Assembly (NCBI GenBank): GCA_021158405.1 | Contig: JAGGUP010000184.1 | Span: 1-41,940, forward strand | Direction: 5' to 3' | From: Bacteroidales bacterium | Lineage (GTDB): Bacteria; Bacteroidota; Bacteroidia; Bacteroidales; UBA12170 | DNA: 41,940 bases | Shown: in pieces, positions 1 to 41,940 of the stretch | Position numbering within the stretch: the first letter of the stretch is position 1 | Layout: each line of letters starts with the position of its first letter | Notes under the pieces: generated by a model | Seen by the model: the letters and a program-made list of their open reading frames with translations, nothing else | What the model was told of the DNA's origin: nothing | Databases searched by the model: none | Program-made: the position numbers and the translations under genes

Positions 1-319
1 CAGAAAGCAAACTGGAGGGTAGGGCATGCCAATTTCCTTTTTTCCAAATCAATCTTTTTGCAGATGTGTCGTCGGCTAACTCTAAATCGCATTTTGCTTT
101 TAATTCGGAAAAAAGATCAGCCATTTCCGCATGAGAAATTACGCCGCTATTGGGGCCAATTTCATATAGAAAGGTTCCGTCATCTTTGCTTTGCATTACA
201 CCACCAATTTTATCACTTTTTTCAAAAATGCTAAATGGGATTCCTGCTTTTTTTAAATAAAATGCAGTAGTTAGTCCTGTAATTCCTGCTCCTATAATTG
301 CTACTCTTTTGTTGCCCAT
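1..319 (-). CDS. hemG: Protoporphyrinogen oxidase, N-terminal part (cut by window edge)
   Basis: Only the first 106 codons are present; the gene runs off the left edge. The translation opens with MGNKRVAIIGAGITGLTTAF, a Rossmann FAD-binding fold with a GxGxxG motif at residues 10-15. This is followed by an acidic residue closing the second strand (FEKSDKIGG) and an EIGPNSG segment typical of HemY-type FAD protoporphyrinogen oxidases. These enzymes oxidise protoporphyrinogen IX to protoporphyrin IX, the penultimate step of haem synthesis. The neighbour hemN, upstream on the same strand, supplies the substrate, which supports the call over a generic amine oxidase. The ATG at 317-319 fits the start of the FAD fold exactly. 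Naming it hemG rather than hemY is convention only. Confidence 0.83.
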   Translation of the reverse strand, partial: MGNKRVAIIGAGITGLTTAFYLKKAGIPFSIFEKSDKIGGVMQSKDDGTFLYEIGPNSGVISHAEMADLFSELKAKCDLELADDTSAKRLIWKKGNWHALPSSLLS

Positions 320-358
320 AACAGATTGGTCTTGAATTATGTTTTTTATTTTTTTAAA

Positions 359-450
359 CGCAATGTTCGCAAAGTTTTCGCAAAGTTCGCAAAGAAAATT
401 CTGATATTTTGCGTTCCTTGCGATTTCCCCTTGCGCTCTTCGCGGTTAAA
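359..450. repeat. CGCAAAG/CTTGCG intergenic repeat cluster
   Basis: Between hemG and hemN lie several near-copies of TTCGCAAAG on the plus strand (about 366-395). They are followed by reverse-complementary TTTGCG, CTTGCG and CTTCGCGGTTAAA segments (about 408-450), so the stretch can fold into hairpins. It has no open frame of interest. It resembles degenerate dispersed intergenic repeats of Bacteroidota, but the family cannot be identified from one copy. Confidence 0.5.
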
Positions 451-458
451 TAAAGTAT

Positions 459-1835
459 TTAAAGTGCCTTTGAGAAATTTTTCTGATTGTCTTTCATTTT
501 TGGATCAAAGCTAGCAGCGATATTGCGCATAAAAAACTGACCTTCATCCGTAATCTCAACAGTATCTTCCTTATAAATTAAAAGTCCTTCTACTTCAAAC
601 TGTTTAATCGTTTCTTCTTCAAATGTAAGTATTGCTTTTAATTCATCAATGGTAATTTTGTATTTTGTAGCAATTCTTGGAAACGATAAATAATTATTAC
701 ACATCAGCTCATTAATAACTTCACGCACAATCTTTTCCTCATCATTCACAAAATAGACTTTTTCAACGGGCAATTCTCCTGCCTCAATCGCTTTTTTGTA
801 AATCCGTAGATCTTTGGTATTTTGTAAATAAGCATTGTCTAACTGACTAATTCCACTTACACCCAAAGCATACACTTGTCCGGTAGTTTCGCGTGTGCAA
901 TAGCCTTGAAAGTTGCGGTGTAAAGCTTTGGCATTTAATGCTATACTCAGTTCATCTTTTGGTTTGGCAAAATGATCCAAGCCAATTGGAACATAGCCTG
1001 CTTCTGTTAAAACGTGGAAAGCCGTATCGAACAAAGCAATTTTTTGTTCTGCATTGGGCAAATCGTATTTCTCTAGTTTTTGTTGCGCTTTTTTAAGCCA
1101 AGGTACGTGAGCATAAGAGAAAATGGCTAAGCGATCTGGATTTGCAGAAACGGCTTTATGTATAGTTTTATTAAAACTTTCGGGAGTTTGAAAGGGGAGA
1201 CCATAAACAAAATCCAAGTTAATAGAAATATCGCCTTTTGATTTGATGTATTGAACAAGTTCATTTATTGGAATGATAGATTCATCGCGGTTTACCGCTT
1301 GCATGACATTGGATTCGAAATCTTGCACGCCAAGACTCATACGGTTTATCCCGCTTTCAATTAGTCGGTCAACATAGTCGAATGTTAAGTGAGCAGGATG
1401 GCATTCCATAGCAATCTCGGGCTTTTGACTAAACTCAAAATGTTTGAAAAACATAGCCATTATTCCTTCTACTTCTTCAATAGGAAGATAGTTTGGCGTT
1501 CCTCCTCCCCAGTGAATCTGAGAAATTTTCCGATTTGGATCGAGTAAGTTTTTATAGAGAAGAATTTCTTTCTTTAGGGTTTCCACATAATCTTTTATCA
1601 AGACTTGATCTCTGCTGATATGTGTATTACATCCACAATAATGGCAAAGTTTACCACAAAAAGGGATATGCAAATAGAAAGAGATGTTTTGCGGATGCGA
1701 TTGATTAGATTCAATCAGTGCTGCGTTATTTTTTTCAGCCGTAAACTCCTCATGAAAATAGTTTGCTGGTGGATAGCTTGTATAACGAGGTGTAGGAACA
1801 TTGTATTTTTGAAGAAGAGTTTCTGGAATTTTCAT
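459..1835 (-). CDS. hemN: Oxygen-independent coproporphyrinogen III oxidase (radical SAM)
   Basis: A 458-residue radical-SAM enzyme that decarboxylates coproporphyrinogen III to protoporphyrinogen IX without oxygen, in the cytoplasm. The cluster motif is CGKLCHYCGC at residues 60-69: Cys60, Cys64 and Cys67 hold the 4Fe-4S cluster and Cys69 is the extra HemN-type cysteine that separates HemN from many HemW-like proteins. WGGGTPNYL near residue 108 is the usual GGGTP SAM-binding segment. The N-terminal KYNVPTPRYTSYPP and the C-terminal HemN domain are present, and the length matches E. coli HemN (about 457). The gene sits 139 bp upstream of the protoporphyrinogen oxidase on the same strand, so two consecutive haem steps are adjacent. 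No damage is seen. Confidence 0.96.
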   Translation of the reverse strand: MKIPETLLQKYNVPTPRYTSYPPANYFHEEFTAEKNNAALIESNQSHPQNISFYLHIPFCGKLCHYCGCNTHISRDQVLIKDYVETLKKEILLYKNLLDPNRKISQIHWGGGTPNYLPIEEVEGIMAMFFKHFEFSQKPEIAMECHPAHLTFDYVDRLIESGINRMSLGVQDFESNVMQAVNRDESIIPINELVQYIKSKGDISINLDFVYGLPFQTPESFNKTIHKAVSANPDRLAIFSYAHVPWLKKAQQKLEKYDLPNAEQKIALFDTAFHVLTEAGYVPIGLDHFAKPKDELSIALNAKALHRNFQGYCTRETTGQVYALGVSGISQLDNAYLQNTKDLRIYKKAIEAGELPVEKVYFVNDEEKIVREVINELMCNNYLSFPRIATKYKITIDELKAILTFEEETIKQFEVEGLLIYKEDTVEITDEGQFFMRNIAASFDPKMKDNQKNFSKAL

Positions 1836-1872
1836 AGATTTTGATTTTTATAACAACTGAAATACGATTTAT

Positions 1873-1931
1873 CTCTTTATGTCTCCGTGTCTCTGTGGTT
1901 AAATATTTACCACGGAGGCACAAAGGCACAA
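1873..1931. repeat. Palindromic 'CTCCGTG...ACCACGGAGGCAC' intergenic repeat
   Basis: Upstream of hemN, the segment CTCTGTGGT at about 1891-1899 pairs with ACCACGGAG at about 1909-1917 across an AT-rich loop. The outer arms (CTCCGTGTCTC and GGCACAAAGGCAC) are also roughly complementary. Similar 'cacggaggcacaaaggcac' strings are common in intergenic DNA of Bacteroidota and other phyla (general knowledge, not searched). It probably does not code. Confidence 0.55.
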
Positions 1932-1937
1932 TGAATT

Positions 1938-3155
1938 TTATATTGGGCTATTAATATTTTTTTCTAAATTTTCTTTATAAAGGAATGGAACAAGTATTAA
2001 AACAAATAAGGCCAATCCGATTTCAATTTTGAATAAGCCATTATAACCAAGAGCTTGCGCAATTTTCCCACTGCTAACAGCAATAATTAAACTACTAAGA
2101 TGAGTCAGCACAATTTGCAAAGTAAAATCAGTTCCTTCTCGTCCTGGTCTTACGCTATCCATACTGATGGTATAAATGATTACGGAAGCCATACCGTAAG
2201 TTCCCCAGAGCATTAAAATAGCAGGTAGCAATTGCGATAGCGTAGGTGTTATGCTACTTAGCCAAGCAAAATAAATACCAACACCCAAGCCCAAATAAGT
2301 TATGAGATAAAGTGACTTTCTTTTTCCCAGATATTTTATAATGAAGCCTGCCGCAAAAGCCATAAGTGCTCCGACAGCTGCGCCATAAATTCCAGAGAGA
2401 ATTCCAATTTCTTTAATATTATAGCCCAGATCAACCATCCAAGGTTTTACCATTGTTAATATTCCAATAATGCCCGAATAATAGATGCCAAGTAGAATTA
2501 TTCGTTTTCCAATGCCTTTTTGAGTAAAAAATAAATAGATATCTCTTAGCGAAATTCTTTTTTCTGTTTTTGGCACTTGAGCTTCTTTCGATTTGTAAAA
2601 ATAGAGCGGAATAAGTGCAAATAAAACAAAACCGCCTAAACCCATTAGCAACATTTTCCAACCGTAATAGTGATAAATAATAAGCAATACTCCACTGCCT
2701 GTCAATGTTCCCAGAAAACTCCCTGCCGATTGCATACTATTCCCAAAACTGCGTTCTTCTTTCTTCAGGATTACAATTGCAAAAGCGTCTGTAGCAATAT
2801 CCTGCGTAGCAGATGCTGTAAACGCAATAAGCATAAGCACTATGATGGCTGTGAAATTTGTTTCAAGATTTAAAAAAGCAATGCTGAAAATGATTAAAGC
2901 ATAAAATAACTCAGAAAACAAAATCCATTGTTTGTATTTTCTAATTGTAGTAGCCGATTTGTCAATCATTGGTGCCCAAAGAAACTTAATAATCCAGGGT
3001 AATTTTATGAGTTGAATCAATCCAATGGATGTAAGTGAAAAATTTTCAGTGCGCATTATAACCGGCATCACTGTGGAGAAAAAGCTCATTGGAATAGACT
3101 GAGCTAAATATAAACTGAGTAATGTTGAGTATTTAGTGAGTGGTTTAGTTTGCAT
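1938..3155 (-). CDS. MFS permease, AmpG / RhtX-FptX-like (PAT family)
   Basis: A 405-residue, highly hydrophobic protein with about twelve membrane segments. The N-terminal LYLAQSIPMSFF, the following LTSIGLIQLIKLPWIIKFLW and APMIDK match the peptide/acetyl-CoA/siderophore transporter branch of the MFS: AmpG muropeptide permeases and the RhtX/FptX siderophore permeases. It lies 165 bp downstream of a TonB-dependent receptor gene on the same strand, with no terminator seen between. A simple reading is that the receptor brings a ligand across the outer membrane and this permease takes it across the inner membrane. That pairing favours an FptX/RhtX-like role over cell-wall recycling by AmpG, but the substrate cannot be read from sequence. 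Confidence 0.8.
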   Translation of the reverse strand: MQTKPLTKYSTLLSLYLAQSIPMSFFSTVMPVIMRTENFSLTSIGLIQLIKLPWIIKFLWAPMIDKSATTIRKYKQWILFSELFYALIIFSIAFLNLETNFTAIIVLMLIAFTASATQDIATDAFAIVILKKEERSFGNSMQSAGSFLGTLTGSGVLLIIYHYYGWKMLLMGLGGFVLFALIPLYFYKSKEAQVPKTEKRISLRDIYLFFTQKGIGKRIILLGIYYSGIIGILTMVKPWMVDLGYNIKEIGILSGIYGAAVGALMAFAAGFIIKYLGKRKSLYLITYLGLGVGIYFAWLSSITPTLSQLLPAILMLWGTYGMASVIIYTISMDSVRPGREGTDFTLQIVLTHLSSLIIAVSSGKIAQALGYNGLFKIEIGLALFVLILVPFLYKENLEKNINSPI

Positions 3156-3320
3156 TTGGTATCCTTAGCGATTTATTACTTGTTTTAAAAAAAATGAACA
3201 AGGAGCGATGGTGATTCTATTTTTGAAAGCTTTTCCACAAACTTTCATTAAGATATCTCCAACGATCCTCGTTCGAAAATTAAACACATTTCTTTTATGA
3301 TCTAATCAACCATATTTTAT

Positions 3321-5393
3321 TTAAATATTAAAGTGAATAAAAGCACCATATTGTGCAGGTTTCCCTAATTGTACGTATGAATTTCCAAGTTGTCCAATTT
3401 CAAAATAGAATGCATTGTAATCGGTATTGATGAGATTTTTACCCCACAGTCCAAAATCTAAACTTTTAGTATGGAAATTCAAGCGACCATTTAGAATACC
3501 ATAGGATTTCTGATAAGCAGAATTGGCATCGTTCCAAAATAGTTTTCCCGTTTGTTGGTAGTTGACAGTTAAAGTTGCATTCCTGACTTTTTTGTTCAAA
3601 TTAACCGTATAATTTCCTCCTAAGTTTAAAGTGTACTCAGGAATATAAGGAATCAAATTTCCACTATAATCTGTGGTCTCATCGCGTTGGTAATCCAGAT
3701 ATTTTGCTTCTGTATATCCGTAGGCGCCCCAAATGCTTAGGTTCTTATTTACCAAGAAGCGTAATTCCAATTCCAGACCTTTACTTTCTGAATGTCCTGC
3801 GTTGTCTAACATAGATCCTGTTCCGCTAGGGACTGGTTGATAAATTTGCTGGTTTTGCCAGTCGATATAAAAGATATTAAAGTTAGTAATTAAGCGGTTG
3901 TTTATACAAACCGATTTGATGCCAAGCTCATAATTGGTACTGAATTCCGGATCAAAAGTACGGTCTTCATCATTTTCGAATGTTGCATTAAAACCTCCTG
4001 CCTTATAGCCCTTACTTACTGTTGTGAAAATCGTAATATCTTCATTTGGATGAAAACTTAAACTCGCTTTTGGAAGAACTTGAGTAAAATCCAGATCGCT
4101 CTCAAAAGCACCGCTAGGAGTGTAATTTGCGCCTAATTGTTTTTCGTAAATAAGTGTGGATTTTTCGTAATCGGCACGAATTCCAAGGGTTGCTCTAAAT
4201 TTTCCTATGGGATGACTAACTTGTCCAAAAACAGCAGCTCCACTTGTTGGTTGATCGTATATTTTAGTATAACTTAAATTGCCTTTATAAGTAAACCCAA
4301 CTTCTTTATCAGCACCCTGATTAAAAGCAAATAATCCTGCAATCCAATCAACTTTTGAAGTATTTAAGGAGCGGATAGTAATTTCTTCTACAAATGAATT
4401 TTGTGCTCTGTCCTGGGTTACCCAGTATAAATCGGTCGCTGTAAAGTCCTGATCTATACCCTGGTAGTCTTCCATATGTTGAAAACTTGTAGCTGATGAT
4501 AATATAAATTTATTAGTGTGATATTCCATCGTTAATCCTACTGAGAGCAAGCTTCTGTCGTAAGTGCTTTCAGCGTTGTAGTTAATTTCATTTGCACTTT
4601 GAGTATCGATATCATAAATAGCATAAGGATAACCATTCTGCTTGTGATTTTCGAAGTTTACAGAAAGTATTGATTTGAATTTTTCTGATGGATTATAGAG
4701 CAATTTAAAATGGCCGTTATAAACATCAAAGTTATCCGCTTTTGTATCCGTAAAGGTGTTTGTAAAAGCACCATCGCTATGTGCGTATGCTCCACCAACA
4801 ATTACGGCTACACGCTCGCTTAGTTTTTGATTGGTTTCAAAGGTCGTTTTGATATGATTATTTGTACCATATTCAAGCTTTAAATTTGCGGTTGAGTTGA
4901 ATTTAGGTTGAGGAGTATACACTTTAATAATTCCCCCCATCGTATTTCTGCCGTATAATGTTCCTTGAGGACCACGGAGCACTTCAATCTTCTCTAAATT
5001 GAAAAATTCAAAGTTAAATGTTCCTTTGTCAAAATAAGGGACATCATCAACATATAATCCTACCGATGGATTGTTGAGTCTGGAACCAATACCGCGAATA
5101 TAAATAGGAGCGGTTAAACGAGTCCCATAATCAGGCATATATAGATTGGGAATACGAGCTGTTAATTCAGTTAAAGAATTGATGTTTTGTTCTTCAATTT
5201 CAAGACGTGAAATATAAGAGGTTGCAGCTTGAATCTCCTGCAAATTGTCATCTATCTTGGAAGCTTGAATGATGATCTCATTTAACTTTATAGTATCAGT
5301 TAGTAGGACAGGGTTTTCGTACTCATAACTGTCTTGAGCAAAGTTTAGAAGTGGTAACAGTAAAGCTAAGATGAGGAAAGTCCTTTTTTTCAT
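3321..5393 (-). CDS. TonB-dependent outer-membrane receptor
   Basis: About 690 residues when started at the ATG at 5391-5393, which gives a clear signal peptide (MKKRTFLILALLLPLLNFAQ). An upstream in-frame start at 5531 would bury this signal 46 residues in and is rejected. After the signal comes a TonB-box-like stretch, then a plug domain with LTELTARIPNLYM, IYIRGIGSR and LEKIEVLRGPQGTLYGRNTMGG. A 22-strand-type barrel follows, ending in an aromatic-rich segment (FIHFNI). There is no CarboxypepD_reg domain at the N terminus and no SusD neighbour, so it is not a SusC-type glycan importer. It looks more like siderophore, haem or vitamin receptors. An MFS permease follows on the same strand. 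The ligand is unknown. Confidence 0.9.
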   Translation of the reverse strand: MKKRTFLILALLLPLLNFAQDSYEYENPVLLTDTIKLNEIIIQASKIDDNLQEIQAATSYISRLEIEEQNINSLTELTARIPNLYMPDYGTRLTAPIYIRGIGSRLNNPSVGLYVDDVPYFDKGTFNFEFFNLEKIEVLRGPQGTLYGRNTMGGIIKVYTPQPKFNSTANLKLEYGTNNHIKTTFETNQKLSERVAVIVGGAYAHSDGAFTNTFTDTKADNFDVYNGHFKLLYNPSEKFKSILSVNFENHKQNGYPYAIYDIDTQSANEINYNAESTYDRSLLSVGLTMEYHTNKFILSSATSFQHMEDYQGIDQDFTATDLYWVTQDRAQNSFVEEITIRSLNTSKVDWIAGLFAFNQGADKEVGFTYKGNLSYTKIYDQPTSGAAVFGQVSHPIGKFRATLGIRADYEKSTLIYEKQLGANYTPSGAFESDLDFTQVLPKASLSFHPNEDITIFTTVSKGYKAGGFNATFENDEDRTFDPEFSTNYELGIKSVCINNRLITNFNIFYIDWQNQQIYQPVPSGTGSMLDNAGHSESKGLELELRFLVNKNLSIWGAYGYTEAKYLDYQRDETTDYSGNLIPYIPEYTLNLGGNYTVNLNKKVRNATLTVNYQQTGKLFWNDANSAYQKSYGILNGRLNFHTKSLDFGLWGKNLINTDYNAFYFEIGQLGNSYVQLGKPAQYGAFIHFNI

Positions 5394-5803
5394 ATAGATT
5401 CTTGTTTTATATTCCTTTTTTGATGCAATTTTAGGGCGCGATTTTGAAGGAAATCTGTAGTTTTTCATTTTATTGCTATTTAAATAACAATAATGGATAA
5501 AGAATTGTTTTTTATAAATTTTTGCAAACATATTTATTCTTGTTTTCAGGCGGAATTTTCTGAATGGAGAGAAATCCTAAACTTTTGTAATTAATAGATA
5601 ATTAATTAATTACGCATTTATCGAGTGACCTATTTTATATATACAACCGAAGCGATAGTATTTTATAAGCTCATTTTATGCAGCTAATATGAAATGATTA
5701 TAAATTAGGAAAGAGTTAAAGAAATTCGAAGATTTTCAAAATATGTCGAAATCTGAAGCTGATAAACAGAATTGATCCGAAACATTGTTCGAAACATTAC
5801 CCA
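5394..5803. other. Intergenic stretch upstream of the TonB receptor
   Basis: About 410 bp of AT-rich DNA between the receptor start and the tRNA terminator. No open frame with coding character is seen on either strand. It should hold the receptor promoter, but I find no clear TAnnTTTG match or Fur-box-like palindrome. A short AT palindrome (TAATTAATTA) lies near 5595-5610. Confidence 0.5.
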
Positions 5804-5846
5804 TAAAAAAATGAGAGAGCTACATATTTTGTAACTCTCTCATTTT
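5804..5846 (-). terminator. Terminator after the tRNA-Ser/tRNA-Pro pair
   Basis: On the minus strand AATGAGAGAG (5835-5844) pairs with CTCTCTCATT (5810-5819). The stem extends inward by three more pairs after a mismatch, and a run of T follows. It sits just 3' of tRNA-Pro, as expected for a rho-independent terminator. Confidence 0.82.
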
Positions 5847-5850
5847 CAAG

Positions 5851-5925
5851 TCGGGGTGGCAGGATTCGAACCTGCGACCTCCTGCTCCCAAAGCAGGCGC
5901 GATAACCGAGCTACGCTACACCCCG
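5851..5925 (-). tRNA. tRNA-Pro (anticodon TGG)
   Basis: The reverse complement gives acceptor stem CGGGGTG paired with CACCCCG, a D arm, anticodon stem CTGC/GCAG around the loop TTTGGGA (anticodon TGG), a variable loop, and a T arm with GGTTCGAATCC. Discriminator base A is at 5851. The CCA end is not encoded. The gene is 32 nt downstream of tRNA-Ser on the same strand, so the two are probably co-transcribed. Confidence 0.96.
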
Positions 5926-5957
5926 AAATTTCAAGAACATTTGCCATTTAAAAATGG

Positions 5958-6044
5958 CGGAGAAAGGGGGATTCGAACCCCCGGTACGTTTTCACGTACG
6001 CATGTTTAGCAAACATGTGGTTTCAGCCACTCACCCACCTCTCC
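5958..6044 (-). tRNA. tRNA-Ser (anticodon GCT)
   Basis: A class II tRNA read on the minus strand: acceptor GGAGAGG pairs with the 3' TTTCTCC (two G-U pairs). The anticodon arm CATGT/ACATG encloses TTGCTAA, giving anticodon GCT. A long variable arm (CGTACGTGAAAACGTACC, self-complementary) and a GGTTCGAATCC T arm follow. The long variable arm is diagnostic for serine. Discriminator G is at 5958; CCA is not encoded. Confidence 0.96.
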
Positions 6045-6088
6045 ATAGGTTTCAATGAACCTTACAATGCTCTTTGCATTTGCGATTG

Positions 6089-6118
6089 CAAAAATAGAGA
6101 TTATTTTCAATCAAGCAA
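6089..6118 (-). promoter_or_regulatory. Bacteroidota-type promoter for the tRNA pair
   Basis: The minus strand reads TTG (6116-6118), a 19-nt spacer, then TATTTTTG (6089-6096). This matches the -33 TTG / -7 TAnnTTTG promoter of Bacteroidota. Transcription would start about 40 nt before tRNA-Ser. Confidence 0.68.
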
Positions 6119-6141
6119 GCTATTCGAACAATTAATTTACT

Positions 6142-6879
6142 TTAATCTAAAAGAAATTGAATATTATCTGAACTGCTATATTCTGCGGTTTCCATTCCTT
6201 GCTTAAACACTCGTAAATTGCGGCCTCCAACGTGTTTTATTTTGTTTCCTTGAATCCGTAATAAACAAGCTTCGCGCAAACCAACCACATATTTTTCCGG
6301 ATTTACAACTAAAAATTCTTCTATTCTTTGCTCGCGCGTTTCGCCTCCATGTCCTTCCGGATTTGCATCTAAATAATGAGGATTGATTTGAAATGGAATT
6401 ACATTTAAACAAGCAAAACTTTCAGGCTCAATAATGGGCATATCGTTGGTTGTTCTCAATGTTGGACAAGCCACATTGGAACCTGCACTCCAGCCCATAT
6501 AAGGAAGTCCTTGAAATACCCTTTCGCGGATAGCTCCCATAATTTTCATCTTGTGCATCATATACACCAAATAAAAAGTATTGCCTCCACCTACGGCAAT
6601 AGCTTCAGCTTCCTGAACAGCTTGTACGGCATCCGCTTCTTTATGAATGGAATAAAGTTCGTAACCCAATTCCGCGAAAACAGCTTTTACTCTGGCTTCG
6701 TAGGCATCAAAACTGGCCATTAATCCATCATCGGAAAGATTGACTCCGGCATAAGGAATAAACAAGACTCTTTTGGCTGTTGTTTCATTTAAAAACGATT
6801 TGATATATTCTCGAGGCCAACCTAGATAGGCTTCTCCATAATTTGTTGAATTGCTGATTAATAATAGATTTCTTTTCAT
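6142..6879 (-). CDS. pepE: Peptidase E (alpha-aspartyl dipeptidase, family S51)
   Basis: A 245-residue cytoplasmic serine peptidase that hydrolyses dipeptides with N-terminal aspartate. The nucleophile sits in GWSAGSNVA (Ser131). His168 lies in INPHY, and Asp146 in TTNDMP is the likely third residue; the spacing to Ser131 is the same as in E. coli PepE (Ser120, Asp135, His157), with a uniform offset of 11. AVGGGNTFYLV (residues 95-105) is the conserved strand before the nucleophile. The enzyme has no signal peptide. The gene stands alone between the tRNA promoter and the tandem-repeat stretch, so it probably has its own promoter, which I could not identify. Confidence 0.93.
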   Translation of the reverse strand: MKRNLLLISNSTNYGEAYLGWPREYIKSFLNETTAKRVLFIPYAGVNLSDDGLMASFDAYEARVKAVFAELGYELYSIHKEADAVQAVQEAEAIAVGGGNTFYLVYMMHKMKIMGAIRERVFQGLPYMGWSAGSNVACPTLRTTNDMPIIEPESFACLNVIPFQINPHYLDANPEGHGGETREQRIEEFLVVNPEKYVVGLREACLLRIQGNKIKHVGGRNLRVFKQGMETAEYSSSDNIQFLLD

Positions 6880-7029
6880 AATACACTTGTTTCTGATTGA
6901 TGTTTGAATTTGCTATAAAAATACAGTTTTTGCATAGATTGACTTAGAAAAAAGGGAAATAATAATAAAAAGAAGTGACGAAGTGACGGAAAAGTGGAAT
7001 AGTGAAAAAATGGATGTTGAGGTTGAGAT

Positions 7030-7147
7030 AAACTTTGAACTTGAAACTCTGAACTTGAAACTTTGAACTTGAAACTCTGAACTTGAAACTTTGAACTTGA
7101 AACTTTGAACTTGAAACTTTGAACTTGAAACTTTGAACTTGAAACTT
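7030..7147. repeat. 14-bp tandem array, about 8.4 copies
   Basis: Unit AAACTTTGAACTTG is repeated from 7030 to 7141, with a partial copy to 7147. Units 2 and 4 carry the same T-to-C change (AAACTCTGAACTTG), so units 1-4 look like a duplicated 28-bp block. Each unit is itself two related 7-mers (AAACTTT and GAACTTG). The last bases of the array form part of the GHMP kinase stop codon (7146-7148). Confidence 0.95.
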
Positions 7148-8066
7148 AAAGAACCATATCGTCGAAACGCAGAATGGTACTTTTTCCTTTTGACTGGAAA
7201 TAATTGCGGAGATTACTTTCCGGTCCTTTGTAAGTAGCCATCACAAAATCGCCACCCCAAGCACCAAGCGATTTTATTTCGCCTTGAAAATCGGAAAAGA
7301 ATTGCTTTTTGATTCGATCAATGCCTAAAACTTTTGATAAAATATTTTCATGTTCCACCATGGCTTTCTCAAAATCAATTAAATTTTTTGCGTCTGCAAT
7401 TATCCGACTTAAACTTGAGATTTCTTCTACATCTTTCTGATTGCTTTTCACCTTTTTCTTATAGGCTTTTATGCTTTCTTCGGAATTTTTTTTGCTATTC
7501 AAATGTACAAAATAAAGCTGATCTTTAAATTCAGGTTGAAATTCGATAGAAGATACTTTGGGCTCACCACCAACCAATTGATAAAAAATCGGACTATCGG
7601 AGCGCGCAGCAGCAACATCAAAACCAGAGCCATTGGAAGTTTGTCTTGATAGACTGAAAGGATCCACATCGAGCCAATAGCCAATATTGGAAAGCAAGGT
7701 TGAGCTACTTCCTAGTCCCCAGTTTCTGTCAAAATCAAGATTCGTACGAATAAGAATTCCTTTTTGATTATCTACTGTAATGTTCCCCTGTTCAAAAGCT
7801 TTTTTGAGAATTTTCTTTAAATGCAAGGCCATCTTTTGGTCATTCGTATGAATGATATTAAACAGTCGTGAACCAAAACTTACATGCAACCAACCCTTGT
7901 TCAACACATAGGCTTCCCAGCGTATACCGGAAAAATCATCGTGCAGACTAACATCTAATCGTTGGCCAAATTTTGTTGGAACAGCCATTGCTAAAGCGCC
8001 ATCTAATACCAGATATTCACCTGAGATTAATAATTTTCCGTTGGAATAAAAAGCGGATATATTCAC
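7146..8066 (-). CDS. GHMP-family kinase ('GYDIA' type), mevalonate pathway
   Basis: A 306-residue GHMP kinase. NGKLLISGEYLVLDG (9-23) is the N-terminal GHMP motif and WGLGSSSTLL (116-125) is the glycine-rich ATP loop. GSGFDVAAA (146-154) is the position that gives the bacteroidete 'GYDIA family' its name; here it reads GFDVA. The GAWGGDF segment near the C terminus is the third motif. The start lies 5 bp after the HMG-CoA reductase stop in an operon that also has type 2 IPP isomerase. A role as mevalonate or phosphomevalonate kinase is therefore likely, though which of the two cannot be read from sequence. A tandem array begins right at its stop codon. Confidence 0.86.
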   Translation of the reverse strand: MNISAFYSNGKLLISGEYLVLDGALAMAVPTKFGQRLDVSLHDDFSGIRWEAYVLNKGWLHVSFGSRLFNIIHTNDQKMALHLKKILKKAFEQGNITVDNQKGILIRTNLDFDRNWGLGSSSTLLSNIGYWLDVDPFSLSRQTSNGSGFDVAAARSDSPIFYQLVGGEPKVSSIEFQPEFKDQLYFVHLNSKKNSEESIKAYKKKVKSNQKDVEEISSLSRIIADAKNLIDFEKAMVEHENILSKVLGIDRIKKQFFSDFQGEIKSLGAWGGDFVMATYKGPESNLRNYFQSKGKSTILRFDDMVL

Positions 8067-8071
8067 TTTGA

Positions 8072-9388
8072 TTAATTTCTCACAGTTTTCAAAAACGTTT
8101 CTACAGCATTAAAAGACACTTTCTCTGTTTTAAAATACTCAATAGCAATATCTTTTTCTACTTCTGTCGCGCCAAAGGTATTCAAAATATTTAATAAATG
8201 CATCTTCATATGCCCTTTTTGTATTCCTTTAGTTGTTAATGAGCGTAAAGCACCAAAATTATTAGCCAATCCGGAAACGGCAGAGATTTGCATTAAATCT
8301 TCAGCAGAAGGATCGCCGAGCAATTCGAGAGTAAATTTTGCCAATGGATGCAAGCTGGTCAAACCTCCCACTGTTCCTAAAGCAATGGGCAGCAATAAGG
8401 AATATTTAAAAATTCCATTTTCCACTTTCAATTGAGTCAAACTCCTATACTGGCCATCTCGAGAAGCAAAAGTATGGCCACAAGCTTCTACAGCTCTGAA
8501 GTCGTTTCCAGTAGCAAGCACAACAGCATCAATTCCATTAAAAATACCTTTGTTATGCGTGGTAGCACGATGAGGGTCAACGGTAGCAATTTGCACCGCT
8601 TTTTCAAATTTCCATACAAACTCTTTGGAGGTCATATCCGGGTCAATAGCATCAAACTCTTCGACAGGACATTCTACCCAAGCTTCGACCAGACATTCGG
8701 GAGTATAGTTAGAAAGTATGGACATAATGACGATCACCTCTTTTTCCTTGATTGTCTCTTTATGAACAACAAAATCTTTTAAGATCGATGCAAATTCTTC
8801 TAAACAAGAATTAATAAAATTCGCACCCATTGCATCACGTGTATTAAAACTGGCTTTCAATTGATAATAGTCAGGGATTTCCTTCCGCATATCTACCAAT
8901 TCAATATCCAAGATTCCACCACCTCGTTCTTGCATATTCTTTGAGATGGCTTGAGTGCCTTCAATTAGACGTTGTTTTAATTCAGGGAAATGAGCTTTCA
9001 ATTCTTCCTTTTCACCCTTCCAAATAAAATGAACCTGTCCGATTTTAGTTGTGGATATTATTCGTGTGTGAAAACCGCCACGTGTCGACCAAAATTTAGC
9101 ACTATTCGCAGCTGCAGCCACCACAGAACTTTCTTCAATCACCATTGGGATCAAATAATTTTTTCCATTAATCATCACATTAGGAGCAATACCAAAAGGG
9201 AAATGAAAATTTGAAATGGTGTTTTCACTAAACTCATCAAAAAGCTTTTGATGTTTTTCTTCGTGAAACCAAAAAGAGGCTAAAAAATCGCTAATCTCTT
9301 GTGGATTTTTAAAATACCGAGCTACTTCCTTAATTTTTTCATCTTTGGTTAATTTAGAGAAGCCGGTGATTATTTGTTTTTCCTTCAT
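8072..9388 (-). CDS. mvaA: Hydroxymethylglutaryl-CoA reductase, class II
   Basis: A 438-residue soluble HMG-CoA reductase of the class II type, interconverting HMG-CoA and mevalonate. The catalytic set is visible: Glu85/86 in VIEESSVVAAA, Lys280 in THNKGIFNGIDAV, Asp296 in ATGNDFRAVEA and His393 in GHMKMH. Offsets from the P. mevalonii enzyme are constant at about +12/+13 for the last three. DAMGANFINSCLE (185-197) is the substrate-binding helix. Class II enzymes were first called degradative, but here the neighbours (IPP isomerase and a GHMP kinase) indicate isoprenoid synthesis. The start ATG (9386-9388) overlaps the isomerase stop by one base, suggesting translational coupling. Confidence 0.95.
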   Translation of the reverse strand: MKEKQIITGFSKLTKDEKIKEVARYFKNPQEISDFLASFWFHEEKHQKLFDEFSENTISNFHFPFGIAPNVMINGKNYLIPMVIEESSVVAAAANSAKFWSTRGGFHTRIISTTKIGQVHFIWKGEKEELKAHFPELKQRLIEGTQAISKNMQERGGGILDIELVDMRKEIPDYYQLKASFNTRDAMGANFINSCLEEFASILKDFVVHKETIKEKEVIVIMSILSNYTPECLVEAWVECPVEEFDAIDPDMTSKEFVWKFEKAVQIATVDPHRATTHNKGIFNGIDAVVLATGNDFRAVEACGHTFASRDGQYRSLTQLKVENGIFKYSLLLPIALGTVGGLTSLHPLAKFTLELLGDPSAEDLMQISAVSGLANNFGALRSLTTKGIQKGHMKMHLLNILNTFGATEVEKDIAIEYFKTEKVSFNAVETFLKTVRN

Positions 9389-10377
9389 TATTCTCGAACA
9401 GTTAGATAAGAATGGGCCAGTAACAAACCCTTTTTCAGATTAAGAACATAGTCGCTTAATTGGCTATATTCTCCATTTGCATATTTTAGAAAGGCCGATG
9501 CCTGACCGAAAACGGCAGGATATTTTAGTTTTTGCATTAAATAATAGCCTTCCAACCAGTCGTTTACACCACCCGAAATAATAATATTCTTCATATTCAT
9601 TATGCCATAAGGCAAAAGATTTAAATAGTCTATCATCTCTTCTGCCGTGTGGCCAATTTTGGCTAAAGGATCTAATAGTTTCTGTTTGGTTTCATCCGAA
9701 CGAAGCAACTCCATTTGAGCAAAGTTTGTCCCGCCAAAAGCACCAAATTCTATGCCTGCAAGATTCAAATCCATTAAAGCTTCCAAGCTCTTGGGGCCTA
9801 TACCCTGCCCTACTTCCTTAACCAAAACCGGAAAATTAACTTTTTCTAAAAGTCTTTCTAAAGTTTCAATGGGAGAAAATCGGATACGATCTCCTTCGGG
9901 TTGCAAATATTCCTGAATAGGATTGAGATGAACAAAAAGACCATCCACCTGTAAGGAATTTACCATTTCGAGCAATTTATCAATCTCCCTTTTTTCGAGA
10001 ATCTCTTCAATTTGTGCGATTCCCAAATTAGCGAGCAGAGGCAAATCCTCCCCAATAACTGAACGCATATTAAAATCGCTAAAGCGTGATTTATCTTCCA
10101 AAAGCGGGCGACAAGAACCCAAACCCATGCCCATTCCGTATTCCCGACAAACCTTGGCCAAATTGGTATTGATATGTCTGGCTTGCTCTGTTCCTCCAGT
10201 CATACTGGAAACCCAAACAGGTAATCTTAATGTTTTATTAAGAAAGTTTATCGTTGGTAATTCTGCCTCAGGATGAGCACGCAAAGCAGGTTCGTAATTG
10301 AACTTTTTATTCAACGATTCTTTACTCATTTGAGAGCGCAATGTTAAATCGATATGATCTTTTTTTCTGGATTCCAT
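9388..10377 (-). CDS. fni: Isopentenyl-diphosphate isomerase, type 2 (FMN)
   Basis: A 329-residue type 2 IPP:DMAPP isomerase, an FMN- and NADPH-dependent TIM-barrel enzyme unrelated to type 1. Diagnostic segments are the N-terminal ESRKKDHIDL, VSSMTGGTEQARHINTNLA, GMGLGSCRPLL, LVKEVGQGIG and EFGAFGGTNFAQ. I chose the ATG at 10375-10377, which opens MESRKKDH like family members. A longer frame from 10422 would add 15 residues (MIIHTFMKSVYLRNI) that run through a TATATTTG promoter-like element. The gene heads the isoprenoid operon fni-mvaA-GHMP kinase. Its TAA overlaps the mvaA ATG. Confidence 0.94.
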   Translation of the reverse strand: MESRKKDHIDLTLRSQMSKESLNKKFNYEPALRAHPEAELPTINFLNKTLRLPVWVSSMTGGTEQARHINTNLAKVCREYGMGMGLGSCRPLLEDKSRFSDFNMRSVIGEDLPLLANLGIAQIEEILEKREIDKLLEMVNSLQVDGLFVHLNPIQEYLQPEGDRIRFSPIETLERLLEKVNFPVLVKEVGQGIGPKSLEALMDLNLAGIEFGAFGGTNFAQMELLRSDETKQKLLDPLAKIGHTAEEMIDYLNLLPYGIMNMKNIIISGGVNDWLEGYYLMQKLKYPAVFGQASAFLKYANGEYSQLSDYVLNLKKGLLLAHSYLTVRE

Positions 10378-10386
10378 AATATTGCG

Positions 10387-10394
10387 CAAATATA
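10387..10394 (-). promoter_or_regulatory. Candidate -7 element TATATTTG upstream of fni
   Basis: The minus strand reads TATATTTG, a perfect TAnnTTTG match, ending 10 bp before the preferred fni ATG. No TTG is seen at the usual -33 distance. If used, the mRNA would have almost no leader. Confidence 0.42.
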
Positions 10395-10532
10395 CGGATT
10401 TCATGAAAGTATGAATGATCACTTTCTAGAAAGTAAAAAATAAAATTACTCGTTAATCAGCATTATCAATTTTTTTAATACCCACTTCTTGCGCATGCTT
10501 TTTTTCTTTGAGTACCTGCGCCTTTGCGTGAT

Positions 10533-10563
10533 TAAAAAAAGCCCCTGCAGTATACAGGAGCTT
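10533..10563 (-). terminator. Rho-independent terminator after groEL
   Basis: On the minus strand AGCTCCTG (8 nt) pairs with CAGGGGCT across loop TATACTG, followed by seven T. It is placed 28 bp past the groEL stop and separates the chaperonin operon from fni. Confidence 0.9.
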
Positions 10564-10590
10564 TCAGAATATATATTGAGTTTATGTAGA

Positions 10591-12255
<1,665 letters not shown>

Positions 12256-12277
12256 CTAGTTTTTGTTTAAATTCTAA

Positions 12278-12547
12278 TTAAATAATTGCTAAAATTTCCG
12301 ATTCTTGCATAATTAAGTAGTCTATACCATCAAGGTTAACTTCAGTACCAACATACTTACCATATAGAACGGTATCATCAACTTTTACGGTTAATGCTTT
12401 GTCGTCTATTCCTTTCCCAACAGCCATTACAAGGCCTTTAAGGGGCTTTTCTTTTGCAGTATCCGGAATAATAATTCCTCCGGCAGTTTTTTCTTCGGCA
12501 GCTAATGGTTTTACCAAAACGCGATCGCCAAGTGGTTGTATTTTCAT
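12278..12547 (-). CDS. groES: Co-chaperonin GroES (10 kDa)
   Basis: An 89-residue Gro[23 protein letters not shown] covers the N-terminal strand and the mobile loop (ending GGIIIPDTA, where the hydrophobic III contacts GroEL). The C-terminal YGKYVGTEV and the acidic-hydrophobic ending are also normal. It is first gene of the groES-groEL operon and has a near-consensus promoter just upstream. No CIRCE (TTAGCACTC-N9-GAGTGCTAA) operator is seen, so HrcA control is not indicated. Confidence 0.98.
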
Positions 12548-12572
12548 ATTTATAAAATCTATTGATGTTTAA

Positions 12573-12602
12573 CAAAAGTCCTTTGATCGAATATTGTGCC
12601 AA
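12573..12602 (-). promoter_or_regulatory. Probable promoter of groES-groEL
   Basis: The minus strand carries TTTTG with its TTG at 12600-12602, a 19-nt spacer, and GACTTTTG (12573-12580), one base from TAnnTTTG. Start of transcription would be about 20 nt before the groES ATG. A TGGCAC string overlaps the -33 region, but no sigma-54 -12 element follows. Confidence 0.5.
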
Positions 12603-12611
12603 AAGGAAAAG

Positions 12612-12650
12612 TAAAAAAAAATGTCAGACTGTGTGACAATCTGACATTTT
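12612..12650 (-). terminator. Terminator after secG
   Basis: AATGTCAGA and TCTGACATT form a perfect stem around an 11-nt loop. On the minus strand it is followed by a run of nine T. It closes the secG operon about 20 bp past the secG stop and insulates groES. Confidence 0.9.
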
Positions 12651-12669
12651 AAAAATTTCTTTATACTGA

Positions 12670-12996
12670 TTAGTTTTGATTAGGGGGTGGAGTTGGAATA
12701 TTAACAGGTTGTGTATTTTCAATTTGATCGCGTAATTCCGTATCCATAACACCATCGGCATTAGTAGAACGAGGAATTACAAAGATGGAGAACAAACTTA
12801 AAACAAGCAAAACAATAGCCAATGTCCAAGTAGATTTTTCTAGAAAGTCGCCAGTTTTCCGAACACCCATATACTGATTGTTACCAGAAAAGTTAGAAGC
12901 CAAACCTCCTCCTTTTGAATTCTGCACCAAAACAACCAACATTAGTAATATACTAGTGATCAAGATTAAAACCGAAACAATTATATAAGCACCCAT
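12670..12996 (-). CDS. secG: Preprotein translocase subunit SecG
   Basis: A 108-residue inner-membrane protein of the SecYEG channel. It has two membrane segments (about residues 5-24 and 56-74). Between them lies the family motif VQNSKGGGLASNFSG, then a short polar Pro/Asn-rich tail (TPPPNQN). SecG assists SecA-driven protein export. It is the last gene of a minus-strand cluster behind lptE and a TPR-like gene and is followed by a strong terminator. The same neighbourhood (EBP, lptE, TPR protein, secG, groES, groEL) is, from memory, common in Bacteroidota. Confidence 0.94.
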   Translation of the reverse strand: MGAYIIVSVLILITSILLMLVVLVQNSKGGGLASNFSGNNQYMGVRKTGDFLEKSTWTLAIVLLVLSLFSIFVIPRSTNADGVMDTELRDQIENTQPVNIPTPPPNQN

Positions 12997-13013
12997 TGCT
13001 TTTTATTTTTTAA

Positions 13014-13910
13014 TTAATTTAATTTATTTTCCAATTCTTGAATTAGGGCTGCAAAGTAACTACTTTTTTTCGGATTATTCAAGCTTAAAATCTGATAAAT
13101 TTCTTTCGCTTTTTGATAATTCCCCTGATCGAAGTAAATTTTCGCAAGTGTTTCTGTCACAAAAGCCCCATCATCAAATAAGCTTTCTTGTGCAGCCACA
13201 TCCGGATCGAAAAAAGCTGTTTTTACCGGTCGCGAAATACTAGGCTCTATCCGAATAAATTTATCTATTAAATCTAATTTACTTTGAAACGGAGCTTCTA
13301 TTTCTTCTTCTGTTGATTTATCCGAAGAAGATTCCATTGACTTTTCAGCTTTGTCAGCCTCAATTTTTGCTAATCTATCTTTCACCAATTGCAGAAGCTC
13401 TGCTTTCGATCTTATCTTATCTCGCTCATTAATAAGATCCTCCAAAGGTCCAGCCGCTGAATTCTGATCGTATTTTAATTTTTTGAAAAGAGAAGAAGAT
13501 GAAGGAACTAAGGGAATATCTTCTTCCTTTTTAGAGCTTATTTGCTCTTTTGGCTCTTCCTTCTGAATGAGGCTATCAGTTTCTGAAGGAACTGCTTCGG
13601 CCTTCAATTCAATGACTTTTTCTTTTATAGGATTCGCTGGGAATTCCGACTCTTTTGGAGTAGTGAGCACGGGGTTTTTCAATTCCTCTATTTGTTTTTT
13701 TAGCAATTTCCTATCTGCTGCATAAGTGGCTGTTTTTTGCAACTGTTCTCCAAATCGAATATCCTGTATATTCGACAGATTAAACAAATACAAAAGTTGA
13801 AGATTTTGAGAATAGGGAAAAAGCTGAACCAATTTCTGTATTTCCTGAAGTGAATCTTCATTCAAAGACTGTGGATGGGTGATGTATTTTAAAAGCTTTT
13901 CCGTATTCAT
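13014..13910 (-). CDS. Conserved hypothetical protein with C-terminal TPR-like repeat
   Basis: A 298-residue protein without a signal peptide or membrane span. The N-terminal third is helical (KLLKYITHPQSLNEDSLQEI). The middle is a charged, low-complexity linker rich in Glu, Lys and Ser (about 95-150 and 185-210). The last 60 residues hold one recognisable tetratricopeptide-like helix pair (LAKIYFDQGNYQKAKEIYQI and NNPKKSSYFAALIQELE). It lies 17 bp upstream of secG and 2 bp downstream of lptE, so it is translated with envelope genes. That suggests an accessory role in envelope biogenesis, but I do not recognise a defined function. Confidence 0.82.
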   Translation of the reverse strand: MNTEKLLKYITHPQSLNEDSLQEIQKLVQLFPYSQNLQLLYLFNLSNIQDIRFGEQLQKTATYAADRKLLKKQIEELKNPVLTTPKESEFPANPIKEKVIELKAEAVPSETDSLIQKEEPKEQISSKKEEDIPLVPSSSSLFKKLKYDQNSAAGPLEDLINERDKIRSKAELLQLVKDRLAKIEADKAEKSMESSSDKSTEEEIEAPFQSKLDLIDKFIRIEPSISRPVKTAFFDPDVAAQESLFDDGAFVTETLAKIYFDQGNYQKAKEIYQILSLNNPKKSSYFAALIQELENKLN

Positions 13911-13912
13911 TA

Positions 13913-14422
13913 TTACCAGTTTACAACTGCTTTATTAAAAATATCATCAATAAGCATCTCTTTTAAAACCTCAATCAAGCCATCTTGAACACTAGTTAAA
14001 TCCAGCTCACTATTATAATCTTCGTAAGCGCTAAAGCTACTATCAAAATTATTTTCCGGTTCAATTAAGTTCGTGTATTTAATATGCACCGTAACCGTTA
14101 ATCGCGTTAAAGCAGCCACATCATTTCCTTGAATAGCTTGCGGACTGGTTTTGTAATTGGTTATTTCGCCTTCAAATTGCAAATCGCCGCCACTCGGAAT
14201 TAGTGTTAGTGAAGATTGAGAACTAAAACGGTCGCGTAAAGACTGTGTAAGTGTTTCGCTAAGTGTTGGATTTACAAAATCGGCATTATTTTCAAAATAA
14301 CCAATACTAATTGTTTTGGCAGTAATGGGAATAGATGCACCTGTAAAAGAATAAGTGATACAGGAATTAAATGCAGATACACTCAACACCAAAACGATCA
14401 TAAAAAGTATTCTTTTCTTCAT
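13913..14422 (-). CDS. lptE: LptE-family outer-membrane lipoprotein (LPS assembly)
   Basis: A 169-residue lipoprotein. The signal peptide (MKKRILFMIVLVLSVSAF) ends in AFNSC with Cys21 as the lipidated residue. The body has the bacteroidete LptE pattern: SYSFTG-like start after the Cys, ITAKTISIGYFENNADFVNPTLSETLTQ split over residues 33-60, then a helix with LRDRFSSQSSLTLI and a late strand pair. LptE plugs the LptD barrel in the outer membrane and helps deliver lipopolysaccharide. LptD is encoded about 16 kb away in this window. The start abuts the sigma-54 activator stop with no gap, indicating coupled translation. Confidence 0.86.
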   Translation of the reverse strand: MKKRILFMIVLVLSVSAFNSCITYSFTGASIPITAKTISIGYFENNADFVNPTLSETLTQSLRDRFSSQSSLTLIPSGGDLQFEGEITNYKTSPQAIQGNDVAALTRLTVTVHIKYTNLIEPENNFDSSFSAYEDYNSELDLTSVQDGLIEVLKEMLIDDIFNKAVVNW

Positions 14423-15679
14423 TTAAATGATATTGTATTCCTTAATTTTTCGATACAGTGTACGTTCAGATATTCCCAAATCTTTTGCCGCATCCTTACG
14501 CTTTCCCTTATGTTTCTCAAGTGCTCTTCGAATTAAATCCTCTTCCTTTTTTTGAATCGATAAAGATTCTTCAATAACCTCTGCATCATGCGTGCTCAAG
14601 GAATCAAATACCTGATCGTCGAAATTCTCGACATTCATATTTTCATCATCCTCACGCGACTCCTTATTCTCTTTCGAATTCTGAATTAGCTCATAACCCG
14701 CATCCAGTTTATGCATTAATTCGGTATCTTTTTCTTTAATCTTACTTTCGCTGCCTTCTCTTTTCAACATTTCGAGCACCACCTTTTTCAGGTCGGTCAA
14801 ATCACGCTTCATATCAAAGAATACCTTGTATAATAAATCGCGCTCCGAAATATTTTCATTTTCCTTTTTATTGTAAAGGATGGGCAAATCGCGGTTGTAA
14901 GTATCGGGTAAATATTTGGCTAAAGTTGGAGCGTCAATGGCTTTCTCCTTCTCAATTATCGAAATCTGCTCTGCAATATTTTTTAGTTGACGGATATTTC
15001 CATCCCAACGGTAGCGAATTAGTATTTTCTGTGCTTCTTCGTCGAGGCGAATACTTGGCATTCTATATTTCTCAGCAAAATCGCTTGCAAATTTCCTAAA
15101 CAATAGATAAATATCTTCTTTCCTCTCTCTCAAAGAAGGGATTTGAATGGGTACAGTATTTAAGCGATAATATAAATCTTGCCTAAATCTTCCTTTTGAA
15201 ATAGCTTCCGGAATGTTAACATTACTAGCAGCAATAACTCTTACATCTGTTTTTTGACCTTTTGACGAACCTACTTTCATAAATTCACCACTTTCTAAAA
15301 CTCGTAGCAGACGGACTTGAGTTCCTAACGGAAGTTCAGCCACTTCATCCAAGAAAATAGTTCCTCCATCGGCTACCTCAAAATAACCTTTTCGCGCATC
15401 ATGAGCTCCGGTAAAAGAACCTTTTTCGTGTCCAAACAATTCAGAATCAATCGTTCCTTCCGGGATAGCGCCACAGTTAACAGCAATGTAATTGCCATGT
15501 TTCTTGCTACTCAAACTGTGAATTATCTTTGGAAATACTTCTTTCCCCACTCCACTTTCACCCGTAATTAAAACGGTAAGATCAGTTGTAGCAACCTGTA
15601 TGGCAATATCCAAAGCTCTTTCCAATGAGGGTGAGTTACCAAGCACACCAAAACGTTGTTTTATAGTTTGTAAATCCAT
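14423..15679 (-). CDS. Sigma-54-dependent transcriptional activator without receiver domain
   Basis: A 418-residue bacterial enhancer-binding protein when started at the ATG at 15677-15679 (MDLQTIKQRF); an upstream start at 15739 would add 20 residues with no known counterpart. The AAA+ domain starts almost at residue 12. Walker A is GESGVGKE (40-47), Walker B is GGTIFLDE (105-112), and the sigma-54 contact loop reads GSFTGA (87-92), not the usual GAFTGA. A long acidic linker (about 285-370) leads to a Fis-type helix-turn-helix (KDAAKDLGISERTLYRKIKEY). There is no REC, GAF or PAS domain, so control must come through partners, abundance or the linker. It lies between pheT (64 bp) and lptE (0 bp). 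Confidence 0.93.
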   Translation of the reverse strand: MDLQTIKQRFGVLGNSPSLERALDIAIQVATTDLTVLITGESGVGKEVFPKIIHSLSSKKHGNYIAVNCGAIPEGTIDSELFGHEKGSFTGAHDARKGYFEVADGGTIFLDEVAELPLGTQVRLLRVLESGEFMKVGSSKGQKTDVRVIAASNVNIPEAISKGRFRQDLYYRLNTVPIQIPSLRERKEDIYLLFRKFASDFAEKYRMPSIRLDEEAQKILIRYRWDGNIRQLKNIAEQISIIEKEKAIDAPTLAKYLPDTYNRDLPILYNKKENENISERDLLYKVFFDMKRDLTDLKKVVLEMLKREGSESKIKEKDTELMHKLDAGYELIQNSKENKESREDDENMNVENFDDQVFDSLSTHDAEVIEESLSIQKKEEDLIRRALEKHKGKRKDAAKDLGISERTLYRKIKEYNII

Positions 15680-15743
15680 TTTTTCCTTTTTAATATTGGA
15701 TTTTCCGACCCTTAAATTACAAAGAATCTTAAAACCCATTTGG

Positions 15744-18203
15744 CTATCGCCGAATTATTGCTCCTAAATCTTGTTCAAATATCTTGATAAATCGATTCAT
15801 CATCTTATCTATTTGCTTGTCATTCAGCGTTTTTTCAGCATCTTGCAAAAAGAAACTTACAGAATACGATTTTTTTCCTTCCCCCAATTCTATGCCTTCG
15901 TAGATATCAAACAAATTTACTGATTTTAATGTCCTTTTTTCAGCTTTATAAGCCAATGTTTCAATAGACTCGAATTTAACGGCTTTATCTATAACCAGAG
16001 CTAAATCGCGACGCACTACGGGAAATTTTGGGACTTCCTGATATTGAACATCAATCTGCTTAACCGTTTTCAAAATCGCTTGCCAATTGAAATCAGCATA
16101 ATAAACGAGCTGCTTTATCCCCATCGATTTCAATACTTTAGGACTCAATTCTCCCAATTCTACCAAGGGTTTATTATTGAGTGAAAACCGTAATCCTTCC
16201 GAGAAATAGCTTTTAATTTGGGTATCCACAGTAAGTGACAAAAGATTAAACTGTAGCTTTTTTAAAATATGCTGAACCGCTAGTTTTAAATCGTAGAAAT
16301 TGACTTGTTTTGCTTGATTTCCCCATGATTCAGGAGCTTTTTTTCCCGTGATTAATAAAGCCAAATGTTTTTCTTCGGTATAACGCTTTTCTACTTTATC
16401 CGCTTCGGCATTTACTAAACGATAGGATTTGCCAAATTCATAAAACTTTAGATCCGGATTCTTTCGATTGATATTGTACAGAACAGCCTCCAAACCTCCA
16501 TACACCAAGGATTGACGAAGGATATTTAAATCGCTGCTCAATGGATTTAACATCGCCACACTTTGATCCGAATTAAAGTCGGGATTGTTTTCGTAATAAC
16601 TTGCTTTGGTTAAGGAGTTATTCATTGTTTCGGAAAAACCATTATTCGATAAATAATCAGAAATCAGATTTTGCAATTTCTCATTATCTGGTTTTTTTCC
16701 GTAAGAAAGTGCCGAATGAACGCTTTCCGTAAAATCAATATTGTTGTATCCGTAAATACGGAGTATTTCTTCTATAATATCTGCTTCGCGCGTAACGTCC
16801 ACTTTAAAAGTAGGAATTTCTAATAGCAATCCGCTTTCTGTTTCTTCTAAAATGACTATTCCCAAATCAACTAAAATGGATTTAATCATTGCAACCGGAA
16901 TTTCTTTTCCAATCAAACGCTTAACATTAGCGAATTGAATGCGGATTTGCCAAGGTTCTATTTTTGTTGGATACACATCTTTTATCTCGCTTGAAATATC
17001 GGCACCTGCCAGTTCTTTAATTAAAAGAGCAGCTCTTTGAAGTGCAAAAACAGTCATATTAGGATCGGCTCCTCTTTCATAACGAAAAGAAGCATCTGTT
17101 TGTAAACCGTGATATTTGGAAGTTTTGCGAATTCCGGTAGCTTCAAAATAAGCACTTTCCAAGAACATACGTTTGGTAGTATTCTTAATTCCGGAACTTA
17201 ATCCTCCAAAAACACCTCCAATACACATCCCTTCTTCGGTATTGCAAATCATTAAATCATTGCCCGAAAGCTCACGTTCTACTTCATCAAGCGTAAGAAA
17301 TTTACTTCCTTTCGCCAATTTTTTAACGATCACTTTATTTCCTGTAATAGCATCAGCATCAAAAGCATGCAAAGGCTGTCCGGTTTCATACATCACAAAA
17401 TTAGTAATATCAACGATATTGTTAATCGGACGAATATCAATCGTTATCAAGGCATTTTTAAGCCATTCCGGCGATTCTTTTACTTCAATATTAGAGAGTG
17501 TAAGTCCGGAATAACGAGGGCAAGCTACGGCATCTTCAACAATAACATCAATATCTAAATTCGTATTGTCAACTTTAAAATCAGACACATCCGGAAGAAG
17601 AAGTTTTTTGTCTCTATTTCCATTCATCTGATTTAAAACGGCAACCAAATCACGCGCCGAACCAATATGCGAAGTAGCATCGGAACGATTGGGCGTTAAA
17701 CCTATTTCAAAACGATAATCATCTTCGATATTAAAATAATCTTTTGCTTTGGAGCCAAGGACAGCATTTTCGTCTAAAACCATAATTCCATCATGCATAG
17801 TTCCCAAGCCAAGTTCATCCTCAGCGCAAATCATTCCTTCCGAAACTTCACCACGAATCTTAGATTTCTTTATGATAAAACTCTTGTCGCCATCATATAA
17901 AGTAGTACCTGAAACTGCGACAGGTACTTTTTGTCCGGCAGTCACATTAGGCGCTCCACACACAATTGGTAAAATTTGACCATTTCCAATATCAACCGTC
18001 GTAATACTTAAAGTATCTGCGTTTGGATGCTTTTCGCAAGTAAGAACTTCCCCAATAAGAATCCCATCAAGACCACCTTTAACCGATTGAACCTTTTCTA
18101 TTTTTTCCACTTCTAAACCACAGTCTGTAAGTAAAACATCTAACTTTTCAGGCGTTACATCGAAGGAAACGTATTTTTTTAACCAATTGTAGGATAAATT
18201 CAT
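15744..18203 (-). CDS. pheT: Phenylalanyl-tRNA synthetase beta subunit
   Basis: An 819-residue beta chain of the alpha2-beta2 enzyme that charges tRNA-Phe. The order of parts is normal: MNLSYNWLKKYV start, an OB-fold tRNA-binding domain (about 39-150, with CEKHPNADTLSITTVDIG), the B3/B4 editing domain, a B5 domain, the catalytic-like core and a C-terminal anticodon-binding FDX-ACB domain (about 725-819, with FPVVRRDLALVID). Length is typical. pheS is not in the window, so the two subunits are encoded apart, as is usual in Bacteroidota. The gene heads the pheT-EBP-lptE-TPR-secG series. Confidence 0.98.
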   Translation of the reverse strand: MNLSYNWLKKYVSFDVTPEKLDVLLTDCGLEVEKIEKVQSVKGGLDGILIGEVLTCEKHPNADTLSITTVDIGNGQILPIVCGAPNVTAGQKVPVAVSGTTLYDGDKSFIIKKSKIRGEVSEGMICAEDELGLGTMHDGIMVLDENAVLGSKAKDYFNIEDDYRFEIGLTPNRSDATSHIGSARDLVAVLNQMNGNRDKKLLLPDVSDFKVDNTNLDIDVIVEDAVACPRYSGLTLSNIEVKESPEWLKNALITIDIRPINNIVDITNFVMYETGQPLHAFDADAITGNKVIVKKLAKGSKFLTLDEVERELSGNDLMICNTEEGMCIGGVFGGLSSGIKNTTKRMFLESAYFEATGIRKTSKYHGLQTDASFRYERGADPNMTVFALQRAALLIKELAGADISSEIKDVYPTKIEPWQIRIQFANVKRLIGKEIPVAMIKSILVDLGIVILEETESGLLLEIPTFKVDVTREADIIEEILRIYGYNNIDFTESVHSALSYGKKPDNEKLQNLISDYLSNNGFSETMNNSLTKASYYENNPDFNSDQSVAMLNPLSSDLNILRQSLVYGGLEAVLYNINRKNPDLKFYEFGKSYRLVNAEADKVEKRYTEEKHLALLITGKKAPESWGNQAKQVNFYDLKLAVQHILKKLQFNLLSLTVDTQIKSYFSEGLRFSLNNKPLVELGELSPKVLKSMGIKQLVYYADFNWQAILKTVKQIDVQYQEVPKFPVVRRDLALVIDKAVKFESIETLAYKAEKRTLKSVNLFDIYEGIELGEGKKSYSVSFFLQDAEKTLNDKQIDKMMNRFIKIFEQDLGAIIRR

Positions 18204-18283
18204 TTTATAAATTCTTTATTAAATATGATTAGCAGCAAAATGACTAACTTTATTTAGATTTGAATACCTGCTAATTTCAAATG

Positions 18284-18291
18284 CAAAATTA
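18284..18291 (-). promoter_or_regulatory. Candidate -7 element TAATTTTG upstream of pheT
   Basis: A perfect TAnnTTTG match on the minus strand, about 80 bp before the pheT ATG. The -33 TTG is not obvious. Confidence 0.4.
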
Positions 18292-18367
18292 GTATTTTTT
18301 TCGAGACAGGATGACGAATACGCAGGTAGTTAAGCGAGATTAAACGATTGGAAATAAAATGGAGGAA

Positions 18368-20473
18368 TTAACTTATTTCGATCCAATTTCGGCTTCTGTT
18401 TTCCATCTTTTGAAGATGAATGGATGTTTGTTTGTTTTCTGGAAGAGAAAGATGAGGATCTAGTTCGAGCAATTCAATCGCTTTTTCCCGGGCAAACTTG
18501 AGAATTTTTTCGTCTTTAACTAGATCAGCTATTTTAAGATCGAGAATCCCACTTTGCTGTGTGCCGTGCATATCGCCAGGTCCTCGCAATTTCAAGTCCA
18601 CATCGGCAATCTCAAATCCATCAGTGGTATCGACCATGGTTTGTAAACGTTTTTTTCCGTCACTTGTTAATTTATAACTCGACATTAAAATGCAATAGGA
18701 TTGTTCAGCGCCGCGCCCTACTCTTCCTCTTAACTGATGTAATTGTGATAAACCAAAACGCTCTGCATTTTCAATGACCATCACGGAGGCATTTGGCACA
18801 TCAACACCCACTTCTATCACGGTAGTGGAAACCATTATTTGAGTTTCCCCTTTAGCAAATCGAGCCATTTCGAAATCTTTATCTGCAGGTTTCATTTTTC
18901 CATGCAGAATGCTAATCTGATATTTTGGTCTTGGAAAATCGCGCAAAATACTTTCATAGCCATCTTCCAAATCTTTTAAATCGAGTGTTTCCGATTCTTT
19001 AATCAAGGGATAAACAACATAAACCTGTCTGCCTTCTTCAATTTGCTGTCGCATAAAACCAAAAACCTTCAGTCGATTTTTATCATAAAAATGATGCGTT
19101 TTGATTTCTTTCCTTCCCGGGGGCAGTTCATCAATCACAGAATAATCCAAATCGCCATACAAAGTCATTGCCAATGTACGAGGAATTGGTGTTGCAGTCA
19201 TGACCAATATATGAGGTGGGATCTTACTTTTGTTCCAAAGTTTTGCACGCTGCGCCACTCCAAAACGGTGCTGTTCATCAATTACAACAAATCCCAATTC
19301 TTTGAATTGCACGGTATCTTCGATGAGCGCATGAGTACCAATGAGCAATTGTAATTTACCATTTAAAAGTCCTTCGTGAATTACTCTTCGCTTTTTTGTT
19401 TTGGTTGATCCTGTTAATAATTCAACTTCAATATCCAGTCCTTGCAAAAATTTGGAAATACCATTAAAATGTTGCTGCGCCAAAATTTCTGTGGGTGCCA
19501 TCATACAAGCCTGAAATCCATTATCGACAGAAAGTAACATTCCCAACAGCGCAACCAATGTTTTTCCACTTCCTACATCGCCTTGCAAAAGACGATTCAT
19601 CTGTTTTCCTGAACCCATATCAGAACGTATCTCACGCATGACTTTCTTTTGAGCATTGGTTAAGACAAAGGGTAAATTTTCTTCATAAAAACGTTTGAAC
19701 TTCTCACCTACTTTTACAAAAACATGTCCTTTTACCTTTTCTGTACGGATTAATTTTTGCTTTAATAATCGGAGTTGAATAAAAAACAGCTCTTCAAACT
19801 TTAATCGTTTCCGTGCCGTTTCTAATTGATTTAAATTTTCGGGATAATGAATGGCTTGAATGGCTTTTTCGCGCGAAACAAATTGGTATTTTTTTAATAA
19901 GCTAGGTGGAAGAATTTCCGGTATCAAGCCGGATGCATTTTTAACAGCCTGATAAATTATTTTTGCAATCCCCTTAGAATCAAGACCACGGCGCGTTAAT
20001 TTTTCTGAGGAATTATAAAATGGCTGAAGCTTGATGTTTGTAATTATCTCTTTTTCGGTATCAATAGCTTCTATTTCAGGATGAGTGATATTAAAACGCT
20101 TATTGAATAAGCTAGGTCTTCCAAACACAATATATTCTTTTCCATACACCAATTTCTCCCGTATCCATTTGATTCCGGCAAACCAAACCAATTCTATCGA
20201 ACCACTTTCATCGTGAAGCAAAACACTTAAACGAGTGGACCTACCACTTCCTAATGTTTGAAGATTTGAAAGTTTCCCTTTTATCTGAACATAAGGCATT
20301 TCTTCCCGAATCTCACTTATCAGGTATATTTTACTTCTATCGATATAACGAAAAGGAAAATAATAAAGCAAATCCCCCAAAGTCATAATACCCAATTCGG
20401 AACTAAAACTGCTTTCCTTGGCAGGTCCAACTCCTTTTACATATTTTATCGGGGTATTTATATAATGCTCCAT
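18368..20473 (-). CDS. recG: ATP-dependent DNA helicase RecG
   Basis: A 701-residue superfamily 2 helicase that remodels stalled replication forks and Holliday junctions. An N-terminal wedge/OB domain (about 1-230, with YIKGVGP-type start, here KYVKGVGPAKE) precedes the helicase core. Walker A is QGDVGSGKT and Walker B is DEQHRFGV. The motif MTATPIPRTLAMT and the motif VI segment QLRGRVGRG follow, with the RecG-specific C-terminal part (DLKLRGPGDMHGTQQSG) present. Length matches the family (about 690-700). It is located between the T9SS operon and pheT and has its own promoter-like element. Confidence 0.98.
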   Translation of the reverse strand: MEHYINTPIKYVKGVGPAKESSFSSELGIMTLGDLLYYFPFRYIDRSKIYLISEIREEMPYVQIKGKLSNLQTLGSGRSTRLSVLLHDESGSIELVWFAGIKWIREKLVYGKEYIVFGRPSLFNKRFNITHPEIEAIDTEKEIITNIKLQPFYNSSEKLTRRGLDSKGIAKIIYQAVKNASGLIPEILPPSLLKKYQFVSREKAIQAIHYPENLNQLETARKRLKFEELFFIQLRLLKQKLIRTEKVKGHVFVKVGEKFKRFYEENLPFVLTNAQKKVMREIRSDMGSGKQMNRLLQGDVGSGKTLVALLGMLLSVDNGFQACMMAPTEILAQQHFNGISKFLQGLDIEVELLTGSTKTKKRRVIHEGLLNGKLQLLIGTHALIEDTVQFKELGFVVIDEQHRFGVAQRAKLWNKSKIPPHILVMTATPIPRTLAMTLYGDLDYSVIDELPPGRKEIKTHHFYDKNRLKVFGFMRQQIEEGRQVYVVYPLIKESETLDLKDLEDGYESILRDFPRPKYQISILHGKMKPADKDFEMARFAKGETQIMVSTTVIEVGVDVPNASVMVIENAERFGLSQLHQLRGRVGRGAEQSYCILMSSYKLTSDGKKRLQTMVDTTDGFEIADVDLKLRGPGDMHGTQQSGILDLKIADLVKDEKILKFAREKAIELLELDPHLSLPENKQTSIHLQKMENRSRNWIEIS

Positions 20474-20492
20474 TATGGCAATTGCTATTTAA

Positions 20493-20500
20493 CAAAAATA
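20493..20500 (-). promoter_or_regulatory. Candidate -7 element TATTTTTG upstream of recG
   Basis: Perfect TAnnTTTG on the minus strand, 20 bp before the recG ATG and just after the gldN terminator. No well-spaced -33 TTG is seen. Confidence 0.45.
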
Positions 20501-20513
20501 ACAATTTAAAAGC

Positions 20514-20540
20514 AAAAAAAAACTCCGCAATGGCAGAGTT
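20514..20540 (-). terminator. Terminator of the porP-gldKLMN operon
   Basis: On the minus strand AACTCTGC pairs with GCGGAGTT across tetraloop CATT, followed by a run of T. It lies 22 bp past the gldN stop. Confidence 0.92.
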
Positions 20541-20561
20541 GAATTTTTATAGAAAATACGG

Positions 20562-21440
20562 TTAATATTCCCACAACGTTTGTTCCATTTCAAATATTTC
20601 GTTTTTTATACGATTTGATTCTAACAAGGCATCCATTCCTAATGCATATTGTGAAATTTCACGGTCGTACACATTCTCTTCCTTATAAACATAAGAATCG
20701 AACAGGCGTTTCCAGAATATATCATCGTAGGTCAATCTTGCGCCACTATTTTTCCTGTTAAACACCAAGGATTTTGCCAAAATAGGTCTGACATCGGGGA
20801 AATAAATCCAGAATAAAGTTTGTTCCCTTTTTTCTTGTGTTTCAGAATCAATAAACTCACGCACAGGACCCAGACCTAAAATACGCACCATCATCTGTGA
20901 ACGTTGTTTATCAAAATACCAAACCTCCTTAAGCTTAAGTGTTTTTACTTCACCTTCTTGATAAGCATCTGGAAAAGTAATTTTCTTACCAAGAAACACA
21001 CCATTTTGATCAAATTGATCGATAGAATCAGCTTGTCCTTTTAAACGGGACTCAAGTTCTCTGTAAGTTAAAGGAGTAGTAAATTCATCATCTACTCTAT
21101 CGTCATATGCCGTTAATTCTCCAGAACGTAAGGCTTCTAAAATAATGGTCATAAAGCTCTTCCATCCTAAATGAGCATTAATGGGATAATAAAATGGCTG
21201 ATTCATTTTTTCGCGAAAATCAATTTTTTGCCAAATTCTTTTTTGATACATTACATCCGCTTGACGCAAAGGAGGATAGGGAACAGGCTTTTTGAACTCC
21301 GCATGAATTTCTTCAAATACATTATCTCTTGGAGTACTAATCGCTCTTTGTACACTACTGCTTGTCAATTGTGCAGAAACAACTGACACACTTAAACTCA
21401 AGGCTAATATGCTAAAAAATTTATAAATACGCTTATCCAT
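20562..21440 (-). CDS. gldN: Type IX secretion / gliding protein GldN (PorN)
   Basis: A 292-residue periplasmic component with a signal peptide (MDKRIYKFFSILALSLSVSV, cut after VSAQ). The remainder shows the GldN pattern: REKMNQPFYYPINAHLG-type segment near residue 95, then a series of strands including GVFLGKKITFPDAYQ, VKTLKLKEVWYFDKQRS and RILGLGPVREF. GldN/PorN forms rings with GldK/PorK on the periplasmic face of the outer membrane. It is the last gene of the operon, 11 bp after gldM, with a strong terminator behind it. Length and position are as expected. Confidence 0.93.
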   Translation of the reverse strand: MDKRIYKFFSILALSLSVSVVSAQLTSSSVQRAISTPRDNVFEEIHAEFKKPVPYPPLRQADVMYQKRIWQKIDFREKMNQPFYYPINAHLGWKSFMTIILEALRSGELTAYDDRVDDEFTTPLTYRELESRLKGQADSIDQFDQNGVFLGKKITFPDAYQEGEVKTLKLKEVWYFDKQRSQMMVRILGLGPVREFIDSETQEKREQTLFWIYFPDVRPILAKSLVFNRKNSGARLTYDDIFWKRLFDSYVYKEENVYDREISQYALGMDALLESNRIKNEIFEMEQTLWEY

Positions 21441-21451
21441 AATTTCTATTT

Positions 21452-23101
21452 TTATCTTAAAGTAAGCACTAAAGCCGGGACTTTTCTATCGCCGGTAGGG
21501 CCTTTTACTTTTATATTCTTAAACACAATATCCGAACCTCGACGAGCATCTCGGATATAGCTTTCCATTTCTGTAGTTAGCTTTGACCCTGTTGAGAATA
21601 AATCGTAGGATTCTCCGTTGACTTTATAAGCTGTCATACTAAATGCATTTACTTCAAATGGATATTCGAAGTTAACAAATTCAGGCAGCTGACACATTAA
21701 ATAGGGGTTAGTTAATATTTCTCCTTTTAAGATGTCTCCATCTTCATTCATTCCTCTAACCAGCACATCCGGATCGGGCAATTGTTTTAAGCGGAATACC
21801 TGCACTCCTAATTTTTTTGTACGCACTTTATTTTCATCCAAGGCATACACTGTTATTGTGAGTTGATTTGTTGAAAGTGTATTTCTACCTAAACCCGAAA
21901 CAACATATCCTTCATCCGTTTTTTTAATTTGACCAGTGGTAATCGCATAATCCAATCGATGGTCTGGAATTCCAGAGGCAGAAATGCGTATAGGATTATC
22001 AACGCCCCTATAAAAAACATTCATTTTGGAGGCAGACACATTAGCAGAAGGCTCAGCCACAGTAAAACTACTGGCAAACGGGTAAGATTGTTGTTCTCCC
22101 GTAGGATCTTTTATAATAATCCGACCTGAAAATGTATATTCTTTAGGTGTTAAATTTCGTGTGGGTAATTTTAAATGAACCATCCCGTTTTCACCTAAAA
22201 GCTTGGTGGAAGTTGAACTAAATTCATCATGCCATTCACTTGTGCCCATTCTAAATTCAACCGTGGGATTATTTTTCTCATCCACAGCAGCAACAAAAAT
22301 CTCAGCTTTATATTCATCGCCTTGGAAAACGTAAGCGGAATTAGCGAGTATCTTGGCCTCGATTTTACTGAATTTAAAGTCTTTAGCAGATATATCCTGA
22401 GCTAAATAATTAACAATATCAAATTCAGCATTTTTTGCTTCCGCTAAAATCTTATTGATAATGGTAACATCGGCCGCCAAAATAGTATGATAAAAATTAT
22501 AATAAACCCAGTCTTTGGTAAAGCTTCCATCGGTATTAATAAATTTACCTTTTGTATTTAGTCCAATATTAAAATAGGAACGCCTGTCTTCCGGTATAAA
22601 GGAAAGTAAATCTTTGCGGTATTTCTCGATTTTCTCTTGGAGTTCATATCCTTCCCCTTTATGAGTTTCAATTCCTACCAAATAATGGGTAGGTTTAGAG
22701 AAATTATCAATTTGTTTGAGATCACGTAAGGTAATCTTCTTTACTGAGTCGTATGAAATACCATATTTACCGCCTATTTTTATCCCTTCTGTATGGATAA
22801 TTGTATTGATTTTTACGCTATCGAGATAATTAGTGAAATTGGCAGAAATTTCTCGAACTGCTTTTGCTTTATCCCAGAAAGGTTCTACTTTTTTCTGATT
22901 TAAATCGTATTGTTTTTCAAATTCGTCATATAAACTATTCACTTTATTGGTGAAATTTACATTTGTCGATACTAAACTTTCGTTTACAACCTTAAATGCT
23001 TCTAAAATCTCTTTGGATACATTTAGCGCTAACATGGCAGTTAGTACCAAATACATCATTGCAATCATTTTCTGCCGTGGCGTTTCTTTAAATCCAGCCA
23101 T
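21452..23101 (-). CDS. gldM: Type IX secretion / gliding motor protein GldM (PorM)
   Basis: A 549-residue protein anchored by one N-terminal membrane helix (about residues 12-30: KMIAMMYLVLTAMLALNVS). The segment TPRQKMIAMMYLVLTAML is highly typical of GldM. The large periplasmic part should contain the D1-D4 domains that form a dimeric shaft; the C-terminal part (about 310-549) shows Ig-like strand-rich sequence. GldM pairs with GldL to make the proton-driven motor of the type IX secretion system and gliding machinery. It lies 32 bp downstream of gldL. It is slightly longer than the roughly 515 residues usual in characterised members. Confidence 0.96.
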   Translation of the reverse strand: MAGFKETPRQKMIAMMYLVLTAMLALNVSKEILEAFKVVNESLVSTNVNFTNKVNSLYDEFEKQYDLNQKKVEPFWDKAKAVREISANFTNYLDSVKINTIIHTEGIKIGGKYGISYDSVKKITLRDLKQIDNFSKPTHYLVGIETHKGEGYELQEKIEKYRKDLLSFIPEDRRSYFNIGLNTKGKFINTDGSFTKDWVYYNFYHTILAADVTIINKILAEAKNAEFDIVNYLAQDISAKDFKFSKIEAKILANSAYVFQGDEYKAEIFVAAVDEKNNPTVEFRMGTSEWHDEFSSTSTKLLGENGMVHLKLPTRNLTPKEYTFSGRIIIKDPTGEQQSYPFASSFTVAEPSANVSASKMNVFYRGVDNPIRISASGIPDHRLDYAITTGQIKKTDEGYVVSGLGRNTLSTNQLTITVYALDENKVRTKKLGVQVFRLKQLPDPDVLVRGMNEDGDILKGEILTNPYLMCQLPEFVNFEYPFEVNAFSMTAYKVNGESYDLFSTGSKLTTEMESYIRDARRGSDIVFKNIKVKGPTGDRKVPALVLTLR

Positions 23102-23133
23102 AAACTATACGTTTTTCAAATGCGTAATTCTAA

Positions 23134-24183
23134 TTAAGCTCGTGGAGTAACATTCATTGCTGATAACATATTACCATACACTTTATTTAAGGCTTCTACA
23201 TTCTCAGCTAATGATTGAACACCTTTTTGATATTGACTTGTAGTTTCAATTGAACTATTCAGATTATCTAAGAATTGATTCAAGGAATCCTGCACTTTTA
23301 CCGATGATTTAATTTGCTCATTGTTTGATTGCAGTTGCAATTCATAAACAGCATTCAAGGCTGTAAGATTATAGGAAATTTTTTGCACTTCTTCGTTATA
23401 ACGAGTCCCATCAACTCCGGCAAAATTAAGCGATTCGGCTGATTGACGCATTATTGCAATAGACTTCTTATACTCGTCACTCAGTAAGCTAGCTGTTTGT
23501 GCTGCTTCTATTACTTTCGAAGAAAATTCATTAGAAGCATTCAAATCGACATTCATATTGTCAGCCGCTTTAGCATAAACGGATGTCAAAGAAGAAGCTG
23601 CCGCACTTGCTCCAGAAATATTTGAATGGTACTGCTCTGTAACTTCTATATCACGATCCAGAACCTGATTTACTTTTTTATACGAAGACGTTAATTGGCT
23701 AACTGAGCTACTTGCATTTTTAACATTTTCTGCAAAAACAGTATTTGCTTCCACAGCATCTGTCAACTGATTCATATTTCCTGCAGATGTGCTTAGATTC
23801 CGCAGACCGGCACCTAAACTTTCAATCAATTCACTATCAATATTGGCTTCGGCCAATAAACCATCCAGTTGTTTTGTGACTGACTTCTCATCTCCTAAAT
23901 CATTATCCATAAAATCATCCTCTACAGAACCAACATTGTGGTATATTCCAGCTAACTCGGGATAAACCAAACTCCAATCGGGTTCCACATGAGGTGTTTC
24001 AAAAGCAGAGAAAAAGAAAATGATAGCTTCTGTTGTTAAACCTACCATTAGCATTTCATCTGCATAGGGAATATGAGTAATCTTAAATAAAGCGCCCATA
24101 ATTACAATGGCTGCACCAATACCATATAGTTTGGCCATAAAATTTTTAAATCCCCTGCTTTTGGTAAGTTGACTAATATTCAT
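23134..24183 (-). CDS. gldL: Type IX secretion / gliding motor protein GldL (PorL), long heptad-repeat tail
   Basis: A 349-residue inner-membrane protein. Two membrane helices (about 18-36 and 43-61) are followed by FETPHVEPDWSLVYPEL, a GldL signature. TM1 and TM2 hold the proton-path residues of the GldLM motor; Glu52 in TM2 (LTTEAIIFFF) is the likely conserved acidic residue. The cytoplasmic tail (about 100-349) is long and contains five copies of [FY]x3[VI]x2[AIL]x6Lx3Y starting at residues 150, 185, 220, 262 and 318. Their offsets of 35, 35, 42 and 56 are all multiples of seven. The F. johnsoniae protein is recalled as about 215 residues, so this one is extended. Confidence 0.95.
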   Translation of the reverse strand: MNISQLTKSRGFKNFMAKLYGIGAAIVIMGALFKITHIPYADEMLMVGLTTEAIIFFFSAFETPHVEPDWSLVYPELAGIYHNVGSVEDDFMDNDLGDEKSVTKQLDGLLAEANIDSELIESLGAGLRNLSTSAGNMNQLTDAVEANTVFAENVKNASSSVSQLTSSYKKVNQVLDRDIEVTEQYHSNISGASAAASSLTSVYAKAADNMNVDLNASNEFSSKVIEAAQTASLLSDEYKKSIAIMRQSAESLNFAGVDGTRYNEEVQKISYNLTALNAVYELQLQSNNEQIKSSVKVQDSLNQFLDNLNSSIETTSQYQKGVQSLAENVEALNKVYGNMLSAMNVTPRA

Positions 24184-24219
24184 AATACACTATTTTTTTG
24201 TTCAGTTCAAATCAATTTA

Positions 24220-25659
24220 TTATCTATAAACTTCAGAGGCACGTTTAGAGTCGCCTTCCATACGTCCCAAATAAGTTTGCATACATCTAAATCCAATATA
24301 AGATTTTGCAGTATCCTGATATTCATATTGACGAGTAGATACTTGCAAAAAATAGCCAATATCTTTCCAACTACCTCCACGAATAACTTTTTTCTTCATT
24401 TGAGGAGGATCGTTTTCTTTTGCATTGTATTCATAATCAGGATTCAAATCCCAAGAAAAATTATAAGAGGATTCATCATAAGCACTAAGCGTCCATTCAG
24501 ATACGTTTCCTGCCATATCATATAAGCCCCAATCATTGGCTGGATAATGAGCAACAACCACCGTTTGCATTCCACCATCAGCCACATAGTTTCCTCTCTG
24601 CGGTTTAAAATTTGCTAGAAAACAACCTTGATCGTTTGTTAAATAAGGTCCACCCCAAGGATAAGGATTCATTTCCCAACCACCCCGAGCTGCCCATTCC
24701 CATTCCACCTCAGTAGGTAAACGGAATTCATTAACAGCTACTTGTCCTTTACTCGCTAAATGAGCGTTCATTAATTCTGTTCGCCAATAAGAAAAAGCTT
24801 TGGCTTGTTTCCAATTAACACCTACCACAGGATAATTATCATAGGTAGGATGCCAGAAATAATTTTTCGCCATAGGATCGTTATATGAATAGGCAAAATC
24901 GTGTATCCAGGAAAGTGTATCCGGATATATATTGATTGCTTCTCTTCTGATAAAAACACTTCTATCCTGATAACCTTGAGGTCTGTTTGAAAATCCAGCA
25001 AGTTCACTCTTCATGTCTGAGCTTGCAATGGCATATCCACTATTGTCTTGAGCATATTCTTTCCTTGACGCGGCTATAAGATCTATCCAATAATATTCGT
25101 AAACTAATTTTCTTGAATCAATTTGTCTTCTATTGAAAAAACGCTCATTGGCTGGAATAAACATTTCTTCAAGCAATCTTTGGGCATTCGGATCTGGATT
25201 TTTCTGATCCACTGCATCCGTCAAATTCCAATTTAATTTTGTTTCCCAATTGATAGGTCGTGTAGCTAATTCATCCTCGGTAATTACATCAGGATCATCA
25301 TACTTATAGAGCCGTTTATATTGTTTTGCTAATTCAAAACTTTTCTCTGCAATGAGTGTGCGAGCTATAGAGTCACGCACCCAGTTCACAAATTGGCGAT
25401 ATTCATTATTGGTAATTTCCGTTTCGTCGATATAAAAAGACTGTACAGAAACTGTTTTTGGTTCCGTAACTTGAGCATAAGGAATATCTTGATCGCCGAC
25501 TCCTATAGTAAAAGATCCTAATGGAACAAATGCCATACCATAAGGTGCTGAAGGATAAAAAGTAGCTCTTTTTTGGACGCCAATTAGTTCACCATTGCCA
25601 GAATTTTTACAAGCTGAAAAAGCAAGTAATACCGACAAAAAAATAAATATTTTTTTCAT
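24220..25659 (-). CDS. gldK: Type IX secretion / gliding lipoprotein GldK (PorK)
   Basis: A 479-residue lipoprotein: signal [17 protein letters not shown] with Cys17 lipidated. The body is a formylglycine-generating-enzyme (SUMF1) fold, shown by MAFVPLGSFTIGV near the start, NNEYRQFVNWV, PVVGVNWKQAKAFSYWR, LPTEVEWEWAARGG, YDMAGNVSEWTL and VIRGGSWKDIG. In GldK this fold is structural, not enzymatic: with GldN it forms the periplasmic ring of the type IX secretion system. The gene is 36 bp upstream of gldL. Two TAnnTTTG elements precede it, so it may be transcribed separately from porP. Confidence 0.96.
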   Translation of the reverse strand: MKKIFIFLSVLLAFSACKNSGNGELIGVQKRATFYPSAPYGMAFVPLGSFTIGVGDQDIPYAQVTEPKTVSVQSFYIDETEITNNEYRQFVNWVRDSIARTLIAEKSFELAKQYKRLYKYDDPDVITEDELATRPINWETKLNWNLTDAVDQKNPDPNAQRLLEEMFIPANERFFNRRQIDSRKLVYEYYWIDLIAASRKEYAQDNSGYAIASSDMKSELAGFSNRPQGYQDRSVFIRREAINIYPDTLSWIHDFAYSYNDPMAKNYFWHPTYDNYPVVGVNWKQAKAFSYWRTELMNAHLASKGQVAVNEFRLPTEVEWEWAARGGWEMNPYPWGGPYLTNDQGCFLANFKPQRGNYVADGGMQTVVVAHYPANDWGLYDMAGNVSEWTLSAYDESSYNFSWDLNPDYEYNAKENDPPQMKKKVIRGGSWKDIGYFLQVSTRQYEYQDTAKSYIGFRCMQTYLGRMEGDSKRASEVYR

Positions 25660-25709
25660 ATCTTATTTAAGTAACCTTAATGATCTGGATTTTACACCGT
25701 AAAACCTAG

Positions 25710-25728
25710 CAAAATTAACACAAATTTA
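25710..25728 (-). promoter_or_regulatory. Two candidate -7 elements upstream of gldK
   Basis: The minus strand reads TAATTTTG (25710-25717) and TAAATTTG (25721-25728), both perfect TAnnTTTG. They lie 50-70 bp before the gldK ATG, between porP and gldK. A -33 element is not clear. Confidence 0.42.
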
Positions 25729-25729
25729 A

Positions 25730-25755
25730 TAATGTTTCTATATAATGTTTCTATA
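25730..25755. repeat. Perfect 13-bp tandem duplication across the porP stop
   Basis: TAATGTTTCTATA occurs twice back to back (25730-25742 and 25743-25755). On the minus strand the upstream copy supplies the porP TAG (25751-25753); the second copy supplies another TAG 13 bp later. Confidence 0.93.
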
Positions 25756-26677
25756 AATACCTTGTATTTTTATAATTCTTCTTCCCTTTCACTACTTCAA
25801 TTAAAAATCGATATCCAAGCATCAATTCATGAGATCCTCCGCTTCTTAATGATGTCGTATTAATTTCATAAGCATAACTTGCCGTAAACTGCTTATAATA
25901 GATACCTGCCAATAGTCCAATTCCACTTTGATGTCTATAAGTAACGCCGCCCCAAAACTTTTTATTGTATTCACCAATCATTCCTAGGTTAATTTGTATG
26001 GGAGCTCCTGCAGTATAGACCGCCATGGCGGAAGAATGAAAAATTATGTGAGGGATTTGTCTAAGTGCGAAAAAATAACCGCCATGCAAATAAACATTAC
26101 GTTTTAAAGAAGTGGCTCCGCCTTCAATAATCATTTTGCCCTGATTAATTTGAGTGGAGGAAAGACCGATATAGTAATGTCCTTTTTCCTCATAAAACAC
26201 ACCCAAATCGATATTAAAAATCATACCGCTTTCATCATCTGGACCTTGTAAAAGAGGATCATTCTGAACATTAAAATAGGAATAATTAATGGCTTTATTT
26301 ATCAATCCAAGGCTTAATCCTAAACTTAATTCACCTTGCCAAAAGTCCTTTCGATAAGCATAAGCCAATTTCAAACCCGTAGATTTAAATGCTCCAATTT
26401 GATCGTTGATAATTGTTCCTCCTACACCTCCTTTTAAAAAACTAATAGGTGCATGAATATTGACTAAGAATGTTTCCGGCGCACCTGATAAACCCACCCA
26501 TTGCTGCCTCATTAATCCATTTAATTGTATGTTTGGTTGATTCCCATTTACAGCAGGATTAAAAAGGGTTTGTTGTAACATAAAATGCGTAAATGACTGT
26601 TCCTGTTGGGCTTTCACTTCCTCAACCAAAATAATAAAACCAATAGAAAAAGTGATTATCTTAAACCATTTAACCAT
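25751..26677 (-). CDS. porP: PorP/SprF-family type IX secretion membrane protein
   Basis: A 308-residue outer-membrane barrel with a signal peptide ending in EVKAQ. QEQSFTHFMLQQTLFNPAVNG (residues 25-45) is the diagnostic start of the family. It is followed by repeated amphipathic strands and RQQWVGLSGAPETFLVNIHA. PorP/SprF proteins work with PorK/PorE in anchoring the type IX apparatus or in exporting particular substrates such as the SprB adhesin. The gene is upstream of gldK on the same strand, the standard order porP-K-L-M-N of Bacteroidales. A 13-bp tandem duplication covers its stop. Confidence 0.93.
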   Translation of the reverse strand: MVKWFKIITFSIGFIILVEEVKAQQEQSFTHFMLQQTLFNPAVNGNQPNIQLNGLMRQQWVGLSGAPETFLVNIHAPISFLKGGVGGTIINDQIGAFKSTGLKLAYAYRKDFWQGELSLGLSLGLINKAINYSYFNVQNDPLLQGPDDESGMIFNIDLGVFYEEKGHYYIGLSSTQINQGKMIIEGGATSLKRNVYLHGGYFFALRQIPHIIFHSSAMAVYTAGAPIQINLGMIGEYNKKFWGGVTYRHQSGIGLLAGIYYKQFTASYAYEINTTSLRSGGSHELMLGYRFLIEVVKGKKNYKNTRYL

Positions 26678-27006
26678 AAATTCAACTCAAATTAGTATGC
26701 TATATACAAGTTGTAAAAGTAAAAAAAATATCCAAGCTGCTTCTTACTGTTTAGTCTCAAAAAGACACGCCTCTATTTATTACGCTAACGGATATAAATT
26801 TTTTACTAGATGATTTCATTTTCAGTAAATTAGAAATTATTGACGCATTATTAGAAAAATTCAGATTAAAGTTCTATTCGTTTTTTAAAAACACACCAAT
26901 CTTTGCTTTGAATTAACAGGGAATTAACGCGAATATTTTCTATTTAGTATAGCATAGAGCATTCAAATTATCTACTTTTGCAACCGTTTTTTAAATCGGT
27001 ATTCAA
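26678..27006. other. Divergent intergenic region between porP and yitT-like gene
   Basis: 329 bp of very AT-rich DNA holding promoters for both directions. On the plus strand a TACTTTTG -7 motif and an ACCG...CGGT mini-hairpin leader lie before the yitT-like ATG. For porP only a weak TACTTTTA match is seen on the minus strand. No coding frame or larger repeat is visible. Confidence 0.55.
26973..26980 (+). promoter_or_regulatory. -7 element TACTTTTG of the YitT-like gene
   Basis: Perfect TAnnTTTG followed by CAACCG, a common bacteroidete start region, 26 bp before the ATG. The leader can form ACCG/CGGT. Confidence 0.55.
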
Positions 27007-27891
27007 ATGGCCTTTATAACAAAAGAAAAATTTCTGTCAAAAGAGTGGTTTAAAGTCTACTCTTTAATCTTAATTGGCACCTTTATTATGGCTGCCGGAT
27101 TTGTGCTTTTTATCAGTCCTTACAAGTTGGCTCCCGGCGGAGTTTATGGTATTGCTATTATCTTGCATCACCTTTTTGGTTTTCCTATTGGATTATCTGC
27201 TTTGGTCATGGATATTCCGCTTACTCTGCTCGGAATAAAAATTCTTGGGCCAAGATTTGGAATCAAAACAATTGTTGGTTTTGTATCTACATCTTTGTGG
27301 GTATCTCTTTTGGAATTGACTTATGGCTATGAACCTTTGGTAGAAAATGACGCTTTGCTTTCTGCTATTTTTGGAGGTGTTTTAATCGGTTTTGGTCTGG
27401 GTCTCGTTTTTAAGTCGAGAGCAACTTCGGGAGGATCCGATATTATTGCCATGATATTTGCAAAATATACACATTTACCCATTGGTCAATTGATGATTAT
27501 GGTAGATTCCGCAATCGTGTTAACAGGTCTTGCTGCCTTTGGCCGATGGGAAATTCCACTTTATTCCTGGATTGTTATTTTCATCAGTGGAAAAATTATT
27601 GATGTTGTGCTCCAAGGTTTGGATTATGATAAAACACTATTTATAATTTCTGAAAAGCAGGAAGAAATCCGAGAAAAAATTCTTGTCGATTTAAACAGAG
27701 GAGGTACTATCCTGAATGGAAATGGAATGTTCAATGGAAAAGAAAAATCTATTATTTTTACCGTCGTCAATCGTCGCGAATTGGCTATTTTAAAAGACTT
27801 TATTATTCACATTGATCCGAATGCTTTTTTAACAGTCTTAAATGCCAATGAAATATTAGGTGAAGGTTTTAAATCGCTCAAAGAAGAATAG
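27007..27891 (+). CDS. YitT/DUF161-family integral membrane protein
   Basis: A 294-residue protein. The N-terminal two thirds (about 15-205) holds five or six membrane segments with the family pattern SPYKLAPGGVYGIAIILHH and GVLIGFGLGLVFKSRATSGGSDIIAM. The C-terminal third is a soluble DUF2179-type domain (about 212-285, KTLFIISEKQEEIRE...GTILNGNGMFNGKEKSIIFTVV in shorter pieces). This is the UPF0750/YitT architecture. The biochemical role of the family is not firmly established; transport has been proposed. It is a single plus-strand gene facing the S46 peptidase. A 12-bp inverted repeat starts inside its last codons. Confidence 0.9.
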   Translation: MAFITKEKFLSKEWFKVYSLILIGTFIMAAGFVLFISPYKLAPGGVYGIAIILHHLFGFPIGLSALVMDIPLTLLGIKILGPRFGIKTIVGFVSTSLWVSLLELTYGYEPLVENDALLSAIFGGVLIGFGLGLVFKSRATSGGSDIIAMIFAKYTHLPIGQLMIMVDSAIVLTGLAAFGRWEIPLYSWIVIFISGKIIDVVLQGLDYDKTLFIISEKQEEIREKILVDLNRGGTILNGNGMFNGKEKSIIFTVVNRRELAILKDFIIHIDPNAFLTVLNANEILGEGFKSLKEE

Positions 27892-27925
27892 TCAGGGCTT
27901 CATTATAAGGAAACCCTGACTATTC
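27886..27925. terminator. Bidirectional hairpin across the yitT-like stop codon
   Basis: GAATAGTCAGGG (27886-27897) and CCCTGACTATTC (27914-27925) form a perfect 12-bp stem with a 16-nt loop. The left arm includes the TAG stop of the YitT-like gene. It lies between convergent genes; there is no long T run, so efficiency is uncertain. Confidence 0.65.
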
Positions 27926-27939
27926 AAGTGCTTAAGCAT

Positions 27940-30108
27940 TTATTCAATCAAAGTCATTTCATCAACTAAATGACCTGCACCGGCAAATTTATCAATGATA
28001 AATAAGCAATAGCGGATATCCAAAGATATGTTTCTACATTGATCAGGATCGTACATTAAATCGCTCATCGTTCCTTCCCAATTTCTATCGAAATTAATAC
28101 CAATCAACTGACCGTCTCCATTAAAAACAGGACTTCCTGAGTTTCCTCCGGTGGTATGGTTAGAGGCAGTAAAGCCAACATGAATTGTTCCATCTGCATC
28201 TGCATAAGGACCATAATCTTTGTTTTTATAAAGCTCCTTCAATTTATCTTCTACAACATAATCGTAAATATCAGGATCTTCTTTATCTAATATTCCTTCC
28301 AAGGTTGAAAAATATTCATATTTCACAGCGTCTCTTGGTTTATAATTATCAACAAAACCATAGGCAATACGCATGGTGAAATTGGCATCTGGATAAAAAA
28401 CTTTATCGCTATCATATTCCATTTGCAGCTTCATATAATTCCTTCGCAAAGCGATAGATTGATATTCCAAATCCTTAATTTCCTCATTTATCTTTTGACC
28501 ATAATTGCTAAACGATTGTGCCATTGCAAAAGCAGGATCTTTCATCATCTTTTTTATGGCCTTTTTATCCGGATTATTTAAAATGGCATCCACCGCTTTT
28601 TGATTTACAAACAAACTTTTTTCCATTAGTTTTTTTGAAAATGCCGCATAATCTCCTTTGTATTTCAATTGTATAGCCTGCAATTCATCAGGAAGCTGAT
28701 TGCTGGGATAGGCTTCAGCAAATTCTTTTAATAAATCCGAAGCTACTTGCTGATCAATAGCCACCACATAATCTTTATAAAAAGATTGGCTGTACTCCAT
28801 TAAGCTTTCGCTGACTTTTTTAATTTTTTCGACATCGGCTTCTTTTTCATTTACAAGATTGGCTAAACCACTAAAGCGATTAGCAAAACTTATGATCTCA
28901 ATTCCCATTCCGGCTTCGCGATAATATTGATATTTCAACCTTAAAGGAGTCATATCTTCGTATAACTTATGGAAAGAAGGTATTAAATCGCCATATTCCG
29001 ATTTTCTCTTAGCATCGGCATCCACCCACAACTGAATATTCTTTTCTAATTCCTGCTTTTTTGCAATGGCATCCAAGCGCTTAATTCCTCTATTTTCTCC
29101 TTGCCATCTCTTCCAACTGTTAGCAATTCCGGCAACTTTTCTAGCATATTGGATTCGCACTTTAGGATCGACATTTTGAACCGCTTTCATGGTATTCAGG
29201 CGCAAGGTGCGCAACTTAATCCGAACAGGGTTTTCGACTTCAGTAATAAGACGAATCTCATCAGAAGGAATATACTCCTTTGTAGTTCCAGGATATCCAA
29301 AGATAAAAGTAAAATCATCTTTTTGTTCCCCTTTTAAAGAAATACTCAAATGCTTTTTGGGAGTATAAGGAACATTACTACTTGCATATTTTGCAGGACG
29401 ATTATTTTCGTCGGCATAAATTCTGAAAATAGAAAAATCGCCTGTATGTCGAGGCCACATCCAATTATCTGTATCCCCACCAAATTTTCCAATGTTTGAA
29501 GGAGGAGCACCAACCAAGCGCACATCTGTAAACACATCGTAAACAAAAAGAATATAACGATTGCCGCTAAAAAAAGGTTTAACAATAACCCGATTCCCTT
29601 CCTCTTTTGGTTCGTCAGCTATCATTTTTTTTATGTTCTTATTGATTATTTTCTGACGATTGGCTTCTTCCATATCTTCGGTAACACCTTGCAAAACACC
29701 ATCCGTTACTTCACGCATTTGCACCAAAAAAGTCACTGACAAACCAGGATTTGAAAGCTCTTCATCGCGATTCATTGCCCAAAAACCATCTGTTAAATAA
29801 TCATGGTCAATGGAACTATGATTTTGGATTGCTCCATAACCACAGTGATGATTTGTTAATACCAAACCTTGATCGGATACTACTTCTCCAGTACATCCGC
29901 CACCAAAAATAACAATGGCATCCTTTAAACTGGCTTGTGAAATACTATAGATATCCTCCGCTGTAATGTTTAAACCCATTTTCTTCATTTCAGCTTCATT
30001 CAGCTCTTGTAAAAACAAGGGAATCCACATTCCTTCTTTTGCATACAAGTCCACTTTTGCCAGACTTAAAAACACAAAAAGGGTAATTAATATTTTTTTC
30101 ATAGTCAT
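27940..30108 (-). CDS. S46 dipeptidyl-peptidase, DPP11-type (Asp/Glu-specific)
   Basis: A 722-residue periplasmic serine peptidase with a signal peptide (MTMKKILITLFVFLSLAKVD). Chymotrypsin-like triad: His in TNHHCGYGAIQ (residues 87/88), an Asp in the central part, and Ser657 in GGNSGSPVF. Eighteen residues after the Ser is Arg675 (INFDRNWEG), the same spacing as Ser655-Arg673 in P. gingivalis DPP11. There the Arg selects Asp/Glu at P1, whereas DPP7 has Gly. So this enzyme should release dipeptides ending in acidic residues, feeding peptide catabolism. Either ATG at 30108 or 30102 could be used. It lies 21 bp after ridA. Confidence 0.92.
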   Translation of the reverse strand: MTMKKILITLFVFLSLAKVDLYAKEGMWIPLFLQELNEAEMKKMGLNITAEDIYSISQASLKDAIVIFGGGCTGEVVSDQGLVLTNHHCGYGAIQNHSSIDHDYLTDGFWAMNRDEELSNPGLSVTFLVQMREVTDGVLQGVTEDMEEANRQKIINKNIKKMIADEPKEEGNRVIVKPFFSGNRYILFVYDVFTDVRLVGAPPSNIGKFGGDTDNWMWPRHTGDFSIFRIYADENNRPAKYASSNVPYTPKKHLSISLKGEQKDDFTFIFGYPGTTKEYIPSDEIRLITEVENPVRIKLRTLRLNTMKAVQNVDPKVRIQYARKVAGIANSWKRWQGENRGIKRLDAIAKKQELEKNIQLWVDADAKRKSEYGDLIPSFHKLYEDMTPLRLKYQYYREAGMGIEIISFANRFSGLANLVNEKEADVEKIKKVSESLMEYSQSFYKDYVVAIDQQVASDLLKEFAEAYPSNQLPDELQAIQLKYKGDYAAFSKKLMEKSLFVNQKAVDAILNNPDKKAIKKMMKDPAFAMAQSFSNYGQKINEEIKDLEYQSIALRRNYMKLQMEYDSDKVFYPDANFTMRIAYGFVDNYKPRDAVKYEYFSTLEGILDKEDPDIYDYVVEDKLKELYKNKDYGPYADADGTIHVGFTASNHTTGGNSGSPVFNGDGQLIGINFDRNWEGTMSDLMYDPDQCRNISLDIRYCLFIIDKFAGAGHLVDEMTLIE

Positions 30109-30129
30109 GTATTTTTCTTTATAAGGTTT

Positions 30130-30507
30130 TTATTTTACGGCTACTGTTTCTATTTCAATCATCACTCCCAAAGGCAATTCTTTCACTGCAAAGGCAGCTC
30201 TTGCCGGATGATTTTCGGTATAATAAGAACCGTACACAGCATTCATAGCCACAAAATTGGCCATGTCGCTCAATAAGCAAGTCGATTTTACAACATCTGA
30301 AAAACGATAGCCGGCTTCTTCTAAAATAGCAGCAATATTCTTCATCACTTGTGTGGTTTGTTCCGTAATTCCACCTTCAACGACTTTGTTTGTTGCCGGA
30401 TTGATAGGAACTTGTCCGGAGATATACAATATTCCATTTGCCTCAACAGCCTGGCTGTATGGACCTAAAGCTTTTGGAGCTTTATCTGTGTGAATGATTT
30501 TGTTCAT
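30130..30507 (-). CDS. ridA: RidA-family enamine/imine deaminase
   Basis: A 125-residue YjgF/YER057c/UK114 protein. RidA trimers hydrolyse reactive 2-aminoacrylate-type enamines made by PLP enzymes. Family features: APKALGPYSQAV (10-21), YISGQVPINPAT (28-39), and the active-site Arg103 in HPARAAFAVKELPLGVMIEIE (written in two parts, residues 100-110 and 111-120). The terminal Glu120 of the motif is present. It sits between lptD (79 bp upstream) and the S46 peptidase. Placement beside a peptidase is compatible with handling by-products of amino-acid catabolism, but that link is inference. Confidence 0.95.
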   Translation of the reverse strand: MNKIIHTDKAPKALGPYSQAVEANGILYISGQVPINPATNKVVEGGITEQTTQVMKNIAAILEEAGYRFSDVVKSTCLLSDMANFVAMNAVYGSYYTENHPARAAFAVKELPLGVMIEIETVAVK

Positions 30508-30586
30508 GATTTGAGTTTTTAGATTAATCCCACGAATTTATTAAAAAAATAAAAACATAGGGAATTATAAAAAAAAAGGTTGCGGA

Positions 30587-33406
30587 TTAATTGTCGAGAT
30601 GTGATTTTTTCTTTTCTACTTTCAAATCTTTAAACATAGAAGACTTAATGTTAATAGCAAAATTCCAACTCTTCCAGGTTCCCAATGGAATCCAGTTAAA
30701 TCGCATTTCCCAACAATGCAAATCACGATAAATATTCAAAGAAGTATAGGATATTTTTTTGTTTTGAAAGTCATAGCCCGAGCGAACGCTAATCTTCCAA
30801 TTTGCAGTCAATTGTATATTGCCATTAAATCCTAAAGTTTGCACAACTTTCTGATTCTTTTCCAAAACATAGGCCACATAATCGTGATTGCTAATGTATT
30901 GAAAGGTATAATTTACACTCAAATTCCAAGGCATTATAGGTTTTTTGGCCGATGTTTTGTCACCCTCTGTCGAATTTTTTTTCCTCTTAAAAGAATCGTT
31001 TTTTAAACTTAAATTAAGACCTACGCGCCAATTCGCATTATCTAAACGAACTAACCTCCGATTTACTTTCCATTCGTACTGATTTAGATTGCGTTTCCCG
31101 GCAGAATCTAAAATATAGGGATCGTAGGCACTGGAATAGCGCAAATCTAAATTTTTAAAAAGTTTTGTCCGCGCACTAAGTATAAGTGGAGACCAGCGCA
31201 AGCTATCTTTTGCAATATTGTAATTGGTTGATAAGGTTAATGCATCAATCAGAACTATCTTCTTTGTTCCGGTAATCGTATCTTTTCTGTCGAGCACTTT
31301 CATTTCAAAATTATTCGCCAGATTCAGGTTTACACTTCCCGATTTCCCGGCTGTTGGTCCTCCATATATAGCACCATCAAAGATAGAGTATCGAACAAAT
31401 TTCTCTCGAATTTCATCGTAATATTCTTGATAATAACCATACTTGGCATCTCCAAAATCGGGCCGATAGCTAAACGAAACCGACGGTGTTAAAACATGGC
31501 GTATGGCTCGAATCGGGAAATGCTGACCAAAAGAGTACATCCCATATAGTCTTGTGTTTAAGCTAGAAGAAACAGAATAATCATGTGCAGCTTTAAATCC
31601 TTTAATTGTATCCAAAACAATAGAGCCAACACCATCTCTATCTATACTAAACGATTTTGAGGTGGTTTGAGAATACCAACGCTCCGTAAAAGTGGCGCTA
31701 TTTGTCCAGGTAAAATATTTTAACACTTTAATATTACTACTTATTGGAATACTGTGTTTAACCCCGTTTTTGAAAAAGTTTTTCATTTCCGGTTTAAGAA
31801 ACAAAGAATCCGGCATTAAGGCTGAATTACGGGCACTCATGCTATACTTTAACGAAATATTATCGTACCATTTCAAATTTCCAACTTTGCCTTTTTTTCT
31901 AAATGGATAAAATTGTGTTCCCGAGAGAGAAAGCTCAGGCAAAGTCATTTCAAAAGTCTTGTTTAAGGTATTTTGTCTGTGACCCAGATTTAAATTTAAA
32001 AACCACTTTTTCTTAAAATTGGTAGAATAGTTTATACTGGATTGAAATGTATTGGAAAGTTTATTTTCAAATGTGTTTTGCGTTTCAAATTGATTGAAAG
32101 AGCTTGTAACGATATTTACATTAGCAGAAAACTTGCTGTTAGGCCTAGCTTTAGCATCTTGATTATGAGTCCACTGAATACGAAAATCTCGTGTGCGAGA
32201 ATAATCCGGAGAGCCTTCTGTTCCCAATATATTTACACCATATTTAAAATCGAAAGAACCTGAATAGCGGTATTTTTTCACATAGCGCACTTTCGAATTT
32301 AAAGACCAACTTCCTCGTGTATAAATACTTCCACGCAAAGAGAGATCGAAGTAATCGCTTATAGCCCAATAATATCCCCCATTCATCAAGTAATAACCTT
32401 GCTTGGTAGAAGAACCATAGGTCGGCATTAGAATACCTGATGTTTGTCCACTTTTACTCGGAAACAAGCCAAAGGGCAATATTAAAGGTGTAGGCACACC
32501 TTCAATTTCAAAATTAACGGGACCCGTAATAATCATGTTTCCTGGAATTATCTTTGCTTTCTTAAAACGAAAAGCATAATGTGGTATTGGATGATCGCAA
32601 GTAGTATATTGACCGCCTTCGATATAAGTAACATCATCCGCCATTTTTTTTATTTTTTCACCTAACAAATAGCCATCACCTTCTTCTGTTTTTACGCCAT
32701 AGATAATTCCTTTTTTTGTATCAAAATTATAGCGCAATTTCTTGGATTCAAAAGATCTATCATTCTCCTTAAAAATTGGAGTCCCGATAATTTTCCCGTT
32801 TTCATCTTTAACGCCTTCAGAGAATAGCTCGTTCGTATTAAAATTTATATCAATATAATCTCCAACAAGATTAATATCTCCATAATCAATTACACCACTT
32901 TTAAATAAGTATACCTTATGGTTTTTAATGTCGAAGCGTAAAGAATCGCCTGAATTGTATTCGACAATATTATCCAATCTCGATTCTCTAGCAGCCGGAG
33001 CTAAACTATCTGCCAAAACTTTTTCAGCTAAAATCGCCCTTGCTTTTAGCAAAGAATCGGTATCATTTTTCAGAATATCACGCTGTAATGAATCGCTTAA
33101 AACAGATCGTGCTGCTTGATTTGACACTAATTCTTTTGATTGAATATTCAAACTATCTAAAGAAAGGGTGTCCAACAAGAGGTGTTTTAAGGAATTGCTC
33201 AAACTATTAGCTGTAAGCGTATCTTCCTGCAATTTGCTTTTCCGATTTAAGGAGTCTGATTTAATCTCCTTAATATCATACGATTGGCTTTTAGCTGATT
33301 TTGGAGTCAACTGTTTTCCACACGAAAAAATTGCCATTGAAATAACAATGAGAACAAATGGGACGATGAATGCCTTAAAATATCTTGTTGATAAAAACGT
33401 TAACAA
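30587..33406 (-). CDS. lptD: LptD-like LPS-assembly outer-membrane protein
   Basis: A 939-residue protein. After an N-terminal hydrophobic segment (about 13-28) comes FSCGK, a lipobox-like Cys29, which is unusual for LptD. Residues 45-140 form a low-complexity stretch with DSL repeated five times. The OstA/LptA-like jellyroll follows (about 145-270, GDSLRFDIKNHKVYLF onward), then the LptD barrel (from PTPLILPFGLFPSK, with GILMPTYGSS). The barrel is rich in aromatic alternating strands to the C terminus. LptD inserts lipopolysaccharide in the outer leaflet. It is divergent from an amidase gene and upstream of ridA. Confidence 0.87.
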   Translation of the reverse strand: MLTFLSTRYFKAFIVPFVLIVISMAIFSCGKQLTPKSAKSQSYDIKEIKSDSLNRKSKLQEDTLTANSLSNSLKHLLLDTLSLDSLNIQSKELVSNQAARSVLSDSLQRDILKNDTDSLLKARAILAEKVLADSLAPAARESRLDNIVEYNSGDSLRFDIKNHKVYLFKSGVIDYGDINLVGDYIDINFNTNELFSEGVKDENGKIIGTPIFKENDRSFESKKLRYNFDTKKGIIYGVKTEEGDGYLLGEKIKKMADDVTYIEGGQYTTCDHPIPHYAFRFKKAKIIPGNMIITGPVNFEIEGVPTPLILPFGLFPSKSGQTSGILMPTYGSSTKQGYYLMNGGYYWAISDYFDLSLRGSIYTRGSWSLNSKVRYVKKYRYSGSFDFKYGVNILGTEGSPDYSRTRDFRIQWTHNQDAKARPNSKFSANVNIVTSSFNQFETQNTFENKLSNTFQSSINYSTNFKKKWFLNLNLGHRQNTLNKTFEMTLPELSLSGTQFYPFRKKGKVGNLKWYDNISLKYSMSARNSALMPDSLFLKPEMKNFFKNGVKHSIPISSNIKVLKYFTWTNSATFTERWYSQTTSKSFSIDRDGVGSIVLDTIKGFKAAHDYSVSSSLNTRLYGMYSFGQHFPIRAIRHVLTPSVSFSYRPDFGDAKYGYYQEYYDEIREKFVRYSIFDGAIYGGPTAGKSGSVNLNLANNFEMKVLDRKDTITGTKKIVLIDALTLSTNYNIAKDSLRWSPLILSARTKLFKNLDLRYSSAYDPYILDSAGKRNLNQYEWKVNRRLVRLDNANWRVGLNLSLKNDSFKRKKNSTEGDKTSAKKPIMPWNLSVNYTFQYISNHDYVAYVLEKNQKVVQTLGFNGNIQLTANWKISVRSGYDFQNKKISYTSLNIYRDLHCWEMRFNWIPLGTWKSWNFAINIKSSMFKDLKVEKKKSHLDN

Positions 33407-33504
33407 TTTGTTTTATATAGATTTAGGAGAAGCTTCTAATTCAATAATTTTAACTCCAAAACTAAGGAAAATAAACAGACACGACCTAAAGAAAGCGTTA
33501 AAAA

Positions 33505-34644
33505 ATGAAAGTCAATAAATGTAGTTTTAATCCCAGAATTCCCAAAGTTAACGGTTTCTACCTAATCATTATTGTACTTATTGCCCTTTATAGTACTGAA
33601 CTTCAAAGTCAAAATCTTGTCGATCGGATCGTAATTGATGCCGGACATGGAGGAAAAGACCCTGGAGCATCAGGGAAACACAGTCGAGAAAAAGACATCG
33701 TTTTATCGATTGCATTAAAAGTAGGAAACCTCATTGAGCATAATTTAAAAGATGTCAATATCATTTATACACGTAAAACAGATGTATTTATTCCGCTCAA
33801 TACGCGTGCTAACATTGCAAACAAAAGCAAAGCCGATTTATTCATTTCTATCCATTGCAACAGCAATACATCATCCCAGCCAAAAGGATCGGAAACGTAT
33901 GTGATGGGAATGCATAAAAGCGAGGACAATCTAAAAGTAGCTATGTTGGAGAACTCTGCTATTTTGCTGGAAGATGACTATAAAACCAATTACGAAGGAT
34001 TTGATCCAAGCTCTGCCGAAAACCACATTATTTTTAATTTTTTTCAAAATAGTTTTCAAACTCAAAATCTTGAAATGGCAACTATCGTTCAGAAAGAATT
34101 TAAAAACAATACGGCTGTTCGAGACCGTGGCGTTAATTCTGCCGGTTTTTGGGTTTTATACAAAACTACCATGCCGGGAATTTTAATAGAATTGGGTTTT
34201 CTAAGCAATTCATCTGACGAAGCTTATTTATTATCTAAAAAAGGCCAAAATCAAATGGCGACAGCTATATATAATGCTTTAAAAGCATACAAAATTAAGC
34301 ATGATGCTCTTGAATTAAAAAAACTCGGTATTAGGGCAAGTCAAACACAAGCAAAGAAAATTGATAATACATGGAATAAAGAAGTGTCATATAGAGTTCA
34401 ATTTTTGAGTTTAGCAAGCGACAAAAAACTAACAGGTAAAAAATACAGTCAACTCCCTAAAATAAAAAACTATTTATATAAAGGTTTATATCGTTATACT
34501 AGCGGAGATACATCCAATTTTTCTGAAGCAGTAAAGCTTCAAAGTCAAATTAGAGCTATGGGTTTTAAAGATGCTTTTATTATTTCTCTTTTTAATGGTG
34601 AAAGGATTAGCATTGCAGAAGCCAAAAAACTGAGCAAACAATAG
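33505..34644 (+). CDS. N-acetylmuramoyl-L-alanine amidase (Amidase_3) with SPOR-like end
   Basis: A 379-residue zinc hydrolase cutting peptidoglycan between MurNAc and L-Ala. An N-terminal membrane/signal segment (about 17-35) precedes the catalytic domain. The zinc set is visible: His48 (IDAGHGG), Glu62 (SREKD), His117 (SIHCNS) and catalytic Glu229 (ILIELGFLS). The region after residue 300 (YRVQFLSLASDKKL, and a later YTSGDTSNFSEA) resembles a SPOR domain, which binds denuded glycans at division sites. This fits an AmiC-like role in daughter-cell separation. It is divergent from lptD (98 bp apart) and upstream of the MlaD gene. Confidence 0.93.
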   Translation: MKVNKCSFNPRIPKVNGFYLIIIVLIALYSTELQSQNLVDRIVIDAGHGGKDPGASGKHSREKDIVLSIALKVGNLIEHNLKDVNIIYTRKTDVFIPLNTRANIANKSKADLFISIHCNSNTSSQPKGSETYVMGMHKSEDNLKVAMLENSAILLEDDYKTNYEGFDPSSAENHIIFNFFQNSFQTQNLEMATIVQKEFKNNTAVRDRGVNSAGFWVLYKTTMPGILIELGFLSNSSDEAYLLSKKGQNQMATAIYNALKAYKIKHDALELKKLGIRASQTQAKKIDNTWNKEVSYRVQFLSLASDKKLTGKKYSQLPKIKNYLYKGLYRYTSGDTSNFSEAVKLQSQIRAMGFKDAFIISLFNGERISIAEAKKLSKQ

Positions 34645-34762
34645 AATTTTCAGGAATCTGAGTTGCTTGTAACAGCTTTTTTAACGAAACGAAAACATAG
34701 ATACTAGCTAATTAGCTCAATTATTTTGCATCTTTGCAAATATTAAATGCATAGTCTTGAAG

Positions 34763-35710
34763 ATGAAAATTTCTAAAGAAACAAAAATAGGAGCCATTTT
34801 TATAGTTGGAGCCGTCCTTTTAATTTGGGGCTATAACTTTTTAAAAGGCCAAGATATATTAACACGTAGTCGTACTTTTTATGCAGTTTATCAAAATGTG
34901 AGTGGTCTGGGTAAAGCCAATCCCGTTTTTATTAATGGAATGCAGGTGGGACAAGTAACCCAGATGTATTTCGATCCCTCTTTAAATGGGGATATTATTA
35001 TTGGACTTACCATTGATCATGATTTCCCGATACCAAAAAACAGCATAGCCGAGATTTTAAGCACCGATTTAATGGGAACAAAAGCTGTTAGTTTGCACTT
35101 AGGCTCTGCGCCTGAATTAGCGGAAGAAGGCGATACGCTTGCCTCCAAATTAGCCGCAACACTTTCAGAACAGGTTGAAGAAACCATTGGACCGCTCAAA
35201 AAACGTACAGAAACGCTATTATCAAATATCGATGAAATTTTAATAAACTTAAATGATGCTTTAAGTAAAGAACAAGTAAAAAGTATTAAAGGAAGTTTTA
35301 CACTTTTAAATTCTTCTTTAAAGAATGCTGACACATTAATGCAAAACATAAGCGGATTTGTCTCCGAAGAAAAATCAAAAACACAAGAAATCCTGATCAA
35401 TCTTGAATCAATTACCGCTAATTTTAATAATAACAATGAAAAACTAACTGAAATCATTACCAATTTCCATAGTTTAAGCGACACGTTGGTTAAATCTAAT
35501 ATATCCGGAACGCTGAGAAGTGTAAATAAATCAATGGCCGATTTTAGTCAAATTATGAATAAAATAAACAAAGGAGAAGGAAGTATAGGGCAATTACTCA
35601 ATAATGACACCCTTTATTTGGAACTGGAAAAATCGTCGCGCGATTTAAATCTCCTTTTAGAGGATATTCGTTTGCATCCTAAAAAATATGTGAAACTGAG
35701 TTTGTTTTAA
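34763..35710 (+). CDS. MlaD/MCE-domain lipid-transfer protein
   Basis: A 315-residue protein from the ATG at 34763; an in-frame TTG at 34757 is rejected. It has one N-terminal membrane helix (about 9-26), then an MCE domain (about 35-115) with VYQNVSGLGKANPVFINGMQ and VGQV, typical of the MlaD lipid-binding hexamer. The C-terminal half (from about 130) is helical and coiled-coil-like, ending in a segment with NKGEGSIGQLLNNDTLY, common in bacteroidete MCE proteins. The protein should shuttle phospholipids between membranes with an MlaE/MlaF transporter, not encoded here. It follows the amidase gene by 118 bp. Confidence 0.92.
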   Translation: MKISKETKIGAIFIVGAVLLIWGYNFLKGQDILTRSRTFYAVYQNVSGLGKANPVFINGMQVGQVTQMYFDPSLNGDIIIGLTIDHDFPIPKNSIAEILSTDLMGTKAVSLHLGSAPELAEEGDTLASKLAATLSEQVEETIGPLKKRTETLLSNIDEILINLNDALSKEQVKSIKGSFTLLNSSLKNADTLMQNISGFVSEEKSKTQEILINLESITANFNNNNEKLTEIITNFHSLSDTLVKSNISGTLRSVNKSMADFSQIMNKINKGEGSIGQLLNNDTLYLELEKSSRDLNLLLEDIRLHPKKYVKLSLF

Positions 35711-35769
35711 ATAGACCTTATAATTGGAATTTGCTTCTTTTTATTGTTTCTGAATATCAGATATGGGTC

Positions 35770-37380
35770 TTATTTTATGCCTATAATTTCCTGTATTTCT
35801 GTATTTTTTTCAATTAATTTTTCGTCCTTTTTACTTTCTGATCCTTCCCAAATAAAAATATCCTCTTTCTTTTTGGGTCTTCTTTCTATCAACCATTCAA
35901 AGCCATTCAACTTTAATTGATCGGGAGGAATTTGAGCCGGTGGGTAAAGTTTAGCTTTTGGTTCTTTTTTATAGGTGACCGTTTCCAATTTATTATCTTT
36001 CAAAAACATAACCATATCCTCAGCACTAATTCTAGTCATTCCAATAGGCGTTTTATCTTCTTCCCAAAGAAAATAAACAGTTTCCGAATTTCCTTTTACA
36101 TTTAACTTGCGTAAGTCGTTATCGATAAACCAACCCACCATTGTATTGCCTTTTATCTGATTATAATATTGCGGATCAATAGAGTCTTGCGATATCAGGA
36201 AAACATTTTTTTTGAACAGAACCGAATCGAGCTCTCCTTGTCTTATTACCAATTGAATTTCATCGGATTTAAATTGATTATCTTCATACCAAATGACGGG
36301 CTCATTGTAAAAATAGATAGTAGAATCCTTCAATTGATAAACCATGGAATCACTCATTCCTTGAAAATCATCACGAAAAAATTTCATATGTTGATAAGCG
36401 AGCAATTGATCTACTTTTTCTGTCGAATCGAGTAAGATTTTTAAAGTATCGGCGTGTATAAACAAAGAGTCTCCTTTATCAATCAAAATGGCTAGAGCAT
36501 GGTCTACCACATATGCAAAACGTTCTTTTTTTCGGTAATTAGCATAACCTCCCCTAACCACCAAATGCTCAACAGTATCAGTAATTTGCACATGATTATA
36601 GGCCTCGGCAACCCCCTGAGCTTTATCATAATACAGGCTATCAGCTTGCAAGGTATTTTTCTTATCCTGCAAAAAAGCATTCTTTTTTAAACGTGTGAAA
36701 TCAGTTTGTGTATTGTGAAATCCCGATTCTGCATACATATAAGTGCTATCTCCCTCAATAGTTGTTGGACCGCTAAAATTGACCGTTTTCAATTGCGTAT
36801 GATATTTCAAAGAATCAGTTTTTAAAGTATGCTCCTTATTCACTAACACTACACTATCAAGAAAGATAACTTCTTTTTTATCTGTATAATAAAAACCTCT
36901 TTTGCTGGTAAGCACATTAGCCGAGTCCACCACTTTACCCCAAACAAAATACTCTCCCACTTTCGTATTCCGATTGTAAATTAAATCATCGGTATACAAA
37001 GTCAATTTTTTATCTTCTAATCTTACCTTTCGCTTCACTTTTGCAATGCGAGTATTTCCATCGTAATACAACTTATCGCCATACAAGTGAAGCGTGTCGT
37101 TCATTTGAAGATGGACATGTCCAAAAGCATCCATGCTATTTTTATCACCATATAAATAAGCACTATCACACCACAGGGTGGAACCTTCATGTTCAACCAC
37201 AACGTCTCCAATTAAGCGTTGTGCATTTTCGCCCAGACTCTTATCGTAAATTCCACGAACAGCTTGCCTTATCTCAATTTTTTTTCCTGTATTCTGTTCC
37301 TGAGCATTTCCTAAAATTGAGATTGAAATTAAGACAATGAATAATGAAGTTATGTGTATTTTTTTTATCATTTCATACAT
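35770..37380 (-). CDS. OstA/LptA-like periplasmic protein
   Basis: A 536-residue protein with a signal peptide (MYEMIKKIHITSLFIVLISI, cut after GNAQ). The rest is built of short beta-strand repeats of the OstA/LptA type: residues 55-200 alternate phrases such as DVVVEHEGSTLWCDSAYLYG, GHVHLQMNDTLHLYGDKLYY and KLTLYTDDLIYNR. Further DSL/DTL turns run to about residue 430. LptA forms the periplasmic bridge of the Lpt system; with lptD and lptE nearby, an LptA-like bridge is the likely role. Start at 37380 or the internal ATG at 37371 are both possible. The start is only 2 nt after the putP stop. Confidence 0.82.
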   Translation of the reverse strand: MYEMIKKIHITSLFIVLISISILGNAQEQNTGKKIEIRQAVRGIYDKSLGENAQRLIGDVVVEHEGSTLWCDSAYLYGDKNSMDAFGHVHLQMNDTLHLYGDKLYYDGNTRIAKVKRKVRLEDKKLTLYTDDLIYNRNTKVGEYFVWGKVVDSANVLTSKRGFYYTDKKEVIFLDSVVLVNKEHTLKTDSLKYHTQLKTVNFSGPTTIEGDSTYMYAESGFHNTQTDFTRLKKNAFLQDKKNTLQADSLYYDKAQGVAEAYNHVQITDTVEHLVVRGGYANYRKKERFAYVVDHALAILIDKGDSLFIHADTLKILLDSTEKVDQLLAYQHMKFFRDDFQGMSDSMVYQLKDSTIYFYNEPVIWYEDNQFKSDEIQLVIRQGELDSVLFKKNVFLISQDSIDPQYYNQIKGNTMVGWFIDNDLRKLNVKGNSETVYFLWEEDKTPIGMTRISAEDMVMFLKDNKLETVTYKKEPKAKLYPPAQIPPDQLKLNGFEWLIERRPKKKEDIFIWEGSESKKDEKLIEKNTEIQEIIGIK

Positions 37381-37382
37381 AC

Positions 37383-38831
37383 TTATATGGAAGTATCTTT
37401 TTTCGGAAATAAAAGCGAAAATAGAACAGCCAGTATAAAAGCGATGACAAAACTACCCAATCTTTCAGATATTCCGGTTGGTTCGAGCAAAAAATTCTTC
37501 CAAATAATTGCGGAGCTTGTTCCGCCAATTAATGATGCAAATACTCCGGCTTTTGAGAATCTTTTCCAAAATAAAAGCAATAAAATAGCAGGGCCGAATG
37601 AAGAACCAATTCCAGCCCATGCATAGGAAACCAAACCATAAACAGTATCGGAAAACCACAGTGCAATAAAAAACGCAACTAAACCAACAAGCACAATCAA
37701 TAATTTATTCAGCCAGAGCATTTGTTTTTCGCTTAGTTTCTTTTTAGACAAATCGTGATATAAATCTTCGCTTACGGCTGAAGAACAAACCATAAGTTGT
37801 GATGATGCCGTTGACATCATAGCTGAAACTGCTCCTGATAATAATATTCCGGCTAAAATTGGTGTAAGTAAAAACATAACCATTACAGGTAATATCTGTT
37901 CGGAATCAGTTGCCAATATCGCAGCATTTTCACCTAGAGCTCCATTTTTCACCAAAACATATCCAATAATTCCAATAGCAAAAGCTCCAATGTAAGCTAA
38001 TAAGGTCCAAAGAATTGCAACCCATTTAGCAGTTTTAGCATCTTTAGTATCTTTAAGAGCCATCATTCGAGCCAAAAGCTGTGGTTGTCCGGTATAACCA
38101 AAAGCCCAACTCATTCCGCTTAATATCAGAACAACAGCAGAAAAACCTTTTTTCCCGGCTGTTATACTTGTATATTCTGGGGTTGCATTTGCTAAAACAT
38201 TGGCAATTTCAATATTGTTTGAAGCTATAAAAAATAAAGCAACTATAGGCAAAACAATCAAAGTTACAATCATTAACATGCCTTGGAAAACATCGGTTGC
38301 AACAACAGTAATAAATCCTCCCAACATAGTATAGAGTGTTACCAAAGCCGATCCTATTATCATTCCCCATAAGGGATCCATCCCAAAAGCTTCTTGAAAA
38401 ACTTTACCAGCACCACTGTATTGAGCAGCGATATAAAATAAAAAGAAGAAGACAATTATAGAAGCTGATAAAACACCTATTGAACGCTCAGAACCGGGAA
38501 ATTTTTTAGTGAAAAGTGCTGTAATCGTTAAAGCACCCGTTTCTTCAGTTAGTTTTCTCAAAGGTTCTGCCATAAATGTCCAGATAAAAATAATTCCAAG
38601 TACACATCCCAAAGCAACCCAAACCGTACTATATCCATCCAAAAAAGCATATCCGGTCAAACCTAAAAGCAACCAAGAAGATTCTCCGGTGGCTCTCTCG
38701 GAAATAGCCAGAGAAACGCCCGAAATTTTTTTTCCACCTAAAACAAAATCAATATTTGTTTTAGATCTTCGGGCGGAAAAAACAACAATTGCAGTTACGG
38801 CAAATAAATATAATACGAATACAATGAGCAT
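37383..38831 (-). CDS. putP: Sodium/proline (solute) symporter, PutP-type SSS family
   Basis: A 482-residue membrane protein with about 13 helices of the sodium:solute symporter family. PutP-like features include DFVLGGKKISGVSLAISERA and TGESSWLLLGLTGYAF in the first unwound helix, and TLYTMLGGFITVVATDVFQG in TM5-6. WAFGYTGQPQLLARMMALKD and AVSAMMSTASSQLMVCSSAVSEDL are later family signatures, the last providing the Na-binding Ser/Thr pair. Proline is the most likely solute, though specificity is inferred. It is translated just before the OstA-like gene (2 nt between stop and start), a surprising pairing functionally. A perfect TACCTTTG lies upstream. Confidence 0.9.
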   Translation of the reverse strand: MLIVFVLYLFAVTAIVVFSARRSKTNIDFVLGGKKISGVSLAISERATGESSWLLLGLTGYAFLDGYSTVWVALGCVLGIIFIWTFMAEPLRKLTEETGALTITALFTKKFPGSERSIGVLSASIIVFFFLFYIAAQYSGAGKVFQEAFGMDPLWGMIIGSALVTLYTMLGGFITVVATDVFQGMLMIVTLIVLPIVALFFIASNNIEIANVLANATPEYTSITAGKKGFSAVVLILSGMSWAFGYTGQPQLLARMMALKDTKDAKTAKWVAILWTLLAYIGAFAIGIIGYVLVKNGALGENAAILATDSEQILPVMVMFLLTPILAGILLSGAVSAMMSTASSQLMVCSSAVSEDLYHDLSKKKLSEKQMLWLNKLLIVLVGLVAFFIALWFSDTVYGLVSYAWAGIGSSFGPAILLLLFWKRFSKAGVFASLIGGTSSAIIWKNFLLEPTGISERLGSFVIAFILAVLFSLLFPKKDTSI

Positions 38832-38857
38832 AATACGTAAATTTGGGTTAATCTAAG

Positions 38858-38865
38858 CAAAGGTA
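38858..38865 (-). promoter_or_regulatory. Candidate -7 element TACCTTTG of putP
   Basis: A perfect TAnnTTTG on the minus strand, 27 bp before the putP ATG. The -33 TTG is not obvious. Confidence 0.45.
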
Positions 38866-38997
38866 AAAAATAAGATGTGATATGATAATGTCTTGTCCTA
38901 AAATTTCGTAATTCTGTCGAAGGCATTACCTATGATAAGGGCTATGCCATTTCTTTGAAAGTAGCTAAAAGATTTGTCTTATACTGAAATAAGCTTA

Positions 38998-39154
38998 GGG
39001 CTTGTTACGAAATAAGTTCTCTGGATCAGGCGAAGTTATTTTGTTCGGTAACGAGGCAAAAAACGCAGGCAGAGCAGAGCTACGGCGAGGCTTTTTACAA
39101 AGTTAGCGAGCAAAAGAACGAGCATAAACGGAGTAGTTATTTCGCAACAAGCCC
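38998..39154. mobile_element. MITE-like element, 157 bp, 18-bp inverted ends, TTA flanks
   Basis: Left end GGGCTTGTTACGAAATAA (38998-39015) and right end, read inward on the other strand, GGGCTTGTTGCGAAATAA (39137-39154), match at 17 of 18 positions. Both are flanked directly by TTA (38995-38997 and 39155-39157), as if a 3-bp target was duplicated. The inside is visibly richer in G+C than its surroundings. It contains a stop-free frame of 56 codons on the plus strand (38988-39155) with no start codon. A 3-bp TNA target would fit the IS1031 group of IS5, but that assignment is inference. It lies in the 410-bp gap between putP and ppx. Confidence 0.65.
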
Positions 39155-39196
39155 TTAGTATAAAAGAATAACATCAAATTAGTCATTAACTTTAGG

Positions 39197-39223
39197 TTGA
39201 ACAAATATTTCTCATTATTTTTG
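39197..39223 (+). promoter_or_regulatory. Promoter of the ppx-M20 operon
   Basis: TTG (39197-39199), a 16-nt spacer, and TATTTTTG (39216-39223) match the -33/-7 promoter of Bacteroidota. They lie 19 bp before the ATG at 39242, so the TTG cannot be a start codon for the gene. Confidence 0.6.
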
Positions 39224-39241
39224 GCTTGTAAAAATATAGAT

Positions 39242-40162
39242 ATGCTTTATGCCGCTATCGACATTGGGTCGAATGCTGTCCGTTTATTATTTGCTAATGT
39301 CTTTGAAAAACAAGGGATCACGCGTATAGAGAAAGCAAGTTTGATTCGAATTCCTTTACAACTTGGAAAAGATGTTTTCAAAACCAATAGAATAAATAGC
39401 ACCAGAACTAAAAACCTAATAAACACCATGAAAGCTTTTAAGCTTTTAATTGATGTTTACAAACCAGTTGATTATATTGCTTGTGCGACAGCTGCCATGC
39501 GAGAAGCAGAAAATATTGACGATATACTGAAAAAACTAAAAGTGGAAACCGGAATGAATATTCATCTGATTGATGGTGCTTTGGAAGCAAAAATTATTCG
39601 ATCGGTCAATACCAGTGTTTCCCAAAACTCTGAAGCTTTAAATCTGTTGATAGATGTGGGGGGAGGAAGTACTGAATTGAGCCTTGAAAAAGGAAACACC
39701 TTAATTGCGAGTAAATCTTTTAAACTAGGGACTATCCGTTTATTAAACAACAAATACAAACATGATGTTTGGAACGAAATTAATAGTTGGCTCAATCAGT
39801 TTAAAACTGATTTTGGGAAAATAAACTGTTTAGGGACTGGTGGAAATATCAATAAATACGCCAAGCTTTACGGAGAAAATGAGATGAAAACATTATCTAT
39901 TATTTCTTTAGAAAAAGGATATAAGGAGCTCCGTAAACTTAGCTCGAAAGAGCGCTCTGAGATTTATGGTTTTCGCCCCGATCGTGCAGATGTAATTGTT
40001 CCTGCAGGAAAAATCTATCTCGAAATAATGAAACATATTCAAGCTTTCTCTATATTTGTTCCACGTATTGGTTTGGTAGATGGCTTGGTTTTAAGATTAC
40101 ACGAAAAATCCTTATTCAAAACAAAAAAGAAAATAAATAAATCTAAAAAAGAAAAAATATGA
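39242..40162 (+). CDS. Ppx/GppA exopolyphosphatase-family protein, short form
   Basis: A 306-residue protein from ATG 39242. MLYAAIDIGSNAVRLLFANV opens the ASKHA ATPase fold. The second phosphate loop is LLIDVGGGSTELSLEKG (about 135-151). IDGALEAKII at about 115-124 holds the catalytic Glu equivalent of E. coli Ppx Glu121. FVPRIGLVDGLV closes the second domain. The long C-terminal HD-like half of E. coli Ppx and GppA (about 510 residues) is missing, as in many short bacterial homologues. It may hydrolyse polyphosphate or pppGpp. The stop overlaps the M20 dipeptidase start by four bases. Confidence 0.9.
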   Translation: MLYAAIDIGSNAVRLLFANVFEKQGITRIEKASLIRIPLQLGKDVFKTNRINSTRTKNLINTMKAFKLLIDVYKPVDYIACATAAMREAENIDDILKKLKVETGMNIHLIDGALEAKIIRSVNTSVSQNSEALNLLIDVGGGSTELSLEKGNTLIASKSFKLGTIRLLNNKYKHDVWNEINSWLNQFKTDFGKINCLGTGGNINKYAKLYGENEMKTLSIISLEKGYKELRKLSSKERSEIYGFRPDRADVIVPAGKIYLEIMKHIQAFSIFVPRIGLVDGLVLRLHEKSLFKTKKKINKSKKEKI

Positions 40163-41529
40163 CAGCAATTAAAACGTATATCGAAGAAAACAAAGACCGT
40201 TTTTTGGATGAACTTTTCGGATTGATCCGCATTCCATCTATTAGCTCTATTGTAGCGCATAAAGAAGATATGTACAAAGCGGCAGAATACTGGAAGAAAA
40301 GCCTATTAGAAGCGGGTGCTGATCGAGCAGAAGTATACGAAACAAAAGGAAATCCGGTTACGTATGGAGAAAAGATTATAGATCCTACTCTTCCAACCGT
40401 TTTGATTTATGCCCATATGGATGTAATGCCTGTAGATCCTATAAAGTTATGGGATAGTCCACCATTTGAACCGGAAATTCGCAATGGTAAAATTTGGGCT
40501 CGCGGGGCAGATGATGATAAAGGTCAGAGTTTTATGCATGCAAAAGCCTTTGAATATGTGGTTAAAAACAATCTTTTGAATGTAAATGTTAAGTTTATGA
40601 TTGAAGGTGAAGAAGAAGTAGGTTCTCCGAACCTTCCTAAATGGTGCCAAGACAACAAAGAGATGCTCCAAGCAGATATTATTTTGGTTTCGGATACAGG
40701 AATGATTGATCCTCAAACGCCAACCATAACAACAGGTTTACGTGGTCTTTCCTATTGGGAAGTAGAAGTTCAAGGTCCTAACCGCGATTTGCACAGTGGA
40801 TTATTTGGGGGCGCTGTTGCAAACCCAATCAATGTTTTGGCAAAAATGATTGCCTCAATGACAGATGAAAACAATCGAGTGACGATGCCTGGTTTCTACG
40901 ATGATGTAATCGAAGTTTCAAGCGAAGAACGTGAACTTTTAGGAAGAGCACCTTTTGAAATTGAAGATTATAAAACAGCCATCGGCGTTAAACAACTTGC
41001 TGGCGAAAAAGGGTACACAACAAACGAACGTACAGGTATTCGACCAAGCTTTGATGTTTGTGGAATTTGGGGAGGCTATACAGATGAAGGAGCGAAAACG
41101 GTTTTACCCTCTAAAGCATTTGCAAAAATCAGTACACGTTTAGTCCCTAATCAAGACAATGAAAAAATCTCTGTTCTTTTTAAAGAATATTTCGAAAGTA
41201 TAGCACCAAAAAGTGTAAAGGTAACCGTAACGCCACTTCATGGTGGACAAGGTTATGTTTGTCCTATTGATTTAACCGCTTATCAAGCTGCAGAAAAAGC
41301 ACTTATACAAATATTTGGCAAGCGTCCAATTCCGGTTCGTAGTGGAGGAAGTATTCCTATTATCTCTGCTTTTGAAGAAATTCTAGGAATTAAATCCGTC
41401 TTGATGGGGTTTGGATTGGAATCGGATGCTATCCATTCACCAAATGAAAATTTCCCCTTGGAGCAATTTTTCAATGGCATTGAATCGCTTGTAGCTTTCT
41501 ATACACATTTTGCTGAAATGAATAAATAA
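40159..41529 (+). CDS. M20-family metallodipeptidase
   Basis: A 456-residue zinc peptidase of the M20 ArgE/DapE/CPG2/carnosinase group. Visible residues: His86 and Asp88 in YAHMDVMP, Asp119 in RGADDDKGQ as bridging ligand, catalytic Glu151 with Glu152 in EGEEEVGSPN, Asp179 in VSDTGM and His212 in DLHSG, which supplies the dimerisation lid. The carnosinase-like phrase LWDSPPFEPEIRNGKIWARG is present. It should split dipeptides in the cytoplasm. The ATGA overlap with the preceding phosphatase gene indicates translational coupling, with no obvious functional link between the two. Confidence 0.93.
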   Translation: MTAIKTYIEENKDRFLDELFGLIRIPSISSIVAHKEDMYKAAEYWKKSLLEAGADRAEVYETKGNPVTYGEKIIDPTLPTVLIYAHMDVMPVDPIKLWDSPPFEPEIRNGKIWARGADDDKGQSFMHAKAFEYVVKNNLLNVNVKFMIEGEEEVGSPNLPKWCQDNKEMLQADIILVSDTGMIDPQTPTITTGLRGLSYWEVEVQGPNRDLHSGLFGGAVANPINVLAKMIASMTDENNRVTMPGFYDDVIEVSSEERELLGRAPFEIEDYKTAIGVKQLAGEKGYTTNERTGIRPSFDVCGIWGGYTDEGAKTVLPSKAFAKISTRLVPNQDNEKISVLFKEYFESIAPKSVKVTVTPLHGGQGYVCPIDLTAYQAAEKALIQIFGKRPIPVRSGGSIPIISAFEEILGIKSVLMGFGLESDAIHSPNENFPLEQFFNGIESLVAFYTHFAEMNK

Positions 41530-41940
41530 GCAAATACGAAAAGCTCAAAAATAAGATAAATTACATCCCTTTCATAGTTGACCTCTATATATGGATGAAC
41601 AGATACAAACGTCATATCCCTCTGTCTAGTGGAGAAGGACTTTTCAATTTATTGATAAAAAACGAGCATTTCTTTTGATTAATTAAAAAGACCTCAATAA
41701 AATTTAACACTAAAATGAAAATTAACTCTCACGATAACTTGAGGTTAACAAATGTAAATTTGGGACACTAAAAAAAAGACAAAATATTTACACGAAGGGA
41801 TATTGTAAAATCAAAATACTTTCTATTTTTGCACTCGCTTTTGGAGTGGATTAGTAGTCTAATTTAAGAGCGAAAAAGTACATTAAAAATAATTTTTAGT
41901 TTTTATCAAATTATTTTTAGAAAAGGTTTGGAAAGAGCGA
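41530..41940. other. Right-end intergenic region with strong promoter features
   Basis: 411 bp with no open frame of coding quality. ACCTCAA and TTGAGGT, about 43 nt apart near 41690-41750, are complementary. A full TTG/TAnnTTTG promoter lies at 41803-41831, followed by a CACTC/GAGTG hairpin (41832-41848). Another TTTGG lies at about 41926-41931 that could be the -33 of a second promoter whose -7 falls outside the window. The region looks like the leader of a strongly expressed transcript further right. Confidence 0.55.
41803..41831 (+). promoter_or_regulatory. Strong Bacteroidota-type promoter near the right edge
   Basis: TTG (41803-41805), an 18-nt spacer, TATTTTTG (41824-41831), then GCACTCGCTTTTGGAGTG, whose arms CACTC and GAGTG form a small hairpin at the presumed 5' end. 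The gene it serves is outside the window. Confidence 0.62.

Follow-up and report, generated by a model that had tools for sequence, protein, structure and literature searches.

The tail of the GldL motor protein studied here is very probably a coiled coil whose length evolves in coil steps, mostly of 7 or 11 residues across the phylum, with a conserved base at one end and a conserved tip at the other. The gene lies in a 41,940-nucleotide stretch of Bacteroidales DNA, hereafter the window, and its tail, as read from the sequence, has three 35-residue units in tandem (R1-R3), specific to its clade, ahead of a pair of repeats (R4-R5) found phylum-wide. We give a probability of about 60% to the reading in which this tail would be a variable-length coiled-coil spacer that evolves in coil steps and forms a parallel pentameric rod with a hinge, any step involving PorX being left out of the estimate. 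GldL as such was already known; the regularity of its tail is a clear one, namely length evolution in coil steps with an internal control.

A gldL gene in an intact motor operon

GldL was identified by its profile matches (Table 1), and the Pfam GldL_N model spans residues 19-79 alone, so that the tail has no Pfam family of its own. The porP-gldK-L-M-N operon is intact in the window and, as the PorP/SprF, GldK, GldM and GldN neighbours each scored above their family cut-offs, it is an ordinary T9SS motor operon. GldL homologues form a pentamer around a GldM dimer (PMC9389320). With the known GldL/PorL proteins (TIGR03513; PDB 6YS8, 7SAU, 7SAX, 7SAZ and 7SAT) the window protein shares the membrane domain, the TM2 glutamate (E52, invariant across 63 homologues), the operon, the R4-R5 core and the YGxML tip.

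GldL sequences were taken from 80 related Bacteroidales contigs, from genomes sampled evenly over the phylum, from an order-level set and from three later sets of relatives. Distances were measured between four anchor residues: the glutamate E52 of TM2 (E), A113 within the motif LDxMLxxA (B), and the tyrosines Y280 of R4 (C) and Y336 of R5 (D). Divergent PorL-like and Chitinophaga-like members, on which regular-expression anchors failed, do not enter the distance statistics; B was afterwards placed with an HMM. Two individual cases were recorded during collection. In a metagenome bin (L228, G448:C164), one TAA interrupts the gldL frame, which makes it a pseudogene or an assembly error. The GMC4.concoct.313 bin holds two long-type gldL genes on separate contigs (L045 and L061), either paralogues or a sign of a mixed bin.

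Table 1. Features of the gldL region, in window coordinates
Feature	Position	Strand	Evidence
PorP/SprF family protein	25751..26677	-	TIGR03519
GldK	24220..25659	-	TIGR03525
GldL/PorL, 349 aa, ATG start	23134..24183	-	TIGR03513, 228.4 bits vs curated cut-off 68.3; PF22827 GldL_N
GldM, motor partner	21452..23101	-	TIGR03517, 306.5 bits
GldN	20562..21440	-	TIGR03523
Transmembrane motor domain, residues 19-79, with TM2 glutamate E52	23947..24129	-	PF22827; homologue conservation
Linker, about residues 80-101, flexible	23881..23946	-	Pro/Gly-rich; free length in homologues; low pLDDT
B block, conserved tail base, residues 102-148	23740..23880	-	fixed 55 residues from A113 to R1 tyrosine
R1, residues 150-168, 35-residue array unit	23680..23736	-	pattern; profile comparison
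R2, residues 185-203	23575..23631	-	pattern; profile comparison
R3, residues 220-238	23470..23526	-	pattern; profile comparison
Probable hinge, residues 252-258, then G259	23410..23430	-	AlphaFold2 breaks; G259 conservation
R4, residues 262-280, phylum-wide core repeat	23344..23400	-	pattern; homologues; profile comparison
R5, residues 318-336, phylum-wide core repeat	23176..23232	-	pattern; homologues; profile comparison
Tip VYGNMLSAM, residues 335-343	23155..23181	-	conservation; alignment to P. gingivalis PorL; PMC5005315

Five repeats of two kinds

A preliminary description of the window had read five pattern segments in the tail, with hydrophobic or aromatic core positions and starts 35, 35, 42 and 56 residues apart. 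Positions (Table 1) and spacings proved exact in the translated reading frame, 30/30 core positions conformed, and the pattern had no sixth site in the protein. When the tail was shuffled 100,000 times, one match arose in 34 shuffles and two matches in 0. Because the pattern had been fitted post hoc, independent proof had to come from the spacing kept in homologues, which we regard as stronger than the shuffles. Indeed, 64 homologues shared the exact window layout without exception: 55 residues from B to R1, 35 and 35 between the units of the array, 42 from R3 to R4 and 56 from R4 to R5. Column autocorrelation over 63 homologues gave 35, 168, 56, 70, 133, 98 and 154 as its best seven offsets, each a multiple of 7.

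The five repeats had been taken as one set, and on this point the description needed correction. Profile comparison of their columns found R1, R2 and R3 mutually alike (z 4.5-5.5) and R4 like R5 (z 6.7), the likeness between the two groups being weaker, which ruled out a single uniform five-repeat family. The R4-R5 core ends in [VI]YGNMLSAM.

Other layouts were found among the homologues. One heptad was missing between R1 and R2 in 16-17 of them (28 residues vs 35), and a long type (n = 16) had an R4-R5 interval of 105 vs 56, that is, 49 additional residues. The Flavobacterium-type GldL (215 aa) has the core only, without the R array, with 55 residues from B to C and 42 from C to D. The window tail was rightly said to be longer than this type: two conserved anchors lie 223 residues apart in it and 97 in the Flavobacterium type, a difference of 126 (18 x 7), and the window protein adds the three 35-residue repeats. 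The Cytophagia type has a B to C distance of 93, exceeding that of Flavobacterium by 38 (5 x 7 + 3). The tail can also shrink, since one family of short GldL proteins (L172 and L229-L232; 204-238 aa), in which the B block and R1 hardly match, has kept the R5 core.

Periodicity and composition of the tail

Over the tail as a whole, hydrophobicity showed its strongest period at 3.495-3.50 residues. In an average over 64 homologues, the 3.5-residue period kept a nearly constant phase (roughly -1 to +45 degrees) for about 27 heptads, all the way from about residue 157 to the C-terminus. Hydrophobic residues made up 80% of position a and 68% of position d; charge was carried by 0% of the residues at position a, 2% at e, 7% at d and 12% at g, as against 34-46% at b, c and f. 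Prolines were limited to 2 in about 29,000 residues in the two helical stretches of the homologues, as against 10% in the linker, where glycine reached 7.6%. The locked phase, the scarcity of proline and the nearly uncharged a, d and e positions together argue for a coiled coil. The proposal of a modular heptad coiled coil thus held well, with modular repeats, a heptad register and a constant 3.5-residue phase.

The number of helices in such a coil is fixed by nothing in the sequence, which leaves room for a lower-order coiled coil, a dimer or trimer within or between motors, that would cluster or anchor GldLM units. The low charge at e and g, where the residues are small, suggests a broad buried face, to be expected of more than two or three helices and better suited to at least four than to a dimer; hence, we regard a coil of lower order as rather improbable.

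Length changes in coil steps

We counted length changes on a tree from conserved blocks and scanned moduli from 2 to 16. The R4-R5 interval was 42, 49, 56, 70 or 105 in 213/222 homologues, with 43, 44, 52, 59 and 66 as exceptions in a few. Among the 12 changes in this C to D interval, 7 were multiples of 7 (expected 1.7, P = 5e-4, tree-counted changes being taken as independent on a quick tree, as for all P values given here); of all the moduli scanned for this interval, 7 alone was significant. The E to B linker showed no preferred modulus among 102 length changes on the tree and is a good internal control for the step preference.

For B to C, two moduli stood out in the first set, 7 (P = 0.013) and also 11 (P = 0.003), which had not been expected. 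As modulus 11 had been found by looking, more relatives were fetched and the count was repeated on the new sequences alone. For the sister Bacteroidales lineages, 10/20 changes were then multiples of 11 (expected 1.8, P = 3e-6), the new sequences belonging to the same families as the earlier ones; a member of the series absent before, 119, appeared among them. In total, 16/34 changes in the sister lineages were multiples of 11 (P = 1e-8), and in the window clade with Flavobacteriia 5/7 were multiples of 7 (P = 0.001). This excluded a heptad rule for the entire tail phylum-wide, B to C following 7 in some lineages only and 11 in the sisters. Besides 11s, the sister lineages showed steps of 7, 18, 4 and 15, and in some lineages the steps were neither 7 nor 11.

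Differences between nearest relatives were mostly 7, 11, 18, 4, 15, 22 or 33 residues. The periodicities that coiled coils accept are 7/2, 11/3, 18/5 and 15/4 (PMC4786415). The period of the variable region climbed from 3.50 to 3.60 as 11s accrued, that of R4-R5 being constant at 3.50 everywhere. Selection would filter insertions and deletions so that core packing stays intact. The preliminary description had foreseen growth in whole heptads, which stood within the window clade and, for R4-R5, throughout the phylum, but failed in the sister lineages with their steps of 11. Length differences other than multiples of 7, which that description had named as an objection, were seen outside the clade, yet in other steps that a coil accepts.

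Recent tandem duplications were found in two tails, one with a 40-residue unit in L284 (about residues 170-330, 23/30 identical), the other with a 65-residue unit in L259 (about residues 183-280, 23/30). These in-frame duplications make duplication a likely route of growth for the GldL tail.

Breaks in the tail and its possible architecture

AlphaFold2 monomer models were obtained for two proteins at low confidence (mean pLDDT 57-59, pTM 0.23-0.24, too low to serve as three-dimensional evidence or for a fold search). For the window protein they gave helices at residues 117-158, 166-251 and 259-343, the second of which spans R2 and R3; residues 159-165 form a low-confidence gap. The 392-aa long-type relative had no such gap, broke at the place equivalent to 252-258 and carried its 49-residue insert as an unbroken extension of the last helix (253-386). 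The stretch near 252-259 is rich in glycine, G259 was conserved in 84% of the homologues, and the distance from the last R unit to R4 took many values across lineages and was not heptad-locked. A register unbroken through the tail, first put forward as a possibility, fits these observations poorly. The tail rod is probably not one continuous helix; the low-confidence models and the sequence point to two long helices divided by a hinge, continuity on either side being suggested by scarce proline and by the long predicted helices. In addition, we noted a phase slip of about 80 degrees at residues 143-157 (about 23713-23757), with a local period near 3.36; it is conserved in several lineages and resembles what a 3-residue discontinuity would produce.

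That the tail consists of separate short helices or a broken repeat solenoid, its heptad spacing being a by-product of 35-residue tandem duplication, seems to us quite improbable. R1-R3 are clearly duplicated, and the recent duplications in L284 and L259 speak in favor of this reading. However, duplication covers the 35/35 spacing and not the intervals of 42, 56 and 105, the single-heptad losses (28 for 35) or the steps of 11 elsewhere. Moreover, the proline/glycine signal between R1, R2 and R3 is nearly nil, and both models, albeit at low confidence, argue the same way, with a single helix across R2-R3 and no 159-165 gap in the long relative.

We favor a cytoplasmic alpha-helical coiled coil composed of the B block as a base, a variable spacer built of repeats, the hinge and a C-terminal helix, R4-R5, tipped by YGNMLSAM. 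The five tails of one GldL pentamer would pack into a parallel rod with a hinge, an arrangement to which we give slightly better than even odds, and the flexible linkers would tether this rod to the membrane ring. With a rise of 0.15 nm per residue, the length would come to about 12.6 nm for the last helix and, for the whole tail in extended form, to as much as 33 nm.

The sequence is compatible with a parallel rod and with an antiparallel hairpin alike. In the latter, the R4-R5 helix would fold back against the R array at 252-258, as happens in chemoreceptors, to give a ten-helix bundle, the hinge forming its tip and the C-terminal motif lying near the membrane. The hinge is conserved, and the helices on its two sides are about equal in the low-confidence model of the window protein (86 and 85 residues; 109 and 134 in that of the long type). 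A very weak, non-significant resemblance to the chemoreceptors 2CH7 and 3JA6 (E 0.39-0.54) goes in the same direction. Length changes in chemoreceptor hairpins are symmetric about the turn. Those of GldL are one-sided: B to C stays at 167 with an R4-R5 interval of either 56 or 105, the last helix thus gaining 49 residues by itself, and Flavobacterium lacks the entire array. A free C-terminal arm would soften this objection, and we consider the hairpin unlikely, though less so than the other alternatives above.

A conserved tip and PorX

The tip is among the most conserved parts of the protein, V335, Y336, G337, N338, M339, L340 and A342 being invariant in 63 homologues. Four PorL-like members (L105, L174, L177 and L178) bear Q/P-rich or charged extensions past it. 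PorL of P. gingivalis aligned without gaps over R4-R5, its LLQAL (279-283) lying opposite MLSAM. PorL lacking the patch 279-298 does not bind PorX in P. gingivalis (PMC5005315), the one species in which the patch was mapped; LLQAL is the beginning of this patch, which reaches past the conserved tip. The cytoplasmic domain of F. johnsoniae GldL binds PorX with an active receiver (PMC10951265). The genome of the window encodes a PorX (NF052313, 802.9 bits) with receiver and PglZ domains. The tip may be a dock for the CheY-like PorX and the tail its arm, a function whose chances we place a little below even. The rod would then act as a spacer that exposes the tip in the cytoplasm and sets its distance from the membrane.

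Relation to known systems

By analogy rather than demonstrated kinship, the closest counterpart of the GldL tail would be ZorA. In ZorAB, the related 5:2 motor of Zorya defence, the ZorA tails form a pentameric cytoplasmic rod that is required for function (PMC11890865). GldL likewise belongs to a 5:2 membrane motor whose outer subunit has a long helical cytoplasmic tail, although its pentameric rod is putative. The five-helix bundle of the ZorA rod emerges right at the base of the membrane complex, whereas in GldL a long linker, flexible to judge from its sequence, comes first; such a linker is unlike a rigid rod that starts directly at the ring and speaks against the rod reading. More tentatively, and with odds clearly against it, one may imagine a ZorA-like rod tuned by lineage in steps of 7 or 11. 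This arm, with a conserved PorX dock at its end, would be a lever by which the type IX rotary motor is worked or regulated from the cytoplasm, and in evolution it would have switched between a left-handed form built of heptads and a near-straight one built of hendecads.

The tail shares Ala/Ser-rich heptads with the chemoreceptor (MCP) bundle, whose length variants come as multiples of seven. Unlike MCPs, GldL has one-sided insertions and deletions and also changes by 11s, and the sequence similarity is not significant.

In the literature surveyed, a repeat-built or step-evolving GldL tail was undescribed, earlier remarks being possible in GldLM structural papers outside the survey. Reviews surveyed assigned no structural role to the cytoplasmic part of GldL/PorL, which can now be divided into a base, a variable spacer, a probable hinge and an invariant tip. 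Through such defined parts, a piece of the motor with an uncertain job becomes accessible to experiment. The tail also offers a clear natural case of a single family in which some lineages grow by heptads and others by hendecads, and for which the adjacent linker is an internal control.

Finally, a different arrangement of motor domains was seen in two other Bacteroidota genomes and not in the window's own. Adjacent ORF pairs of 318-501 aa (L307:1020-2492:- and 3-958:-; L308:277-1779:+ and 1809-2840:+) encode single-chain GldL-GldM-like paralogues, in which two or three GldL_N hairpins (PF22827, motif GALFKIQHWPGAG) are fused to the N-terminal domain of GldM (PF12081), without the coiled-coil tail or the later GldM domains.
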